Part shown: positions 1 to 64,000 of the stretch, piece after piece | Layout: every line of letters begins with the position of its first letter | Numbering within the stretch: position 1 is the first letter of the stretch | The notes under the pieces: model-generated | The model's input: only the letters and a program-made list of their open reading frames with translations | Told to the model about the DNA's origin: nothing | The model's database searches: none | Program-made: the position numbers and the translations under genes | DNA from: Methanoregula sp. | GTDB lineage: Archaea; Halobacteriota; Methanomicrobia; Methanomicrobiales; Methanospirillaceae | DNA length: 64,000 bases | NCBI GenBank assembly: GCA_026625165.1 | Contig: CP112999.1 | Span: 682,001 to 746,000 of the forward strand | Direction of reading: 5' to 3'

Positions 1-515
1 AGATCGTCTCGGGAGAGGTCCGGTGGGGGCGTCGCGGCCGTTACCTTGTATCCCTTTGGGAGATGGACTGTCAGTGTTGTCTCCTTGGAGAGGTAAAGGC
101 CTCCAATAAAAGCATCACCGATCGAAAGGTCGCTTCCGGCCTGTGCAAAACCGGTCCAGATAAACGAGTACCGGATCACGCCATATGTGCCTGTCGGGGT
201 TGTCTGAACCGATGTCGCAGTGGAGAAGTTCCTGATCTCCATGGCACGCCCGGTTACAGTCGCGGCGTTGCTGGCAGATTGTTCCATTACCAGCCGTACC
301 TCATCTGCGGGAATGGCGGCAGCATCGGTAATGTCCCGTTCGAATGCACCGACATCCTCTTGGGTGGGGAGAAGCGCCCGGTATTCGACATTCCAGAGCG
401 CCGATCCGTCAGGTGCAGGATCGATTGAATATCTGATCGTATATGCCGGTGCTGCAGCAGCAGGGATGCAGATGCAGAAGAGAATGCTGATCAGAACTAT
501 GCCGGCCCGGACCAT
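1..515 (-). CDS. membrane-anchored winged-helix regulator, N-terminal part only (cut by window edge)
   Basis: The gene runs off the left edge; about 171 codons are visible from an ATG at 515. The start has a ribosome site (AACGAGGAA) just upstream. Residues 1-23 form a signal peptide or membrane anchor (VRAGIVLISILFCICIPAAAA) and the rest is an extracytoplasmic domain. It aligns over its whole visible length with the complete protein at 2916-3845: both carry DGSALWxVEYRxLLP, SVQTxPTGxYGV and FxWTGFA. By that paralogy the missing part should hold one membrane helix and a cytoplasmic winged helix. Function is unknown; a membrane-tethered transcriptional regulator sensing something outside the cell is inferred. 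Confidence 0.8.
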   Translation of the reverse strand, partial: MVRAGIVLISILFCICIPAAAAPAYTIRYSIDPAPDGSALWNVEYRALLPTQEDVGAFERDITDAAAIPADEVRLVMEQSASNAATVTGRAMEIRNFSTATSVQTTPTGTYGVIRYSFIWTGFAQAGSDLSIGDAFIGGLYLSKETTLTVHLPKGYKVTAATPPPDLSRDD

Positions 516-550
516 GGTTCCTCGTTATTGTTAACTTGTCTTTTTATTCC

Positions 551-601
551 TTAAACAATTGCACGGGTGCTTGTCCCTGTCCGCAGATTACGGTTGTTTA
601 A
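551..601. promoter_or_regulatory. inverted repeat upstream of the first membrane regulator
   Basis: TTAAACAA at 551-558 is matched by its reverse complement TTGTTTAA at 594-601, 36-86 bases upstream of the start at 515. The right arm is part of GTTGTTTAAA, which resembles GTTGTTCAAA upstream of two neighbouring genes (2787 and 3873). This could be a promoter with operator sites; no binding protein is known. Confidence 0.35.
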
Positions 602-754
602 AATCGACAGGAATGCCTGAAGGCACAACCATGAACCGGGCCGTCTGTGGATCAGAAAGACATCTCGTCGATGAAATGCCCGGAACCGATCGGGCATCCG
701 GAATGATTCCATGAATAGCGGTAATGGTGTCTCTCTCCCATTGCTGCTTTACTT

Positions 755-1645
755 TCAGATAACCCCAGTATGTGAAATTACGGCTGCATGCCTGGGAAAT
801 GCCTTGTTTGCATCCTGCATCATCCTGACCTTATCCCCGGGTACGCGAATCTCGAATCTCGCTCCTTTTCCCGGCTCGCCGGTTTCACGGATCATCATTC
901 CGGTAATGGCAAGGATCTCCCGTACGAAAAAAAGGCCAAGACCGGTATGTTTGCCGTAACCCTTTTTAAAAATCCGTTCTTTTTCTTCAGTCGGAATCCC
1001 GATCCCGTCGTCCTCGCAGGAAATAACAAGGTTCGGTCCATCCATGCCTGCAGTGAAAACAAGGCGGGTGATCTTCCCGCCATGGCGGATCGCGTTTTCA
1101 ATAATTGTGTAGAATACCCGGTAAATGAGCCGATCGGCATGGATCTGGACCTTGGGCAGCCGGTTGATGACTGTCATGGTAGACGGGCTTAGCGACATCG
1201 ATCCCATATCAACGAGCATTCCGGGCTCCTGCCAGACAGGACATTCTGTCCCGATCTCCTGGTAATCCCTTGTAAATCTCATGATTGCAGAGATGCTGTC
1301 GGCTGTCAGGAAAAGTTTGTTGAATAATTCCCGTTGGGCCGGGTCATGCAGGGTACTGTTATGGAGGATCCCGATATAGCACTGGAGGGCGGTGAGCTGG
1401 TTAAAGACGTCGTGACGCGTGACGGATAAGAGGAGGTTTAATTTGTTGTACCGCTCGGTTATCGTTGCCGGTTCCGGATAGGATCCTGCAACCGGCTCCT
1501 GATCGCCATTCTGCCCAACAACCTTCCCTGCTTGGTGCCCTGGAACAGGACACGCTGACCGGGGAGTGCAGTCCGTGCCATGCAGGCTCTCAGGATAAGC
1601 GATCTCGTTTTGTCCACGGTTATCTTCGGGCGTCATGAACATCAC
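755..1645 (-). CDS. soluble sensor histidine kinase
   Basis: This 296-residue protein has no membrane segment and no PAS or receiver domain that I can see. It has a histidine box SVTRHDVFNQL (H about residue 78), an N box ENAIRHGG, a G1 box DDGIGIP and a G2 box GLGLFF, so it should autophosphorylate and pass the phosphate to a response regulator. The C-terminal ETGEPGKGARFEI stretch is nearly the same as in the membrane kinase at 59040-60776. It starts with GTG at 1645, overlapping the stop of the upstream DUF5667-like gene by 4 bases, so the two are probably translationally coupled. The first 65 residues are low in recognisable structure. The partner regulator is not in the window. Confidence 0.85.
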   Translation of the reverse strand: MMFMTPEDNRGQNEIAYPESLHGTDCTPRSACPVPGHQAGKVVGQNGDQEPVAGSYPEPATITERYNKLNLLLSVTRHDVFNQLTALQCYIGILHNSTLHDPAQRELFNKLFLTADSISAIMRFTRDYQEIGTECPVWQEPGMLVDMGSMSLSPSTMTVINRLPKVQIHADRLIYRVFYTIIENAIRHGGKITRLVFTAGMDGPNLVISCEDDGIGIPTEEKERIFKKGYGKHTGLGLFFVREILAITGMMIRETGEPGKGARFEIRVPGDKVRMMQDANKAFPRHAAVISHTGVI

Positions 1646-2664
1646 TTTGCGTTCCCTGTGTTGCCCCCTGTACCGGTTCCTGATGTTGGTGTTGGCTGGG
1701 GGGTGACTGATACTACCGGTTTCGTGGTCGGCACCGGGGTAACCGGGGTCGTTAACGCAGGTGTCGGGACAGGTGTTTCTGCCGGGGTTACCTGTGGTGT
1801 AACCGGGACCGTTGTCCTGGTGGTCTGGGGTTGGGGAGTTAATGCAGGCGATGGCGCCACATTAGTGACCACCGGCTGAATTGAGGGTGTGACCAGGGAT
1901 TTTACAGGAACTTTTGTGGGTACAGGTGTTGGAACAGGTGGGGTGGATGTCGAAGTGGCGATGATTGTCGGGATCTGTTGCCCGGTGACGGAAACCGGCC
2001 CAGTAATTTTTACTGCCTGAACCACGATCCGGTTGTCCGGCAAAACCTGTTCCTGCATCTCGAACCCGGTCTTTACTGAAAAGGCTGCTTCAAGCGCCGC
2101 GTTCTGTGCACGGGCACCTGCAAGACCCGGATGATCTTTTTGTCCACTCAACACCTGGCCCAGCACAAGTTCATCAGCTGCGGCCTTCTCCTGCGCCTTG
2201 AGCAGTCCCGGGTCACTTGCAGGGACCGCCGGGACAATGGCTGCCGTAACGGCGATCTTCTCGCGGTACTGCAGGAGCGCGGTTTCTGCCCCGTCCGGCC
2301 GGTTATTCCGGAGTTCTGTTGCGGCCTCGGCAATTCTTATGTTTGCATGCTCCAGCTGCTTTTCTATCTTTACCAGAGGTGATGGGGCAAACGACTCATC
2401 GAAGTTCTCCAGCGAGATCTTCAGCCCGTATAAGACACTCGACGGTCCGATGCGGACATCGGCAGTACGTGCAGGCACTCCGGTAGCAACCGGTGAAGCG
2501 CCGAGTACCGGTTCCGGTGCCACGACAACCACCGGCTGGGTGGAGACGGCTGCGGTTGAGACCGGGCCTGCAGCTGATGCGGAATGGATGGCCGCAAGGC
2601 TGATTGCAACAGCGATGATGAAGAGAAATGTAAATCGCATTCCGATCCGGCATGTCCTCCCCAT
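1642..2664 (-). CDS. secreted DUF5667-like protein with Pro/Thr-rich tail
   Basis: A 340-residue exported protein of unknown function. I chose the ATG at 2664 because AAGGAG lies 8 bases upstream and a signal peptide follows directly (MRFTFLFIIAVAISLAA); an open frame reaches 2886 but its extra 74 residues look random. The middle (SVLYGLKISLENFDE...LEHANIRIAEAATEL) matches the DUF5667 pattern of helical proteins with a conserved YxLK motif, and aligns with the gene at 3924-4910. The last 100 residues are a Pro/Thr-rich linker, a typical glycosylated wall-spanning or surface segment. It overlaps the following histidine kinase gene by 4 bases, hinting at a shared signalling role. Confidence 0.75.
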   Translation of the reverse strand: MGRTCRIGMRFTFLFIIAVAISLAAIHSASAAGPVSTAAVSTQPVVVVAPEPVLGASPVATGVPARTADVRIGPSSVLYGLKISLENFDESFAPSPLVKIEKQLEHANIRIAEAATELRNNRPDGAETALLQYREKIAVTAAIVPAVPASDPGLLKAQEKAAADELVLGQVLSGQKDHPGLAGARAQNAALEAAFSVKTGFEMQEQVLPDNRIVVQAVKITGPVSVTGQQIPTIIATSTSTPPVPTPVPTKVPVKSLVTPSIQPVVTNVAPSPALTPQPQTTRTTVPVTPQVTPAETPVPTPALTTPVTPVPTTKPVVSVTPQPTPTSGTGTGGNTGNAK

Positions 2665-2786
2665 ATATTCTGCTCCTTGTCCTGTACCGTTGTTGAACCG
2701 GATCTGCAATAAGGATGGCCATTGTCCAGAAAAATTAGATGGTTCGCCGCGCGTTGACCGTGCACTGGAACGTCCCTGATGGTTCT

Positions 2787-2796
2787 GTTGTTCAAA
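2787..2796 (-). promoter_or_regulatory. shared motif GTTGTTCAAA
   Basis: The decamer GTTGTTCAAA lies 123 bases upstream of the start at 2664. The same decamer sits 28 bases upstream of the gene at 3845, and a one-base variant lies upstream of the gene at 515. It is a candidate common operator, based on recurrence only. Confidence 0.3.
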
Positions 2797-2915
2797 ATAA
2801 CCGTAAACAGAAGAGATCGTGTTTTTTCTAACCATGGCCTTTCCCATGATGTGCAGACAGGAAAAATATCCGGTGTGCATCAACACACCATCAGTCCTGC
2901 TATATTCACCCGGAT

Positions 2916-3845
2916 TCAGGTGCGACGAATGAGATTTTCCCTGCCTTTTTTCACTTTATGGATTAGCCCGCGCTGCCCGAGTTCGTTGAGCGCAGTGCCT
3001 ACTGTTGATTTGGGCAGCCCGAGTCTCCTGATGATCTCCGGCTGGGAGAGCTCCCCGCCATGCTCTGCGAGCAGGATGAGGATCCTTTCTTCAAGGTCCT
3101 TCATCTCAGTACCCGACAGAGAAGGTATCTCCATTTTTGGTGTCCCGGGTTTTTCGCGTCGCCTTTTTACCAGTACGTAGCCGGTGAATGCTGCTGCGGC
3201 AAGGATAATCACAAGACCAATAGCAACCGGAATCACCGGGAACGATGCTCTCTCAAGAACAACCCTGGGTTCACCCGCCCCGAAAGAACGGAGGCCGTAC
3301 CAGACCAGCCCGTTACGAACCTCGTCGGGCGGCGGATCCGCAGATATAACCGAAAAGCCGGGCGGGTACCGCATGACCAGCGTGGCATCCCTTGGAAGGT
3401 ACAGGCCACCGGCAAACACGTCCCCGGCTGTCAGGCCGTTTCCGGGCTCTGCAAAGCCGGTCCATGCAAACGAGTACAGGACAACGCCGTACCTCCCCGT
3501 AGGGGATGTCTGGACCACGGAATCTGCGGAAAAATCCGATACGTCCATGTGCCGCGAGGTCGCGACCGCTGCCTGTGCGGCGGACTTCTCAATCAGTTCG
3601 TGGAACTGGGGGAGATAGACGGTCGGCAGGTCGCGGGCATAACCCTCAAAATCCGACACTTCCTTTTCAGATGGCAGGAGCGTGCGGTACTCCACTCCCC
3701 AAAGTGCCGATCCGTCTTGTGAGATGGTGATCGTGTACGTGATGGAATAGTCCGGCTCTGCTGCCGCTGTACTACCACAGAGAACGACAGGTACGAGGAG
3801 CAGGATAGAGATCACTGCCAGTCTGTGCCACGGCAGTCGTGTCAT
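2916..3845 (-). CDS. membrane-anchored winged-helix transcriptional regulator
   Basis: A 309-residue protein laid out as a signal peptide (residues 1-28), an extracytoplasmic domain (30-205), one membrane helix (PVIPVAIGLVIILAAAAFTGYV, about 206-227), a basic stop-transfer stretch KRRREK, and a cytoplasmic winged helix (about 250-309: LSQPEIIRRLGLPKSTVGTA then the wing LGQRGLIHKVKKGRENLI). The architecture is that of euryarchaeal membrane-bound HTH regulators with uncharacterised outer domains. It presumably senses a surface signal and binds DNA at the membrane. It is a paralogue of the gene cut at the left edge, and lies between two DUF5667-like genes. Confidence 0.8.
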   Translation of the reverse strand: MTRLPWHRLAVISILLLVPVVLCGSTAAAEPDYSITYTITISQDGSALWGVEYRTLLPSEKEVSDFEGYARDLPTVYLPQFHELIEKSAAQAAVATSRHMDVSDFSADSVVQTSPTGRYGVVLYSFAWTGFAEPGNGLTAGDVFAGGLYLPRDATLVMRYPPGFSVISADPPPDEVRNGLVWYGLRSFGAGEPRVVLERASFPVIPVAIGLVIILAAAAFTGYVLVKRRREKPGTPKMEIPSLSGTEMKDLEERILILLAEHGGELSQPEIIRRLGLPKSTVGTALNELGQRGLIHKVKKGRENLIRRT

Positions 3846-3872
3846 TGTTCACTCTTGGGTTATCACATTACT

Positions 3873-3882
3873 GTTGTTCAAA
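3873..3882 (-). promoter_or_regulatory. shared motif GTTGTTCAAA
   Basis: Second exact copy of the decamer also seen at 2787-2796, here 28 bases from the start codon at 3845, close to where an archaeal promoter would sit. Autoregulation by the membrane regulator is one reading. Confidence 0.3.
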
Positions 3883-3923
3883 GGATAAGAAAAAATGTGA
3901 GGAACAGGTTTTTTAGCCGGGTT

Positions 3924-4910
3924 TCACTTGTTCCTGCCATTGCCCTGCCCACGGTTCTCATTTCCCGGGCTTCCCGTACTCCCGTTTCCGGAACCGTCGC
4001 TGGTTCCGGTGACTTTTACTTTGCTGCCGCCATTGCCAGGGGTATCCGGTTTTCCTTTTCCGGTATCAGATGGTGTGGCTGAAGGGGACGGAGTGCCGGG
4101 TGTCCGGGCCGGCTGTGCCGTCGTTTCAGATGGGCTTGCATTCACCCTGTTGCCCTTGCCGTCATCCTTCCCGTTCCCTTCCGCCTGCCGGGTCTTTTGG
4201 GTCTGCTGTACCCGGACTGTCTGGTTCTCCCCGGTGTTTGTCGTGTGCTCCTGTTCTGCCACCGTAAGCCGGATAGCTTTTACGATCGTTTTGTTGTTCT
4301 TTTCCATGACGCGCTCAAACCGCATCCGGGTTTTTTGTTCGAATTTGCTCTCAAGCGCAAGGCTGTTGTTGTATGCCCGGGCAAGGCCGGTGTTATCCGG
4401 GTGGGAGAGCATGAGGCTTTCAAGGACCGCCTTGTGCTTTGTCGCCATCTCCTGTGCATGGAGAAGACCCGTTGCATTGGAAGACGACAACACGGAAAGC
4501 CGCATCTGTGTCAGGTTGACCTTCTGCCAGTAGAGATCCAGCGCCCGGTCGGCAGAGTCAGTGTTGTTCAGTATAAGTTCCCTTTTGACCTCCGAGAGCC
4601 GGAGCCGTGCATTGTTCAGCTGCTTGTTGAACCGCTCGGTCTCGTTGAAAGTAAGGATCTCGTCAAGATCTTCCATTGCAACTTTAAGCCCATACATGGG
4701 GTTGCCGGCACCGATGGAACCGTTATATGGCTCGATGTCGTCAAATATTTCAGCGGTATTTTCAGCAGCATCAGGTACAGTATCCACGAGCGGAGCGGTA
4801 TCAGGAGCATTCAGGTTGTTTGCGGTGTCTGTTTGCGCTACAGCAGACGCTGCCATGCAGAGCAGTGCAATCACAATAATTCCGGAAAGTATAACCTGTC
4901 TGTTTTTCAT
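3924..4910 (-). CDS. secreted DUF5667-like protein with Gly/Asn/Ser-rich tail
   Basis: A 328-residue exported protein. Residues 1-25 are a signal peptide (VILSGIIVIALLCMAASAVA). The core (about 65-215) has GNPMYGLKVAMEDLDE and long charged helices, matching DUF5667, and aligns with the gene at 1642-2664. The last 100 residues are low complexity, rich in Gly, Asn, Ser, Thr and Pro, ending GNENRGQGNGRNK, so the C-terminus is probably an extended surface tail. No catalytic motif is visible. It is the first gene of the minus-strand surface block and has its own 5' region (4911-5150), which shows no GTTGTTCAAA motif. Confidence 0.75.
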   Translation of the reverse strand: MKNRQVILSGIIVIALLCMAASAVAQTDTANNLNAPDTAPLVDTVPDAAENTAEIFDDIEPYNGSIGAGNPMYGLKVAMEDLDEILTFNETERFNKQLNNARLRLSEVKRELILNNTDSADRALDLYWQKVNLTQMRLSVLSSSNATGLLHAQEMATKHKAVLESLMLSHPDNTGLARAYNNSLALESKFEQKTRMRFERVMEKNNKTIVKAIRLTVAEQEHTTNTGENQTVRVQQTQKTRQAEGNGKDDGKGNRVNASPSETTAQPARTPGTPSPSATPSDTGKGKPDTPGNGGSKVKVTGTSDGSGNGSTGSPGNENRGQGNGRNK

Positions 4911-5150
4911 GCGTATCCCACCTCATGACGGCATGTGCCGTTAGTGGTTTGTTGATTTTTTTGCAGTTAAGGGTCGTGACTGTCCATAAAAAACCTAATG
5001 CGCCGCAATAATCCGGATTATTAAAAGACCTGCCCGGACGATGCAGAACCGACAACGGGACACAAAATTGCAGGAAAAAATCCGGCAGGGGAATATAAGG
5101 CCGCAGAGCGCCGGCAACCGGCCCGTACGGCGCCGGCGCGCAGGATCCGG

Positions 5151-7625
5151 CTACCCGAATCCCCAGTCCGCAAGCGTCGTGCGGGAGGGGTCGACATCGG
5201 TCCAGTCCCAGCCGAGCGCCTCGATGATCCGGGAGATCGGCTGCCTGATTGTCTTGTCAAGCATCAGCTCCCAGTCAGGCAGGAATTCCTTTGGTACCTG
5301 ATCGGCATACTCAAAGCAGATCACATCGGTCTTGGGATATTTTCCGGTGACTGCCTTTATGTAGACCCGTTTGGGCTTGCTTCCCTTCCCAAACTCCGTG
5401 TGGAGGTACTGGTTTGCGTATTTCGCTCCCCGGACCTGTGCATCATCATTCTCGTAATCGTCAAGGCCTTTCCCGATCCCGCCCGGTATCCCCACCTCGT
5501 CAAGGGGATATTTCCCGGCCCGGTATTTTTTGATCACACCTGAAAGGAACTCCTTGACCTCGGGGTATCCTGCACCCGAGAGGATCAGCTCCATCACCTT
5601 CATCTGGACGGCCTTTGTGATCTGCGGGGTATCACTCCTGCGGATCTCAAAGCCGACGATATCGATCTCGCTGACGTCTTTTCCCTCTTTCCAGACCAGC
5701 TGGCCTGCATACCGCTTCTTTTTGCCTGCCTGGAAAAACCTCGCATAGATCTTTTCGAACTTTATTGAGAAATAATGGGTATCGGCGTTGAGTTCGTTTT
5801 TCGCAAACCCGGAGTAGCTCTCGTTCAACTGCCTCTCGATCTCCTTTGCAGTCCTGATAGTCTGTTCACGGTCAAGCGGGGGGAGCTGCACCATGCAGGA
5901 GTCCGTGTCCCCGTAGATCACGGTAAATCCCTGCTGCTGGATGACGCGCCGCGTGTGTTCGATGATCGCCCTTCCTACCGATGTCACAGCAGCCCCGATC
6001 TCCCGGTCGAAGAGCCGGAACCGGGTATATCCTGAAACGCCATAGTAGGTGTTCATAATCACCTTGAGCACGTTCTGCTGCATGTCGTACATGACATATT
6101 GCGGGGAACCAAACGGGAACGTGTTGCGCAGCGCCTTTTTCTCATCCCGCTCTTTGAGCAGTTCGGCGATGATGCTCCTTGTCAGCCCGTCGGGGTGTTT
6201 TTTGAACCGTATGCCATTGGGGGCAACGAGTTCACCTCCGGGATCCTTGGTCTCCATTGAGGCATTGATCGTCATCATTGCCATCGGATACAGGGACTTT
6301 AAGTCAAGCACTACGACATTTTCCCGCACACCCTTGCTCGGCTCAAAAACGGTTGCCCCCTCAAATTCCTCGGATGCCGCAAACCCTTTGGAGGGCAGGA
6401 CATATATCCCCGAGGCTTTGCGCAGGATGTAGATATCGATCACGCTGCTGGAATTGAGGGTTTTGTCGAGCGGGCAGCCGACATACCGTGCGATCTCGCG
6501 GTAGAACTCGATGATATTGTCCTTCCTGTTGATCGAGACACAGAGCTCGACGTCCTTGAAATTATACTCGACAAGGAGCGCCGGCTGCTTTTTCCAGAGA
6601 TCGGAGAGCGTGCCGGTATACCTCACTTTCCGCTCGTCCAGTTCCTCCTCGGCAACTGCATCGAGCCGGTACGACTCTTTTTGTGTGGAGTGGATTTTTT
6701 TGTACCCGGTCAGCAGGTCAAAGAGCGCCCTGCCCCGCAATGCCCTTCTCTCGGTCATACCGGGCAGGCGTGCGAGGCTTGAGACGGAGAGCCCGAGTTT
6801 TTCCATCCTGCCAGTGATATAGGGCATGTCAAAATCGACAAAGTTCCAGCCGGAGAGCACGTCAGGGTCGCGCACCGCGATATATGCAGCAAACGCCCTG
6901 AGCATTGCAGTCTCGTCTCCATAGGTGCAGACAGTGTGGGTTCCTTTTTTAAAGCACCCGTTTGAGAGCCCCCCCTGCTTCTCCTTCTCTGCGATGTCAG
7001 GCGGCACCGTGCCCCCTGTGGCAAGCAGGAACGTGGTATAATCGTTCTCAAACGAGTCATGGCAGGTGATGCAGGTGATCGCGTCACGCTGGGGGTCGGG
7101 AAATCCCCGTTCGTCCTCGCATTCGATATCCATGATGCAGAGCCGGGCAGGAGCGTCCACATCGGACGCCCTGAGGTCATGGTAATCAACGGTAAGTGAC
7201 GGTGCGGACACTCCTCCAGTCAACCCCGTGTCGATCATGAACCGCGTCGCAAACGGGATGTCCGCCTCAAAGTGCCGGTACCTTTCGCGCACATCGCGCA
7301 CATCGCCCGGGCGCTGGGTATAGAGCCGGCGAAGCGGTTCGTTACGGATCGAGCGGTATATGGTCTCCGGTTCAAGGGTTGCCTGCGGGGGCAGGGCTTT
7401 TTCGGCTGCTTCGGGTTCCGGCACGTAAAAATAGGGTTTAAAACCCGTGACATCGAGGCGGACGGCTTTGTTGTCCGGGCCGCGCCCGAATATATGGATG
7501 ATCGGCCCGTCAGGAGAATTGCTGTATTCGACCTGGTTGATCGCAAGGGTTATGCCACCAAAAGCATCCAGCGTGCAGGGAGAATTCATGCTGCACGTTG
7601 CCGGCTTTGCTGACTGTGCTGCCAT
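5151..7625 (-). CDS. polB: family B DNA-directed DNA polymerase
   Basis: An 824-residue replicative or repair polymerase with 3'-5' exonuclease. All exonuclease motifs are present: Exo I DIEC (D166, E168), Exo II NFVDFD (from 261), Exo III YNFKD (354-358). Polymerase motif A is DLKSLYP (from 441), motif B KVIMNTYYG (521-529) and motif C YGDTDS (571-576). There is no intein, although these motifs are common intein sites in archaea. Start ATG 7625 lies one base past the stop of mdh, so the gene is probably translated by coupling; an internal ATG at 7589 has no ribosome site. Confidence 0.97.
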   Translation of the reverse strand: MAAQSAKPATCSMNSPCTLDAFGGITLAINQVEYSNSPDGPIIHIFGRGPDNKAVRLDVTGFKPYFYVPEPEAAEKALPPQATLEPETIYRSIRNEPLRRLYTQRPGDVRDVRERYRHFEADIPFATRFMIDTGLTGGVSAPSLTVDYHDLRASDVDAPARLCIMDIECEDERGFPDPQRDAITCITCHDSFENDYTTFLLATGGTVPPDIAEKEKQGGLSNGCFKKGTHTVCTYGDETAMLRAFAAYIAVRDPDVLSGWNFVDFDMPYITGRMEKLGLSVSSLARLPGMTERRALRGRALFDLLTGYKKIHSTQKESYRLDAVAEEELDERKVRYTGTLSDLWKKQPALLVEYNFKDVELCVSINRKDNIIEFYREIARYVGCPLDKTLNSSSVIDIYILRKASGIYVLPSKGFAASEEFEGATVFEPSKGVRENVVVLDLKSLYPMAMMTINASMETKDPGGELVAPNGIRFKKHPDGLTRSIIAELLKERDEKKALRNTFPFGSPQYVMYDMQQNVLKVIMNTYYGVSGYTRFRLFDREIGAAVTSVGRAIIEHTRRVIQQQGFTVIYGDTDSCMVQLPPLDREQTIRTAKEIERQLNESYSGFAKNELNADTHYFSIKFEKIYARFFQAGKKKRYAGQLVWKEGKDVSEIDIVGFEIRRSDTPQITKAVQMKVMELILSGAGYPEVKEFLSGVIKKYRAGKYPLDEVGIPGGIGKGLDDYENDDAQVRGAKYANQYLHTEFGKGSKPKRVYIKAVTGKYPKTDVICFEYADQVPKEFLPDWELMLDKTIRQPISRIIEALGWDWTDVDPSRTTLADWGFG

Positions 7626-7626
7626 A

Positions 7627-8493
7627 TCAGGAGACCGCCTTCCTGCAGAGTTCTCCTACCGATCGGCCTGCCTCGTCCATATGCACCTGCTCCCATGCGT
7701 CGAGCCGCCACTCCTCGATATTATGGATGCCCACCCTGCCAATCCGGACGGGAACACCAAGCGAGCACCCGTTTATGCCGTACTCTCCGTCAAGAATGCA
7801 CGAACAGGTGACCAGTTCCCGGGCGTCTTCCGTGATCATCCGGATCAGGTGGACGATATGCAGTGCCGGACCAAAGACCGTCCCCCCCTTGCCCCTGATG
7901 ACCTCCATGCTGGCCCCGCGGAGTTCGGTGAGGATCTCGTTGCGCAGCTCTTCGGGAACGTAGTGCGAGAGCATGGAAAAGACCGGGACCTGGTGCTCGC
8001 CATGCTCGCCCAGAACGTACGGGAAACCGGTGATCCCGCGCTTTTGCAGGGCGAGCGCGAACCGGGCGCTGTCCAGCTGTCCGCCAAAGCCGATACACCG
8101 CTCCCGCGGAATCCCGTTCTTTGCATGGAAGTAATAGTTGTTTATGTCCATCGGGTTGGTGACCGTGATAAGGATACCGGAAAAGCCTTTTGAAAGTGCC
8201 GCACATTCCTGGACCGTGGGAAGGTTTGCATCAAGGAGGTCGGCACGGGTCTTGACCGAGGGGTCCCGCGGCAGTCCTGCAGAAAATATGCAGATGTCGG
8301 CGTCCCTGATATCGCTTTTATCCGTGCTGATGCGGGTTGCAAGCCCGGTGTGGCGCAGGTCGAGCACCTGTGCGTTTAAGAGGGGTGCTGCGCAGTCATA
8401 GAGGACGAGGTCATCCACAATTCCCAGCGATGCGGCAAGGTAGGCGACTTCCCCCCCGACCCGTCCGACGCCCATCACGGCAAGACGCACCAT
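7627..8493 (-). CDS. mdh: malate dehydrogenase (LDH/MDH family)
   Basis: A 288-residue NAD(P)-dependent oxidoreductase that interconverts malate and oxaloacetate. The Rossmann motif GVGRVGG is at residues 8-14. GLPRDPSVKTRADLL carries the Arg that selects malate rather than lactate, followed by TNPMD, the substrate-binding Arg in GQLDSARF, and the catalytic His in GEHGEHQVP. In methanogens this enzyme serves the partial TCA pathway. It is the first gene of a two-gene unit with polB (one-base gap) and is divergent from pyrD across only 51 bases. Lactate dehydrogenase activity is less likely given the Arg. Confidence 0.92.
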   Translation of the reverse strand: MVRLAVMGVGRVGGEVAYLAASLGIVDDLVLYDCAAPLLNAQVLDLRHTGLATRISTDKSDIRDADICIFSAGLPRDPSVKTRADLLDANLPTVQECAALSKGFSGILITVTNPMDINNYYFHAKNGIPRERCIGFGGQLDSARFALALQKRGITGFPYVLGEHGEHQVPVFSMLSHYVPEELRNEILTELRGASMEVIRGKGGTVFGPALHIVHLIRMITEDARELVTCSCILDGEYGINGCSLGVPVRIGRVGIHNIEEWRLDAWEQVHMDEAGRSVGELCRKAVS

Positions 8494-8514
8494 TCGATCT
8501 CAATATGGGTATGC

Positions 8515-8526
8515 TAATAATAAATA
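8515..8526 (+). promoter_or_regulatory. probable TATA box of pyrDK
   Basis: An AT-only run TAATAATAAATA sits 19-30 bases before the pyrD ATG in the 51-base gap between divergent mdh and pyrD. Its spacing suits an archaeal TATA box giving a leaderless or nearly leaderless pyrD transcript; pyrD has no clear ribosome site. Confidence 0.5.
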
Positions 8527-8544
8527 ACGACCATTTCCTTGTGA

Positions 8545-9435
8545 ATGGTTTTGATCAGGCCGGGCCCGGTGACCGTGGGCGGGGTGGCGCTGAAGAACCA
8601 CCTGATCCTTGCTGCCGGAGTGCTTGGGACAACCGGGGCATCGCTCTCCCGCATATTATCGCTTGGAGCTGGGGGTGTTGTGACCAAGTCGATTGGCCCG
8701 GTTCCCAAAGACGGGCACCCCGGCCCCTGTGTTGCGGTTCTTGATGACGGGCTCCTCAACGCGATGGGGTTGCCGAACCCTTCTAAAGACTTTGCAGAAG
8801 AGATTGCACCACTCGCAGGAAAACCCGTAGTCGCGAGCATCTTTGGAGGAAACCCGGAAGAGTTTGCCACCGTTGCGGGATGGTTTGTGGGAAGAGTCGC
8901 GGGCTTTGAACTGAACCTCTCCTGCCCCCACGCGGAAGGTTACGGGGCAGCGCTCGGCACCGATCCAAAACTTGTCGAAGAATGTACCCGTTCCGTCAGT
9001 TCAACGGGTGTCCCGACATGGGTAAAACTCACCCCGAACGTGACCGATATCACCGCGATCGGGAAGGCAGCGGAACGCGGCGGTGCGAGCGCAATTGTCG
9101 CAATTAATACGGTTAAAGCGATGCGGATATCAACCGGGCTGAAACGCCCGGTGCTGGGCAACCGGTATGGCGGGCTATCGGGTCCTGCGATTTTTCCCGT
9201 TGCAGTGCGGTGCGTGTACGAGCTTTACGAGGTATGTAAAATCCCCATTATCGGGTGCGGCGGGATTGGAAGCGCAGACAACGTGGTGGAGATGATGATG
9301 GCGGGGGCCGGTGCCGTTGAGATAGGCAGTGCAGTGGCAGACAACATCCGTATCTTTTCAGATGTGAGCGCCAGGCTCTATGCAAAGGACGGGTGCGGGG
9401 TTGAAGAGATCGTGGGGTGCGCTCATCATGGCTGA
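8545..9435 (+). CDS. pyrD: dihydroorotate dehydrogenase B, catalytic subunit
   Basis: A 296-residue FMN enzyme that oxidises dihydroorotate to orotate in pyrimidine synthesis. It is a class 1B enzyme: the catalytic Cys is in NLSCPHAEGYG, the FMN/substrate motifs are TKSIG, NAMGLPNP, INTVKAM and the phosphate-binding GCGGIGS. Class 1B enzymes pair with PyrK, and pyrK follows with an 8-base overlap, which supports the assignment. The start is the ATG at 8545; a GTG four bases earlier is out of frame. Confidence 0.96.
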   Translation: MVLIRPGPVTVGGVALKNHLILAAGVLGTTGASLSRILSLGAGGVVTKSIGPVPKDGHPGPCVAVLDDGLLNAMGLPNPSKDFAEEIAPLAGKPVVASIFGGNPEEFATVAGWFVGRVAGFELNLSCPHAEGYGAALGTDPKLVEECTRSVSSTGVPTWVKLTPNVTDITAIGKAAERGGASAIVAINTVKAMRISTGLKRPVLGNRYGGLSGPAIFPVAVRCVYELYEVCKIPIIGCGGIGSADNVVEMMMAGAGAVEIGSAVADNIRIFSDVSARLYAKDGCGVEEIVGCAHHG

Positions 9436-10204
9436 TAAAAAAGATACCGGGCTTCCAGTCCCGGTGACCATCACACGGATAAAACAGGAATCCCCATCAG
9501 TGATCACATTTTTCTTTGACCGTGAGTTCCCGTTTGTCCCGGGACAGTTTGTGATGGCATGGGTGCCCGGGGTGGACGAAATCCCCATGGCCCTGACCTC
9601 GGATGCCTCGATATCGGTGCAGAAGGTCGGCGATGCAACATCTGCGATGTTCAAATTATCTGTCGGCGATCAGTTGGGGATCCGCGGCCCGTTTGGCAAC
9701 GGATTTGTCAGGGGGGAAAAGATGCTGGCGATCGCCGGCGGGATCGGGGCTGCCCCGCTCCTCCCGCTCGCAAGAGCCGACTCTGTCATGACATTTCTGC
9801 TCGGCGCCCGCACGGAACCGGAACTCCTCTTTGTCGACCAGCTCGATGAATGCACGGACCTCCAGATCGCGACCGATGACGGTTCGATGGGACTCAAAGG
9901 TTTTGTGCCGGCGCTCATCGATGAATTAAATCTTGGCTCGTATGACCGCATTGCTGTCTGCGGGTCTGAAGGCATGATGCGGGCGGTGCTTGCAAAGTTG
10001 ACCGAGATCGGGATTGAGAACAGGGCCGAGTTCTCCCTCCACCGGTACATGAAATGCGGGATTGGCGTCTGCGGTTCGTGCTGCATTGATCCCTCGGGAA
10101 TGCGTGTTTGCCGCGACGGCCCGGTATTTTCCGGGGACCTGCTGCTTAAAAGCGAGTTCGGCCATTACCGGAGGGACGCGAGCGGAAGGAAGATCAATAT
10201 CTGA
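9428..10204 (+). CDS. pyrK: dihydroorotate dehydrogenase B, electron transfer subunit
   Basis: A 258-residue flavoprotein that carries electrons from PyrD to NAD. The N-terminal ferredoxin-reductase-like part has the FAD motif PGQFVMAW and the NAD-binding AIAGGIGAAPLLPLA. The C-terminal Cys set CGIGVCGSCC...C holds the [2Fe-2S] cluster. The ATG at 9428 lies inside the end of pyrD; the frame is open further upstream to 9380, but MADKKD fits the family start better. Confidence 0.95.
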   Translation: MADKKDTGLPVPVTITRIKQESPSVITFFFDREFPFVPGQFVMAWVPGVDEIPMALTSDASISVQKVGDATSAMFKLSVGDQLGIRGPFGNGFVRGEKMLAIAGGIGAAPLLPLARADSVMTFLLGARTEPELLFVDQLDECTDLQIATDDGSMGLKGFVPALIDELNLGSYDRIAVCGSEGMMRAVLAKLTEIGIENRAEFSLHRYMKCGIGVCGSCCIDPSGMRVCRDGPVFSGDLLLKSEFGHYRRDASGRKINI

Positions 10205-10269
10205 TTTTTTTAACATTGAATATTGCATGGGTGCGGCACCCTTTTTCTTTTTGTACAGAATTTCCTTTT

Positions 10270-10409
10270 AAGATTGCTAACGCAATCTTCTCATAACCTT
10301 CCCTTCGCGTGCGGCGCGAGGAAAGGTTACCGAAAAAATCTCCCTCGAAGATTGCTAACGCACTCTTCTCATAACCTTCCCCTCACCTGCGGTTCGGGAA
10401 TGGTTACCG
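10270..10409. repeat. two tandem 62-bp hairpin repeats after pyrK
   Basis: AAGATTGCTAACGCAATCTT begins at 10270 and a near copy begins at 10348, a period of 78 bases. Each unit goes on with CATAACCTTCCC and ends in a GGTTACC tract, so each holds two potential stem-loops: AAGATTG/CAATCTT around CTAACG, and AACCTTCCC against GGAAAGGTT. They fill most of the 377-base gap between pyrK and the next ORF and may end the pyrDK transcript. The second unit has lost one pair in the first stem. Confidence 0.75.
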
Positions 10410-10544
10410 TATAACCGTTTTATTGCGCGTCATTGCCGCGCTTTTTTCCGGCTGCTTCCTGTCTGACAAATCCGGGCGCAATACGGGCTGTGATTACCCT
10501 GTCAGACACAGAATAACTGCGAAAAGGTTCGCACTGACCACAGA

Positions 10545-10553
10545 GTTTATAAA
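10545..10553 (+). promoter_or_regulatory. probable TATA box for the small-ORF island
   Basis: TTTATAAAT lies 29-37 bases before the ATG at 10582, the expected distance for a leaderless archaeal transcript. Confidence 0.45.
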
Positions 10554-10581
10554 TGGGCCGGATCAACCGATTGTTATTACA

Positions 10582-10821
10582 ATGATCCGCGAACGAATCG
10601 AACGTCTGAAAACATGGGTAAAAGAATCCATTGCAGCCTTTAAGGCAAAAGCAGCCGCTGCCGTGGAGAAGATTGCGTCCCTGTTTTCGGCCGGTCACCA
10701 GATCGCTTCGGATCCTGTAGTATCGGAAGGAAATGTACCGGATGTGGGGAAGTGTCTCAGGTTATCGAGCGGCCACGCGCATGCCCCTCTCTTCTCGCTC
10801 TATACGTTCTTTAAAAATTGA
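10582..10821 (+). CDS. small helical protein of unknown function
   Basis: A 79-residue ORF starting MIRERIERLKTWVKES. Residues 1-45 form a likely amphipathic helix rich in Ala, Lys and Glu (AAFKAKAAAAVEKIASLF); the C-terminal 35 residues are unstructured. An upstream TATA-like box fits a leaderless start. I do not recognise a family. It is the first ORF of the accessory patch, separated from the tightly overlapping ORFs by a 193-base gap. Confidence 0.45.
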   Translation: MIRERIERLKTWVKESIAAFKAKAAAAVEKIASLFSAGHQIASDPVVSEGNVPDVGKCLRLSSGHAHAPLFSLYTFFKN

Positions 10822-10937
10822 CTGCCGGTCCCGGCGTCCTGATTCGATGACTGGTGTACGTGTCTAGCCTCCCGTCCATCAGCCTGATCGGGCCATAAGG
10901 CCACTGCACGAGCGGCGGCTTTAGCCGGACCGGCAGT
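10821..10937. other. segment closed by an 11-bp inverted repeat, possible structured RNA
   Basis: ACTGCCGGTCC at 10821-10831 is the exact reverse complement of GGACCGGCAGT at 10927-10937. The 95 bases between contain smaller self-complementary stretches such as ATCAGCCTGAT. No convincing ORF fits here. It may be a folded leader of the downstream operon or a remnant of a small mobile element; either is speculative. Confidence 0.3.
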
Positions 10938-11014
10938 GTAAGAGTCTGCACAGGAGCGACAGCTCCAGAATTCTGGGATTGAAGGTCGGATAAAAAACAG
11001 GACAGGTGATTGAT

Positions 11015-11413
11015 ATGGAAATTGAAGTAAAGGATCATCAGGATGTGGCCGAGCCGGACATATTCGCGTCCGGTAGGGCCGGGACCGGACAGGAGAACAG
11101 GAACAAGACGGGAATTGCCGGGAAACCGGATACGAACCATCCGCAGAAAAATTGCCGAAATAACCGGGAGATCATCGGCTTGGGAGTTTTGTACAACGGG
11201 CCGATGCATGCCGGCACGCTCCCGGATACTTCCCATTGTACCGGAAAAGACTCATCAGAAAATCGGCAGGAGCGTTGCGGTAATCGGATCTTTTCCTGCT
11301 ATGAGCGGCAGGAGCGGATCGCGGACCGGCTGAACAAGAAGATTGCGCGGCTGGACCACAGGCTGACAAAATTCGAGGAGCGGAGACTCGAAGAGTGGGA
11401 GCGGATAGAATGA
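11015..11413 (+). CDS. small protein of unknown function, coiled-coil C-terminus
   Basis: A 132-residue ORF. ATG 11015 is preceded at 4 bases by AGGTGAT, a strong match to the archaeal ribosome site, so I prefer it to the GTG at 11006. The N-terminal two thirds is polar and Cys-containing with no known motif. The last 40 residues (ERQERIADRLNKKIARLDHR...) are strongly charged and probably form a coiled coil. Its stop overlaps the next ORF (ATGA). No family is recognised. Confidence 0.55.
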   Translation: MEIEVKDHQDVAEPDIFASGRAGTGQENRNKTGIAGKPDTNHPQKNCRNNREIIGLGVLYNGPMHAGTLPDTSHCTGKDSSENRQERCGNRIFSCYERQERIADRLNKKIARLDHRLTKFEERRLEEWERIE

Positions 11414-11640
11414 CCGGGGCCAAATCAACGAGAGCAACCGAGATACCGCTCTATCTCGTCCCGCAGGCCGTCACGCGCCTGATCCGGGCGCGTGGCGAAA
11501 AGGTGTACCGCATCAGTGTTGTGCGGACGCACTATCATCACTACAACGTCTCGGTCCGGACACGGTTGCTGCCAAAGGAGCTCAGGCCGGTGCGCGAACC
11601 CGTGCCGGTTGTCACTGATGAGGCGGAGGGACTGGCATGA
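11410..11640 (+). CDS. small basic protein of unknown function
   Basis: A 76-residue Arg-rich ORF (TRLIRARGEKVYRISVVRTHYHHYN) linked to both neighbours by 4-base ATGA overlaps (11410-11413 and 11637-11640), which is good evidence that it is translated. It may bind nucleic acid because of its charge, but there is no recognisable domain. Confidence 0.55.
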   Translation: MTGAKSTRATEIPLYLVPQAVTRLIRARGEKVYRISVVRTHYHHYNVSVRTRLLPKELRPVREPVPVVTDEAEGLA

Positions 11641-12227
11641 CGAGAGGAAGGCCGCCGCTTGTCGCGCTTAAGGAAGCGTACCTGATTGCGATGAAGCGCG
11701 GGCAGGTCATGCCGGTCTCTGAAGGGAGGTGCGATCATTTCCATTTCATCCTTTTCACAGATGACCGTATCACGTTTGTCAAGGTGAAACGGATGCTCTC
11801 GGACATGAGCGATCCAAAGGAGATCCTGTATAACTACGAGCGCGAGATCCGACACCTCGCCCGCGTCCCGTTAAATGCGGTCGACGCCCGCGAGTTCTGG
11901 GTACGGTCACCACGCGGGACGTTTCATTTCTTCCTGGTCGGAAAGGAACGGATCTTCAGGCTTCAGGCCGATGGATCGATCATGACAGGGATCGATTATC
12001 CGCTGGAGTTGCCACAACAAAAAGAAGCTCCGGCATTTCCGGCGGGAAAAATTCCTGCTGGAACTCCGGCACAGGTACTTGCTGAAGGAAAAGGTCATGC
12101 TGCACCTCACGCTGCGGATCAGGTACCAGAAACTCCGGCCGGAAAAGATCCTGCTGGAACTCCGGCACCTGCACTTCCGGTAGCTGAGAAGCACCCTGTT
12201 CCGGAACAGGCACCGGCGGCGGGGTGA
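11637..12227 (+). CDS. protein of unknown function with Pro/Ala-rich repeat tail
   Basis: A 196-residue ORF. Residues 1-125 look like a folded alpha/beta domain (HFHFILFTDDRITFVKVKRM, FWVRSPRGTFHFFLVGKERIF). Residues 130-196 are Pro/Ala/Glu/Lys rich with an imperfect repeat: AGKIPAGTPAQVLAEGK then AGKDPAGTPAPALPVAEK. The folded part with HFHF and a basic SPRG stretch loosely resembles small nuclease or restriction-like domains, but the match is too weak to name. It is coupled to its neighbours by ATGA and GTGA overlaps. Confidence 0.6.
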   Translation: MTRGRPPLVALKEAYLIAMKRGQVMPVSEGRCDHFHFILFTDDRITFVKVKRMLSDMSDPKEILYNYEREIRHLARVPLNAVDAREFWVRSPRGTFHFFLVGKERIFRLQADGSIMTGIDYPLELPQQKEAPAFPAGKIPAGTPAQVLAEGKGHAAPHAADQVPETPAGKDPAGTPAPALPVAEKHPVPEQAPAAG

Positions 12228-12952
12228 TTATGCCAGATTACCCCCTTGGTTACAGGGCAGGCCAATCATTTGAGTGCCCGATCCTCCCTGAAGGCAGACA
12301 CCTGTCCCTAGCCAGCTCTCTCCGTCGGAGACTGATTCCACCATCCCCTGAAAACAGGGGTTCTGAAGGGCATCAGGTTGCAAAAAGAGGCGAATTCCGG
12401 TACATCGAAAGGGCGATCTGCCAGTATCGGTCTCAGATTGTGCAAACCGGGAACGATACGGGCTCAAAAATGATCGCTAATGGACGCTTTCTGATGAAGG
12501 ATCGACCACGGGATCGGCCTGCAGGTTGCCGGGAATGGGGGAACGGGGATTTTGGGATCTCACTTCCGGCCCGGATGATCCAGGATCCCTGTAACTGGAT
12601 CGATGATGGAGACTTCAACCTCCCCCATGATCAACGGGAATACTGTCTCCGTCGGAGAGCCTCTCATCCCACCCTTGAAAAAGTGAGTCTGGACGGGCAT
12701 CAGGTTGCACAAAAGGGCGAATTACGGTACATGATTATGCAGATACGGGAGTACCGGGCCCGGATTGCCAGAAATCTCTATGGTAAGGTCTCCAAAATGA
12801 TCGCTAATGGATGCTTTCCAGAAGGCGATTGGCTGCCGGGATGGGCTGCAGATTGTAGAGGAGGAGGGACCCCCTGTTTTTCCGGGGGTCCGGCTGAATA
12901 TCCGGAAGGACAGATGATCAAAACAAATCGCGGACAAGAGGGAATGTCATGA
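12224..12952 (+). CDS. protein of unknown function with internal duplication
   Basis: A 242-residue ORF built around two copies of a module of about 57 residues (33-89 and 142-198), each running from CLRRR or SLRRR through EGHQVAK/DGHQVAQ and RYI/RYM to SKMIANG. The start is the GTG at 12224 (overlapping the previous stop as GTGA) or the ATG at 12230. Composition is rich in Gly, Arg and Cys with no known domain. The DNA of the two modules is also very similar, so the duplication is recent or held by selection on DNA. It overlaps the next ORF by ATGA. Confidence 0.5.
   Translation: MIMPDYPLGYRAGQSFECPILPEGRHLSLASSLRRRLIPPSPENRGSEGHQVAKRGEFRYIERAICQYRSQIVQTGNDTGSKMIANGRFLMKDRPRDRPAGCREWGNGDFGISLPARMIQDPCNWIDDGDFNLPHDQREYCLRRRASHPTLEKVSLDGHQVAQKGELRYMIMQIREYRARIARNLYGKVSKMIANGCFPEGDWLPGWAADCRGGGTPCFSGGPAEYPEGQMIKTNRGQEGMS
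12320..12817 (+). repeat. two direct repeats of about 171 bp inside the ORF at 12224
   Basis: Copies at 12320-12490 and 12647-12817 (327 bases apart) share blocks such as GGGCATCAGGTTGCA and AAAATGATCGCTAATGG. Both begin close to the palindromic CTCCGTCGGAG. They encode the duplicated protein module. Confidence 0.7.
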
Positions 12953-13407
12953 CAAAGATCGTAACAGTGACGGAAGACGAGGCTATGAAGATGGCGCTCG
13001 AAGGAAATGAGGTCGTGCTCGGCGGGGTGGAAGTGCATGTACATTTTGTCCGCTACCAGGGAGATCCCGGCATTGTCGTGGAATTTCTGCCACCATTCGG
13101 CACGGATACCGTCCCGGACTGGATGGAGGACATCGACAACCGGCTTGCCGAACTCAGTCGTCAAACGGTTATGAAAATGAACGACCACGCGAGAAAACGG
13201 CTGCTCCACCTTGTCGAACAGGACGGCGGAAAAGACCGTATGATCTACCGGCTCACCGTGACCTCGCGGATCGCGGACGATGGCTCGCACGTGAACCGGA
13301 TCGATGATTTCGTGGATCCGGAGTTCATGAAAGTGGATCGCGGCGTTGCCGGACGCGCAACGGACGCCCGGCTGGAGGTCGAGCGGGTGATGGGGGTGAA
13401 GGAGTGA
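12949..13407 (+). CDS. small protein of unknown function
   Basis: A 152-residue acidic ORF beginning MTKIVTVTEDEAMKMALEGN, coupled to both neighbours by 4-base overlaps. The N-terminal half suggests a small beta-rich fold (VVLGGVEVHVHFVRYQ). The centre is helical (IDNRLAELSRQTVMKMNDHA). No family is recognised. The even codon use and regular overlaps argue that it is a real gene. Confidence 0.6.
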   Translation: MTKIVTVTEDEAMKMALEGNEVVLGGVEVHVHFVRYQGDPGIVVEFLPPFGTDTVPDWMEDIDNRLAELSRQTVMKMNDHARKRLLHLVEQDGGKDRMIYRLTVTSRIADDGSHVNRIDDFVDPEFMKVDRGVAGRATDARLEVERVMGVKE

Positions 13408-13676
13408 CAAAATTTTTTGAAGCGCTGACATCAAAAGCGCAGAACGAACTCGTGCGCGATCACGTGATTGAACTAGTTACGGCAGTCGTACGAGTGGTCC
13501 CGTACCCTGACCGGCTGGACGACTCGTTCTCCGCGACAATCCGGTGCCATGACGCGAACGGCGAGCTGTACAACGTGACGTTCAGCCGCGACCGGGTCAC
13601 GGTCCAGTCCTACTCGGACAACGCGATCCTCGCAAAGGTCGAGACCTGGGCGGACACCGTGCCGGCCTTAGCCTGA
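13404..13676 (+). CDS. small protein of unknown function
   Basis: A 90-residue ORF starting with GTG at 13404 inside the previous stop (GTGA). The sequence (IELVTAVVRVVPYPDRL, FSATIRCHDANGELYNVTF) suggests a small mostly beta domain. Nothing identifies its function. It closes the run of overlapping ORFs; a new ribosome site GGAGGA follows for the next small ORF. Confidence 0.55.
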   Translation: MTKFFEALTSKAQNELVRDHVIELVTAVVRVVPYPDRLDDSFSATIRCHDANGELYNVTFSRDRVTVQSYSDNAILAKVETWADTVPALA

Positions 13677-13691
13677 TTCGGAGGAAGGATC

Positions 13692-13790
13692 ATGGAAACC
13701 GAAGTGCAGATAACACTCCTGTTCTTGGGACCGAGCATCTCCGGATGCGAGGTGGAGAAGATCGCGGCTGGTCAGCCCCGGAGGGGATGA
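13692..13790 (+). CDS. 32-residue ORF, first of a conserved small pair
   Basis: Encodes METEVQITLLF...KIAAGQPRRG. GGAGGA lies 6 bases upstream of the ATG. It is short, but a second copy occurs at 28102-28194 (MDNEIIITAF...KIADGQARRA) in the same position before the same partner ORF, so the pair is conserved as a unit. Function unknown. Confidence 0.55.
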   Translation: METEVQITLLFLGPSISGCEVEKIAAGQPRRG

Positions 13791-13792
13791 CC

Positions 13793-13912
13793 ATGGAGAA
13801 CGAAGTTCTTATCACCGCGATCTTCGTGGGTGCAGGATTGCTGGCCTACATCATCATCCCCGGGTTACTCGTAATCTGGGACAGGGTGCTCGACTACATG
13901 GGCGGGTTCTAA
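13793..13912 (+). CDS. 39-residue single-span membrane protein, second of a conserved small pair
   Basis: Encodes MENEVLITAIFVGAGLLAYI and onward to YMGGF. Residues 6-28 form one membrane helix; the tail WDRVLDYMGGF is probably cytoplasmic. GGAGG is 8 bases upstream of ATG 13793; an in-frame ATG at 13787 overlaps the previous stop. A copy at 28197-28382 keeps 24 of the first 27 residues. Single-span peptides of this size include type I toxins and virus proteins, but there is no direct evidence for either. Confidence 0.6.
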   Translation: MENEVLITAIFVGAGLLAYIIIPGLLVIWDRVLDYMGGF

Positions 13913-13938
13913 AAAAAAGAAAATGTGTGAAATCCACT

Positions 13939-13963
13939 GGGCAGGGGAGAGATCCCCTGCTCT
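13939..13963 (+). terminator. hairpin terminator, first copy of a 25-bp repeat
   Basis: GCAGGGGA pairs with TCCCCTGC around GAGA (13941-13960), followed by a T-rich tract. It lies 27 bases after the last small ORF and would end that transcript. An identical 25-base copy occurs at 14610-14634. Confidence 0.65.
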
Positions 13964-14026
13964 ATCTTTCCTGATCCCGGATTACTTTTCAAAACTGATT
14001 CTTTAAAAAAACGAAGAGTTCCAGAA

Positions 14027-14239
14027 TTACTGCACCGCAACAAACGCGGCAGAGGCATGAGCTCTTGGGACAGGAAGACCATCTTCAAGTAATCCCTTCA
14101 CGTGGAGCTCGATGGCCTCATGCATCCGGTGTTCCGTCTCCTCCCGCGTCTTTCCTGATGCAACGCAGCCCGGAAGATCCGGGGAATACGCCGAATAATT
14201 CTTTCCTGCTTTTTCTACGATAACCAGAAACCTGTGCAT
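14027..14239 (-). CDS. hicB: HicB-type antitoxin
   Basis: A 70-residue HicB-fold protein: VIVEKAGKNYSAYSPDLPGC, the ASGKTREETEHRMHEAIELH helix and a C-terminal GLPVPRA match the family. HicB binds and blocks the RNA-cleaving HicA and represses the operon. It is a short HicB without the extra DNA-binding domain. AAAGGAG is 10 bases upstream of its ATG. hicA lies directly upstream, in the usual order. Confidence 0.85.
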   Translation of the reverse strand: MHRFLVIVEKAGKNYSAYSPDLPGCVASGKTREETEHRMHEAIELHVKGLLEDGLPVPRAHASAAFVAVQ

Positions 14240-14302
14240 GGATCTAGTACTCCTTTAATTTCTGAAGAATTGAGCACGGCGAAATTCGAAGACGAGAAGA
14301 GT

Positions 14303-14491
14303 TCAGCAGAACTCTTCGATGGTGCCTGCATTGCTGTTCATAGTACCGGGTGCAAGGTCATCAGCCAGATTTCCGGCAATAGTAACCCTCCCCGGCTTGA
14401 CCGGATGTTTGAATTGGCGATGACTCCCTTTTGTCACGACGAGGTACCATCCATCATCTTCGATCAATGTAATGATCTGGCGGACTTTCAG
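14303..14491 (-). CDS. hicA: HicA-type toxin, probably with CTG start and shortened C-terminus
   Basis: A 62-codon frame reads LKVRQIITLIEDDGWYLV, the catalytic KGSHRQFKHP with its His, then GRVTIAG and LAPGTMNS. This is a HicA mRNA interferase fold. No ATG or GTG is available; CTG at 14491 is placed 6 bases after a perfect GGAGGT, so either CTG is used or the original ATG was lost. The expected C-terminal helix is shortened (GTMNSNAGTIEEFC). It may be weak or inactive, while hicB is intact. Confidence 0.7.
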   Translation of the reverse strand: MKVRQIITLIEDDGWYLVVTKGSHRQFKHPVKPGRVTIAGNLADDLAPGTMNSNAGTIEEFC

Positions 14492-14609
14492 GATGATACC
14501 TCCTTATTGCAGATAGTACTTAAGTTTTGAAAAATGATTAGGTTTCCCTCCCATAACCCCACACCAGGCATCAGCATAACCTGATCAAAGGCAACTATAA
14601 TTGTCGCCG

Positions 14610-14637
14610 GGGCAGGGGAGAGATCCCCTGCTCTTTT
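14610..14637 (+). terminator. hairpin terminator, second copy of the 25-bp repeat
   Basis: The same 25-base sequence as at 13939-13963, here followed by six T residues. Read on the plus strand it has no gene to terminate, since hicAB and thrS are both on the minus strand, so it looks like a duplicated fragment. The 671-base spacing brackets hicAB. Confidence 0.55.
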
Positions 14638-14661
14638 TTAAAATTTATTTCGAAAAAAAAT

Positions 14662-16497
14662 TCAGATATACCGTGCCTTCTTCGACAACTTCTTTGGAGT
14701 ATAGAGCGGGCGGAACGGCATGCCTTCAGTATCTTTTCTGACTGCCGCAACCAGTGTATCGGTACTCATCTGTTCCTTGAAGGGTTTGTTGGGCTGTGAT
14801 TTCTTTCGGACCGTGACGGTGAGTTTCCTGCTTGCGGCTTCCTCGTCTCCCACGACAACCACGTAGGGGACCCAGTCCATGCCGGCCTCGCGGACTTTCT
14901 TGCCAACGCTCTCGTCCCGGTCATCTATATCACAACGGATCTGTGCCGCATTGATTGCGTTGCATATTTCTTCTGCAAATGCACCGTGGCGCTCTGCGAC
15001 GGGCACGACCCGGACCTGCACCGGTGAGAGCCATGTCGGGAGTGCAGGGACTTTTTGAGTAGAGATATTTTCGAGAATGGCGCAGATTACGCGTTCGACA
15101 CTCCCCGTCGGGGAACAATGGAGGATCGGCGGGTGGACGACCGTGCCGTCCTCCTTGTGGTATTTTATGTTGAACCGTGTCGAGCTCTCTACATCGATCT
15201 GGACGGTCGGGTTCTCGATCGGGCGCATCTGGCCGTCGATTGCTGCGAGGTCAATCTTTGCGATCCAGTAATGTACCCTGTCGGAAAGGATCTCAATAAG
15301 CATAGGGCAGTCCGATTCTTTCACAATCTTCTTCACCCATGCCTCGTGCTCCGCGTAGAAATCTTTGGTGCACCGGAACGCTGCGACAAGTTTTGTCTCG
15401 AAGTCTTTTCCCGTCTGCCAGCCCATCGCGAGCTGTTCTTCAAAGCATTGTAAGGCTTCTGGCATGTCCGTGCATAGCGAGTGCATGTCGGGCATCGTGA
15501 ACGCACGGAGGCGTTTTAACCCGATCACTTCCCCTTTCTGCTCGTGCCGGAACGAGTACGTGGAGAGCTCGTACATCTTCATGGGCAGGGTGTTGGGCGA
15601 GATGTGCATGTCCCGCATGATGGAGAACATTCCAAAGCATGCGGCGAACCTGAGCATCATGTTCCGGTTGTTGGACTTGAACCGGTACTGGCGCTCGCCG
15701 AATTTTTCTGCATGCTCATAGATCGCCCGGTCGCCGAGGTCATACATGACCGGCGTCTCGACGGGCGTGCCGCCGTACTCAAGCACCATCCGGAGCACGT
15801 AATCGGCAAGCAGGTCACGGACCAGTTTGCCCTTGGGCATCCAGCGCAGGCAGCCCACATCGCTTGCCGGTTCATAATCGACGAGTTCCTTGGCCCGCAT
15901 CAGGCCGACATGGGCGGGCTCTCCCCCGGTCGGAACCGCGACGCCAAGTTCCTTTTTCACAAGGCAGCCGAAGGGCGAGTCATCGAGAAATTCCCTGTAA
16001 TCATGCTGCTTTCCGTCCGGGGTGAGGACGAACCAGTCGTGGGTGACTTCTTTCTTATCCTTCTTAACCGCTCCCTCTTCTCCGGGCACAATTGTTTTTG
16101 AGAGTTCGGAAAGCGGGTGGCCTTTGCACGAGAGCTTAAAAGACTTGTACCAGCCGAACGGTGCACGCTTCACGGTGAAGCCCTCGGCCTCGAGCTCGGT
16201 TTTGAGGGACTTCAGCACCTGCACGGCAAAATCCGGTGATGCAAGGTCGCTGCTGAGGTGGGCATAGGGGTAGATCACGATATTGTCCACATGTACCTGG
16301 TCGGCAACCTTGTCGATCTCGGCAACGGCCTGCATCACGACGCCCTCAGGGTCGTCCTCGTCAACCGATTCCACTGCGCAGAACACGGTCAGGGCTTCCT
16401 TTACGGAGTCGGAAAGCACCGCATCCTCCTCGGCCATTTTGGTTTTTTTCTTGGCTTCGTATTCTATGTAATCTGAATGGATCAGAAGAAGTCGCAT
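14662..16497 (-). CDS. thrS: threonyl-tRNA synthetase, archaeal type
   Basis: A 611-residue class II synthetase that charges tRNA-Thr. The N-terminal 140 residues ([19 protein letters not shown]) are the archaeal D-aminoacyl-deacylase-like editing domain that removes mischarged Ser. The catalytic core has motif 2 [18 protein letters not shown] and motif 3 [13 protein letters not shown]. Cys and His residues in RFAACFG, PDMHS and LHCSPTGS are candidates for the zinc site. The C-terminal anticodon-binding domain begins near [20 protein letters not shown] precedes the start. It is transcribed alone, from its own promoter. Confidence 0.96.
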
Positions 16498-16548
16498 GAA
16501 TTCATCTCCGGACTGGAATGATTATCCTTAAAAAATGGGTTGTGCTGG

Positions 16549-16556
16549 TATATATA
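16549..16556 (-). promoter_or_regulatory. TATA box of thrS
   Basis: TATATATA lies 52-59 bases upstream of the thrS start on the minus strand, leaving room for a leader of about 25 bases containing GGAGATGA. Confidence 0.55.
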
Positions 16557-16619
16557 GTGCTAAACATGGCATTTTGCAGGAAGACTACGAGAAGCCGGGG
16601 GCAGGACTTCCGGAGTCCC

Positions 16620-17192
16620 TCACTGGCTTTTTTTGTCCGGTTTTTTCCTGTTCTTATGGTACCGCGACAGTGTCGCCTGCCGCTGGTCGAGATACTTTGC
16701 ATCACCTTTTTTATTATACGGGCGCTCCGCCCGCTCGGTGGTGTAGAATACCAGTTGTCCGATCGGCATCCCTGCATGGACTTTCACCGGGCGCGTGTTC
16801 ACGTTGCACATCTCCAGCGTGATCGTGCCCCGGAACCCGGCATCGATCCAGCCACCTGTCTGGTGGAGGGTGACGCCGAGCCGGGCGATGCTGGACTTGC
16901 CTTCAATGGTGGCAACGATATTGTCGGGAAGCCCGATCGTTTCCATGGTCCGGGCAAGAACGAACGCGCCGGGCCGGATCACAAAGGAGTCAGCCGTCAT
17001 CTCTTCGACACCACAACCAACTGTCTCGCTGTTGTACGGGTCGATGACGGTATCGCCGTTTGCATACCAGACAAAATGGCTGCCAAGCCGGATGTCAATC
17101 GAGTTCGGCTGGATGAGCGACGGGTCGAACGGTTCGATAGAAATAAAGCCCCGCTCGATCCGGTCGCGGATCTGCCAGTCCACAAGAATCAT
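16620..17192 (-). CDS. dcd: dCTP deaminase
   Basis: A 190-residue trimeric enzyme converting dCTP to dUTP for thymidylate synthesis. The signature [18 protein letters not shown] (catalytic Glu within the [11 protein letters not shown] region) and PIGQLVF are typical. Some archaeal homologues also cleave dUTP; the sequence does not settle that. It follows trmJ by 6 bases in the minus-strand operon GGGP synthase, trmJ, dcd. The C-terminus is Lys-rich. Confidence 0.93.
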
Positions 17193-17198
17193 GCGGGA

Positions 17199-17957
17199 TC
17201 AGGTATGCATTTCATCATCTTTAGAACTATCATCCACACTATTGTCTTTGTTTTTGCCAAGAAGTGCCGGGTCGATGTGCCACTCCGCCCTCCGCAGCAG
17301 CCCGTGCAGGGTGCTGGCCTCCCTGATTGTCAGGTTTGAGCGCCCGAGGACCCGCCGGATCATGGTCATCGTGTTATTGCGCTTGAACTCAGGGTGCCCG
17401 ACCTCATCGAGGAACCGGTCAATGTGCCGGTACAGGTGCCCCATCTCAAACGGAGATGCAAGCTGGTATTCCGGCCGGGGCAGGTTAGAGAGTTCATAGC
17501 AGATAACACCCACCGCGTGCGAGAGGTTGAGGATCGGGTAATCTTCCGAGGTCGGGATCGTGCAGATGATGTCGCTCCTTTTCACTTCCTCGTTGTTGAG
17601 CCCCCAGTTCTCGCGCCCGAATAAGATCGAGATGCGCCCGTCAAGTATACTGATATGCTCCCGGAGCTCCTTTGGCGTAAAAAACGGCATGCGCATCGGG
17701 GTGCAGACCGATTTGCTGACCGCGCCGGTCGTTGCAACCACGATGTTGCTCCGTGCAAACACGTCCTCGATTGTACAGACCTCCGCGTTTTTCAGCACGT
17801 CAAGTGCGTGTGCAGCGCGGGCGTCTGCCTCAATTCCGAGCGGGCACGGGTCGATGAGGACAAGACGAAGAAAATTAAAGTTCTTCATCACCCGCGCGGC
17901 AAACCCGACATTTCCCTCGTAGAGAGGAGCGACAAGCACGATGTCAATGTCAGGCAT
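17199..17957 (-). CDS. trmJ: tRNA 2'-O-methyltransferase, TrmJ-like SPOUT family
   Basis: A 252-residue SPOUT methyltransferase. VLVAPLYEGNVGFAARVMKNF, LFGRENWGLNNEE and the knot motif TIPTSEDYPILNLSHAVGV (Asn and Ser contacting S-adenosylmethionine) are diagnostic. Archaeal TrmJ is known to methylate the ribose of nucleotide 32 in tRNA. The helical C-terminus (RRVLGRSNLTIREASTLHGL) is the usual dimer extension; the last 20 residues are acidic and variable. The start lies 7 bases after GGGP synthase. Confidence 0.9.
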   Translation of the reverse strand: MPDIDIVLVAPLYEGNVGFAARVMKNFNFLRLVLIDPCPLGIEADARAAHALDVLKNAEVCTIEDVFARSNIVVATTGAVSKSVCTPMRMPFFTPKELREHISILDGRISILFGRENWGLNNEEVKRSDIICTIPTSEDYPILNLSHAVGVICYELSNLPRPEYQLASPFEMGHLYRHIDRFLDEVGHPEFKRNNTMTMIRRVLGRSNLTIREASTLHGLLRRAEWHIDPALLGKNKDNSVDDSSKDDEMHT

Positions 17958-17964
17958 AAAAAAA

Positions 17965-18651
17965 TTACTGGACCGCGTCCACGGTCGCTTTCAGGACAGA
18001 GGCGCCCTGGTCATACACCGCGTTGCCCACGACAATCGTATCGGCATACTTTGACATCTGCGCCGCTTTCTCGGCAGAATTGATCCCGCCGCCGTAATAG
18101 AGGATGGACCTGTCGAGCGCGTCCGATGCCGCCTTCACCAAGTCCGGGTTGCCGTACGTCCCGCTGTATTCGATATACACAATCGGGAAATGGAAATAAT
18201 GGTCAGCGATGGTCGTATATGCTGCGACCTCTTCGGATTTGAGGTTACAGTTGGATTTTGTCACCCTGCCGACCGATGAGTCCGGGTTGAGCACGATATA
18301 GGCTTCCGGCACAATCCGTTCCCATGGCACCTGCTGTTTTTGCTGCTGTACCCATATCCGGTGCTTGCCGACAATCCACTGCACATCGGTAGTATTCATT
18401 ACGCTAGGTAAAAAGACATAATCGATCCCCTGGACAAGCACAGCTTCCGGGCCTGCCGGTTCCATGACGAGCGGCAGGGAATACGCTTTTACCTGCTTTA
18501 AGAGGGCAGACAGGTTTTCCTGCGTCACGTTCAGGGTGCCTGAGAGCATGAGGGCATCGGTCCCGCTTGCAGCGATCGCATCGATATCACCGGGCTTTAA
18601 CTGTTTGTCAGGATCGAGTTTGGTCACGTGCACCCAGTCTTTCCATTTCAT
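17965..18651 (-). CDS. geranylgeranylglyceryl phosphate synthase
   Basis: A 228-residue TIM-barrel prenyltransferase (PcrB/GGGPS family) that makes the first ether bond of archaeal lipids from sn-glycerol-1-phosphate and geranylgeranyl diphosphate. Family motifs are HVTKLDPDK, SGTLNVT, PEAYIVLNPDSSVGRVT, YIEYSGTYG and the phosphate site YGGGINS. I chose ATG 18651 because GGTGAT is 4 bases upstream and MKWKDWVHVTKLDP is the family start; the open frame continues to 18765 without homology. It leads an operon with trmJ and dcd. Confidence 0.93.
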   Translation of the reverse strand: MKWKDWVHVTKLDPDKQLKPGDIDAIAASGTDALMLSGTLNVTQENLSALLKQVKAYSLPLVMEPAGPEAVLVQGIDYVFLPSVMNTTDVQWIVGKHRIWVQQQKQQVPWERIVPEAYIVLNPDSSVGRVTKSNCNLKSEEVAAYTTIADHYFHFPIVYIEYSGTYGNPDLVKAASDALDRSILYYGGGINSAEKAAQMSKYADTIVVGNAVYDQGASVLKATVDAVQ

Positions 18652-18834
18652 GACAATCACCAGTACTTTTGCTGCGGATCCCAATAAACCGCGCTCATCA
18701 CCATACAACAAACCCTGTCTGCATGCCGTAAAGGGAAAGGAGGGTCGCTTTGCAGGTTCTGCCAACGGATTGTTATCCGTGATGGATTTTTTCCGGCTTG
18801 TTCTAATCCCTTGGAAAAAAGTAAAAGAGTGCGG

Positions 18835-21675
18835 TCAGATCTGGATGATCGCCCGGTCCTTCATTCTCTGAATGGCTGCCTGGAACCCGTAAATTTTTTC
18901 CACCGGTATGCCGGTTCCTGCCGACAGGTTTTTTGCGTCTGCGGCAAGCAGTGCGGACACATCAGCGATTCCCGCCTGTAGCAGCGGCAGGACCATCACT
19001 TCCGTGATCCCACTGACCGTCATGAGATCTTTTTTGCTCTTTTCGATCTGGGGGCGGGTGATCTTTTTTGGCACGGGACGTTTGAGTGCAGTACAGACCA
19101 TCTCGGCATGCCGGTATACCGTGTCAAGACTGATGCCGGACCGGTCGGCAAGGACAACCGGGTGAACCGTGCAGAAATCCTCCGGGGTCAGGATCCGTGC
19201 GGCATGGTACTTTTTTATGCTTGCTGCGGGAATTCCGATCTCTTTGAACACCTGCATCGTATGAAACGCCTGTGCTTCTCCTATCACGGATCCTGCCTCC
19301 TGCTCGCTGATGCCGGCTTTTTTGAGTTCGGCCCCCTGTGACCGTGCGAGGCCGGCGATATCGGTGATCCCGGCTTCTTTAAGCGATTTCAGGATCGCGG
19401 CATAGCTCATGCCCTTCCGGGGGACGAGGTGGTTGCGCAGGAACTTGCGGCATTCAGACCGTTTCTTCAAAATCGCCATCTCCGCTTCCGCATCACGCAC
19501 CAGAGCACCGGCCTCTGCGGCTGAAATATCGAGTGCGGTTGCCAGCCATTCCGGGGGGCTTTTTACAATGTCTGCCGCGCTGTAGATATGGCGGGCTTCG
19601 AGTTTTTCCAGCAGTGCCGGGGTAAGTGAGGGGATCTCTGATAACGATTCCCGGTTGCTGCTGATGTGGTGGCAGAGCGGGCAGCCGATGTCCCATGGGC
19701 GGGCACCTTTCCGTACGAGACGGACATGGTTCAGCCTGTGCTTTTTGCATACCTCATCGGTCCGGACAGCCCAGCCCCACTGGGCCACCGGGAGACCGAT
19801 GTTGAATGTGCACCCGGGATAGCGCGAGCACCCGATGAACTGGGTAGACCCCCGCAGGTGTTTGATCGCGAGCGTCCCGTTACCGCAGACCGGGCATGCA
19901 CCGAGGTTCATCTCTTCTGCAGTCCGGTTCCGGATATCGTCGCCGATCACCTGTTCATGAGCTTCGAGCTGGTCGAACGCCGCATGGAGCATCTCTCGGG
20001 ACTCTTTTATCACGTCCTCCCGGGTACGTTTGCTCTCCTTGATCTGCTGCATGTGGGCTTCAAGTGTCTGCGTCATGCCAGGTTTTGTAATCGCATCGGC
20101 ATGCTGTTCCATCGATTCGGTTACAACCCTGCCGACAAGGGTGGGGTGAAGCGGGCTGCCCTCCACATATTTGCGGGAGACGAGTTTTGCGATCACTTCG
20201 TGCCGGGTGCTTTTCGTGCCCAGCCCCAGTTCCTCCATCCGCTGGATCAGCCTGCTCTGGGTATACCGCGCAGGAGGCTGGGTCTGCTTCTCATCGAGCA
20301 TGACCTTGTTGACCGGCAGATTCTCGCCCACTGAAAATGGCGGCAGCACGGTCTCTTTTGCCTCGGAGAACGGGTACACGGTGTGCCAGCCGGGTCTTGT
20401 GAGCTGCCCGCCGGTTGCTGTATACTCCTCACCCCCGGCATCGAACAGGACCCTGAGCGTCTTCCACTGAGCATCGGGCGCCAGTGTTGCGAGGAACCGG
20501 CGGAGCACCAGCTCGTAAATTCTGAACGCATCGTCCCCGATCATGTCCCGGTTTGCTGCGCCTGTCGGATGGATGGGGGGGTGATCGGTCGAGAACTTCT
20601 TGCCCCGCGTCGGGGTGTCGCGCCGGTGCGCCATGACCCAGTCCACATCCTTCCTGAAGGGGGTGTTCTGGATTGTCCTTAAGATCCCGTTGAGGTCAAG
20701 GGACGGGGGATAGACCGTGTTGTCGGTCCTCGGGTATGAGATATACCCGTTCATGTACAGGTCCTCGGCGACCCGCATCGCGTTTGCTGCGGAAAAGTTG
20801 AGCCGTGCCGCGGCGACGATGAAGGTTGTGGTGTCAAACGGGGAGGGCGCCCGGTCCTGCTTTGTGCCAACCTTTACATCGGTTACAACAAGCGGTGCCC
20901 GTGTCCGGTCGTGCGCCGCCTGTGCTGCAGCCTTTTCCTTAAACCGGCCCTTCGTGTGACGGGCTTCAATGATTTCCTTGTTTTTCTCCGTTTCTAAAGC
21001 GAGCTGCCAGTAGGTCTCCGGGACAAACGATTCGATCTCTTTCTCCCGGTCAACGATCATGGCAAGCGTGGGTGTCTGCACCCGCCCGACCGAGAGGATG
21101 TTCTGGCCTCCCCTGCGGGCAGAGAGCGAGATGAAACGGGTGAGCGACGCCCCCCACATCAGGTCGATCGACTGGCGTGCCTCTCCGGCGGCGGCAAGTG
21201 CAAAATCGAGTTCTGTCGTGTGGGAGAACGCGTGGCTGATCTCCTGCGGCGTGATCGCGGAGAACCTTGCCCGGTCGACCGGGACTTTTAAATTGGCAGC
21301 CCGGATCAGTTCGAATGCCTCTTTCCCTATCAGTTCGCCCTCGGTATCAAAATCGGTGGCGATTGTGACCCGGTCTGCCTTCCGTGCGAGTTTCTGGAGA
21401 AGGTACACGATCTTCTTCTCGGTCGGAACCTTGATCGTTTTGGCGTCTATCAGGCTCCGTGGGGTGGACTGCTCGCTGCGCCAGTTCTGGTAGCCTGGTT
21501 CAAAGTCCACCTCGACGACATGTCCCCGTAACCCGATGGTCACGGTCTCCCCGAAAGTGTATGTCGAGACGCCCACCTCTTTCTTCTCGGTTACTTTTTT
21601 TGCACCGGCCAGGATCTGTGCAATGCGGCGCGCCGAAATGTTCTTTTCCGCGACAATGACATGCACGGCACTCAC
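18835..21675 (-). CDS. topA: DNA topoisomerase I (type IA) with HhH C-terminus
   Basis: A 946-residue enzyme that relaxes negative supercoils through a 5'-phosphotyrosine. The Toprim domain has VIVAEKN and DFDTEGE (108-114); the catalytic Tyr is Y314 in GYISYPRTDN. A four-Cys zinc ribbon (CPVCGNG...GCSRYPGC) lies near residue 600. From about 650 there are repeated helix-hairpin-helix-like units (LKEAGITDIAGLARSQG, VSGITEVMVLPLLQAGI), an extended DNA-binding tail longer than in bacterial TopA. The GTG start overlaps the gatB stop by 4 bases. Confidence 0.95.
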   Translation of the reverse strand: MSAVHVIVAEKNISARRIAQILAGAKKVTEKKEVGVSTYTFGETVTIGLRGHVVEVDFEPGYQNWRSEQSTPRSLIDAKTIKVPTEKKIVYLLQKLARKADRVTIATDFDTEGELIGKEAFELIRAANLKVPVDRARFSAITPQEISHAFSHTTELDFALAAAGEARQSIDLMWGASLTRFISLSARRGGQNILSVGRVQTPTLAMIVDREKEIESFVPETYWQLALETEKNKEIIEARHTKGRFKEKAAAQAAHDRTRAPLVVTDVKVGTKQDRAPSPFDTTTFIVAAARLNFSAANAMRVAEDLYMNGYISYPRTDNTVYPPSLDLNGILRTIQNTPFRKDVDWVMAHRRDTPTRGKKFSTDHPPIHPTGAANRDMIGDDAFRIYELVLRRFLATLAPDAQWKTLRVLFDAGGEEYTATGGQLTRPGWHTVYPFSEAKETVLPPFSVGENLPVNKVMLDEKQTQPPARYTQSRLIQRMEELGLGTKSTRHEVIAKLVSRKYVEGSPLHPTLVGRVVTESMEQHADAITKPGMTQTLEAHMQQIKESKRTREDVIKESREMLHAAFDQLEAHEQVIGDDIRNRTAEEMNLGACPVCGNGTLAIKHLRGSTQFIGCSRYPGCTFNIGLPVAQWGWAVRTDEVCKKHRLNHVRLVRKGARPWDIGCPLCHHISSNRESLSEIPSLTPALLEKLEARHIYSAADIVKSPPEWLATALDISAAEAGALVRDAEAEMAILKKRSECRKFLRNHLVPRKGMSYAAILKSLKEAGITDIAGLARSQGAELKKAGISEQEAGSVIGEAQAFHTMQVFKEIGIPAASIKKYHAARILTPEDFCTVHPVVLADRSGISLDTVYRHAEMVCTALKRPVPKKITRPQIEKSKKDLMTVSGITEVMVLPLLQAGIADVSALLAADAKNLSAGTGIPVEKIYGFQAAIQRMKDRAIIQI

Positions 21676-23126
21676 TCCCCCTCTTTTTTGAGAGATCCGA
21701 CAATAAGCCGGTTCAGCTCACCGGGGTCAGACCGCCCGCGGGTCTTTTTCATCGCCTGCCCGACAAGGAAGTTGAGCGCGCCGTTCTTCCCGTTACGGTA
21801 ATCCTCGACCGCTTTTTGGTTCTCAGCGATGACTTCGAGGATGATGCCGGCAAGTGCACCCGCATCTCCGGCAGTCTTTTCAAGATTTAACCGCGCTACG
21901 ATTGCTTCGGGTGGTTCAGAAGGCTCTTTATCGTGGAGCTGGTCGAGCATCACCCGCAGCACTTCAATCCCGCTCTTGTCTGTTATAGTACCATCTTTGA
22001 GGAGCCGTATCAGCCGGGTGAAATTCTGGGTATCAACAGAATCAAGGCTCATGTCCCGGTAGTTCAGCTCCCCGATAAGGGTATCGGCAATCCATGTTGC
22101 AGCGGGAGCTGCAAGACCATTAGGATCGGCGGCAACGACCTTTTCATAGAAGTTTGCAAGCCGCAGTTCTCCGGTCAGGGTGCGTGCATGGTTGAGCGAA
22201 CAGCCATACTGTGCCATGAACCGCTCCCTGCGTGCATCGGGAAGCTCTGGGAGGGAGATGCCTGCAACCCATGACTGGACGTGGAGCGGGCGAAGGTCCG
22301 GCTCCGGGAAGTACCGGTAGTCATGCTCCTGTTCCTTGGAGCGCGCGGACTGGGTAATACCCCTCGCCTCCAGGAAATGGCGGGTCTCGCGGTCGACTTT
22401 TAAGCCCCGGCGGAGCAGGTTCTTCTGCCGTGTGACCTCGAAATTAAGGGCTTTTTCAACGCCCTTGTAAGAGGTGATGTTTTTTACCTCAACGCGCTCG
22501 CTGCCCACAATCGAGATGTTGGCATCGACACGGAGCGATCCCTCCTTCTCGCTGTCAAATACCCCGAGATACTCGAGAGTCGCCCGGAGTTTGTTTAGGA
22601 ATTTACGGGCTTCTTTGGGCGAGCGCATGTCCGGTTCTGATACGATCTCGATGAGAGGGATGCCGGCACGGTTGTAGTCGACAAGCGAATACCGGCCCCG
22701 CTCCGCATTGCCCATGTGCACGAGCCTGCCGGGGTCTTCCTCGACATGGATCCGGGTAAGGCGGACGCGCCTCTCCCCCCCTTCGTCCCCTTCGATCTCA
22801 AGGTACCCGCCCTCTGCGAGCGGTTTGTCGTACTGGGTGATCTGGTACGCCTTGTCAAGGTCGGGGTAGAAATAGTTCTTGCGCGAGAACTCCGATTCGA
22901 AAAGGACGGCGCAGTTGAGCGCTTTGGCCACCCGCATCGCGTACTCGATCGCCTTTTTGTTGAGCACCGGCATCGAGCCGGGGAGCCCGAGGCAGACCGG
23001 GCAGGTGTGTGTATTTGGGCCGTCGTTGCGGTAATCAGTGGAGCACCCGCAGAAGAGCTTGCTCTTTGTGTCAAGCTGGCAGTGCACCTCCAGCCCGACA
23101 ATGACCTGCGTGTGGGGTTCGGTCAT
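21672..23126 (-). CDS. gatB: Asp-tRNA(Asn)/Glu-tRNA(Gln) amidotransferase subunit B
   Basis: A 484-residue kinase/tRNA-binding subunit that activates the misacylated tRNA for amidation. Motifs: VGLEVHCQLDTKSKLFCGC, CPVCLGLPGSMPVLN (zinc-binding Cys), RVDANIS and HDYRYFPEPDL. The C-terminal YqeY-like tail (FLVGQAMKKTRGRSDPGELN) binds tRNA. It overlaps gatA (ATGA) and topA (GTGA). Confidence 0.96.
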   Translation of the reverse strand: MTEPHTQVIVGLEVHCQLDTKSKLFCGCSTDYRNDGPNTHTCPVCLGLPGSMPVLNKKAIEYAMRVAKALNCAVLFESEFSRKNYFYPDLDKAYQITQYDKPLAEGGYLEIEGDEGGERRVRLTRIHVEEDPGRLVHMGNAERGRYSLVDYNRAGIPLIEIVSEPDMRSPKEARKFLNKLRATLEYLGVFDSEKEGSLRVDANISIVGSERVEVKNITSYKGVEKALNFEVTRQKNLLRRGLKVDRETRHFLEARGITQSARSKEQEHDYRYFPEPDLRPLHVQSWVAGISLPELPDARRERFMAQYGCSLNHARTLTGELRLANFYEKVVAADPNGLAAPAATWIADTLIGELNYRDMSLDSVDTQNFTRLIRLLKDGTITDKSGIEVLRVMLDQLHDKEPSEPPEAIVARLNLEKTAGDAGALAGIILEVIAENQKAVEDYRNGKNGALNFLVGQAMKKTRGRSDPGELNRLIVGSLKKEGE

Positions 23127-24427
23127 AAGCCCACCGCCTGCTCGTATGCATATGCGACATCGATGACACGCTCGTCCTCAAACGGTTTGCCCATGATCTG
23201 GAGCCCGACCGGCATTCCTTCGGATTTCCCGCACGGCACGGATATTGCAGGGATGCCGGCAAGGTTTGCCGGTACCGTGAGGATATCGGCTAAGTACATC
23301 GAGAGCGGGTCGCTTTTTTCTCCGAGTCTGAACGCGACCGTGGGCATCGTCGGCCCGGCGATCACGTCCACTCCGGAAAAGATCCGGGAAAAATCCTTTC
23401 TGATGTTCTCGCGGGCGATCTGCGCTTTCGCATAATACTTACCGTAATATCCCGACGAAAGAGCGAACGTGCCAAGCATGATCCGGCGACGCACTTCAGT
23501 GCCAAACCTCGCCCTGCGCACGTCCTGGTACGCGTCGTGCCATGATCTCTTCGTATCTGCGGCCGGGCCGTACCGCACGCCATCGAACCGGGCGAGGTTG
23601 GAGCTCGCTTCGCTGGTACAGGTTACATAATAGGCAGCAAGGGCGTACTCCATTGAGGGGATGCTGCAGGGCACGGCTGTTGCGCCGAGTTCTTCGAGCC
23701 TGAAGATAGCACGTTTTGTGATTTCTGCGACCCCTTTATCGACTCCCTCCCCGAAATATTCCTGTGGGACACCGATTTTTAAGCCTTTGATATCAGCAGA
23801 CGGGGTGTGGGTATAGGGCTTTGCATAGGACGTGGTGTCCCGGCGGTCATGCCCGGCGATCACCTGCATGAGCAGCGAGACGTCATGCACGTTCTTTGCC
23901 ATAGGGCCGATCTGTTCGAGCGAGTTTGCATACGCAATAAGCCCGTACCGCGATACCCTGCCATATGTCGGTTTGAGCCCCACGATGCCGCAGAATGCAG
24001 CCGGGCAGCGGATTGACCCGCCGGTATCTGTGCCCAGCGCCATGCGGACCATCCCGGCTGCGACTGCTGCGGCGCTTCCTCCGGATGATCCACCGGGAAC
24101 GCGGGTTGTATCGCAGGGATTGAGGGTAGGGCCAAAGGCTGAGTTCTCCGTTGTCGTCCCCATGCCAAACTCGTCCATATTGGTCTTGCCTGCAACCGCG
24201 GCGCCGGACTGCCTGAGAAGGCCAACAACATGCGCATCATAGGGAGGGATATACCCTTTAAGGATCTTTGAGGCGCAGGTGGTCTCGATCCCCTGTGTGG
24301 AAATATTATCCTTTACCGCAACAGCGATGCCGCCGAGTTTTCCATCGCAGTGCGGGGCTTTGTTACAGGTGGTGAGGAACGCATTGTACCGGTCATCGGG
24401 TTCAAACGTGATCTCATGCGCCGCCAC
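23123..24427 (-). CDS. gatA: Asp-tRNA(Asn)/Glu-tRNA(Gln) amidotransferase subunit A
   Basis: A 434-residue amidase-signature enzyme that releases ammonia from glutamine. The Ser-cisSer-Lys triad is visible: Lys in AVAVKDN, Ser in [12 protein letters not shown] and Ser in [14 protein letters not shown]. At 434 residues it is slightly shorter than usual at the N-terminus. The GTG start shares one base with the gatC stop (TAGTG). With GatB and GatC it forms the archaeal GatCAB complex. Confidence 0.96.
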
Positions 24428-24696
24428 TACATCACCCGCGGAGCTTTGACAAAACCGTCTTCCTTTGCGGCGGCATTCTTCAGTGCGTCTTCCTGCAGAA
24501 GGGAAGGTTCGACAATGTCATCGCGCATCACGTTTGAGAGGTCACAGGCGACCTTCCCGTCCCCCTGCACCCGGTCAAGCACGTCAAAATAGTCAAGTAT
24601 TTCGTTGAACCGGGCTGTAAAATCCCCCAGTTCTCCGGTATTGATGCCGATGTCGGCAAGCCCTGCGATATGCTGTACTTCTTTTTCAGTGACCAT
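24427..24696 (-). CDS. gatC: Asp-tRNA(Asn)/Glu-tRNA(Gln) amidotransferase subunit C
   Basis: An 89-residue subunit that stabilises GatA. VQHIAGLADIGI, the FNEILDYFDVLDRV helix and LRDDI-like MRDDIVEPSLLQEDALKNA followed by GFVKAPRV are the family pattern. It overlaps the upstream asparagine-synthase-like gene by 11 bases. Confidence 0.92.
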   Translation of the reverse strand: MVTEKEVQHIAGLADIGINTGELGDFTARFNEILDYFDVLDRVQGDGKVACDLSNVMRDDIVEPSLLQEDALKNAAAKEDGFVKAPRVM

Positions 24697-25690
24697 GTTC
24701 CACCCTGCTGATGTGGTCTATGTAATCTTGCATGGACGTTTTATAACCATTTTTACGGGCAAGCTTCTGCAGCACCTTCCAGACCCCGCTCCCGTATTGC
24801 ATTGCTTTCTTCCCGTACCATGCGAGTTCTGCGGGAATATGGCGCTCTGCGACCGTTCTTAAGGGGATCTTCCGCCGGCCCCCCTGCACTTTTTCAGAAG
24901 CGGGGATCGCAAGCGCAGCGCGCACCACCCGCATATCAAGGTAGGGCATGGAGAGGTACGTGCCATGGAGTGCGGCAACAGACTGGTCCCGTGCAGCCTG
25001 TCCCTCAAGCCCCGCAACATCGCGGGTGAGGTCATCGGAAAGTGCGGTACTTTTTAGGTATCGCTTATATCCCCCGAAGAGTTCGTCTGCTCCCTGTCCG
25101 GTGATGATGCGCCCGAATCCCTGCTCTCCTGCCCGGCGGGCGATGAAGTACTGGGTGAGCGCGATGCCCGTGCTGACAGGTTCCTTGTCCGGGATTGTAG
25201 ATACCACTATAGGAAGAGCATCCTCAATCTCCTGCGGGGTAATCTCCACGTATGTGCAGGAAAGCCCGAGCAGGTCAGCTGCATGCCGGGCCTGCCGGAG
25301 GTCGTGGGAACCCGCGAGGCCGACAGCAATGCATTCGCGCCCGGCAAGTTTCGCGATAAGTGATGAGTCAACCCCCCCCGAGAGCGCCGTCACTCCTTCA
25401 TCGCTGCGAAGGCTGACTGCGGTGATGATCGCCTGTTCCAGCGGCATTTCCGGAAATATCGGGTTGATGATGCCATGTTTCTCTCCATTGCAGAGAATAG
25501 TCCCTTTCGGGCAGTCACCCTGCATCATCCCGAAGTGGTCCCGGGCGCGGCAGGTGCCCCAGGAGAGAAAAAACTCCCCCCCGAAACGGGTGATGGCATC
25601 GGGATCATCTGATATGATCGCTTCGATTTCCGGTGCTGTTATGCGACGCCCGTCGAGCTCGACCCAGCCTTTGACCTGCAATGGACTCAT
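24686..25690 (-). CDS. asparagine-synthase-like protein without full glutaminase domain
   Basis: A 334-residue protein. The ATP-pyrophosphatase loop SGGVDSS and the downstream TGQGADELFGGYKRY are those of asparagine synthase. The N-terminal 80 residues lack the Cys2 glutaminase nucleophile, so it cannot use glutamine as AsnB does; it might use ammonia or act on another substrate. It is the first gene of a run with gatC, gatA, gatB and topA, overlapping gatC. The link with a tRNA-dependent Asn/Gln pathway makes a role in asparagine or related amide formation plausible, but unproven. Confidence 0.75.
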   Translation of the reverse strand: MSPLQVKGWVELDGRRITAPEIEAIISDDPDAITRFGGEFFLSWGTCRARDHFGMMQGDCPKGTILCNGEKHGIINPIFPEMPLEQAIITAVSLRSDEGVTALSGGVDSSLIAKLAGRECIAVGLAGSHDLRQARHAADLLGLSCTYVEITPQEIEDALPIVVSTIPDKEPVSTGIALTQYFIARRAGEQGFGRIITGQGADELFGGYKRYLKSTALSDDLTRDVAGLEGQAARDQSVAALHGTYLSMPYLDMRVVRAALAIPASEKVQGGRRKIPLRTVAERHIPAELAWYGKKAMQYGSGVWKVLQKLARKNGYKTSMQDYIDHISRVEHGH

Positions 25691-25839
25691 GAAGACGGAT
25701 CATTATTGGACGAACTCATTCAAGAGCTCTGCGATTGATCGCGATGCTTAATGGATCTTCGCGTCAGTCCGGAACTCCAAAAAAAATGCGCGACTCTTTA
25801 AGAATTGGTTCAGCATACACTAATTATCTGAGCTTTCCC

Positions 25840-26940
25840 ATGCATGCGATCGTCCTTGGCACCCGCCCCGAGATCATCAAGATGTCGCCGGTTATCCGGG
25901 CCTGCGAACAGCGGGGCGAGGACTATTTCATCCTCCATACCGGCCAGCATTACTCGTTTGAAATGGACCGGGTCTTCTTTGAAGAACTCGGGCTCCCAAA
26001 GCCTTTATTCAACCTCGACGTAGGCTCCGGGAGCCACGCAGTGCAGACCGGGGCGATCCTTGCCGGCGCCGAGAAAGTGTTTCATAAACATAAACCCGGC
26101 GTAGTACTTGTGCAGGGCGACACCAACACCGTCCTTGCCGGTGCACTTGCCGCATCAAAAAGCTATGTGAGGGGCGCTGCAGGGCTACCCATCAAGATTG
26201 GGCATGTTGAAGCGGGCCTGCGCAGTTTTGACCGCAGGATGCCCGAGGAGATCAACCGGGTCCTCACCGACCACATCTCCGATTTCCTGTTTGCACCTAC
26301 AAAAACAGCAGAGAATAATCTGGTACTGGAGGGTATCGGAAAGGAGAGGATCTTTGTTGTTGGCAACACTATTGTCGATGCGGTCCGCCAGAACCTTGCA
26401 ATCGCAAAAAAGAAAATTGATATTGTCAAATCGCTGGGTTTGCAGAAGAACAGGTATTTCCTTGTCACTCTCCACCGGCAGGAGAACGTGGACGACAAAC
26501 GGCGGCTCGCAGGAATTCTTGAGGGGCTCAATTGCATCAGCGGCGAGCATGGATTACCGCTGATCTTCCCTGTGCACCCCCGCACCGAAAAGATGATCCG
26601 CACGTTTAAATTGTCGACCCGCGGGATACAGACCATCAAGCCCCTCGGGTTCCTCGAATTTCTCCAGCTGGAGTCTCAGGCACGGCTTGCGCTGACCGAT
26701 TCGGGTGGCGTGCAGGAAGAAGCATGTATCCTTGGAGTGCCCTGCGTAACGATCCGCGACTCAACCGAGCGGCCCGAAACGGTCGATGTCGGGGCGAACA
26801 TTGTCGCGGGATTTGAGACAGATTCTATCGTCAACGCGGCACAGAAGATGCTTGAAGGGAAAAGAAAATGGGCAAACCCGTTCGGTGATGGGAAGACCGG
26901 GGAGCGGATTCTCGATATACTTGCACGCAACACCGCGTGA
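25840..26940 (+). CDS. wecB: UDP-N-acetylglucosamine 2-epimerase (non-hydrolysing)
   Basis: A 366-residue enzyme interconverting UDP-GlcNAc and UDP-ManNAc for surface glycans. Motifs: LGTRPEIIKMSPVI, HTGQHYSFEMD, VQGDTNTVLAGALA, GHVEAGLRS, and the C-terminal LTDSGGVQEEA with ETVDVGAN. I chose ATG 25840 as MHAIVLGTRPE is the family start; the open frame extends to 25735. There is no ribosome site, so a leaderless message is possible. It is divergent from the asparagine-synthase-like gene. Confidence 0.94.
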   Translation: MHAIVLGTRPEIIKMSPVIRACEQRGEDYFILHTGQHYSFEMDRVFFEELGLPKPLFNLDVGSGSHAVQTGAILAGAEKVFHKHKPGVVLVQGDTNTVLAGALAASKSYVRGAAGLPIKIGHVEAGLRSFDRRMPEEINRVLTDHISDFLFAPTKTAENNLVLEGIGKERIFVVGNTIVDAVRQNLAIAKKKIDIVKSLGLQKNRYFLVTLHRQENVDDKRRLAGILEGLNCISGEHGLPLIFPVHPRTEKMIRTFKLSTRGIQTIKPLGFLEFLQLESQARLALTDSGGVQEEACILGVPCVTIRDSTERPETVDVGANIVAGFETDSIVNAAQKMLEGKRKWANPFGDGKTGERILDILARNTA

Positions 26941-27004
26941 GATGCCCTTAAAAATACTCTTTAAAACGATTCTTTTTATCAGTAACGGATTGAAATATTA
27001 TAAG

Positions 27005-27048
27005 GCGCGGGGGTAGCTAAGCCTGGCCAAAGGCGCCGGACTTAAGAT
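27005..27048 (+). pseudogene. 5' half of a tRNA-Leu(UAA), degraded
   Basis: GCGCGGGGGTAGC followed by a D-arm and CCGGACTTAAGAT reads as the acceptor, D-arm and anticodon of a tRNA-Leu with anticodon UAA. Similarity stops just after the anticodon: the expected 3' stem, variable arm, T-arm and CCCCGCGC end are absent in the next 100 bases. It shares GACTTAAGAT with the intact tRNA-Leu 100 bases on. It may be a remnant of recombination. A tRNA with an intron was considered but exon 2 is not there. Confidence 0.55.
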
Positions 27049-27149
27049 ATAAAACTACCATGTGGTTCTATATAATCCCCGTTCAGCAATCGGGTTTCAA
27101 AAATAAGCCAAATTGATATGTAACGCTTGTGCCATATTATAGTATCGGA

Positions 27150-27234
27150 GCGAAGGTAGGAAAGCCCGGCCAAACCCGGCAGACTTAAGATCTGCTCTCG
27201 CAGGAGTCCGTGGGTTCGAATCCCACCCTTCGCA
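27150..27234 (+). tRNA. tRNA-Leu(UAA)
   Basis: An 85-base type II tRNA. Acceptor GCGAAGG pairs with CCTTCGC; the anticodon loop is CTTAAGA, giving UAA. A long variable arm CTCGCAGGAG and the T-arm GTGGGTTCGAATCCCAC follow, then discriminator A. CCA is not encoded. The minus-strand ORF 27185-27883 ends inside its 3' half. Confidence 0.93.
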
Positions 27235-27883
27235 TCTTCTTTCGTGGTTTTGATATTTCTTTTATGATTTTTCGTCCGGCCTCGCTCGAAAGCACAGTAA
27301 AAACTGCATTTTCGAGTACATCAGGGTCAATCTCAATCATGATCTTCCCTTTATCTTTTAATTGAGGGATTGACTCTTGTTTTTCCTGAGGGTATTTGTT
27401 ACCTCCCGTTTCCTTTATTTTTTTAAAAAATTCAGAGATATCGAATGTTAGCCCGTCGATCTTATCACCACGGGCTTTAATCACAATTTCCCGGCTTTGT
27501 GCAGTTAATTTCTTATTTTCTTTCCCGTTCGCAATGCTCGCTAACATTTCTCGATATCCTAGATTGCAGGCCGGACAATGGCAGAAGCCCAATTTCTTGT
27601 CTCCTCTTGCCAACATAATAACTAAGTAAAAGAATAATGGGAAAGACATCTCAAAGGAATTACATGACGCCCGGATAGCACACCAATTAATTACTTTCTC
27701 ATTTTCCGCGCTTTCCTTCTTTGATGATACCTTATCTTTCATTTTGCCCTGTCGGGGTTTTCTGGTATTCGCGTTCAGGTTATCAGCATCTTTTGATTCC
27801 CTAAAATCCACGTTACATCCTCCGCAAAAATTCGGATCCCCCGGATTTTTAAATCCGCAAATATCGCACTCGATGACCATCAA
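27185..27883 (-). CDS. AT-rich zinc-ribbon protein ending inside tRNA-Leu
   Basis: A 232-residue ORF of unknown function. An N-terminal zinc ribbon has Cys pairs CDIC and CGGC 10 residues apart. A central hydrophobic segment FPLFFYLVIMLARGDK and a second CHCPAC pair follow, then a Lys-rich C-terminal half. The last 15 residues (RVGFEPTDSCESRS) are the antisense of the tRNA-Leu 3' half, as often seen where a mobile element has joined a tRNA gene. The gene is much richer in A and T than its neighbours and uses more AAA, AAT and TTT codons, suggesting transfer. Confidence 0.6.
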   Translation of the reverse strand: MMVIECDICGFKNPGDPNFCGGCNVDFRESKDADNLNANTRKPRQGKMKDKVSSKKESAENEKVINWCAIRASCNSFEMSFPLFFYLVIMLARGDKKLGFCHCPACNLGYREMLASIANGKENKKLTAQSREIVIKARGDKIDGLTFDISEFFKKIKETGGNKYPQEKQESIPQLKDKGKIMIEIDPDVLENAVFTVLSSEAGRKIIKEISKPRKKMRRVGFEPTDSCESRS

Positions 27884-28101
27884 GGAAACTTGGAGAACGC
27901 GGAGTAATATTATTTCTTAATTTTTCAAGGTTTTTCACTCAAATTTGCCGCACGCTCAACCCACCAATCCAATTTTCGTGCCAAATCCCATTAAAAAAAA
28001 ATGAAATCTCTCCAAAATTTCCGCGCGTACCCTCTTCCAACCCCTTTAACAAAAATCAATTTCTTATTTAAATGCCCCGGCGGTGCAGAGGTGAAAATAA
28101 C

Positions 28102-28194
28102 ATGGACAACGAGATCATCATCACGGCGTTTTCCTGGACTGAGCCGGAAGGCGAAGTCGGGAAGATCGCGGATGGTCAGGCCCGGAGGGCATGA
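28102..28194 (+). CDS. 30-residue ORF, second copy of the conserved small pair
   Basis: Encodes MDNEIIITAFSWTEPEGEVG and ends KIADGQARRA. It matches the 32-residue ORF at 13692-13790 at both ends and has the same spacing to its partner. A TATA-like TTATTTAAAT lies about 35 bases upstream, so this copy has its own promoter. Confidence 0.5.
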   Translation: MDNEIIITAFSWTEPEGEVGKIADGQARRA

Positions 28195-28196
28195 CC

Positions 28197-28382
28197 ATGG
28201 AGAACGACGTTCTCATCACCGCGATCTTCGTAGGCGCCGGGCTGCTCGCCTATGTCGTAATCCCGGGCCTGCTCGTTGCTGAGGGTTGCAGACCCGAAAC
28301 ACGAGAAGCCTTCAGGCTTCGCTGCATGTGGGACCGGGTGCTCGGCTATATGAGCAGCTCTGGAAAGAACGAGGAATACTGA
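28197..28382 (+). CDS. small membrane protein, second copy, with 16-residue insertion
   Basis: A 61-residue ORF. Residues 1-27 match the 39-residue protein at 13793-13912 almost exactly, including the membrane helix. Then 16 residues (AEGCRPETREAFRLRC, encoded at 28278-28325) are inserted before the shared MWDRVLGYM. The insertion keeps the frame and contains the hairpin GAAGCC-TTCA-GGCTTC (28305-28320), so it looks like a small repeat that landed in the gene. The C-terminus ends SSSGKNEEY. GGAGG is 8 bases upstream of the ATG. Confidence 0.55.
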   Translation: MENDVLITAIFVGAGLLAYVVIPGLLVAEGCRPETREAFRLRCMWDRVLGYMSSSGKNEEY

Positions 28383-28518
28383 CGGGGGAGGCAGATCCTC
28401 CCTCTTTTGTCCGGCCCTGTTTTCACCTCCCCAACCCCTTTTCCCACCCTCTACCATCGGAGGGAAAATACGCCCGAAATGGGTTCCTTTTCCCGTCTGA
28501 ACGAGGGGCCAGACACCG

Positions 28519-28779
28519 GAAAACCCCGTAAAACCGCTCTTTTCTGTTCCTGTGGAAACGAAGGGATTATAGCGCCCCGTTTGCTGAAATAGGGCAGATT
28601 TGCACCTCACCTATTGGTCACCAAAGGCCCTTAAATCGAGGTGAATTTTACCCTATAGTTCATCCCATTTGACGGGGGGAAAATCGATTCCAGGCCCTGT
28701 TTTGAGGGTTATTTTTTCTGCATCGAATCCCGAAGGGATGAGATTTGAGAAGAACCTGTCAAGGTTCTTCGACTGGATT
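28519..28779 (+). repeat. dispersed 191-bp repeat, copy A, with 3' hairpins
   Basis: Positions 28519-28709 match 54034-54224 with two differences and no gaps. After this, 60 bases diverge in sequence but keep two stem-loops: a GGGAT/GTCC-type stem, then GAAGAACCT-GTCA-AGGTTCTTC (28749-28770). Inside the core, AGGGCAGATTTGCACCTC can pair with GAGGTGAATTTTACCCT. It fills most of the gap 28383-28841; I see no gene in the rest of that gap. It may be a structured RNA or a non-autonomous mobile element. Confidence 0.8.
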
Positions 28780-28841
28780 TGGAAAAACAGGGGGTATGGC
28801 GCTTTTTCTAGTCTGATTTTATCACATCTGAAATAGCAGGA

Positions 28842-29264
28842 TTAATCTTCAACAGAGATCGTAGTAAGTTTCACCGACTCGACACCCTTCTGTGACATCA
28901 GGCGTTCGGCAAACGCTTTGAGCTGGGTCCCGTCACCATGAATAAGGATTACTTCAAGACAACGGGTATCCGTGACATGCGAGTGCAGGGACGCAGAAAT
29001 GATCGCTTTAAACTCGTGCTGAATATCGGTGAGGGTAACAAGCAGTCCCCGCTGATCATGATCATAGACCATGGTGACAACCCCCTGGCGTTCACCGTGG
29101 ACATCGGACATCCATTTATAATAGGTAATATAGGTGCGGATGGCGTCCCGGATGCCTTCTGACCGGGATGAATAGCCGCGAGCGTTGATAATTTCGTCAA
29201 ACCGGTCGAGAAGGTTTTTTGGGAGAGAGATCCCAATACGGGAAAGTTCAGAGTCAATAATCAT
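28842..29264 (-). CDS. nikR: nickel-responsive regulator NikR, copy 1
   Basis: A 140-residue full-length NikR. The N-terminal ribbon-helix-helix is SRIGISLPKNLLDRFDEII followed by GYSSRSEGIRDAIR. The C-terminal ACT-like domain holds the four nickel ligands H83, H94, H96 and C102 (QHEF; LHSHVTDTRC). It should tetramerise and repress when nickel is bound. It is downstream of the cobN/ABC genes on the same strand with a 126-base gap that includes its own 5' region. It is about 65% identical by eye to the copy at 45829-46251. Confidence 0.93.
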   Translation of the reverse strand: MIIDSELSRIGISLPKNLLDRFDEIINARGYSSRSEGIRDAIRTYITYYKWMSDVHGERQGVVTMVYDHDQRGLLVTLTDIQHEFKAIISASLHSHVTDTRCLEVILIHGDGTQLKAFAERLMSQKGVESVKLTTISVED

Positions 29265-29279
29265 GGCATAATCACGATT

Positions 29280-29336
29280 GGATATTATCCTGATTCCTTT
29301 TTAACATTTTGAGAGAATTATCAGAACGTAATATCC
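29280..29336. promoter_or_regulatory. 8-bp inverted repeat upstream of nikR copy 1
   Basis: GGATATTA (29280-29287) and TAATATCC (29329-29336) are exact reverse complements, 16-72 bases upstream of the nikR start. AATATCCGG occurs twice in a row on the plus strand at the right arm. It is a candidate operator, possibly autoregulatory. Confidence 0.35.
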
Positions 29337-29390
29337 GGTAAGAATATCCGGGTCATCATGAACATATCAAATAACAAAAATGCCAGGGGG

Positions 29391-30491
29391 TCAGGGGTAG
29401 ATCACCATCGTCCTGTTGGTGCCGGAAACGTACCGCTGCTCATAGTCGTTGAGCATCGAGCGCGGGTGCATGTCCCGGAAATCCTCCGGGTGGAGGAGTT
29501 GCGCGGTCCAGACAAGGCCGATATAAGCCCGGGGGCCATACTCAATTTCGTTTGCAAATGCATAGACCCGGTTCTCCCGGACGGCAGGGATCATGTACCA
29601 CCCCGGCCGCTCTTTCATCGCTGAAACAATCTCCGCAAACGGCCGGGTATTTGTTGAGGAGACAACTTTCATGACATACTGCGGCTGGCGGGCGATCACC
29701 CATTCCGGGCTCACCCGCATCGAGGAGGATACGGCATCACCGGCGATATTTATTCCTCCTGTGGCTGTCAGCATCTCATCAGACCCGGATCCATATGCTG
29801 CTGCGGTATAGTCCGTGTAGGACTCGAAGTACACAGTCGGATAGTTATCCGAAGGAATAGCGCGGACCTTTGCATCCACCGTAGCGATCGTATCTTCGAC
29901 CATCCGTGCATAGATCTCTGCCCTGTTGGATGTACCGGTCAGTTTCCCCAGTTCGCGGGCATCGGATGCAAGCGTGGAGAGCCGGTAGCAGTCAAGCGAC
30001 AGCACGGTGATGTTTGCTGCCGCCAGCTGGTCGAGGTTCCTTGGTTTATAACTCGAATAGGTGAGCAGGATATCCGGGCGGAGCGCGAGGATCTGCTCCA
30101 CGTTCGGGGTCTGCCAGTTGCCGATATTTTCTGCCTGCGGGATCTTGTCCATGATATACGATACGTTTCGGATCGCTTCGGTGACGCCGACAATCCGGTC
30201 GCCGACACCAAACGCGATGAGCATCTCCGCCGCCCCGGCGTTTGCAACAATGATGCGCCGGGGCCGGCAGGGGAGGGTCACCTGCTTCCCGTCGGTCTGG
30301 GTGATCGTCACCGGTGTGCAGGCACTGCCCGGGTGCACCGCAGCAGCTGGAGCGGTTGTTGATGATGGTGTCAGCGGAAGAACTGGCGGGACGGCTCCTG
30401 CGGGTGATCCGGTCCCCGCCATCGTGCATCCCGCCGCGAATACGGCAATACTACCGATGACAAACAGTATCGTTATCAAATTCAGTTTCAT
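29391..30491 (-). CDS. ABC transporter substrate-binding lipoprotein, FecB/BtuF-like
   Basis: A 366-residue class III binding protein. The signal peptide ends in a lipobox (AVFAAGC), then a Pro/Thr/Ala-rich linker, then two lobes (RRIIVANAGAAEMLIAFGVG; LALRPDILLTYSSY; the long connecting helix of the family). Ligands of this fold are iron chelates, corrinoids or metal chelates. ATG 30491 overlaps the permease stop (ATGA) with AGGAGGAT before it; the open frame to 30653 lies inside the permease gene. Placement beside nikR and cobN suggests nickel or cobalt chelates. Confidence 0.88.
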   Translation of the reverse strand: MKLNLITILFVIGSIAVFAAGCTMAGTGSPAGAVPPVLPLTPSSTTAPAAAVHPGSACTPVTITQTDGKQVTLPCRPRRIIVANAGAAEMLIAFGVGDRIVGVTEAIRNVSYIMDKIPQAENIGNWQTPNVEQILALRPDILLTYSSYKPRNLDQLAAANITVLSLDCYRLSTLASDARELGKLTGTSNRAEIYARMVEDTIATVDAKVRAIPSDNYPTVYFESYTDYTAAAYGSGSDEMLTATGGINIAGDAVSSSMRVSPEWVIARQPQYVMKVVSSTNTRPFAEIVSAMKERPGWYMIPAVRENRVYAFANEIEYGPRAYIGLVWTAQLLHPEDFRDMHPRSMLNDYEQRYVSGTNRTMVIYP

Positions 30492-31213
30492 ATCGTTATC
30501 CTCCTGAAAACCTGCATGCAGGCCGTACTGACAATAATGCCCAGCACTGCCAGGAGCCCGATCTGCATGAGCGGTACCTGGCCCGTGCCCACGGAACGGA
30601 TCGCATCGATGGCAAAACTTAAGGGATTGACCGCTGCGATCGCCCGGAGCCATGGGGGCATCACGCTGTACGGCATCAGGGCGCTTGACGTGAAGAACAG
30701 CGGCATCGAGATCATCGTGTTGACCGCTGCATAGGAATCGTGGTCGCCGGCATAGAGCGCAAGCGTCGTGGCAAGCCCTGACAGGACGATGCCGAAGAGG
30801 ACCAGGATCAGGTAGATCATCCCGTACTGGAACGGCGCAAGCAACGTCGCCCCGATAAGGATTGCAACGATGAGGATGATCGTTGCCTGGATCACCCCGC
30901 GAATCGTGATGAACAAAATCTTTCCCAGAAGGATGCTCTCCCGGGGCGTGGGCAATGCCAGAAACTTGTTGAGGAACCCGAGGATCTTGTCAAACATCAG
31001 GAGCGCACCTCCCTGCAGGGACGAGGCGAGCATAGTCATCACGAGGATGCCGGGCGTGATGAAGTCGAGGTAGTTTCCGGTGAACGTGACCGGGAGTGCG
31101 AGCCCGACAAAGATCAGCCATGCGGCAGGCATGACAAGCAGGGAAACAACCGCAATTTTTCCCCGGAACCACTTGAGTAAGTCCCGTTCCATGTAGTACC
31201 AGACGCTGCTCAT
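30488..31213 (-). CDS. ABC-2 type permease
   Basis: A 241-residue membrane protein with six predicted helices and the ABC-2 signature region (AAIAAVNPLSFAIDAIR). ABC-2 permeases usually export, as in drug or polysaccharide transporters. It overlaps both the ATPase gene (ATGA at 31210) and the binding-protein gene (ATGA at 30488), so all three are made together. Confidence 0.88.
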   Translation of the reverse strand: MSSVWYYMERDLLKWFRGKIAVVSLLVMPAAWLIFVGLALPVTFTGNYLDFITPGILVMTMLASSLQGGALLMFDKILGFLNKFLALPTPRESILLGKILFITIRGVIQATIILIVAILIGATLLAPFQYGMIYLILVLFGIVLSGLATTLALYAGDHDSYAAVNTMISMPLFFTSSALMPYSVMPPWLRAIAAVNPLSFAIDAIRSVGTGQVPLMQIGLLAVLGIIVSTACMQVFRRITI

Positions 31214-32166
31214 TTCCGCCTCCGCAGCATGCTCCTGAACTGGTGGTCGTTGAAACTGCGCGGTTCTTCCTGGCTCCCGACAGCATGAAGGAATACATCG
31301 TCGAGCGTCGGCTCCCGGAGCGATAATGCATGGACAGAGAGCCCCTGGTCTGCGAGCGCCTGGGAGATGAGAGGTAAAGCCTCCCTCCCGTTTTCCACGG
31401 TGAAGGACACCTCATCATCGTTCCGGCCGACAAACCGGATACCGTCAATCTCCGGTGGCGTGAAGGGGCCGGATATCCTTGCCGTCACCACGTCCTTCAT
31501 CAGTTGAGATTTCAGGACTGCTGGTGCCCCGAGTGCCATGATTTTCCCAAAGCTGATGATCCCCACCCGGTCACAGTACTGGTCAGCCTCGTCCATGTAG
31601 TGGGTGGTGACAAAGATTGTCATGCCTTTTTTCCGCAACATCCCGATATGCCCCCAGATCTTTTTCCGGGCAGCGACATCGAGGCCGATAGTCGGTTCGT
31701 CCAGGAAAAGCACCGCCGGCTCGTGCACGAGGGCCTGGGCGAGCTCAAGCCTCCGCCGCATTCCGCCGGAATATGTCTTCGTTAAGTCATCTGCACGGTC
31801 GGAAAGTTCCAGGACTGCAAGAACGTCATCCACCCGGTCCTTCGGCCGGGAAACACCGTAGAGCCGGGCAAAGAAGAGGACGTTTTCCCGCCCGGTGAGC
31901 TTGATGTCCACCGCCATATCCTGCGGGACATAGCTGAGTGTCTTCCTGACCTCCCCTCCATCCTGCACGATATCGTGCCCGCAGACCATCGCACTCCCGC
32001 TCGTCGGATGCAGCAGTGTTGTGAACATAAGCACCGTTGTCGTCTTGCCGGACCCGTTTGGCCCAAGCAGGGCGAAGATCTCGTTATTCACGGAAAGTGT
32101 CAGGTGATCTACGGCACACAGGGAACCATAGTATTTGGTGAGATCATTTGTTTCTATCGCGATCAT
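31210..32166 (-). CDS. ABC transporter ATPase, DrrA-like
   Basis: A 318-residue ATPase: Walker A LGPNGSGKTTT, signature YSGGMRRRLELAQAL, Walker B VLFLDEPTIGLD and H-loop TTHYMDEADQ. The C-terminal extension (about 230-318, EPTLDDVFLHAVG) is the one typical of drug-exporter-type ATPases. It pairs with the ABC-2 permease that follows. It starts 31 bases after cobN. Confidence 0.92.
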   Translation of the reverse strand: MIAIETNDLTKYYGSLCAVDHLTLSVNNEIFALLGPNGSGKTTTVLMFTTLLHPTSGSAMVCGHDIVQDGGEVRKTLSYVPQDMAVDIKLTGRENVLFFARLYGVSRPKDRVDDVLAVLELSDRADDLTKTYSGGMRRRLELAQALVHEPAVLFLDEPTIGLDVAARKKIWGHIGMLRKKGMTIFVTTHYMDEADQYCDRVGIISFGKIMALGAPAVLKSQLMKDVVTARISGPFTPPEIDGIRFVGRNDDEVSFTVENGREALPLISQALADQGLSVHALSLREPTLDDVFLHAVGSQEEPRSFNDHQFRSMLRRRK

Positions 32167-32197
32167 CGCGGTCTCCGGAAAACATCGTGCGCCATCG

Positions 32198-35100
32198 CTA
32201 TCCCTTCCGGTGCCGGGCGTGCACGTTTGCCAGGATCTCTTTTAAGGAATCCCCCCATCCCGCCACATCCTCCTGCGTCAGGACATTCACGTTTCCCCCC
32301 TGGTAGTCACCTTCATGAACCTGGTCTTCCATCCATGATTCGATCTCAAGGTAGTTGTTTTTGAGATTGTCCAGCACTTCTTCGTCCGCATCCCAGAGTC
32401 CGCGCTGTTCTGCCTCAAGAAGGCGGCGGGCTATCTCTTCAAGGGCATAGGGATTATTCTCCTCGAAAAACTGCCGCATCTCCCTGTTGTTGACAAATGT
32501 GTCGGCAATGTCATCGAAGATCCAGTCGTCAACTTCCTGCGTGGACGCTTCCCAGCCATAGACCCGGGTCACCCGCTTCATGATATCGGAAGCACCCTTG
32601 TACCCGTGCTCTTTCATGCCGTCGATCCATTTCGGGTTTAAGAGTTTGGTCCTGACAACGCGGCGGATCTCGTCGGCAAGGTCACGGACTTCCAGATGCT
32701 CAGGCTCCCGGGTGTCACCGTAATAGGGCTTCACCTCATCCCCGGAATAATGGCGGGCGGCAGCCGTCATGCCCCCGTGAGCACCAAAATAGCAGCAGCA
32801 GCCGAGCAGGTCGTATTCATCCGTGTGCACCTTGTTGAATGTCACCGCAACGGTTGCAAGGTTTGAGGCCAGCTGTGCGTGGGCGGCGCTCCCTTTAATC
32901 TCCTTTCCGTATGCATAGCCGTTTGTGGCAACAAAAATTTCTGCAAGATCTTTTTCATCCTTCCATGCGCTCGCGAGCACGGCGAGGTTGACCCCGCTGG
33001 AATAGGTACCGGGCCGGGAACTGAAGATCCGCAGCGTTGCGTCCCGCCATGTCCCCCCGCCTTCCTGCATGCTCTGCTGCGCATGTTTCCGCACAAAATT
33101 CTGTTCCACGGGTTCATCGAGTACTGCGACCGTGCAGACTGCCTCATCAAGGAGTTCGTAACAGTTGGCAAAATTGTCCCGGAGGATGCCGGAAGTACGC
33201 ACGGTGATATCGATCCGGGGGCGCCCGAGTTTCTCAAGCGGGATAATGGAAAATGATTTTACCTGCCCATTTGGAAGCCAGACCGGCTCAATGCCGATCA
33301 TGGCAAACATCTCGGCATACATCTCGCCGTCAGATGACATGATGTCGCCGGCCATCCAGTAAAAGGCGACATTTTCCGGAATTTTCCCTTCCTCCTTAAC
33401 ATATTTGGCGACCAGCGATTCAGCGAGCCGTTGTCCGACGCGCCATGCTGCACGGGTGGGGACCCGGTGCGGGTCGAGCGAGTAAAAATTCCTGCCGGTC
33501 GGGAGGACATCTTCATGCCCCCGCGAGATCAGCCCGGACGGCCCGGCCGGGATGTATCCGGCATTGAACCCGTTAAAGAGCGATTCGATCTCATAGGTCT
33601 CATCAAGCCGCCGGTTGATGGCAAGGATCCGGTTCCGTATGGCATCGAGCGCCTGAGTCTGTGCCGATGAGAGCGTGCAGCCAGCCATGACGGCATACTG
33701 GGTTTGTGAGCCATCAAGGACCGACCTGATAAAATCCTTCAGCACCGCATCAACCCGTTCGAGGATCGCGCCATAGGACGTGTTGTCCTTATCAGAATAC
33801 CTGTTCTGGCCGGCAAGAAGCCCGGACAGGTCATACCCCATCACTTCTGCAATCACGCGGCGGGGGGAGCCATCCCCACCATCAAAACGAATGATGGAAC
33901 TGATGAGATCGACCCGCCTTTCTCCCTGCGGGACATCGCCGAAGATATGCATGCCGGACGGGATCCGGGTGTTGCGGATCTTCGACAGGGTTTCATGCGC
34001 CCGGCTCACCACTTCGGCAAGCGGCGTGTCATGGGACAGGTGCAGATCCTTGTCGAGGTTGTTTTTTTCCAGTGTTTCGATGATAAGGTGCTGGAGGGCA
34101 TGCCCCCGCGCCGGATCATGTTTTGCCGTTTCATACTGGGTAAGAAGGCTGTCAAGGTCCTCAAGGCCTTCGTACAGGCCGCTCCCCGTCATGACGGTCT
34201 GCATATGGTCGACAAGGGTCGCGTAGCTCCGCCGTTTTACCAGCGTCCCTTCCGGGGGATTGTCCGCATTGTAGATATACAGGAGAGGTACGGTGCCGGC
34301 AGCGATGTCCGGGAAACATTCCTGCGAGAGGCCGAGCCCTTTGCCGGGTAAAAACTCAAGGTTGCCGTGCGTCCCGACATGGACGATGACGTCGACCCCG
34401 CAGATCGAACGGATCCAGTAATAAGTCGCAAGGTACTGGTGGGGAGGCGGGCAGTCCGGATCGTGCAGGATCCTGCAGACCTGCCCGTCGCAGCGGGCAC
34501 CATAGCATCCGCGTTTTGGCTGGACATGGACCGTGGCGTTGCCGAATGAGATTCCGGAGATAACGATCCTGTCATCAAGGACCATTCCCTCCCCGGGAGG
34601 CTCCCCCCATGTGTCGGTTACCCGTTTCCGGACAGCAGGAGGGAGCGAGGCGAAATACGGAAGATAGGTCTGCAGGTCCATAAGCGAGAGCGCCCCGCCC
34701 TTTGCAACGATATCTCCAACCGTTGTCCACCGGAATTCCGACACCGCTTTCTTCTCCATGATGGTACTGATCAGTTCCCTGCCGTCTTTTGGTGGCGTAA
34801 CCGAGTACCCGGCCTTCTTCATCTTCTGCATAATCCGTGCAACGCTCTCCATGGAATCGAGATGCGATGCCGCGCCCACATTTGCATCCGCGTTGGCGCA
34901 GGGGTTGTTGTTGAAGATGAATGCAACCTTGCGTTCATGGACAGGCTTTTTTGAAAGCGTTATCCACTGTTTCACCCGCAAGGCCACTTTATGACACCGG
35001 TCCGGCACCGGTTCACGGGGTTTTTCGCCATCCTCTCTGCTGCTCGTGGCCCCGATGAAGACCGGTTCTATCACCCCCTCGAACTCGGGCATTGCAACAG

Positions 35101-36013
35101 CCCAGCCGGTGTCGAGCGTGAGCCCGGTCGATTCATGCCATTGTTCTACTGATTTGTACAGGGAGATGACCGGATGGAAAACCGGGACGTTGAGCCTTGT
35201 TAAGAGTTCGATTCCTCCTTCTGCCGCAGTCTTTCCCCGGTAGTCGTCCCCCCGCGAAGTGCCGATAAGAAACGGTACCAGCTTGATGATCGCATCGACG
35301 CGGGGCACGCCATTTTTCGTAAAATACTCGGAGATAACATATACCATCCCTTTCGCCCCAAGGGTCTCATCCCGGATTGCGTACGTGAAGGCAGGGATGA
35401 CGTTGAGACCTTCCGCCTCAAGACTCCGTATGAGCATATCCTCAATCGCCGTGTTCGATGAAGCCCAGGTCACGCGGGAGAAGATGATGCCGACAACAGG
35501 GGCATTGGTACGTGCACAACCGGCATACCATGCAAGATAGTCATCCACCGATGTAAATGCAGAAGGAGCAGCCGGGTGATAGAGCCCTTCCCACGGGACG
35601 GTGACTGGAGGGACAACCGCAACGTCCCTGCCGAACAGTTCCTTTCCGATATACAGGAGCAGGTTCCTGAAATTTTCTTCGCCGTTATTGATGACATAGG
35701 CCTGGCAGGTCGTGACAACCTGAGGCCTGACCGTGGAATGTACCCATGAGGATGGGTCGTACCCGAGCGAGATGACCGGCTTTGTTGTTCCAATCGTTTT
35801 GATCTCCCGGTTGATGCGCTCCCAGAACAGGTCGGACGTGTGATACAGGAGGATTACGTCAGCGGTCCGCATCGAATCCAGGGCCGCATCCACCTTTTCA
35901 GGAGATTCCTCCAGCACCCGGTTCGGGTAGACTACAAGGTCGATACCGGTCGCAGCTGCTGCACGTTTCAGAATCGGGGCATAGGACCCCCACATTATTG
36001 CGGTAAGTTTCAC
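32198..36013 (-). CDS. cobN: CobN-type metal chelatase large subunit
   Basis: A 1271-residue CobN/ChlH/BchH family protein, the porphyrin- or corrin-binding subunit of ATP-driven metal chelatases. Conserved stretches include VHVGTHGNLEFLPGKGLGLS, YIYNADNPPEGT, NGFNAGYIPAGPSG and VATNGYAYGKEIKG. I prefer the GTG at 36013 because GGGGAG lies 9 bases before it and KLTAIMWGSY is the family start; an ATG at 36040 has no ribosome site. The partner ChlI/ChlD-like gene is divergent. Cobalt insertion for cobamide is the usual inference; nickel cannot be excluded given nikR nearby. Confidence 0.92.
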   Translation of the reverse strand: MKLTAIMWGSYAPILKRAAAATGIDLVVYPNRVLEESPEKVDAALDSMRTADVILLYHTSDLFWERINREIKTIGTTKPVISLGYDPSSWVHSTVRPQVVTTCQAYVINNGEENFRNLLLYIGKELFGRDVAVVPPVTVPWEGLYHPAAPSAFTSVDDYLAWYAGCARTNAPVVGIIFSRVTWASSNTAIEDMLIRSLEAEGLNVIPAFTYAIRDETLGAKGMVYVISEYFTKNGVPRVDAIIKLVPFLIGTSRGDDYRGKTAAEGGIELLTRLNVPVFHPVISLYKSVEQWHESTGLTLDTGWAVAMPEFEGVIEPVFIGATSSREDGEKPREPVPDRCHKVALRVKQWITLSKKPVHERKVAFIFNNNPCANADANVGAASHLDSMESVARIMQKMKKAGYSVTPPKDGRELISTIMEKKAVSEFRWTTVGDIVAKGGALSLMDLQTYLPYFASLPPAVRKRVTDTWGEPPGEGMVLDDRIVISGISFGNATVHVQPKRGCYGARCDGQVCRILHDPDCPPPHQYLATYYWIRSICGVDVIVHVGTHGNLEFLPGKGLGLSQECFPDIAAGTVPLLYIYNADNPPEGTLVKRRSYATLVDHMQTVMTGSGLYEGLEDLDSLLTQYETAKHDPARGHALQHLIIETLEKNNLDKDLHLSHDTPLAEVVSRAHETLSKIRNTRIPSGMHIFGDVPQGERRVDLISSIIRFDGGDGSPRRVIAEVMGYDLSGLLAGQNRYSDKDNTSYGAILERVDAVLKDFIRSVLDGSQTQYAVMAGCTLSSAQTQALDAIRNRILAINRRLDETYEIESLFNGFNAGYIPAGPSGLISRGHEDVLPTGRNFYSLDPHRVPTRAAWRVGQRLAESLVAKYVKEEGKIPENVAFYWMAGDIMSSDGEMYAEMFAMIGIEPVWLPNGQVKSFSIIPLEKLGRPRIDITVRTSGILRDNFANCYELLDEAVCTVAVLDEPVEQNFVRKHAQQSMQEGGGTWRDATLRIFSSRPGTYSSGVNLAVLASAWKDEKDLAEIFVATNGYAYGKEIKGSAAHAQLASNLATVAVTFNKVHTDEYDLLGCCCYFGAHGGMTAAARHYSGDEVKPYYGDTREPEHLEVRDLADEIRRVVRTKLLNPKWIDGMKEHGYKGASDIMKRVTRVYGWEASTQEVDDWIFDDIADTFVNNREMRQFFEENNPYALEEIARRLLEAEQRGLWDADEEVLDNLKNNYLEIESWMEDQVHEGDYQGGNVNVLTQEDVAGWGDSLKEILANVHARHRKG

Positions 36014-36168
36014 GCTTTTCTTCTCCCCTGCAAGGTGCATAGGGTGTCACGGGCCGATGTCATGGTATGCCCGGAGCCCGGAAAACTGTTTTATGAACCC
36101 CTCATTTTGCCATAAGATCGTTTTCACATCAGGCAATCCTTATGAGCTCGTGAATATCTCTTCATTGA

Positions 36169-36236
36169 GTATTAAATATCTTACGAAATTTCATACTTAT
36201 GTTGTTGAGAAATACAAAAAATAAAATATTTAATAC
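36169..36236. promoter_or_regulatory. 11-bp perfect inverted repeat between cobN and the chelatase ATPase gene
   Basis: GTATTAAATAT (36169-36179) and ATATTTAATAC (36226-36236) are exact reverse complements in a strongly AT-rich 292-base divergent promoter region. They are candidate operator half-sites for NikR or another metal sensor controlling both directions. The right arm continues as TAATACTATGAA, which resembles TAATACTAATTACTATGAA upstream of the second nikR. Confidence 0.5.
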
Positions 36237-36305
36237 TATGAAGACTTAAAAACTGATTAAAAAAGTTGTAATACAATTTATATTTTTTATACCTGGAGCC
36301 TGACG

Positions 36306-38255
36306 ATGCATCACTTCGATGATATATACCCGTTCTCCGCGATTGTTGGCCAGGAACAGATGAAATTCGCCCTCATCCTGAACGCGATCAATCCCCGGAT
36401 CGGCGGTGTCCTGATCAGGGGAGAGAAAGGGACTGCAAAATCAACCGCAGCCCGCGCCCTCGCCCATCTTCTCCCGGATCGGATGGTTGTCGAAGGCTGC
36501 GTCTTTAACTGCGACCCTGCGGATACCAAAGGGCTGTGCCCCGACTGCCGGAAAAAATATCCGGACCTTCTCTCAGCGACTGCCCGGATGCGGGTCATAG
36601 AACTACCGATCAGTGCAACAGAAGACAAGGTCGTTGGCAGCCTTGATATCGAGCATGCATTAAAAAAAGGTGAGAGAAAGTATGATCCCGGTATCCTCGC
36701 GCAGGCGCACCGCAACATTCTGTACGTGGACGAGGTCAACCTGTTAAACGATCATATTGTCGATGTTCTCCTCGATGCAGCGGCGATGGGGATGAACTTT
36801 ATCGAACGGGAGGGCGTCTCCTATGCGCACCCGTCGTCCTTCATCCTGATCGGTACGATGAATCCCGAGGAAGGCGAACTGCGTCCCCAGCTTCTCGACC
36901 GGTTCGGGTTATGTGTTGATATCGAAGGGATCCATGATGCCGGTATACGGGTCGAGGTCATCCGCCGGCGGCGACACTACGACGACGATCCCGGGGCATT
37001 TCTCCGTGCATGGGAATCTCACGAACAGGAACTGCGTGAACGCATCGTACGGGCTCAGGAACTCCTTCCCCGGGTGGTAGTATCCGATGAGATGCTCCAC
37101 ATGATCGCACAGATCTGCATTGACATGGCCGTAGACGGTCACCGTGCCGACATCACCATGATGAAGACCGGGGCAACAATTGCTGCATATAATGGCCGCA
37201 ATGACGTAAACGAGGACGATATCCGTACTGCTGCAACACTGGTACTCTCCCACCGGATGCGGCGCAAACCGTTTGCCGACCAGCAGATGGATAAGCAGAA
37301 GGTGGAACAATCGATCCGGGATGCTCAGAAAGAATACCGGCAGCCCGAACATAATCACGAACATCCCGGGAACCGGAAACCCAAAGAAAATACCATGCCT
37401 GACGGTTCGGTGACAACGCAGTTTGCCGAGGGGTCTGCCTTCAGGGTGAACCAGCAGCCCTTTTCACCTTCGCGCCGTATTGACTCCTTCAGGAGGGAAG
37501 GAAACGGCCGGAGGAGCACTACCGAATCCCGTGATGGCAAATATATCCGCAGCCGGATTCCGGAGACGGTGGGACCTGACATCGCACTGGATGCTACGAT
37601 CCGGGCAGCGGCACCCTACCAGAGGGACCGTGCAGGGGAACTTGCGGTCAGGATCGAATCTTCAGATATCCGCGAGAAAGTCCGGGAGCGTAAAACAGGG
37701 AACACACTCCTGTTTGTTGTCGACGCAAGCGGGAGCATGGGCGCCCAGCAGCGGATGACCGAGGTCAAAGGGGCTATCCTCTCGCTCCTGATCGATGCAT
37801 ACCAGAAACGGGACCGGGTCGGCCTCGTGGTCTTCCGGGGAACGAGTGCCGAAGTGCTCCTGCCCCCGACATCAAGTGTCGAACTGGCACGGAAATACAT
37901 GCAGTCACTGCCGGTCGGTGGGAAGACGCCACTTGCTCACGGACTTTCCAAAGGATTTGAGGTACTCAAAAGAGAGCTGATGATCAACCAGCACACGATC
38001 CCAAGGATGGTCCTGATATCTGACGGGAAAGCTAACGTGAGCCTGGGTTCCGGATCTCCCCTTGGCGATGCAAGGGAAGTCGCATCTCATATCCGTGATG
38101 CCGGGATCTCGTCGCTTGTTATTGATTCCGAGCAGGGATACCTCTCCTTTGGCCTTGCCTATTCCCTCTCAGATGAACTCGGGGCACGGTACCTGAAACT
38201 CGAGGACCTCCGGGCAGACCGGATCGCCGGTGTCGTACAAGGGATCGGGATGTAG
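36306..38255 (+). CDS. ChlI/ChlD-type chelatase: AAA+ ATPase fused to VWA domain
   Basis: A 649-residue fusion. The AAA+ part (1-340) has Walker [10 protein letters not shown] (39-47) and Walker [22 protein letters not shown] adds a Cys pair. A Pro/Asn-rich linker (345-430) leads to a von Willebrand A domain with a MIDAS site DASGSMG. This subunit hydrolyses ATP and drives metal insertion by CobN. GGAG is 8 bases before the ATG. It is divergent from cobN across the AT-rich inverted repeat. Confidence 0.92.
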
Positions 38256-38290
38256 TACGCCGGGATGAACAAATCCCATTTGCCGTAATA

Positions 38291-38322
38291 CCAGACAACC
38301 TGAAAACCAGACAACCTGAAAA
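38291..38322 (+). repeat. 16-bp tandem duplication
   Basis: CCAGACAACCTGAAAA occurs twice in a row (38291-38306, 38307-38322) between the chelatase gene and the permease gene. It leaves the following permease without a clear ribosome site. Confidence 0.8.
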
Positions 38323-38337
38323 AATTCACGAGTGCCC

Positions 38338-39510
38338 ATGTCCCGCTCTCCATTGAAGGATACAGATGATGGCGCAACCGTGCATACCCTGTACAAAGAA
38401 GGCAGTGCACGGCGCATCGCGCTCGTTGCCGGACTTACGCTCCTCGTGATTATTGCGGCAATCCTGTCTGCAGGGATCGGCACGGTCACGATCTCACCGG
38501 AAGATACAATCCTCGCTGTCGGGCATGCATCTGCCGGCTCAGTCCGGGCATTTCTTCATAATTATATGCCGGCCATTGCCGGATGGTATGATGCCATTCC
38601 CATCACCATTCCTGCACCGGGAAACCCGCAGGCTGAAATGATTGTGGTCGGGTTCCGGCTGCCCCGGATTTTCCTTGCCATCCTGACCGGGATGAGCCTT
38701 GCCATGGCAGGTGCCGTTATGCAGGGTCTGCTGCGCAACCCGCTCGTGAGCCCGTTCACGCTCGGCCTGTCTTCGGCAGCATCCTTTGGGGCGGCACTTG
38801 CCATCGTGATCGGGCCGGGAATCCTCGGCGCGTTGTTATTCATAAGCTATGATCTGTGGATCGTCGCGATGGCGTTTTTGTCCGGCTGGCTCTCCATGCT
38901 TCTCATCTACAGCATTTCACGGTCCCGCGGCACGACCCAGTCAACCCTGATCCTTGCCGGTGTCGTGATCGGGTACATCTTCACGGCCGGTGTGATGTCG
39001 CTCAAGTACATCACCAACAACGAGAAACTCCGGGAACTGATGGTCTGGCTGATGGGCGGGATGTGGGGGGCCAGCTGGAACGCCGTTATCCTTCTCCTGC
39101 CGCTCTGCATCGGATCGTTTATCCTCCTGGAAAGGAAGGCATGGGACTTAAATGCCCTTTCCGCGGGAGATGACGTGGCAAAAAACCTTGGCATCGACGT
39201 CGAACGCCTCCGGCTTTCCGGTCTCATGATCTCAACGTTTGCCGCATCCTGCTGTCTTGCGTTTACCGGGGTTATCGGGTTCATCGGCCTGATGGGGCCG
39301 CACATCTGCCGCATGATCATCGGCAACGACCACCGCTACCTGATCCCCTGTTCTGCCCTGATGGGCGCGGCAATCCTTCTCATCTCGGATACTGCGGCAC
39401 GGACGGTCATGAGCCCGGTGGAGATCCCCGTCGGGATCATCATGTACGCCATCGGGGGAATCTTCTTCCTCTTCCTAATCATGAGAGGCCGGGGACGGGG
39501 GCTCTATTAG
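38338..39510 (+). CDS. FecCD-family ABC permease
   Basis: A 390-residue permease with about ten membrane helices, of the BtuC/FecCD/FhuB family for corrinoid or iron-chelate import. LPRIFLAILTGMSLAMAGAVMQGLLRNPL and GVIGFIGLMGPHICRM are family signatures. The ATG at 38338 and a GTG at 38332 are both possible. It is followed after 12 bases by its ATPase, but no binding protein gene is adjacent, so it may share the lipoprotein at 29391 or the protein at 44651. Confidence 0.92.
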   Translation: MSRSPLKDTDDGATVHTLYKEGSARRIALVAGLTLLVIIAAILSAGIGTVTISPEDTILAVGHASAGSVRAFLHNYMPAIAGWYDAIPITIPAPGNPQAEMIVVGFRLPRIFLAILTGMSLAMAGAVMQGLLRNPLVSPFTLGLSSAASFGAALAIVIGPGILGALLFISYDLWIVAMAFLSGWLSMLLIYSISRSRGTTQSTLILAGVVIGYIFTAGVMSLKYITNNEKLRELMVWLMGGMWGASWNAVILLLPLCIGSFILLERKAWDLNALSAGDDVAKNLGIDVERLRLSGLMISTFAASCCLAFTGVIGFIGLMGPHICRMIIGNDHRYLIPCSALMGAAILLISDTAARTVMSPVEIPVGIIMYAIGGIFFLFLIMRGRGRGLY

Positions 39511-39522
39511 CGGGGCAACATA

Positions 39523-40299
39523 ATGGAGATCGTTATTGATAACCTTTCCAAGGATTACGGGGAAAGAAGGGTACTTGATGCGATCTCGTTCTCTGTCGGA
39601 AACGGGGAGATCGTCGCACTTGTCGGGCCCAACGGTTCGGGCAAATCGACCCTTATAAAAACAGTTGCAGGTGTCCACCGGCCGTCCGGGGGAAGCATCA
39701 GTATCGATCAGGAAAATATGCAAGACATTGACCCGGTCGATCTTGCGAAGATGATCGGGTACGTGCCCCAGCACTTCACATACACCCTCTACTCTACGGT
39801 TTTTGAGACCGTCCTTCTGGGGAGACGGCAGCATATCAGATGGTCGGTGTCTGATGAGGAACTCTCGCGGGTCCAGCAGGCACTTGATGCGCTGGAAATG
39901 GGACAGATGGCGGGAAAATATATGGACCAGCTCTCCGGTGGCGAACGGCAGAAAGTCTTCATCGCACGAGCCCTCGCCCAGGACCCGCAGCTGTTCCTGT
40001 TTGACGAGCCGACAAGCGCACTGGATGTCAGGTACCAGATCGAGGTCATGGAAACCATGCGGGCGATCACATGGGAACACGGGGTTGCGATGATCATCGC
40101 CGTCCATGATCTAAACCTTGCGTACCGGTATGCTGACACCGTTCTCCTGCTGAATAACGGGAAGAAGGTCGGGTACGGGAAACCTGCCGATATCCTGACG
40201 CCCGGGTGCATCAGCAGGGTGTACGGTGTCGATTCATTTGTCGTAGAGAATGAATACGGGAAATTTATCGTGCCGTTCCGGGCAAAGACCTCGGATTGA
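39523..40299 (+). CDS. FecE/BtuD-type ABC ATPase
   Basis: A 258-residue ATPase: Walker A GPNGSGKSTLIKT, signature LSGGERQKVFIARALAQ, Walker B LFLFDEPTSALD, H-loop AVHDLN. It matches the importers that pair with FecCD permeases and follows one. Substrate is unknown; corrinoid or metal chelate is likely from context. Confidence 0.92.
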   Translation: MEIVIDNLSKDYGERRVLDAISFSVGNGEIVALVGPNGSGKSTLIKTVAGVHRPSGGSISIDQENMQDIDPVDLAKMIGYVPQHFTYTLYSTVFETVLLGRRQHIRWSVSDEELSRVQQALDALEMGQMAGKYMDQLSGGERQKVFIARALAQDPQLFLFDEPTSALDVRYQIEVMETMRAITWEHGVAMIIAVHDLNLAYRYADTVLLLNNGKKVGYGKPADILTPGCISRVYGVDSFVVENEYGKFIVPFRAKTSD

Positions 40300-40639
40300 A
40301 TGGTCCAGGATTATCAGAACCGAATGAAAGGATCGCCGCTGGTTGTCTTCATGCAACACATCCCGCCGGTAATCGCACGGGGAATGCGAATCTCTGCACA
40401 ATGTTATGATTTTTTTTTAATTTTTTCTTAAAAAATTAAGAAATTTTAAATATCAATAGCACTCTAAACTCTTAGAACTAAAAACAATTTGTCTTAAAAC
40501 AAATTAACTTGTTTGGTGTTATCATGCATATCATGGAAGGATTCTTTCCCTGCAACCGGATCGCCTGCCGCCGGGTAATTCTCCGGGCAGTTACTAGGAA
40601 AAGCGGCCGGATACAGAAGGTGATGGGAGGTAAGCGGAG
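40300..40639. promoter_or_regulatory. 340-base non-coding region before the truncated NikR operon
   Basis: It holds two strong AT-rich inverted repeats: TTTCTTAA/TTAAGAAA around AAAA (40424-40443) and AATTTGT/ACAAATT around six bases (40486-40505), with a TATA-like TTTTAAATAT between them (from 40444). A 40-codon frame (40524-40646) overlaps the next start but shows no similarity I recognise. The size suggests a long regulated leader. Confidence 0.45.
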
Positions 40640-40897
40640 ATGCTAGAGGTAACCGGGGAGAAGCAGGGCCTGATCACAATGGTCTATGATTACGGTAACG
40701 GGGGACATCGCCCTGCATTCATCAACATCCAGCATGAGTTCAAGGGGATCATCCGGGCCTCGTTCCAGTCGGAGATGACCGACAACCGCTGTCTTGACGT
40801 AATTCTTCTTCGCGGTTACCAAACCCAGTTCAAATCGCTTGAGGATCGGTTACTGTCTGAAAAGGGTGTGGAGTCTGTTGAACTTAAGACGTTATAA
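40640..40897 (+). CDS. NikR-like nickel-binding domain lacking the DNA-binding domain
   Basis: An 85-residue protein matching residues 51-137 of the two full NikR copies (GEKQGLITMVYDYG; INIQHEFKGIIRAS; RCLDVILLRG; SEKGVESVELKTL). The ribbon-helix-helix is absent and the frame is closed by a stop three codons upstream, so it is not simply mis-started. Of the four nickel ligands, His (H32) and Cys (C51) remain but the His-x-His pair is replaced by Q43 and E45. GGGAGGT lies before the start. It could form mixed tetramers with NikR, or sense something else. It begins the operon with two pilins. Confidence 0.8.
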   Translation: MLEVTGEKQGLITMVYDYGNGGHRPAFINIQHEFKGIIRASFQSEMTDNRCLDVILLRGYQTQFKSLEDRLLSEKGVESVELKTL

Positions 40898-40940
40898 ATC
40901 GGTGGAAAAATTTCACTATAACCAGAAGGATAAGCAAACC

Positions 40941-41549
40941 ATGAATAGTCTTGATAAAACTCTCAATGAAAGTGCAGTCTCGCCCGTTGTCGGCGTGATG
41001 CTGATGCTTGTCGTTGTCATCATCATCGCAGCAGTTGTGAGTGCGTTTGCCGGTGGGCTGGGTTCAGGACAGAAAGTGACGCCCAGTGCATCCATCGGTG
41101 TCAGGATCGACACAGCGATAGATGACACCATGGGGGGAACTACGACAAAAATGATGTTTGAACATTTAAGCGGCGACCCGGTTCGTTCACAGGATCTAAA
41201 AATCATCACCTATTACACGGCACCCAACGGGACGGTGATCAAACACATCCAGGATGCATCAAGTCCAGCTACCCAGTTATACAGCTCTCTACGGTTCACG
41301 CGGGTGCCGTTCCTGAACGATCCCAAGATCGGCCGCTCCGGCTACAATACAAGTGTGGATTTTGGAAATTTCACCTGGTCGACAGGTGACATCCTGAGTA
41401 CCGGCAGTCCTGCAGGAACGAGCGCACTTCTCGGTTTCAATGTCAGCGACACAAGTTATGGGTTCCGGGCTGGGGTTCCGGTGGACGTAAAGATCCTCTA
41501 TACCCCAAGCAACAAGTACATCTTTGACAAGGAGGTGTTTGTCCGATGA
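40941..41549 (+). CDS. archaeal type IV pilin
   Basis: A 202-residue pilin. The N-terminus NSLDKTLNESAVSPVVGVML continues into a hydrophobic helix ending VVSAFAGG, the DUF1628 pilin/archaellin N-domain processed by an FlaK/PibD-like peptidase just before the hydrophobic stretch. The rest is a beta-rich outer domain with several N-glycosylation sequons. I chose ATG 40941; the frame extends back into the NikR-like gene. It overlaps the next pilin by ATGA. Confidence 0.88.
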   Translation: MNSLDKTLNESAVSPVVGVMLMLVVVIIIAAVVSAFAGGLGSGQKVTPSASIGVRIDTAIDDTMGGTTTKMMFEHLSGDPVRSQDLKIITYYTAPNGTVIKHIQDASSPATQLYSSLRFTRVPFLNDPKIGRSGYNTSVDFGNFTWSTGDILSTGSPAGTSALLGFNVSDTSYGFRAGVPVDVKILYTPSNKYIFDKEVFVR

Positions 41550-42145
41550 AGCGCCTGGCGGAAAATGCGGTCTCCCCTGTTGTCGGTGTCATGCTGATGC
41601 TCGTCATTGTCATCATCATCGCAGCGGTTGTAAGCTCCTTTGCGGGCGGACTAGGCACAAACATCAAAAAAGCTCCGCAGGTTTCAATGGAGGTCACACC
41701 GGTAATTCAGGGCATACAGGATCAAAATACCGGCAACTATGTACCAGATTACCCGACGGGATTTACCGCTGACAACGGCCTGCTCTTTGAGCATTCCGGC
41801 GGCGATCCTTTCGATCTAAAAGAGATCGAGGTCCAGATCCGGTATACGGATTCAAAGATTAAAATCGGGACAAACGACATCCTGCCATCGCAGAGCTGCA
41901 ACAGCACGGCAGTGAAGGGATACCTAACGAAGATCGGAGCGGCTGACAGTTTCATCAGTGCGGGTGACAAGTTCATGCTCTATGCAGATAACTGCCGTAT
42001 CGACAAGTTCGGCAGCCAGATCTCCTGGCAGCCGGAAGGTGCAGCACGGTCGTTTTCAATACCTAAAAATGCCCGGGGCGAGTATATGTTTGTCGATAAA
42101 AACAGCGGCAAGGCCATCCAGCAGGGGACATTCATATTTCTCTGA
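41546..42145 (+). CDS. archaeal type IV pilin
   Basis: A 199-residue pilin with N-terminus MKRLAENAVSPVVGVMLML and the same helix as its neighbour, followed by a different outer domain (LFEHSGGDPFDLKEIEVQIR). The shared EHLSGDPV/EHSGGDPF motif in both pilins suggests a common fold. ATGA overlap at 41546-41549. The FecCD permease gene follows after 71 bases on the same strand. Confidence 0.88.
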   Translation: MKRLAENAVSPVVGVMLMLVIVIIIAAVVSSFAGGLGTNIKKAPQVSMEVTPVIQGIQDQNTGNYVPDYPTGFTADNGLLFEHSGGDPFDLKEIEVQIRYTDSKIKIGTNDILPSQSCNSTAVKGYLTKIGAADSFISAGDKFMLYADNCRIDKFGSQISWQPEGAARSFSIPKNARGEYMFVDKNSGKAIQQGTFIFL

Positions 42146-42216
42146 TCCCCTGTTTTCCAGGTTTGGGGCAGGAATGACCAGGAGGAACACTGGAGCAGAC
42201 AGATCCTAAAACAGGA

Positions 42217-43173
42217 ATGATAATGGTTACTGACCGCCGGCTCTGGCTCCTCCTTCTCATTGTTGTTGCAGGGATGAGCATCATCGTCTGCACCCTTACC
42301 GGTCCAACCGGCTTTGGCATACCGTCTACCGGCCCCGGTGCTGCCGACATCGTCGGCGGCATCCGGCTCCCCCGGGTTCTCGCCGCATTTTTCACGGGTG
42401 CCAGCCTCGCCGTTGCCGGTGCCGCGATGCAGGCGCTCTTTAAGAATCCGATGGCTGATCCCTACATCCTCGGCACCTCATCCGGCGGGGCGCTCGGTGC
42501 CTCCCTTGCCATCGTCTTTTTCGGCGGCTTTTTCGTCCCGATCTTCGCATGGGCCGGCGCAGTTGCGGCGATCCTGATCGTCTGGTCGATTGCCGGCCGT
42601 AAAGGCGTAATCTCCGTTGAGACCCTGCTTTTAACCGGCATTGCTGTTTCGTTCTTCTTCTCGGCCATCGTCTCGTTCCTGATCGCCGTCTCGGGCCAGA
42701 ACGTCCACCAGATCATTTTCTGGCTCATGGGCGGGTTCTGGAACGCATCGCCATCCGACGCGATCCTCTCCGCCTGCATCCTCGCACCGGCCGGAGTGCT
42801 CCTCTTTTTTATGGGCCGGGACCTCAACGCCCTTTCGCTTGGCGAGGAGACCGCCGCCCACCTCGGTATCGATGCGGCACGGGCCCGCTGGTCGGTGCTT
42901 GGTGGCAGCACCCTGCTCGTTGCCGGTGCCGTCTCGATCGCCGGCTCGATCGGGTTTGTCGGCCTTGTCACCCCCCATATCGTCCGGATGCTTCTCGGCC
43001 CGGACAACCGCGTAGTCATCCCCGCCTGCGTCCTTGCCGGGGGGATACTCCTCGTCATCTCGGACACCCTCGCCCGCACGTTCTTCTCCGACCTGCCGGT
43101 GGGGATCATCACGGCCTTCATCGGGGCGCCGTTCTTCATCTGGCTGATCTACCAGCGGGGAGCGGTTACATGA
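42217..43173 (+). CDS. FecCD-family ABC permease (second)
   Basis: A 318-residue permease with eight to ten helices. IRLPRVLAAFFTGASLAVAG, ALFKNPMADPYILG and GSIGFVGLVTPHIVRMLLG are FecCD/BtuC signatures. It overlaps the ATPase gene (ATGA at 43170). With the ATPase and the binding protein at 44651 it makes a complete importer, probably for corrinoid or a metal chelate. Confidence 0.93.
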   Translation: MIMVTDRRLWLLLLIVVAGMSIIVCTLTGPTGFGIPSTGPGAADIVGGIRLPRVLAAFFTGASLAVAGAAMQALFKNPMADPYILGTSSGGALGASLAIVFFGGFFVPIFAWAGAVAAILIVWSIAGRKGVISVETLLLTGIAVSFFFSAIVSFLIAVSGQNVHQIIFWLMGGFWNASPSDAILSACILAPAGVLLFFMGRDLNALSLGEETAAHLGIDAARARWSVLGGSTLLVAGAVSIAGSIGFVGLVTPHIVRMLLGPDNRVVIPACVLAGGILLVISDTLARTFFSDLPVGIITAFIGAPFFIWLIYQRGAVT

Positions 43174-44462
43174 CCGGCCGGCACAGCATCAATGCCGAAA
43201 ACCTCCACGCGGGGTATGGCATGCAGGAGATCATTAAATCGGTCAGCTGTGCGTTTGCACCGGGATCCTTCACCGGCATCATCGGGCCGAACGGCTCGGG
43301 AAAGACCACGCTCCTGCGGGCATTCAGCCGCGTGATACCGTCAAGCGGGATCCTTGAACTGGACGGAAAGGCAGCTTGCGATTATACTCCTGCGGAACTG
43401 GGCATGGCGCTTGGTTTTGTCCCGCAGGACGAAGGGCGCCCGTTCTCCTACACGGTGATGCAGGTCGTCCTGATGGCCCGGTATGCCCGGACCAGCAGGT
43501 TTGCCGCACTTGCACCGGACGATTATGCCCGGTGCTATCGTGCCCTTGAAGAGACCGGCGTCGCTCACCTTGCCGGGCGATCAATCCGTACCCTGAGCGG
43601 CGGGGAATGGCAGCGGGTGCTCATCGCCCGTGCCCTTGCGCAGGACACAAACGTGCTCCTGCTGGATGAGCCGACGTCGCATCTCGACCTCTCCCACCAG
43701 TCCGATATCCTTTGTCTGATGCGCCGGCTTGCCGGTTCGGGCGCAACCATCATAGGGGTATTCCATGATCTCAACCTTGCCGCGCTCTACTGCGATCGGC
43801 TTATCATGATCCAGCATGGGCAGCTGGTCGCCGACGGCACGCCCGGACAGGTGCTGACACCCCGGAAAATCCGGGAGGTCTACGGGGCCGAGGTGGTCAT
43901 CTCCTGTCACCCGGCCACCGGCCGGACCTTCCTCATGCCCATAAAAACCGTAAACGGGACAAATTCAGTCCTAAAACACCTGAAAGTGCAGGTGATCTCC
44001 GGCGGTGGGAGCGGATCTGACCTCCTGCACTTCCTTGCCGGTAAGGGCCTGTCTCTCTCGGCCGGCATCCTTGCCACTACGGATACCGATTACCTCACGG
44101 CAAAAGCGCTGGAGGTCCCCTGCATCCCGGTCCTGCCGTTCTCCCGGATTCCTGCCCATGCGCTGGAGAATCTAAGAGCCATGCTCTCCCGGGCAGACCG
44201 CATCATTCTTTCCATTCACCCGGTAGGATCCGGCAACCTGCCGGTCCTTGCGGTTCTCCGGGAGGCGGATCCGGCACGGATCATCATCCACCTGCCGGAA
44301 GGCAGGGATTTTCTCTCCTATGATTATGCCAAAGGTGCCGGCGCCGCAGCTCTTGCAGACCTGTGTACTGCCGGTGCACAGTGTACCAGCAGTTATGACG
44401 GGATAATCGCGCTCCTGTACCCGGTGTCCCCAGAAACCCACGACCGTGAGCATGATCCATGA
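43170..44462 (+). CDS. ABC ATPase with extra C-terminal domain
   Basis: A 430-residue protein. Residues 1-255 are a standard BtuD/FecE ATPase (Walker A GPNGSGKTTLL, signature LSGGEWQRVLIARALAQ, Walker B VLLLDEPTSHLD). Residues about 270-425 are an additional domain (VQVISGGGSGSDLLHFLAGKG; ADRIILSIHPVGSGNLPVL) that looks like a Rossmann-type alpha/beta fold with a glycine-rich loop. Similar long forms occur in methanogen corrinoid transporters; the role of the extension is unknown. It overlaps both neighbours by ATGA. Confidence 0.88.
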   Translation: MTGRHSINAENLHAGYGMQEIIKSVSCAFAPGSFTGIIGPNGSGKTTLLRAFSRVIPSSGILELDGKAACDYTPAELGMALGFVPQDEGRPFSYTVMQVVLMARYARTSRFAALAPDDYARCYRALEETGVAHLAGRSIRTLSGGEWQRVLIARALAQDTNVLLLDEPTSHLDLSHQSDILCLMRRLAGSGATIIGVFHDLNLAALYCDRLIMIQHGQLVADGTPGQVLTPRKIREVYGAEVVISCHPATGRTFLMPIKTVNGTNSVLKHLKVQVISGGGSGSDLLHFLAGKGLSLSAGILATTDTDYLTAKALEVPCIPVLPFSRIPAHALENLRAMLSRADRIILSIHPVGSGNLPVLAVLREADPARIIIHLPEGRDFLSYDYAKGAGAAALADLCTAGAQCTSSYDGIIALLYPVSPETHDREHDP

Positions 44463-44650
44463 ACACAAGACAATTATTCATCCCAACATTCTGCTGCATT
44501 GACCGTCCGCTCGCTGAGGCGCTTGGCATCCTTGCCGGTCGCACATTGCATGTCGAGATCCTCTCGGACGGCCTTAGCGACCTTCTCCCTGATCCAGCGA
44601 CTGCCCAAAGTATCAGCTATCTTTCATCTATCATGAACGGAGAGCAGTGA
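44459..44650 (+). CDS. small protein of unknown function in the importer operon
   Basis: A 63-residue ORF (MNTRQLFIPTFCCIDRPLAE, then LAGRTLHVEILSDGLSDLLP). It overlaps the ATPase gene (ATGA) and abuts the binding-protein gene with no gap, so it is very likely translated. It has a vicinal Cys pair near the N-terminus that might bind metal. No family recognised. Confidence 0.65.
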   Translation: MNTRQLFIPTFCCIDRPLAEALGILAGRTLHVEILSDGLSDLLPDPATAQSISYLSSIMNGEQ

Positions 44651-45676
44651 ATGAAACTTAAAAACAGAACCCCAAAAGAGTACGGCATAGTCCTGCTGGT
44701 CACGGCAATAGCGCTGGTCCTTTGTACAATGCCGGTATCAGCGGTCACCGTAACTGACGATGCCGGTATGGCCATCACGTTCAATGCAACACCCTCGCGT
44801 ATCGTCTCGCTGTCCCCCTCCAGTACCGAGATCCTTGCCGCCCTCGGCCTGCTTGACCAGGTGGTTGGCGTAACGGATGCCTGTGACTATCCCCCGGAAG
44901 TAAAGAACAAGACCCGCATAGGGGGCTACTCGGCCATCAGCATTGAGAAGGTAGCTGCGGCCCGGCCGGACCTTGTGTTCGCATCTGACAAAACGCCGTT
45001 GGAGACCGTGGACCGTCTCAAAGAACTCGGCATGAATGTGATGGTGGTCGCCCCGAAAAACATCGACCACGTGATACGGGACATCCGATTAATTGGGGAG
45101 ATAACCGGTACAAAAACCCGGGCAGATGAATTGGCAGCTGATCTTTCGCGCCGCATTGACGCAACACTCCCCTCGCCCCTGCCGGAGCACCGGCCGACTG
45201 TAGCCCACGTGGTCTGGCACAAGCCCCTCTATGTCAGCGGCAACAATACGCTGCAGGACGACGTGATCGTCCATGCCGGCGGCGTAAACGTGTTCTCTGA
45301 CCGGAGCGGCTGGAGCACAATATCGCTTGAGGAGTTCCTGCTGGCCAATCCCGATATCATCGTCGTAAACGGTGGAGGCGGGATGGATTCGTCAAAGAAA
45401 AATGTAATCCTCGAAGAGTTCATGACCAAACCGCAGTACGCATCCCTCTCTGCGGTCAAAAACAACCACGTGTTTGCAGTCGATGCCGACATCATCAGCC
45501 GGCCTGGCCCCCGCATCGCGGATGCAGCAGAAGAGGTTGCATCATTGGTTTTCCGTTCCGGTACGCAGAACGTATCCCCGGCTGCAGCATCCACGCCCCC
45601 TGCATCTGCTCCCCTGCTGCCAGCGCTTGTTTCTGTCATGATCGGGAGTCTGTACGTAATCCGGAAACGGCCGTGA
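44651..45676 (+). CDS. ABC substrate-binding protein, BtuF/FecB-like, membrane-anchored
   Basis: A 341-residue class III binding protein. Residues 10-35 are a signal peptide; the body has VSLSPSSTEILAALGLLDQVVGVT, ARPDLVFASD and RPGPRIADAAEE. The last 45 residues are a Pro/Ala/Ser linker and a C-terminal membrane helix (LLPALVSVMIGSLYVI) that anchors it outside the membrane. It completes the importer with the two preceding ABC genes. Corrinoid is the favoured ligand. Confidence 0.9.
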   Translation: MKLKNRTPKEYGIVLLVTAIALVLCTMPVSAVTVTDDAGMAITFNATPSRIVSLSPSSTEILAALGLLDQVVGVTDACDYPPEVKNKTRIGGYSAISIEKVAAARPDLVFASDKTPLETVDRLKELGMNVMVVAPKNIDHVIRDIRLIGEITGTKTRADELAADLSRRIDATLPSPLPEHRPTVAHVVWHKPLYVSGNNTLQDDVIVHAGGVNVFSDRSGWSTISLEEFLLANPDIIVVNGGGGMDSSKKNVILEEFMTKPQYASLSAVKNNHVFAVDADIISRPGPRIADAAEEVASLVFRSGTQNVSPAAASTPPASAPLLPALVSVMIGSLYVIRKRP

Positions 45677-45828
45677 GGTATAAGTGTCTGGCCGGTAACA
45701 GAATATTTTATAGAATTACATTTGGCAGAATGGATTTTTAGGGTAACGAAGTATTTTTTGATAGTCCTTTGGGGAATTTACTGAGTACAAATATAAAAAA
45801 GCAGGCACTGCTCCGGATGCTCTGGTCT

Positions 45829-46251
45829 TCAATCTTCAACCTGAATCGTCGTGAGTTTCACCGACTCAACTCCCTTCAGGGACATGAAACGTTCGGCCAG
45901 TGATTTGATCTGCGGGCCTTCCCCGCGGACGAGGACTACCTCAAGACACCGGTCATGGCTCATGTGCGCATGGAGTGCTGTTTTGATAATGGATCTGAAC
46001 TCGTGCTGGATGTTATTGATCGTCTGGAGAAGGCCACGGTGATCATGCTCGTACACCATCGTAATCACGCCATGGCGATCGCCTTTCACTTCAGACATCC
46101 AGGTATAATTCGTGATATATGTGCGGATCGCATCACGAATTCCTTCGGAACGTGACGAGTATCCCCGCTGGTTGATAATCTCATCAAATTTCTCAAGCAG
46201 GTGGGTGGGAATGGATATGCCGGTCCGAGAGAGGTCCTGGTCAATGGTCAT
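45829..46251 (-). CDS. nikR: nickel-responsive regulator NikR, copy 2
   Basis: A 140-residue full NikR: ribbon-helix-helix SRTGISIPTHLLEKFDEII and GYSSRSEGIRDAIRTYI, with ligands H83, H94, H96 and C102 all present (LHAHMSHDRC). It follows the pilus machinery genes on the same strand, with 121 bases between, and faces the binding-protein gene. It has its own AT-rich promoter region. A split of duties with copy 1 (for example transport versus pili) is possible. Confidence 0.93.
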   Translation of the reverse strand: MTIDQDLSRTGISIPTHLLEKFDEIINQRGYSSRSEGIRDAIRTYITNYTWMSEVKGDRHGVITMVYEHDHRGLLQTINNIQHEFRSIIKTALHAHMSHDRCLEVVLVRGEGPQIKSLAERFMSLKGVESVKLTTIQVED

Positions 46252-46319
46252 GGTATCATCAGAGAAGTTAATATTTATCTTAATTGTTTTTTAATATTTT
46301 GATATGATTTTAAAAAAAT

Positions 46320-46333
46320 GTAATACTAATTAC
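46320..46333. promoter_or_regulatory. palindromic site upstream of nikR copy 2
   Basis: GTAAT-ACTA-ATTAC lies 69-82 bases upstream of the nikR start in a very AT-rich stretch. The following TACTATGAA matches bases next to the cobN inverted repeat. Confidence 0.35.
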
Positions 46334-46372
46334 TATGAATTTAATTTTTTTTTATATTGAAACCACGGGAGC

Positions 46373-47338
46373 TCAATACGCCGATACATTCACCTGCATG
46401 ATCTTCCGGGTAATGACAAATGGCAGCCGCCCGTCGATATGTCCGATGCCCGTTTCCCGGTAGAGCGGCGAACTGTTGTCAGCATAATGCCATATATTAT
46501 TCGGGTAAGTCTGGTTGAGCTGGCGGAACGACTGGTTGACTTTGTTATACAGGTCAACTGCGAATGGCTCTGGTGTGGATTTGTTCACCCGGATCGTGAG
46601 GAGGTCGGGTGCGGCCTGATCCGGAATGCCAAATATGGTTTCATTCAATGATGCTGACACAGCAAAGGTCCCGATACCATTGCCACTCGTAAATTGTTCA
46701 TACGGTGACGGATTGAACGTCACTGCGGAGATCGTGATTGCCGAACAGTTCATCGTTGAATTGAACCACGGCCGGGCAGTCACGTCAATAAAAGAACCTG
46801 AAAATTTTTTTACCGGTGCTGCCCGGTTCACCTCGTTCATACTGGCAAACGACAGGGGTGTCGCCATCCCGGCGTTGTCGACCGAACCTTGGGAGAATCC
46901 CTTGGTCACGTTCACGTACCCGTAATGCCAGACATATCCCTGGTCCTGCCAGTAATTGCCAACGGGACGGTACGAGAATTTCACCAGCCGGCTCTCCTGC
47001 GAATATTCAATCGAGTTGTCGAAGATGATAAGGTTATAAAGTGGGAGCTGCTCTGCATCCACGCGGATCGTACCGGATGACGTGAGGGAGTTGAATATCA
47101 CGCCGCCACCGCCAAGCGGGACGGTCTCACTGAATGTGATCTCCTGCTTCATCGATACGGCATTGGAAATATCGGCAGAAAACTGCATAAACGCGTGCTC
47201 GACCTCGTGCAGGTGGCTGATCTCTGACTCGGCCTTCATGGAAGGAATCGCGACAGCATTCCAGACGGAAAAGATCGTGACCATTACAGCGAGCACCAGC
47301 ATCGCGGCGATGACCGGGGCAACAGCATCATCTCTCAT
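46373..47338 (-). CDS. pilin-like surface protein
   Basis: A 321-residue protein with a short N-terminus and one helix (DDAVAPVIAAMLVLAVMVTI), a variant of the archaeal pilin domain with AVAP in place of AVSP. The large outer domain (50-321) is beta-rich with many sequons. By size and position it may be a minor pilin or tip protein. It overlaps the previous pilin gene by ATGA and is the last gene of the assembly operon. Confidence 0.75.
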   Translation of the reverse strand: MRDDAVAPVIAAMLVLAVMVTIFSVWNAVAIPSMKAESEISHLHEVEHAFMQFSADISNAVSMKQEITFSETVPLGGGGVIFNSLTSSGTIRVDAEQLPLYNLIIFDNSIEYSQESRLVKFSYRPVGNYWQDQGYVWHYGYVNVTKGFSQGSVDNAGMATPLSFASMNEVNRAAPVKKFSGSFIDVTARPWFNSTMNCSAITISAVTFNPSPYEQFTSGNGIGTFAVSASLNETIFGIPDQAAPDLLTIRVNKSTPEPFAVDLYNKVNQSFRQLNQTYPNNIWHYADNSSPLYRETGIGHIDGRLPFVITRKIMQVNVSAY

Positions 47339-47778
47339 GCCTGCACCTTCCCGACTTGACCGGAGAATATGACCGCACGCGGGGTTGCGAGTTTAACGGT
47401 TTCATTGCCATCCAGTGCGGAGTCCCACGTGATGGTGATGTTGCTCCCGAGATCGAACGTGGTTTTCTGCGGCACGAGGATAAACGGGTGATGGCTGTCA
47501 TCAACGCGGTACACAATCTCAGTGGCATGATCCGTGGAATTCGCAACGATGACTTTCAGATCAGAAGCCCTGACCCAGTCCCCGCCCTTATGCCAGAGCG
47601 TGATGGTCTTCGCAGTCTCATTCGTTACCTTGATGGTAACACTGGGATAACGCTCGGACGGGAGGAAGGACGACACGGTAGTTGAGAAAACGGCGATAAG
47701 GATGATGACAAGACCAATCATGAGAATCTCGCCGACAACTTCAGACACTCCCCGGGTATTCCATTCCTGTGAATCCAT
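47335..47778 (-). CDS. archaeal type IV pilin-like protein
   Basis: A 147-residue protein with N-terminus TRGVSEVVGEILMIGLVIIL, a pilin-type helix with an SEVVGE motif. The outer domain is a compact beta fold (SVTIKVTNETAKTITLWHKGG). It starts 12 bases after the platform gene and overlaps the next gene, so it belongs to the assembly operon. Confidence 0.82.
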   Translation of the reverse strand: MDSQEWNTRGVSEVVGEILMIGLVIILIAVFSTTVSSFLPSERYPSVTIKVTNETAKTITLWHKGGDWVRASDLKVIVANSTDHATEIVYRVDDSHHPFILVPQKTTFDLGSNITITWDSALDGNETVKLATPRAVIFSGQVGKVQA

Positions 47779-47790
47779 GAGATGTTCCCT

Positions 47791-49650
47791 TCAGATGATA
47801 ACAGTAAACACGACCAGCGCTGCGGCAAGGAGCGCGATGCTGTGCTTGAACCCGCAGAGGATGCTGTTCGAGCTGAACTGCCCTGCCATGATGCCTGAGA
47901 AGGTTCCAAGGATGATGCCGATCCGGAACATATCGGTGATATTTCCTGCAAGTTGAAGCGGGATGTTCATGCCGGTAAAGCTTGCAAGGAACGGCACATT
48001 CAGCTGGTAGGCTGTATAGAGATAGATGCCAAACGAGAGATAGATGATCATCACGTAGATTATCGTAGCGTTCGCACGTTCCCGTTTGAGCTTGAGGTAG
48101 TGCTCAAAATCAGTGATCGCAATCAGGAAAATCTGGCGCAGGTTGTGCGTAATCTCGCTTGCCCGCACGAGAAGGGAGATCGTTCGCTTGACCGAGACAA
48201 GCCCGATCCGTTCTTCCATCCTGACGAGCGCCGTGTTCACATAGGCGCCGCTCTCGATGTCCCGTGAAACGAGAGAGAGTTCAGAACTTAAAACCCCCAG
48301 CTTCGCGTTCGAGATCCGCTGGATAGCATCATGCAGCGTAATCCCGATATCTTTCATATCGGACAGTTCCCGTAAAAACTCCGGGATATGGGATTCGATG
48401 TTCCGCACGTACCAACGCCGCCCCTCGTACGCAGCAGCAACCGGTGTCATGAACCCAATGATAATAAGGCACACAATGGCCTCGGGTGTGTTTTTTGGGA
48501 AGAAGGAATCGAACCATCCGGTCATCCAGAAACCGGCAATGATGCCTGCAATCAACACGCCGGCACCGATGCTGTAATCGTATTTCGAAATATACGACCG
48601 TAGCGGGTGCCGCAACCGGTTGAGAAGATGGTGGTGCCTCTTTTTTGCTGCCAGCCGTTTGTAGAAACTGGCATCTTTCTCATCTGGTGCGGGTGCCTGA
48701 TGCGTAGTATGGACCGGGACAGATCCCGCAAAGTCATGCTCGATGGTCTCGCGCCGGCTGATTTCGAGGTTTTCCGGAGGGAGCATGGCAGACAGGAGCC
48801 AGATCATGATGATTGCACCCGCCGGGATGCACAGGTACATGAACGGGAGGAGCCAGTCCATCTGGTTATGACTGGTCATTCCCTGCGCCACGATCATGAT
48901 GATCAGAGCGATCGGGCCGGCAACAAACGCGGAAACATAGACTTCAGCCATGATCTCGATTGTTTTTAACACAAGATCCAGTTCCTGCCGGGCCTGGTCG
49001 CGGTAGTACTGCGTCTTAGCCGATATGTAGGAGTTCACGGCACCCCCGCTGTCAGATACGATGGAAAGGTCGTTAAGGAAATCCCGGAGATGAGCTGACG
49101 GGGTCGTCCGCTGGAGATCCCTCATGGCTGTGATCAGGTCATCGTTGAACACTTCGACATCGCGGACGATTACACCGAACTCCCGTGAGACCTCACCAAA
49201 CATTTCCTGCTCTTCATAAATTTTCTGTATCATCTCATAGGGAGGCATCGTCGTCGAGAGAGCCTCCATATACGAGATAGCATAGGGCAAATCCAGCTCG
49301 ATCCGGGTTTTCCTCCCCCGTGCGATGATGGCCGGGTAATATATCTGGAACAGGTAGAGGCCGGGGATCATGCCGGCAAACACAATCACCCAGAACAGCA
49401 TGTCGGATGTTGAAACTGAAAGGATCTGGATCTCATAGCCACTGAATGTTAAAAATAGAAAAGAGCCAACAAACAGGAGCACGGAACCAAGGACGTTGAT
49501 ATGGACGTTCTGAAGATAGCGTTCAGCGGTGAACGGGATATGAGCTCCCCGCAGGGTCTGCCGGAGATGACTGCCGTACATTACCAGTTCGTAACGGGAC
49601 AGCACAGCATCAGCACGGGCAAGTGCGATGGGCATCTGCACTTCATTCAC
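47791..49650 (-). CDS. pilus assembly platform protein, TadC/FlaJ-like
   Basis: A 619-residue polytopic membrane protein with two type II secretion F domains, each a helical bundle (LPYAISYMEALSTTMPPYEM near 170; IPEFLRELSDMKDIGITLHD near 430), and pairs of membrane helices at the N-terminus, centre and C-terminus. It is the inner membrane platform on which the ATPase assembles pilins. The start overlaps the ATPase stop by 4 bases. Confidence 0.9.
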   Translation of the reverse strand: MNEVQMPIALARADAVLSRYELVMYGSHLRQTLRGAHIPFTAERYLQNVHINVLGSVLLFVGSFLFLTFSGYEIQILSVSTSDMLFWVIVFAGMIPGLYLFQIYYPAIIARGRKTRIELDLPYAISYMEALSTTMPPYEMIQKIYEEQEMFGEVSREFGVIVRDVEVFNDDLITAMRDLQRTTPSAHLRDFLNDLSIVSDSGGAVNSYISAKTQYYRDQARQELDLVLKTIEIMAEVYVSAFVAGPIALIIMIVAQGMTSHNQMDWLLPFMYLCIPAGAIIMIWLLSAMLPPENLEISRRETIEHDFAGSVPVHTTHQAPAPDEKDASFYKRLAAKKRHHHLLNRLRHPLRSYISKYDYSIGAGVLIAGIIAGFWMTGWFDSFFPKNTPEAIVCLIIIGFMTPVAAAYEGRRWYVRNIESHIPEFLRELSDMKDIGITLHDAIQRISNAKLGVLSSELSLVSRDIESGAYVNTALVRMEERIGLVSVKRTISLLVRASEITHNLRQIFLIAITDFEHYLKLKRERANATIIYVMIIYLSFGIYLYTAYQLNVPFLASFTGMNIPLQLAGNITDMFRIGIILGTFSGIMAGQFSSNSILCGFKHSIALLAAALVVFTVII

Positions 49651-51434
49651 TCCAGATCATGAATCGCGTGTGCAAGATCCTTGATGTCAGGCGGTTCGAC
49701 TTCAAGTGCCCAGGAGAAGAACTCTTCCCGCTTTTTCAACTGGTGTTCGGTCTCCTCCGGTGTCCAGCCCCGGTGGAATGCAACCTCCTCCAGTACCTGT
49801 GACCGGCCGCCGGTCCTGTGGAATGTATCGGTCTGGATGTCCCACTCATAGACCGGGGCCGGTATGATCTCACCGTTATTATTCACCTCAATTTCATGGA
49901 TAGAAAGGCAGCGGCGGATACGTATGTTCCCCACGGAATAGATTGCCTGCACAACAACAAGATCGAGTGCAGAGAACATTACCGGCGGGACACTGATGGG
50001 ATCATGGGTGAGGCGGTTGATTGCCTCCTGAACGCTGCCGGCATGGATTGTTGAGAGCGTAGCATGGCCGGTGTTCATCGCCTGGAAGAGGGTCTGGGCC
50101 TCTCTGCCCCGCACTTCTCCCACGATAATATACTCCGGGCGCTGCCGCATGGATGCCTTGAGGAGCGAGAAGAGGTCGATGTCACCTTTGACTCCCGGGA
50201 CATTGATCTCCCGTGTCTGCGTGGGCAGCCAGTTCTTGTGCGGCAGCTGGATCTCACGGGTGTCCTCGAGGGATACAACTTTGGCATTCTGGGGGATGAA
50301 CAGGGAGACAGCATTCATCGTGGATGTCTTGCCGCTTGCCGTCCCGCCGACAACAAGAAGGCTCTTTTTATGTTCGATGGCGAGCCAGAGGAATGCCAGT
50401 ATCTCGGAATTGTAGGTGCCCAGCCGGATAAGATCCAGCGGGGTCATCGGATCGGTCCGGAATTTCCGAATGGTAAATGAGCTGCCCTTTGTGGAGACCA
50501 CATTGCTGTATGTGATCTGGACCCTCGCACCGCACGGGAGTGTCGCGTCCACCATGGGAGTTGAAAGCGAGATCTGCTTGTTGGCTTTCTGGGCGAGTTT
50601 TAAGACAAACAGGTTCAGTTCGCCTTCCCGGAAAACGACACTTGTCGGCAGGCTGCCATAGTCGCGGTGGAACACAAAGACCGGCAGGTCGTTCCCGTTG
50701 CAGCTCAGGTCCTCAAGGGAGGGATCGTGCATGAGTGCATCAAGCGGCCCGTAACCGGAGAGATCCCGTTTCAGGTAGTAGTGCAGGAGAGAGAGCCGGT
50801 CATCGGAAATATCCGGGTCAAACTGGCGGATTACGGGTGTTACCGTTGCAGGATCCAGATGATTCCCTGTGCTGTCTTCCGGTGCATTGAAGATGATGAC
50901 ATCCCGGAGGTAGGAGTATGTCTCACGCAGGATGGTTTTTTCTTTCTGCGAAATGGACGGCTCGACGACCGTATAGGTGAACCCGGCATTTCCTGTCCGT
51001 ATAATTTTTACGTAAGAGAACGGTGGAGAAACCCAGTACATGTCGAGAACACCGGGAGTGCGTTCTTCCGGGAACTCCGGGTCGGCAGTAACGGCCGGTG
51101 AGGCACCATGTGCAGGATCGGGATTACGGGATGCCATCGCATCCCTTGCCGGAGGAACGGCAAATCCCCGGACAGTACCGGAACTGAACCGGACACGCGC
51201 GCCACTGGCAACGAGAGCTAATGAGAAAAGAGAGATGATACAGAGCCCGCTCATCAGGATCAGCGGGAGATCAATAAAGAGCACTATATAACCGGAGGTA
51301 AGGGCAATAATCAGAATCCCAAGGAGGAGGATATCTCCGCGTCCGGTCTTGTCTCCCATTCTCTCTGCGATCAGGTGAAGATTGAGCAAATGCAGGATAT
51401 CTCCTTGGATCGACTTTGCCATCCCATCGTTCAT
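49647..51434 (-). CDS. type II/IV secretion ATPase with N-terminal membrane segments
   Basis: A 595-residue pilus assembly ATPase. Residues 34-53 and 57-77 are two hydrophobic helices, unusual for this normally soluble family. The core has an N-terminal domain (DDRLSLLHYYLKRDLSGYGP), Walker A GGTASGKT (363-370), an Asp box, Walker B YIIVGEVRG (435-443) and a His box GHATLSTIHAG. It powers pilin insertion with the platform protein that follows. It is divergent from two pilin genes. Confidence 0.93.
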   Translation of the reverse strand: MNDGMAKSIQGDILHLLNLHLIAERMGDKTGRGDILLLGILIIALTSGYIVLFIDLPLILMSGLCIISLFSLALVASGARVRFSSGTVRGFAVPPARDAMASRNPDPAHGASPAVTADPEFPEERTPGVLDMYWVSPPFSYVKIIRTGNAGFTYTVVEPSISQKEKTILRETYSYLRDVIIFNAPEDSTGNHLDPATVTPVIRQFDPDISDDRLSLLHYYLKRDLSGYGPLDALMHDPSLEDLSCNGNDLPVFVFHRDYGSLPTSVVFREGELNLFVLKLAQKANKQISLSTPMVDATLPCGARVQITYSNVVSTKGSSFTIRKFRTDPMTPLDLIRLGTYNSEILAFLWLAIEHKKSLLVVGGTASGKTSTMNAVSLFIPQNAKVVSLEDTREIQLPHKNWLPTQTREINVPGVKGDIDLFSLLKASMRQRPEYIIVGEVRGREAQTLFQAMNTGHATLSTIHAGSVQEAINRLTHDPISVPPVMFSALDLVVVQAIYSVGNIRIRRCLSIHEIEVNNNGEIIPAPVYEWDIQTDTFHRTGGRSQVLEEVAFHRGWTPEETEHQLKKREEFFSWALEVEPPDIKDLAHAIHDLE

Positions 51435-51500
51435 GCTGTCTCATCCCACTGGAGAAGTACCTGAGATGTACCTGTTATAGTAATAAAATATTTTCTTTTT

Positions 51501-51613
51501 GTAGCACATTTTTATTATCATAACAATTTTTTTTGATACTCAACAGGTTTTTTCAATACAATTTCACATCTCAAAATAAAAAATCACAATCTATTTATAG
51601 CAATGAGTGCTAC
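51501..51613 (+). promoter_or_regulatory. promoter region of the pilin pair at 51675
   Basis: GTAGCAC (51501-51507) and GTGCTAC (51607-51613) form an inverted repeat around a very AT-rich region holding a clear TATA box CTATTTATAG (51591-51600). This implies a start near 51625 and a leader of about 50 bases with AGAGGTAA before the ATG. Confidence 0.5.
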
Positions 51614-51674
51614 GAAATTCTATAATAGTATGAAAATAGGGCCTGTTGCAAGGCACCGTACCAGAGGTAATTAA

Positions 51675-52370
51675 ATGTGCAGTTCAGGAAGATCCAGAGA
51701 AGACGCCGTATCTCCGGTTGTCGGCGTTATGTTGATGCTCGTGGTTACCATCATCATCGCTGCAGTTGTGAGTGCATTTACAGGAGGTCTTGCCAAAGGG
51801 GAGGACAAAGCACCGACAGCTGTTATTGATGTCAAAATTAAGAATACCGGTGAATGGCGGAACAGCAACATCCAGTTCGATGTAAAATCTGTCAGCGATC
51901 CCATCCCGTCGGCTAACGCAAAGATCGTCACCTCCTGGACATCAAGTTCCGGAACAAGGGGCGGAAATACAACAGCAAAAGGTCTGAACACTCCTAACGT
52001 TCAGTACACTTCGGGAAACACAAGATATCAGGCACCGCTTGGATATGGTCCGGGCGTACTGAACTGGAAAACCTCTTCACCATTTCCGGTTGAGCAGATG
52101 TTTGGAAATTATACTATTACAGCGGGTACTTCAATGAGGGCGTCTCCATACGGGTATACTACGTATAATGCGGGATATGGCGTTGTCACTCCGTATGTCT
52201 ATAACGATGATCCCACATACTGGGTCACTGCAACAGACACTGATGCGATGATGGCACTGCTTGGTAAAAACTGGAATGATTTGCGAGCTGGAGACATCGT
52301 AAAAGTGACAATCATCCATACGCCAACCGGTAAGATGATTTATAGCAAAGATGTCGTTGTGGAGGGATAA
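51675..52370 (+). CDS. archaeal type IV pilin
   Basis: A 231-residue pilin: SREDAVSPVVGVMLMLVVTI helix then VVSAFTGGLAKG. The outer domain is rich in Tyr, Thr, Gly and Asn (TYNAGYGVVTPYVYNDDPTY), a composition seen in major surface pilins. It ends IHTPTGKMIYSKDVVVEG, like the pilin at 40941 (LYTPSNKYIFDKEVFVR). It shares one base with the next gene (TAATG). Confidence 0.88.
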   Translation: MCSSGRSREDAVSPVVGVMLMLVVTIIIAAVVSAFTGGLAKGEDKAPTAVIDVKIKNTGEWRNSNIQFDVKSVSDPIPSANAKIVTSWTSSSGTRGGNTTAKGLNTPNVQYTSGNTRYQAPLGYGPGVLNWKTSSPFPVEQMFGNYTITAGTSMRASPYGYTTYNAGYGVVTPYVYNDDPTYWVTATDTDAMMALLGKNWNDLRAGDIVKVTIIHTPTGKMIYSKDVVVEG

Positions 52371-52927
52371 TGATGAGAATGAACAGTGATCATGCAGTAT
52401 CTCCAGTAGTCGGAGTCATGCTGATGCTCGTGGTTACGATCATTATCGCTGCTGTTGTCAGTGGATTTGCCGGAGGAATGTCAAAAGGAACCGATAAGAC
52501 TCCCCAGATGACAGTAAAAGCAAAATTCAGTCAGAGTAACGGAATGGAAATTTATCACATGGGCGGTGATACAATTAATACCCAATCCACCTCCGTGATT
52601 GTCCGGCCGACACGGTCCTTTGGAAACTATGACCAGTTAAGCTGGGTTGTCAATAAATCTGTTATCAAAACTGAGAACAAAGACTGGGTAAACCAATCCG
52701 TATCAATGACCTATAATCTTGCCCGGACCTTCAAACCCGGAGATACCGCATATATCCTATCAGCAGATCTCCCTCGCGTTCAGGAGAAGACCGGGGGGGT
52801 CGCGGATTATACCTCAAACTCGTATGGATTTGGCAGTGTGAAAAGTATTGGTAACTCGTTTATTCTCACACTTATTGATGACAGCGGAAAAAGCATTGCC
52901 TCCACTGAAGTGGAAATCCAGCCGTAA
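52370..52927 (+). CDS. archaeal type IV pilin
   Basis: A 185-residue pilin: DHAVSPVVGVMLMLVVTIII, VVSGFAGGMSKG, then a beta-rich outer domain with sequons and MEIYHMGGDTINTQSTSVIV, a variant of the GGDP motif of the other pilins. ATG at 52370 or 52373. It is cotranscribed with the pilin before it. Confidence 0.88.
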   Translation: MMRMNSDHAVSPVVGVMLMLVVTIIIAAVVSGFAGGMSKGTDKTPQMTVKAKFSQSNGMEIYHMGGDTINTQSTSVIVRPTRSFGNYDQLSWVVNKSVIKTENKDWVNQSVSMTYNLARTFKPGDTAYILSADLPRVQEKTGGVADYTSNSYGFGSVKSIGNSFILTLIDDSGKSIASTEVEIQP

Positions 52928-53193
52928 TTTTTTGGTAGGTAATCCCCGTATGTGATAGAGACCGGATTATGAATGTGTGTAAAAAGGATCGCCTCATGAA
53001 TTGTTGCACGCCTCTCTCATGAAAATGGTAAAGAGAAAATATCAGGCATCAACGAATTCAAAACCTGAAATGAAAAATAAACGAAAAAATGCAGGAATAC
53101 CAGCAGCAAGATCCAATAATACTGCCCAGTCCTTTTTATGGTTATTATAAACCCGGGCATGAATGATCGTGTCAGATTTATTGATTCAGAATT

Positions 53194-53913
53194 ATGAGCA
53201 AAAGACACAACATAAAACCCTGGTTGCATAAGGCCGCCATTCTTGTTCTTATCCTGGTCTTCATTACTTCATGTGGCTGCATAAAAGTCATAAAGAAAAA
53301 TCTCAATAACGAAGGACAGGTCGTGAATGCGCCTTCCAAAACTACTGAAACCCCGCTGCAATCACTTACGCAGCCCACTGGAACGTTGGCTGAGATATCA
53401 TCATTGAACCAGGTGAATTTAACAAGTTCTGTACATACCATTGAACCCGTCTTTCCTGAAGATTCATTCAGGGTTGTGCGTAATCTTTCCCAGAAAAACG
53501 GTGAGACCTTCCCGGAAACTTCACGGAACTTAATTCTTAACCGACCCCCTCTTTACAAACTGCATTTTTCCCCCATCTATAATGCGACCGCTGTTCTGGT
53601 CGATGTAAAGCACGGACCTCTTGTGATTCATAGTTCTGTCAGCGCGAAACATAGTAGTCCCCGGATCAGTTTCCTTGTCATTACCGTCAGAGACATCGCG
53701 AACAATACAATAGTCACAGAAGACGGATATGGAGGAATCTATACGAGCGATCCGGAGAACCAGATCGTCATTTATCGTGAAGGCAGGTATCATGTCAATT
53801 TCTATGGAAATCAGGTTGAAGCCGATATTTCGATCGTTACAGGGGATTCGCCAGCATTGACAGGTACTGCCCGGTTACCTTCGACAGATGTACCTGATGA
53901 ATACCCCTGGTAA
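53194..53913 (+). CDS. lipoprotein of unknown function
   Basis: A 239-residue protein with an N-terminal signal ending in a lipobox-like ITSCGC. A Ser/Thr-rich linker is followed by a beta-rich domain (LVIHSSVSAKHSSPRISFLV; IYREGRYHVNFYGNQVEADI). No family recognised. It is more AT-rich than core genes. The 266-base gap before it contains only a weak 43-codon frame. Confidence 0.65.
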   Translation: MSKRHNIKPWLHKAAILVLILVFITSCGCIKVIKKNLNNEGQVVNAPSKTTETPLQSLTQPTGTLAEISSLNQVNLTSSVHTIEPVFPEDSFRVVRNLSQKNGETFPETSRNLILNRPPLYKLHFSPIYNATAVLVDVKHGPLVIHSSVSAKHSSPRISFLVITVRDIANNTIVTEDGYGGIYTSDPENQIVIYREGRYHVNFYGNQVEADISIVTGDSPALTGTARLPSTDVPDEYPW

Positions 53914-54033
53914 CCACCTTTTTAAATCATCGATTATATTCTTCATTTTCCCTATAACGGTTTTCAATTCACCTGAATAAGATAAGCCCAAATTGGGCTC
54001 CATTTTCCTCTCTCGATGTCCGGGCCAATACCA

Positions 54034-54296
54034 GAAAACCCCGTAAAACCGTTCTTTTCTGTTCCTGTGGAAACGAAGGGATTATAGCGCCCCGTTTGCT
54101 GAAATAGGGTAGATTTGCACCTCACCTATTGGTCACCAAAGGCCCTTAAATCGAGGTGAATTTTACCCTATAGTTCATCCCATTTGACGGGGGGAAAATC
54201 GATTCCAGGCCCTGTTTTGAGGGTCGGTTTTTTCGGAGGAGGGTCCTGAAGGGACGAACCCGGGAGAAGAACCTGCAAAGGTTCTTCGACAGGATC
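54034..54296 (+). repeat. dispersed 191-bp repeat, copy B, with 3' hairpins
   Basis: The core 54034-54224 differs from 28519-28709 at two positions. One change (GGGCAG to GGGTAG) restores a pair in the predicted internal stem. The 3' flank keeps the hairpin GAAGAACCT-GCAA-AGGTTCTTC (54266-54287). It lies in the 568-base gap between the lipoprotein and the Schlafen-like gene; the rest of the gap shows no gene. Confidence 0.8.
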
Positions 54297-54481
54297 CCCT
54301 GAAAAATACATGCCGTGGGGCTAATTTTTATCCGGGAAATGTCAGAAAGAGGTTGTGCGCAATTTACGCGCAATACGCGCAATATACGAGGGATGAAATT
54401 TGAAACCCGGATGATTTTTAAAAGAGGATTTTTAAAACAGGGGAATTCAACAACCGTCAGAAAATGTCGGGATTGTCGGGA

Positions 54482-55888
54482 TTATGTCGGGCTAATGTCG
54501 GGATTGTCGGGATTCTTTTTCACAAGAACATACTCCGTAGCCCTGCCCTTCTTATCCCGTTTTAAGAAAATACCTCTCGTGCAAAGATCATTCAGGTCCC
54601 GGAGAGCTGTCCGATCAATTGCACCGGTAAGTTCCCGGTACGCTTTATTCGTGATTACGCCCTGCTCCCTGACATACCGCACGGCCTGAACCTGCCGGTC
54701 GGAAAGTCCCAGTGCGAGGAGCCGTTCATCCGTGTAGAAAGTTTTGGCGAAGGTCACGCTGAACCAATCTGGATGTGCAGAAAACTCCGGTTCGGGAATT
54801 CCGTGGTTGTGACAGAGGGTGATCATACGGCTTGTTCCCGTGCCCCACTTCTCCAGCAATTCACCGTAATAAAAGACCTGGGCGAGCAGTGTATTCCGTG
54901 GCAGTGAACGATGCCCTTCCTGTCGGAGTTCATCGACCGTCATCCCCTCCTGGAGGCCCCCGGGATTCGTAATGACTATACGGTCATCATAGACGCGGAT
55001 CTGAATCTCGGAGCCGGTCTGGAAATAGTCACGGTGGATGAGCGCGTTGATCACCGCTTCACGCAGGGCTTTGATGGGGTAATCCCAGATCTCGGTTCGC
55101 TGCATTGCAGACAGCGGCTCCGTTTTTTCCGGTTTTTCACCGAATTCATACCGGACCTGAATATATTGCTGGAAGAGTTGCACTGCTGCATCGACCTGCG
55201 CGAAAAGGTTGCCTTTCAGAATTTTATCATCGATGATGGTAATAGCGTCCTTGAACCTGCCCATATGAATCTGGGCAGAGGTGAACGATGCCTGCGGGTT
55301 TTTCCCGAACAACAGTATCGCGCCACGGGTAATTTTGCCGTCCCGGATTAATTCCAGTTTCTGAAGGAGGTTCAGAGCAGATTCATCATCGCGGGCAAAA
55401 GGGAGCCGGTTCTTTGCAAGTTCGAGGAAGCGTTTGATTGCTGCGGGATCGATCTGCTCAAGCGTATAGTTGTCAGTAATGCTGTCCCATTGAACACCAA
55501 GTTTTGTGATGAAGTAACGCCCGAGCTGCTCTGACGGGATCTCGCGGGTGGTGTTGCCGACCCGCTGAAAATACCTGCCCCGGCATGTGGCAAGGGTTGT
55601 ACCGGGCTTTACTTCAATAACAAGCACGGGCTGATCCTGGTGCTGCTGGACGGAAACCACTGGCTGGACACGGAGGATCTCGACAATCTGGTTGATGATG
55701 ACCTGCTGTGCCCGGTCATCGCCGGTCCAGCCGATGATGGTTCCATTATCCCTCACCCCGATAAGGAGTGTCCCGCCTTTGGTATTGACGAATGAGGCAA
55801 GTGCTTCAAGGCCGTGGTCGTTCCACTGCTCCTTGAATTCGATATTCTCGCCTTCGCCTTGCCGTATGAGTGCAGCTAGGTTGTCCAT
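54482..55888 (-). CDS. Schlafen/AlbA_2-domain ATP-binding protein
   Basis: A 468-residue protein. The N-terminal AlbA_2 (Schlafen-type) domain has EGENIEFKEQW, FVNTKGGTLLIGVRDNGTIIG and CRGRYFQRVGNTTREI. The centre has a GHKL-like ATP-binding region (REAVINALIHRDY, VITNPGGL, WGTGTSRM). The C-terminus is a winged helix (GLSDRQVQAVRYVREQGVITN). Such proteins are common, poorly known, and often called regulators or helicase-like; some act in phage defence. ATG 55888 is preferred to a TTG at 55918. The last codons repeat NPDNPD and come from a tandem TGTCGGGAT array. Confidence 0.82.
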   Translation of the reverse strand: MDNLAALIRQGEGENIEFKEQWNDHGLEALASFVNTKGGTLLIGVRDNGTIIGWTGDDRAQQVIINQIVEILRVQPVVSVQQHQDQPVLVIEVKPGTTLATCRGRYFQRVGNTTREIPSEQLGRYFITKLGVQWDSITDNYTLEQIDPAAIKRFLELAKNRLPFARDDESALNLLQKLELIRDGKITRGAILLFGKNPQASFTSAQIHMGRFKDAITIIDDKILKGNLFAQVDAAVQLFQQYIQVRYEFGEKPEKTEPLSAMQRTEIWDYPIKALREAVINALIHRDYFQTGSEIQIRVYDDRIVITNPGGLQEGMTVDELRQEGHRSLPRNTLLAQVFYYGELLEKWGTGTSRMITLCHNHGIPEPEFSAHPDWFSVTFAKTFYTDERLLALGLSDRQVQAVRYVREQGVITNKAYRELTGAIDRTALRDLNDLCTRGIFLKRDKKGRATEYVLVKKNPDNPDISPT

Positions 55889-56176
55889 CGGTTCTATTCT
55901 CCGTGCTTTTATTCCCAATTCCTGATTTCAAGATACGGGTTTGTGCGTTATTGATTTATGCATAATTGCTGGAGAAGAGGAGCCGGTCCGCGCAGCAGGT
56001 GCAAGCACGGTGAAGCTGTGCGAAGCATACGGAGCGGGGCGGCGATCTTCTGGCTAATCGGTCGACAGCTCATCAGCATAACGACGGCACGGTATTATTC
56101 TCTCAAAGGGGAGTCTGCCATTCTCGGCCATCATTCCATCCCTTTGGAGCTGACCCTTTAATCCATTGCCAAGTTG

Positions 56177-58474
56177 TCATCCCTTTTCCTTCACGACAAT
56201 CGTAAACTTCGTCCCCACCGTCCGGTCAAGTTCTATTGTGCCCTGCAGCTGCTCGGTCAGGCTGTTGACGAGCCGCAGCCCAAGTGATTCGGTCTTCTTC
56301 CAGTCCAGCGATTCCGGGATGCCGGCACCGTCATCCTGCACGATGATACGGATTGTACCATCATCTTTTTTCCCGGTTACGGCAATTGTGCCCTTCCTGC
56401 CAGAAGGAAATGCATACTTGAGCGAGTTTGAGAGGAGCTCGTTGATAATCAGCCCGAGCGGGATCGCACGGTTGATGTCCACCCGTATATCCGAGATGTC
56501 AACCGTCAAGCGAACCGTTGCCGGCGTGACACCATAGAAATTGAACAGGTTTGTACCCATGAACCGTACATAATCCGATACATCGATGCTGGAGATATCC
56601 TCAGATCGGTAGAGCCGCTCGTGGACGAGCGCCATCGCCTTGATCCGGTTCTGGCTCTCCCTGATCATTGCAAGCGTTGCCGGATCGGTGATCTGGCGGG
56701 ACTGGAGGTTTAAGAGGCTTGCGACAATCTGGAGGTTATTTTTCACCCGGTGGTGAATCTCCTTTAACAGGATCTCTTTCTCGTGCAGGGACTTATTCAG
56801 CGCCTCGGTACGTTCGGCAACCTTCGCTTCCAGTTCCTCGCTGAATTTTTTCAGCCATTCCTCGGCCAGTTTCCGGTCAGTGTTGTCCAGCGTTATGCCC
56901 TGATAGTGGGTGACCGTTCCATCCTCATCCCGCCGCACCCATGTCCAGTCATAAACCCAGCGGATATCCCCGGACTTCGTGACGATCCGATATTCCTGGG
57001 AGAACTCGCTGCGCCCTTCTTGCGTGTACCGTTCGACTTCAGCACTAATGCGCGGCAGATCGTCTTCAAATATAATGGACGCGTATGCAATCCGGCCGCC
57101 GGTAAACTCATCCGGTGTATAGCCGAAACTGCCAATATTGTCAGACACGTATTCCACCGGCCATCCCGGTTCCGCCTTCCAGAGCCAGGCAACCGCAGGA
57201 CTGTGATTGACGATGAACGACAGTTCTTTCGCGTTCTCATATGCGGCACGCAGTGCCTCCTCTGCCCGTTTGCGCTCGGTGATATCTATCAGAAGAACAC
57301 CTCTTACTCCTGCCGGTTTATTTTCCCGAATAATTGCATCGGTATAGATGATAACGGGGAACGTGCTCCCGTCTTTTCTCAATGCCGTGTACTCAATACC
57401 CCCGGGGATCTCTCCGTTCAAGACTCTCTGCACGTTTTCCCTGGCCCGATCCCGATCTTCGGGAGCGATTACATCAAAGGCATTCAGCCCATTCTCCAAG
57501 TCCTCCTTTGAATAGCCAAAGGATTTCAATGCAATTGAGTTGGCGGTTGTAACGATTCCCTGTTCATCAAGTTCAAAAACCGTCTGCGGCAATAACTCAA
57601 CCAAATCCCGGTATTTTCTCTCACTCCCCCGCAGCGCCTGTTCTTTTTTACTGAGTTCATCATAGTTTTGCCACAGCTCCTCCTTGGTTGCCGCGATCTC
57701 CTCATAGGCTGCTTCAAGATCTTCTTCTCTCTTTTTAAGCATCTCCTCTGCCCGTTTGCGCTCGGTAATATCCAGGAGGGAGGCTACGCTCTTTCTCGTT
57801 CCTGGAATGACATCGATAGAGAGATAGACAGCGCGGATATCCCCGGATTTTGTGACAAATTGGAACTCGTAGTGGGTGAGTGCCTTCTCCCGGTTCTGCC
57901 TGCGCAACCGGTGCTGGGCGAGCATCCGATCCAGGTCCTCTTTGACCACAAATTCGGTCCAGCTCTTTTTTCCCTCTATATCATCTTTGGAAAAGCCACT
58001 CAGTTTTGCGAACTCCGCATTGGCGAGGCTGATAATGTTGCTCTCTTCCACGACAACCGTCGCGGTGCCGGTATTCTCAAAGACAGTGCGGTACTTCTCC
58101 TCACTCTCGCGGAGTGCCTCGTTTGCCCATGTAATTTCCTCGACACGTTCTTCCACGCGGTGCTCAAGCCCTTCCCGTACCGTTTTGAGTTCGTCTGCGG
58201 TTCTCATACGGAGCATGATATCACGGATAATCAGGAACAACCCGATGCAGATGGCGATGTACCCGAATGTCCGGACCACGATCAGCTCCAGATCAAGGGC
58301 GGTTTTTAAGCCAAGAAGGGTCGCTGCATGCGATATCCCGAATAAGAAGAAGGCGGTGCCGATGAAGAGCGGGGTTGCCGAGCGTATCTTCACGTACCCG
58401 ATAATGCTTAAGATCACGATTACGATACAGAGGATGAGATTGAGCAGCGTTATGGGATCAATGAGCAGTTCCAT
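56177..58474 (-). CDS. membrane sensor histidine kinase with three PAS domains
   Basis: A 765-residue kinase. Residues 1-95 hold three membrane helices. A coiled stretch leads to PAS 1 (about 120-240), a coiled coil ([20 protein letters not shown]), PAS 2 (270-395) and PAS 3 (410-530). The HisKA_2 box is [20 protein letters not shown] and the HATPase has [19 protein letters not shown] and [12 protein letters not shown] 58474 follows AAGGA at 9 bases; a GTG six codons upstream lacks a ribosome site. Signal and partner are unknown. Confidence 0.93.
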
Positions 58475-59039
58475 GGGTTGAAATTCCTTCACGGGGCGCT
58501 AGGATTGTAAGAAGGGATTGCAAGACCCCGTCGGATAAATGCCCTGCGTTATAGTTAATGGTGGAATACCTGCTTAATAAAAGTTTTGTGCAGGTATTTG
58601 ACAACGGAAGTGGCGGTTCCAGGTTTTTTTACCGTTCCGGATTATTCCGGCATCTAATCCATGCTATCCGGCCTTCTTATCTTTATGGAAATGCCGAAAA
58701 TACCTTCACTCCAGCAACCGGGCACGATCTCCTCCATGTCATGACCTCTTAATAGCTGATCGCTGCGATAATGGTACTGCCCAGGCTGCCTGCTCATGGG
58801 CAAACATGGCGGTGCCGTCAAACGTGAGGATGATGATGATGCCATCGGACCAGGTTCTCCTCAAGTGAAGTGAACAGTCGTGTGCGGTCGGCCCGCGAGA
58901 GGTCGTCGCGGACGCCCGGTAACTCGGGCAAACCTCACGAGACGAGAGGCGCTTCTGTCATGTTCGCGAATCCTCGCCCGCATCGTTTTTATGCAGGACA
59001 ATTTTTCCGGATTTCCGTGCTGAAGGATTATGGCAGCCC
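58475..59039. other. 565-base intergenic region
   Basis: No gene is supported. ATACCTGC (58566-58573) and GCAGGTAT (58590-58597) form a stem around a 16-base AT-rich loop; it may be a promoter operator or a hairpin. The part near 58860-58960 is GC-rich with short frames lacking similarity. Confidence 0.4.
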
Positions 59040-60776
59040 TTACATCCGGGATACTTCCGGTGCACCCGACCCATTGTTATTGGACCGGAACCGGAACATC
59101 CCTGCCGGTATCAAGATCTCGAACCGTGCTCCTTTCCCCGGTTCCCCGGTCTCCTTCATCGTGATGCCGGTGAGGCTGAGGATCTCGCGGGAGAAAAAAA
59201 GCCCAAAGCCACTCCGTTTCCCGGACCCCCTCCGGAATATCTTCTCCTTTTCCTCCTTTTTGATCCCGGTACCGTTATCCTCGTAGATGATGGTCAGCCC
59301 TTCCGGAGTCTGATCATAGTGCAGCCTGATGGAGGTAACTTTCTCTCCATACCGCAGGGAATTTTCGAGCAGGTTTGAAAATACCCGGTCCACCAGCGGG
59401 TCCCCGAACACTTCAAGTCCCTCAACCTGAACGGAGTAGATAATGTAATCGTGCCCGAGGTCTTCCTGGTGTTTTGAGAATATGGTTTTAACATCGAGCC
59501 ACTGCGGCAGGTTCTCCCCGAGTTTCTCATAGTCTTTCGTGAACGCGATCTGGCGGCTGATCGTTGACGCAGCCTTCTCCTGTTCGCGCAATGATTTTAC
59601 AAGTGACGGTTCACCGACTGCCTCCCTGAGCAGTTCATTGTGCATCACGATGATGGTGAGCTGGTTGAGGATGTCATGGCGGGTGATGCCGGTCAAAAAG
59701 TTGATCTTCTTTCGCGCCATTGCAAGCGACTGGTCGGTGAGGTGCTGGTCGGTGATATCGGAAAGCAGGATGACATACCCGTGGCGGACGTTCCGGGCCG
59801 GGGTGAGGGGGATGCAGTGGAGATCAATGTAATGAACAGCACCGGCCTGTTCCCGCCTGAGGGTTTGGCGGTGCCCGCTGGCAGCCCCATTCTCATACCG
59901 TGGCGGGAGTTCATGGGCTGGCAGGATATCGTGGATTCCCATGCCAATAATATCCCGGTCCGCGTCCCCGAGAATCTGGAGTGCTGCCGGGTTGATCTCG
60001 ATAACCCTCCCTTGTGCATCAAGCAGTACAATACCGGAGGGTATCTGCCGGAGAGCGGCACCGCATTCGATCGGGCTAAGGTCAAAGAGCCTGAACTGGT
60101 CGATGCCGGCAGAGAGGGCGACGACGGAAATCGTACCTGTGATCGGTGCGAGGTTGATGATGTCGAAAGGGTAGACCTGGAACATATATCCGATATGGGT
60201 AAAGAGAGGGGGAAACGCTGCAATCAGCAGGCAGGCGAGCTGGCCGCGAAACACCCCGTATACGGACTGGTAGTGCTGGAGGATGAACGCGAACCCGGCC
60301 ATGATTAACAGCGACCATGAGGTAAAATATATCCAGAATACGGCAATGGAGGCAGAACCGTACGGAAGCGAGAGGGAAAACGGCGTGGGAAGACCGGGTA
60401 TGACAGCCGGCACTACCGCCGCTGCAATGAGCAGGGCTGCCATGATTAACGGTATGATGAGTAACAACCAGCGGCTGATTGTTCCGCCCTCGGAGTCCTT
60501 TCCGGTAAACTGCAGGGAAAACTGCACGAATGCGACCGGGATGATGGCAATCGCCGCATTTTCCACGATGTTCCCGAGTGCCAGGAAAAATGCAGTATTG
60601 CTCCAGTACATGGCAGCAGCACTCCAAGACCAGAACGCTGCTGCCGTAAGGATGATGACAAGCGGGACTGCGCCTTTCATTGATGCACGGGTCCTCCAGA
60701 AGACCAGCGCAAAGAGCGATGTCATCGCGCCTGAAAGCACGAGCAGGAGGACGACAGGAACGCTTTCCCAGACCAT
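59040..60776 (-). CDS. membrane sensor histidine kinase, 7TM-PAS type
   Basis: A 578-residue kinase. Seven membrane helices span residues 1-220 (the 7TM histidine kinase sensor module). A PAS domain follows (about 235-350: GIVLLDAQGRVIEINPAALQ). The phosphoacceptor box is LTGITRHDILNQL, and the HATPase has ENSLRYGEK, EDNGTGI and GFGLFFSREIL. Its C-terminal 220 residues are similar to the soluble kinase at 755-1645. It may respond to a membrane or small-molecule signal. Confidence 0.92.
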   Translation of the reverse strand: MVWESVPVVLLLVLSGAMTSLFALVFWRTRASMKGAVPLVIILTAAAFWSWSAAAMYWSNTAFFLALGNIVENAAIAIIPVAFVQFSLQFTGKDSEGGTISRWLLLIIPLIMAALLIAAAVVPAVIPGLPTPFSLSLPYGSASIAVFWIYFTSWSLLIMAGFAFILQHYQSVYGVFRGQLACLLIAAFPPLFTHIGYMFQVYPFDIINLAPITGTISVVALSAGIDQFRLFDLSPIECGAALRQIPSGIVLLDAQGRVIEINPAALQILGDADRDIIGMGIHDILPAHELPPRYENGAASGHRQTLRREQAGAVHYIDLHCIPLTPARNVRHGYVILLSDITDQHLTDQSLAMARKKINFLTGITRHDILNQLTIIVMHNELLREAVGEPSLVKSLREQEKAASTISRQIAFTKDYEKLGENLPQWLDVKTIFSKHQEDLGHDYIIYSVQVEGLEVFGDPLVDRVFSNLLENSLRYGEKVTSIRLHYDQTPEGLTIIYEDNGTGIKKEEKEKIFRRGSGKRSGFGLFFSREILSLTGITMKETGEPGKGARFEILIPAGMFRFRSNNNGSGAPEVSRM

Positions 60777-60997
60777 CAGCCGATCATCGCCATCATTTTT
60801 TTATTGATTCTCCTATCATATCCGCATTCCCGGTTCCGGGATCTTTTCCCGATCCTTGTACCGTACACGGTGCAGGATGCGTGTTAATATGGTTGATGTT
60901 GCACAGGAAGGGTAATAAAATCCCTGCAGGCAGGGCAGGAACAAATGGGCGGTAAATTACCCGTCAGACAGACAGTTCAATAATGATCAGGAACCGT

Positions 60998-61450
60998 TCA
61001 TCTCTCGATGAGCCGGATATGGTCACCGGTCTTTTTTGCGAGTTCCTGCCGGCCTTTCAGCCGCGAGATGTCCGAGATCGCTTCAAGGACGTGCACGGTG
61101 TCTTCAAGGAAAGAGAGGATGTCTGCGGGGAAGATCTCGATGCCGTATTCGTCTGCCAAAAAAGAGGCGATCTGCCGGTGGTCTAGGCCGTTCTCGCGCA
61201 GTTCCAGGACTTTTAGTGCAAACTTTTTTTCCGGGCACCCGCAGAGAGGGGAGTCCCGGCAGTCACAGCGCAGGAAATCATTGAAAAAAGCAAGGAGCTG
61301 TTCCCGTACTGCAAAATCAAAAGAATCATAGTTGATGCCAGAGGTGAGCGTCTCGAGCATCGTGCCGTTAAATGCCCGGTCGGATAACCGGTACCCGGCG
61401 AGCCGTTCAATCCTTTTTGCGACGCGGAGCCGTGCCCGGTCAGCGATCAA
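60998..61450 (-). CDS. conserved protein with Cys cluster, unknown function
   Basis: A 150-residue protein from a TTG at 61450 that overlaps the stop of the preceding DUF2150 gene (TTGA); the open frame to 61528 would run well into that gene. Residues 60-75 hold a tight Cys set CDCRDSPLCGC, probably binding zinc or an iron-sulphur cluster. The rest is helical (VLELRENGLDHRQIASFLAD), and the C-terminal part resembles superhelical DNA-binding or regulatory helices. Coupled with DUF2150; both are archaeal proteins of unknown role. Confidence 0.65.
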   Translation of the reverse strand: MIADRARLRVAKRIERLAGYRLSDRAFNGTMLETLTSGINYDSFDFAVREQLLAFFNDFLRCDCRDSPLCGCPEKKFALKVLELRENGLDHRQIASFLADEYGIEIFPADILSFLEDTVHVLEAISDISRLKGRQELAKKTGDHIRLIER

Positions 61451-62094
61451 TCCTCGTCCCCGACACTCTCGTCGAAGTTCTTGAGCGATGCCATCGCCTC
61501 GCTCATCCGCTCGCACTCGATTAACCACTCGTCAAACAGGGTGGGGTTTTCAATATCGTCTTTGACATATTTCCCGCAGCATGCCGCCCCGTCCAGGACG
61601 CTGGCGCCGATATTTGCCGCGACATCGAGTGCCTGTTCCATGTCTTTCTCGATTAAGTCTTTGCCTTTTTTCACGAGTGTCTTGATATCTTTGTCATACT
61701 TTCCTTCAAGATATTTCCTGCAGGAGGCAAACATCACGAGTTTGGGGAGCTGGAGGATCTCGATGATCTCCCCAAGGTCTTGGTCAGGTGCAGATCCCAT
61801 CACGATCAGTTCAACCTTGCCGAGATTGTCCAGCGCTTCTTCTTTTGAAAAACGCTTGTTCTGGAACAGCCTGATGATCTTTAACACTTCAAGGGTGATA
61901 TCAACCGAGAAGCTGTCGAGCACCCGGAACCCTTCGGGCATCTCATCGCTCTTTGGATCGACTTCAAAACTGGACTCTTTGAGTGTCTTTAACCAGTTGT
62001 CCCAGCGCTCCTGGTTGTAAAAAATATAAAATAACTTGAGCGGTTCGGGTTCTGGTGCCTTTTTGCTATCCTTTTTTGCCATTTCAGTACACAT
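61447..62094 (-). CDS. DUF2150 family protein
   Basis: A 215-residue archaeal protein. FYIFYNQERWDNWLKTL, FSVDITLEVLKII and GKVELIVM match the DUF2150 family as I know it. A Lys-rich N-terminal segment precedes it. There is a vicinal Cys pair (DGAACCGKYV). No catalytic motif is evident. The ATG at 62094 follows GAGGG; another ATG at 62082 is possible. It is divergent from thiI. Confidence 0.78.
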   Translation of the reverse strand: MCTEMAKKDSKKAPEPEPLKLFYIFYNQERWDNWLKTLKESSFEVDPKSDEMPEGFRVLDSFSVDITLEVLKIIRLFQNKRFSKEEALDNLGKVELIVMGSAPDQDLGEIIEILQLPKLVMFASCRKYLEGKYDKDIKTLVKKGKDLIEKDMEQALDVAANIGASVLDGAACCGKYVKDDIENPTLFDEWLIECERMSEAMASLKNFDESVGDED

Positions 62095-62253
62095 GTTTCC
62101 CTCTCAAATTAAAGTATTTTTGTTACCGGGCTGAACAATGGAAGAGGTTTTTTAAGATAAAGAACTGCCTTTTTTCCTGTTCATTACCACCCAACTGTTA
62201 TCTTAAACAACAGTCAATGATCTGTGACGAAATCTTTTATGAGGTGCTGATCT

Positions 62254-63426
62254 GTGAAATGCGTGATGGTGAGGTACGGCGAGCTGTTTTTGAAAAGTGA
62301 GCCGGTCAAACGCCATTTTATCGGCCTTCTGATGCGCAATATCAAAAAGGCGCTGGACTCCGAAGGGCTCCCTCATAAATTTGACCTTTTCCGGGGCAGG
62401 ATGCTGGTGCCGGGCGATGACCCCGAACGGATTGCGTCTGTCGTCTGCCGGGTCTTCGGGGTAGTCGATGTGAGCGTCTGCACCCGGACGACAAACAGCC
62501 TTGACGACCTCTGCTCCGCAGCCATTGATACTGCAGAAGGAAACCTGAAACCGGGGATGAGCTTTGCCATTAGGGCAAAACGGCAGGGGGTTTTTGGGTA
62601 CACCAGCCAGCAGATGGGGGAGGTGATCGGCAGGGTGGTATCCGGCCACATTGCCGGTGCCCGTGTCGACCTCTCGCACCCCGATTATGAAATTTTTATC
62701 GAGGCACGGGACTTCGGGGGGTTTGTGTATGACCGGCGGATTGAAGCGCCCGGAGGACTCCCGCTCGGCACGCAGGGCAGGGTCTGCGTCCTGCTCTCAT
62801 CTGGTATTGATTCGCCTGTTGCATCGTGGCTTTCAATGAAGCGCGGGTGCGAAGTGACGCACCTGCACATGGATGCCGGGCGTTGGGCAGGCCCGGACGT
62901 TAAAGAGGCTGCGGTTGAGAACCACCGGCGGCTTTCGCTCTGGTGCCGGGGCTTTGCCCTCCCGATGCTCGTGTTTGACAGCGAACCGCTCTATGATGCG
63001 ATGGAGGAGCACCGGATCCCGCCCCGTAACCGGTGCGTGATCTGCAAACGGTTCATGATGCGGGCAGGCAGCGTCATTGTCCCAAAGCAGCACGCCCTTG
63101 CGCTTGTTACCGGCGACAGCCTCGGGCAGGTCGCCTCCCAGACGCTCCCCAACGTTGTTGTCATTTCGGACGCAGCAACTGTTCCGGTGCTTCGCCCCCT
63201 CATCACGTATGACAAGCAGGAAACAATCGACATCGCCCGCCGGATCGGGACGTTCGATGCCCATCCAAAAGATCTTGCGTGCCGGGCAGTCCCGAGAATG
63301 CCGGCGACTGCTGCCATGTCTGAAGAGATCCGGGCTTGCGAGGAAAAAATGGATATGGAGTCTCTTGTTGCCTGCGCAGTAAAGGGACCGGAAATTATCA
63401 TTGCAAAAAACGGGACAATCCTTTGA
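62254..63426 (+). CDS. thiI: tRNA 4-thiouridine synthetase ThiI
   Basis: A 390-residue protein that adenylates and thiolates U8 of tRNA. It has an N-terminal ferredoxin-like domain, a THUMP domain (about 60-160) and a PP-loop SSGIDSP (182-188). It lacks the rhodanese domain of bacterial ThiI. Instead C261, C264 and C343 match the three Cys that hold an Fe-S cluster in methanogen ThiI. The start is a GTG at 62254. Confidence 0.93.
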   Translation: MKCVMVRYGELFLKSEPVKRHFIGLLMRNIKKALDSEGLPHKFDLFRGRMLVPGDDPERIASVVCRVFGVVDVSVCTRTTNSLDDLCSAAIDTAEGNLKPGMSFAIRAKRQGVFGYTSQQMGEVIGRVVSGHIAGARVDLSHPDYEIFIEARDFGGFVYDRRIEAPGGLPLGTQGRVCVLLSSGIDSPVASWLSMKRGCEVTHLHMDAGRWAGPDVKEAAVENHRRLSLWCRGFALPMLVFDSEPLYDAMEEHRIPPRNRCVICKRFMMRAGSVIVPKQHALALVTGDSLGQVASQTLPNVVVISDAATVPVLRPLITYDKQETIDIARRIGTFDAHPKDLACRAVPRMPATAAMSEEIRACEEKMDMESLVACAVKGPEIIIAKNGTIL

Positions 63427-63499
63427 GACGGGATATCATAACCGGTTTTTAACAACAACCCTTACATCTCTAAAACGAGATTCTCATACAGCGATCCCG

Positions 63500-64000
63500 A
63501 TGCCGCCTTCAGAGCATCAGCCCCGATACCTCAGACTGCTCGCAACCGGTGAACTGGAAGACCGGAGAGAGAAAGCATCAGCACTCCTGCAGGAGTGCAC
63601 GGTCTGCCCCCGCGGGTGCCGGGTGAACCGCTCCGAGGGGGAAACGGGTTTTTGCAAAACAGGTATGCGGGCGCAGGTAACAAGTTTCGGGCCGCATTTC
63701 GGCGAGGAGCCGGAACTTGTCGGGCGAAGGGGTTCCGGCACGATCTTTATATCTCACTGTAACCTTGCATGCGAGTATTGCCAGAACTATACCATCAGCC
63801 AGTGCGGGCACGGGCAGGAAACAACTCCCGGAGATCTTGGGGCAATGATGCTCTCATTGCAGCGGCAGGGATGCCATAACATCAACATTGTCACGCCTTC
63901 GCATGTCGTGCCGCAGATCCTCGATGCCGTAAGCGTCGCTGCAGCACAGGGGCTCCGCATCCCGCTCGTTTATAATTCCGGGGGATATGACTCCGTGGAC
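63500..64000 (+). CDS. PflA-like radical SAM protein, N-terminal part (cut by window edge)
   Basis: About 167 codons are visible. An N-terminal Cys set (CTVCPRGCRVNRSEGETGFC, residues 33-52) precedes the radical SAM motif CNLACEYC (C87, C91, C94). SGTIFISHCN and GCHNINIVTPSHVVP match the family of PflA-related activases found widely in archaea and anaerobic bacteria. The substrate is unknown. It starts 73 bases after thiI on the same strand. Confidence 0.88.
   Translation, partial: MPPSEHQPRYLRLLATGELEDRREKASALLQECTVCPRGCRVNRSEGETGFCKTGMRAQVTSFGPHFGEEPELVGRRGSGTIFISHCNLACEYCQNYTISQCGHGQETTPGDLGAMMLSLQRQGCHNINIVTPSHVVPQILDAVSVAAAQGLRIPLVYNSGGYDSVD

Follow-up and report, generated by a model that had tools for sequence, protein, structure and literature searches.

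The gene considered here lies in a stretch of 64,000 nucleotides of the Methanoregula sp. contig CP112999.1 (positions 682,001 to 746,000; hereafter the window) and encodes a small protein whose sole Pfam match is the NikR_C domain, Pfam finding no RHH domain in it (Table 1). An earlier note, made from the letters alone, had described an 85-residue product matching only the ACT-like half of NikR. Coordinates, length and frame are right in that description, and its argument that an upstream stop rules out a missed start also stands, as an in-frame TAA (40631-40633) lies three codons before the ATG, which is preceded by a GGAGG. Among NCBIfam models the best match is PRK01002 (65.9 bits against a cut-off of 111), and the protein falls below all the NikR cut-offs of that library. 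Its AlphaFold2 model (pTM 0.79) confidently shows the NikR-core fold, an ACT-like beta-alpha-beta-beta-alpha-beta arrangement. Among known structures NikR chains come closest (Foldseek E 4e-9; Z 13-14); the standalone protein TM1266 (PDB 2NZC) is among the structural matches at Z 13.9, and ACT domains rank after these.

Table 1. Genes and sequence elements at the locus, in window coordinates
Feature	Position	Strand	Basis or remark
NikR1, full NikR	28842..29264	-	ligands HHHC
FecCD1 permease and ABC1 ATPase, upstream	38332..40299	+	
TATA-like TTTTAAATAT	40444..40453	+	putative TATA box, from sequence comparison
Operator-like element TTAAAACAAATTAACTTGT (ACAA-N6-TTGT)	40494..40512	+	only exact match in the genome
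40-codon ORF opening with relic of the cbiM 5' end (ATGCATATCATGGAAGGATTCTTTCCCTG = MHIMEGFFP)	40524..40646	+	comparison with cbiM starts
Ribosome-binding site GGAGG	40626..40630	+	9 nt before the ATG; from sequence
NikR_C-only gene, 85 aa	40640..40897	+	PF08753, 65.4 bits (cut-off 22); AF2 pLDDT 88.9; top fold matches are NikR structures
pil1, archaeal type IV pilin	40941..41549	+	Pilin_N PF07790
pil2, archaeal type IV pilin	41546..42145	+	Pilin_N PF07790
FecCD2, FecCD/BtuC-like permease	42217..43173	+	PF01032; best NCBIfam match BtuC, below cut-off
ABC ATPase	43170..44462	+	nearest to corrinoid ABC transporter ATPase, below NCBIfam cut-off
Periplasmic-binding protein, BtuF-like	44651..45676	+	PF01497; BtuF-like model below cut-off
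NikR2, full NikR with RHH	45829..46251	-	PF08753 and PF01402; ligands HHHC

The claim that the gene leads an operon with pilins and an importer agrees with the layout of the locus, where a same-strand run of pilin-pilin-FecCD-ABC-ORF-PBP follows and pil1 starts 43 nt past the stop codon. Like the corrinoid ABC ATPase PRK09536, the ABC ATPase of this run carries a long extension at its C-terminus. A closely matching order, FecCD1-ABC1-NikR_C-pilin-pilin-PBP1-FecCD2-ABC2, is found in the relative G088, PBP1 being an extra gene there. As pilins and importer also occur in many relatives that lack a NikR_C gene, the latter is an optional first gene. No RNA family of Rfam, cobalamin riboswitches included, was detected between 38000 and 46500. 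The two full NikR proteins that had been noticed are both present in the window, and the genome as a whole has three, all with H,H,H,C as ligands.

When 149 relatives were first searched, the matches listed, the window aside, looked like full-length NikRs by the length of their open frames. The match in Methanoregula sp. PtaU1.Bin051 (G004; contig MVRE01000009.1), of the same genus, turned out to be another gene without RHH; its product is 48% identical to that of the window gene, and it stands directly before a pilin pair. A profile of these two genes recovered six further members, from another genus of the family, and one built on the eight together recovered no ninth member in 232 genomes of the order; the profile searches of these Methanomicrobiales genomes thus give eight RHH-less NikR_C genes in all, distributed over two genera of a single family. 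PF08753 is found in all eight, and the RHH domain is absent from the longest frames of the seven relatives. Every one of the eight leads a pilin pair, with cbiM and a CbiN-like ORF intervening in G089; the earlier note had proposed a search for standalone NikR C-domains beside pilins. Each of these eight genomes also encodes one or more full NikRs. Among 393 sampled genomes of the phylum, a search with the family profile at E 1e-20, which could miss remoter members, found no short-frame standalone members outside the family. Viral contigs yielded no relatives of the gene, a genome-contig scan returned only the Methanoregula MAG member, and in the literature searched no paper dealt with an RHH-less NikR or with the NikR of Methanoregula.

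A maximum-likelihood tree built from 67 NikR cores places the eight members in one group (87/79; 85% of bootstraps) nested among the NikRs of the family, with one change on the tree against 7.7 in shuffles. These results lend moderate support to a single origin of the eight genes, the branches being long and the alignment only 82 columns wide. The closest pair, G468/G454, has a dN/dS of 0.17, the other pairs among G088, G468, G454 and G089 have values of 0.12-0.23 with large dS, and in most of the remaining g5 pairs the ratio stays well below 1, likewise with large dS; between the window gene and that of G004 synonymous sites have reached saturation (pN/pS 0.42), which makes this pair weaker evidence for constraint. 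The earlier note would have given up its proposal had related genomes shown a full nikR at this place and this copy other marks of decay; what we find is that relatives hold the same RHH-less gene and that the family is under constraint. The RHH-less NikR core is a real, conserved gene and not a lone truncation. True decay, in contrast, is exemplified by a nikR in G083:C27, in which frameshifts have accumulated while pieces of the RHH domain are kept. Unusual copies include a decaying, frameshifted nikR with RHH pieces in two frames (L085:9597-9978), a 29-residue relic of the NikR C-terminus in G011, immediately ahead of a pilin pair and encoded on the opposite strand (L056:8449-8535), and full-length NikR paralogues in which the RHH domain is present and all four ligands are replaced (TQQR, YRNQ, NMQR, NQAR; L082:8846-9244, L086:9949-10374, L087:6121-6534, L089:520-924).

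NikR is the textbook nickel sensor, near-universal in methanogens, and functions as a homotetramer with a square-planar nickel site. In the E. coli protein the ligands are His87, His89 and Cys95 together with His76 of the neighboring subunit (PMC7055735). The corresponding positions of the window protein are H32, Q43, E45 and C51, as against H,H,H,C in all 23 aligned NikRs with an intact site; hence half of the site is indeed replaced, as had been claimed, with Q43 and E45 changed and H32 and C51 kept. The nickel ligands are lost or replaced in all eight RHH-less members, that of G004 having H,D,R,S. When the eight cores are compared with the 23 intact-site NikRs, mean similarity falls to 0.12 at the ligand positions and 0.22 in helix 1, whereas the strands are kept (about 0.6-0.7), and the non-ligand residues of the ligand-bearing sheet face, as assigned by strand alternation, reach 0.68 against 0.67 for the fold core. 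The kept sheet face fits continued assembly, whether homomeric or mixed. The family also has conserved residues that are absent from NikR, namely R/H39, present in all eight members, and R/W24-P25, R63 and R78, which do not occur in every member; these suggest a function peculiar to the family and not simple titration. The overall pattern fits a protein that would still assemble like NikR, with an altered surface and without a nickel site.

Examination of the region before the NikR_C genes revealed an element of the form TTAARACAA-N6-TTGT. The derived pattern TTWARACAANNNAANTTGT is matched exactly at 26 sites among 108 genomes of this family, against 6 for the reversed control, the pattern having been drawn partly from some of the counted sites and most of the cbiM genomes not having been used for it. 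These sites precede cbiM (14), NikR_C genes (6), pilin pairs (3) and the BtuC-like permease FecCD2 (1), with 2 elsewhere. The cbiM genes of G050 and G089 score above the cut-off of the cobalt-type model TIGR00123, and in G050 cbiM is followed by a gene matching Pfam CbiN. Because the pattern is common to cobalt-type cbiM and a BtuC-like permease gene, the NikR_C gene and the pilins look co-regulated with cobalt/corrinoid uptake, that is, like part of its regulon. The sharing of this rare operator with cobalt-type cbiM is new here. In the same 108 genomes it was not seen at full nikR promoters, so that direct feedback on NikR is not implied. The earlier view of the neighborhood is thereby extended: the association with pilins and importer holds, and the promoter signal links gene and pilins to cobalt-type cbiM, not to nikR promoters. 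Sites of TTWARACAANNNAANTTGT include those at G000:C1:1077782-1077800 and in loci L098, L111 and L202-L216, and the window and some relatives show a succession TTGT/ACAA/TTGT at 10-bp steps.

A gene for a DUF7839 protein adjoins cbiMN in G050 and lies just before the NikR_C gene in G032, which makes its product a candidate for binding the operator. A second candidate is NikR, whose control of Nik/CbiMNQO in methanogens was predicted earlier, according to the account in PMC10617489, which cites Rodionov 2006. DUF7839 winged-helix paralogues, at L045:1574-2338 and G032:C1:904172-904927 (L080:8172-8927), adjoin cbiMN and NikR_C genes that bear the operator, and the window genome has one copy, at C1:1925733.

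The rest of the leader shows further features. TTTAAATATNAATAGCACTC is common to the TATA-like regions of the window gene and the G004 gene. In the window, downstream of the operator-like element, lies a 29-nt relic of a cbiM start, which opens a 40-codon ORF with no Pfam match; the TAG of this ORF falls within the start region of the NikR_C gene, to which it could be translationally coupled. To the eye the 116 nt ahead of the window gene had seemed a plausible RHH remnant, but this region opens with the cbiM-start relic, and when the 400 nt preceding each of the eight genes were queried for RHH, nothing scored above the reversed-sequence control and the window gene gave no match. Likewise, GAGTGCTACGAAATTY was considered as a common NikR/pilin box; its best matches are at pilin promoters, but total matches equal the control and it is not established. 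Separately, a box GAGTGCTACGAAATTC is found at 51605-51620, upstream of the pilin pair at 51675, and similar boxes are seen at pilin promoters in G004 and G032, with genome-wide counts equal to the control.

We tentatively favor, at rather less than an even chance, the reading that the nickel-blind NikR core works by contacting another protein, the likeliest being full-length NikR in mixed tetramers. The core would be made when the cobalt/corrinoid regulon is on, would assemble via the retained sheet interface and, itself without DNA binding or nickel sensing, would act through protein contact. If the contact is with the full-length NikR of the same cell, the resulting mixed tetramers would have fewer RHH arms and incomplete nickel sites, and NikR repression might be weakened, both partner and direction of effect being proposals. 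In favor of mixed tetramers are the kept fold and sheet face, the degenerate ligands, the full NikR in each genome and the operator shared with cbiM; the family-specific residues and the strongly diverged helix 1 speak against them. It is conceivable, if unlikely, that the protein is an archaeal microProtein: a metal-blind core, switched on together with type IV pilins and the uptake of cobalt/corrinoids, that joins NikR tetramers and so couples nickel regulation to cobalt status, pili being one element of a program for acquiring cobalt/corrinoids.

Nearly as likely as contact with NikR is an independent, homomeric ACT-like sensor, in which the NikR core would have been repurposed for another ligand, for instance a corrinoid, an anion or a metal other than nickel, and would act on some other partner within the cobalt/corrinoid-pilin regulon; TM1266-type proteins may do likewise. 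The earlier note had raised both possibilities, mixed tetramers and another ligand. The family-specific conservation, including basic positions 39, 63, 75 and 78, the cobalt/corrinoid character of the regulon genes (cbiM above its cut-off, CbiN, BtuC/BtuF-like proteins) and the existence of a standalone NikR-like fold in TM1266 all point this way; no ligand site was identified, however, and since the old-site residues vary among members no single new metal site is apparent. An improbable third explanation is that the protein is an accessory of pilus production, acting on the pilins or on TadA/TadC-like machinery rather than on transcription. The constant position ahead of pilin pairs and the short distance to pil1 would suit such a role, but the same pairs lack the gene in many relatives, and the sharing of the operator by cbiM and a permease means that the link may be regulatory only. 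Very improbable is a functionless, decaying nikR remnant: the window gene sits behind the cbiM-start relic and truly decaying copies such as that of G083:C27 occur in the family, but open frame and ribosome-binding site are kept with protein identity to the closest member at 48%, and the single clade of eight, the low dN/dS of the g5 members and the shared promoter element all argue against decay.

Whichever partner the core has, a conserved NikR descendant without DNA binding or nickel site, in a cobalt importer/pilin regulon, provides a concrete example, accessible to testing, of how the job of a metalloregulator domain can change. A first lead that some methanogen pilins may be controlled jointly with cobalt/corrinoid uptake comes from the operator they have in common.

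With NikR itself the family shares a homologous C-terminal domain, the best fold match and a position nested among the NikRs of its own family; it differs in lacking RHH, in its degenerate ligands and in missing the curated cut-offs, and is therefore not to be filed as NikR but as a NikR-derived variant. TM1266 is alike in size, fold (80 residues aligned at 16% identity) and want of a DNA-binding domain, whereas the window family is linked to pilins and cobalt uptake; as such standalone NikR-like folds are known, the 85-residue core is not categorically new. No TM1266-type model was matched in NCBIfam at E up to 10, the presence of one in that library being unconfirmed. SCO4226 of Streptomyces is a standalone ferredoxin-like nickel-binding protein of about 82 residues, a dimer with four nickel ions at its surface (PMC4186839). 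It is similar in size and its fold resembles the NikR core, but it is not NikR-derived by sequence and is distinguished by its surface-bound nickel. The microProteins of plants and animals derive from multidomain transcription factors. The present family resembles them as a lone oligomerization domain originating from a regulator, mixing with the full-length regulator being, in this case, a proposal.
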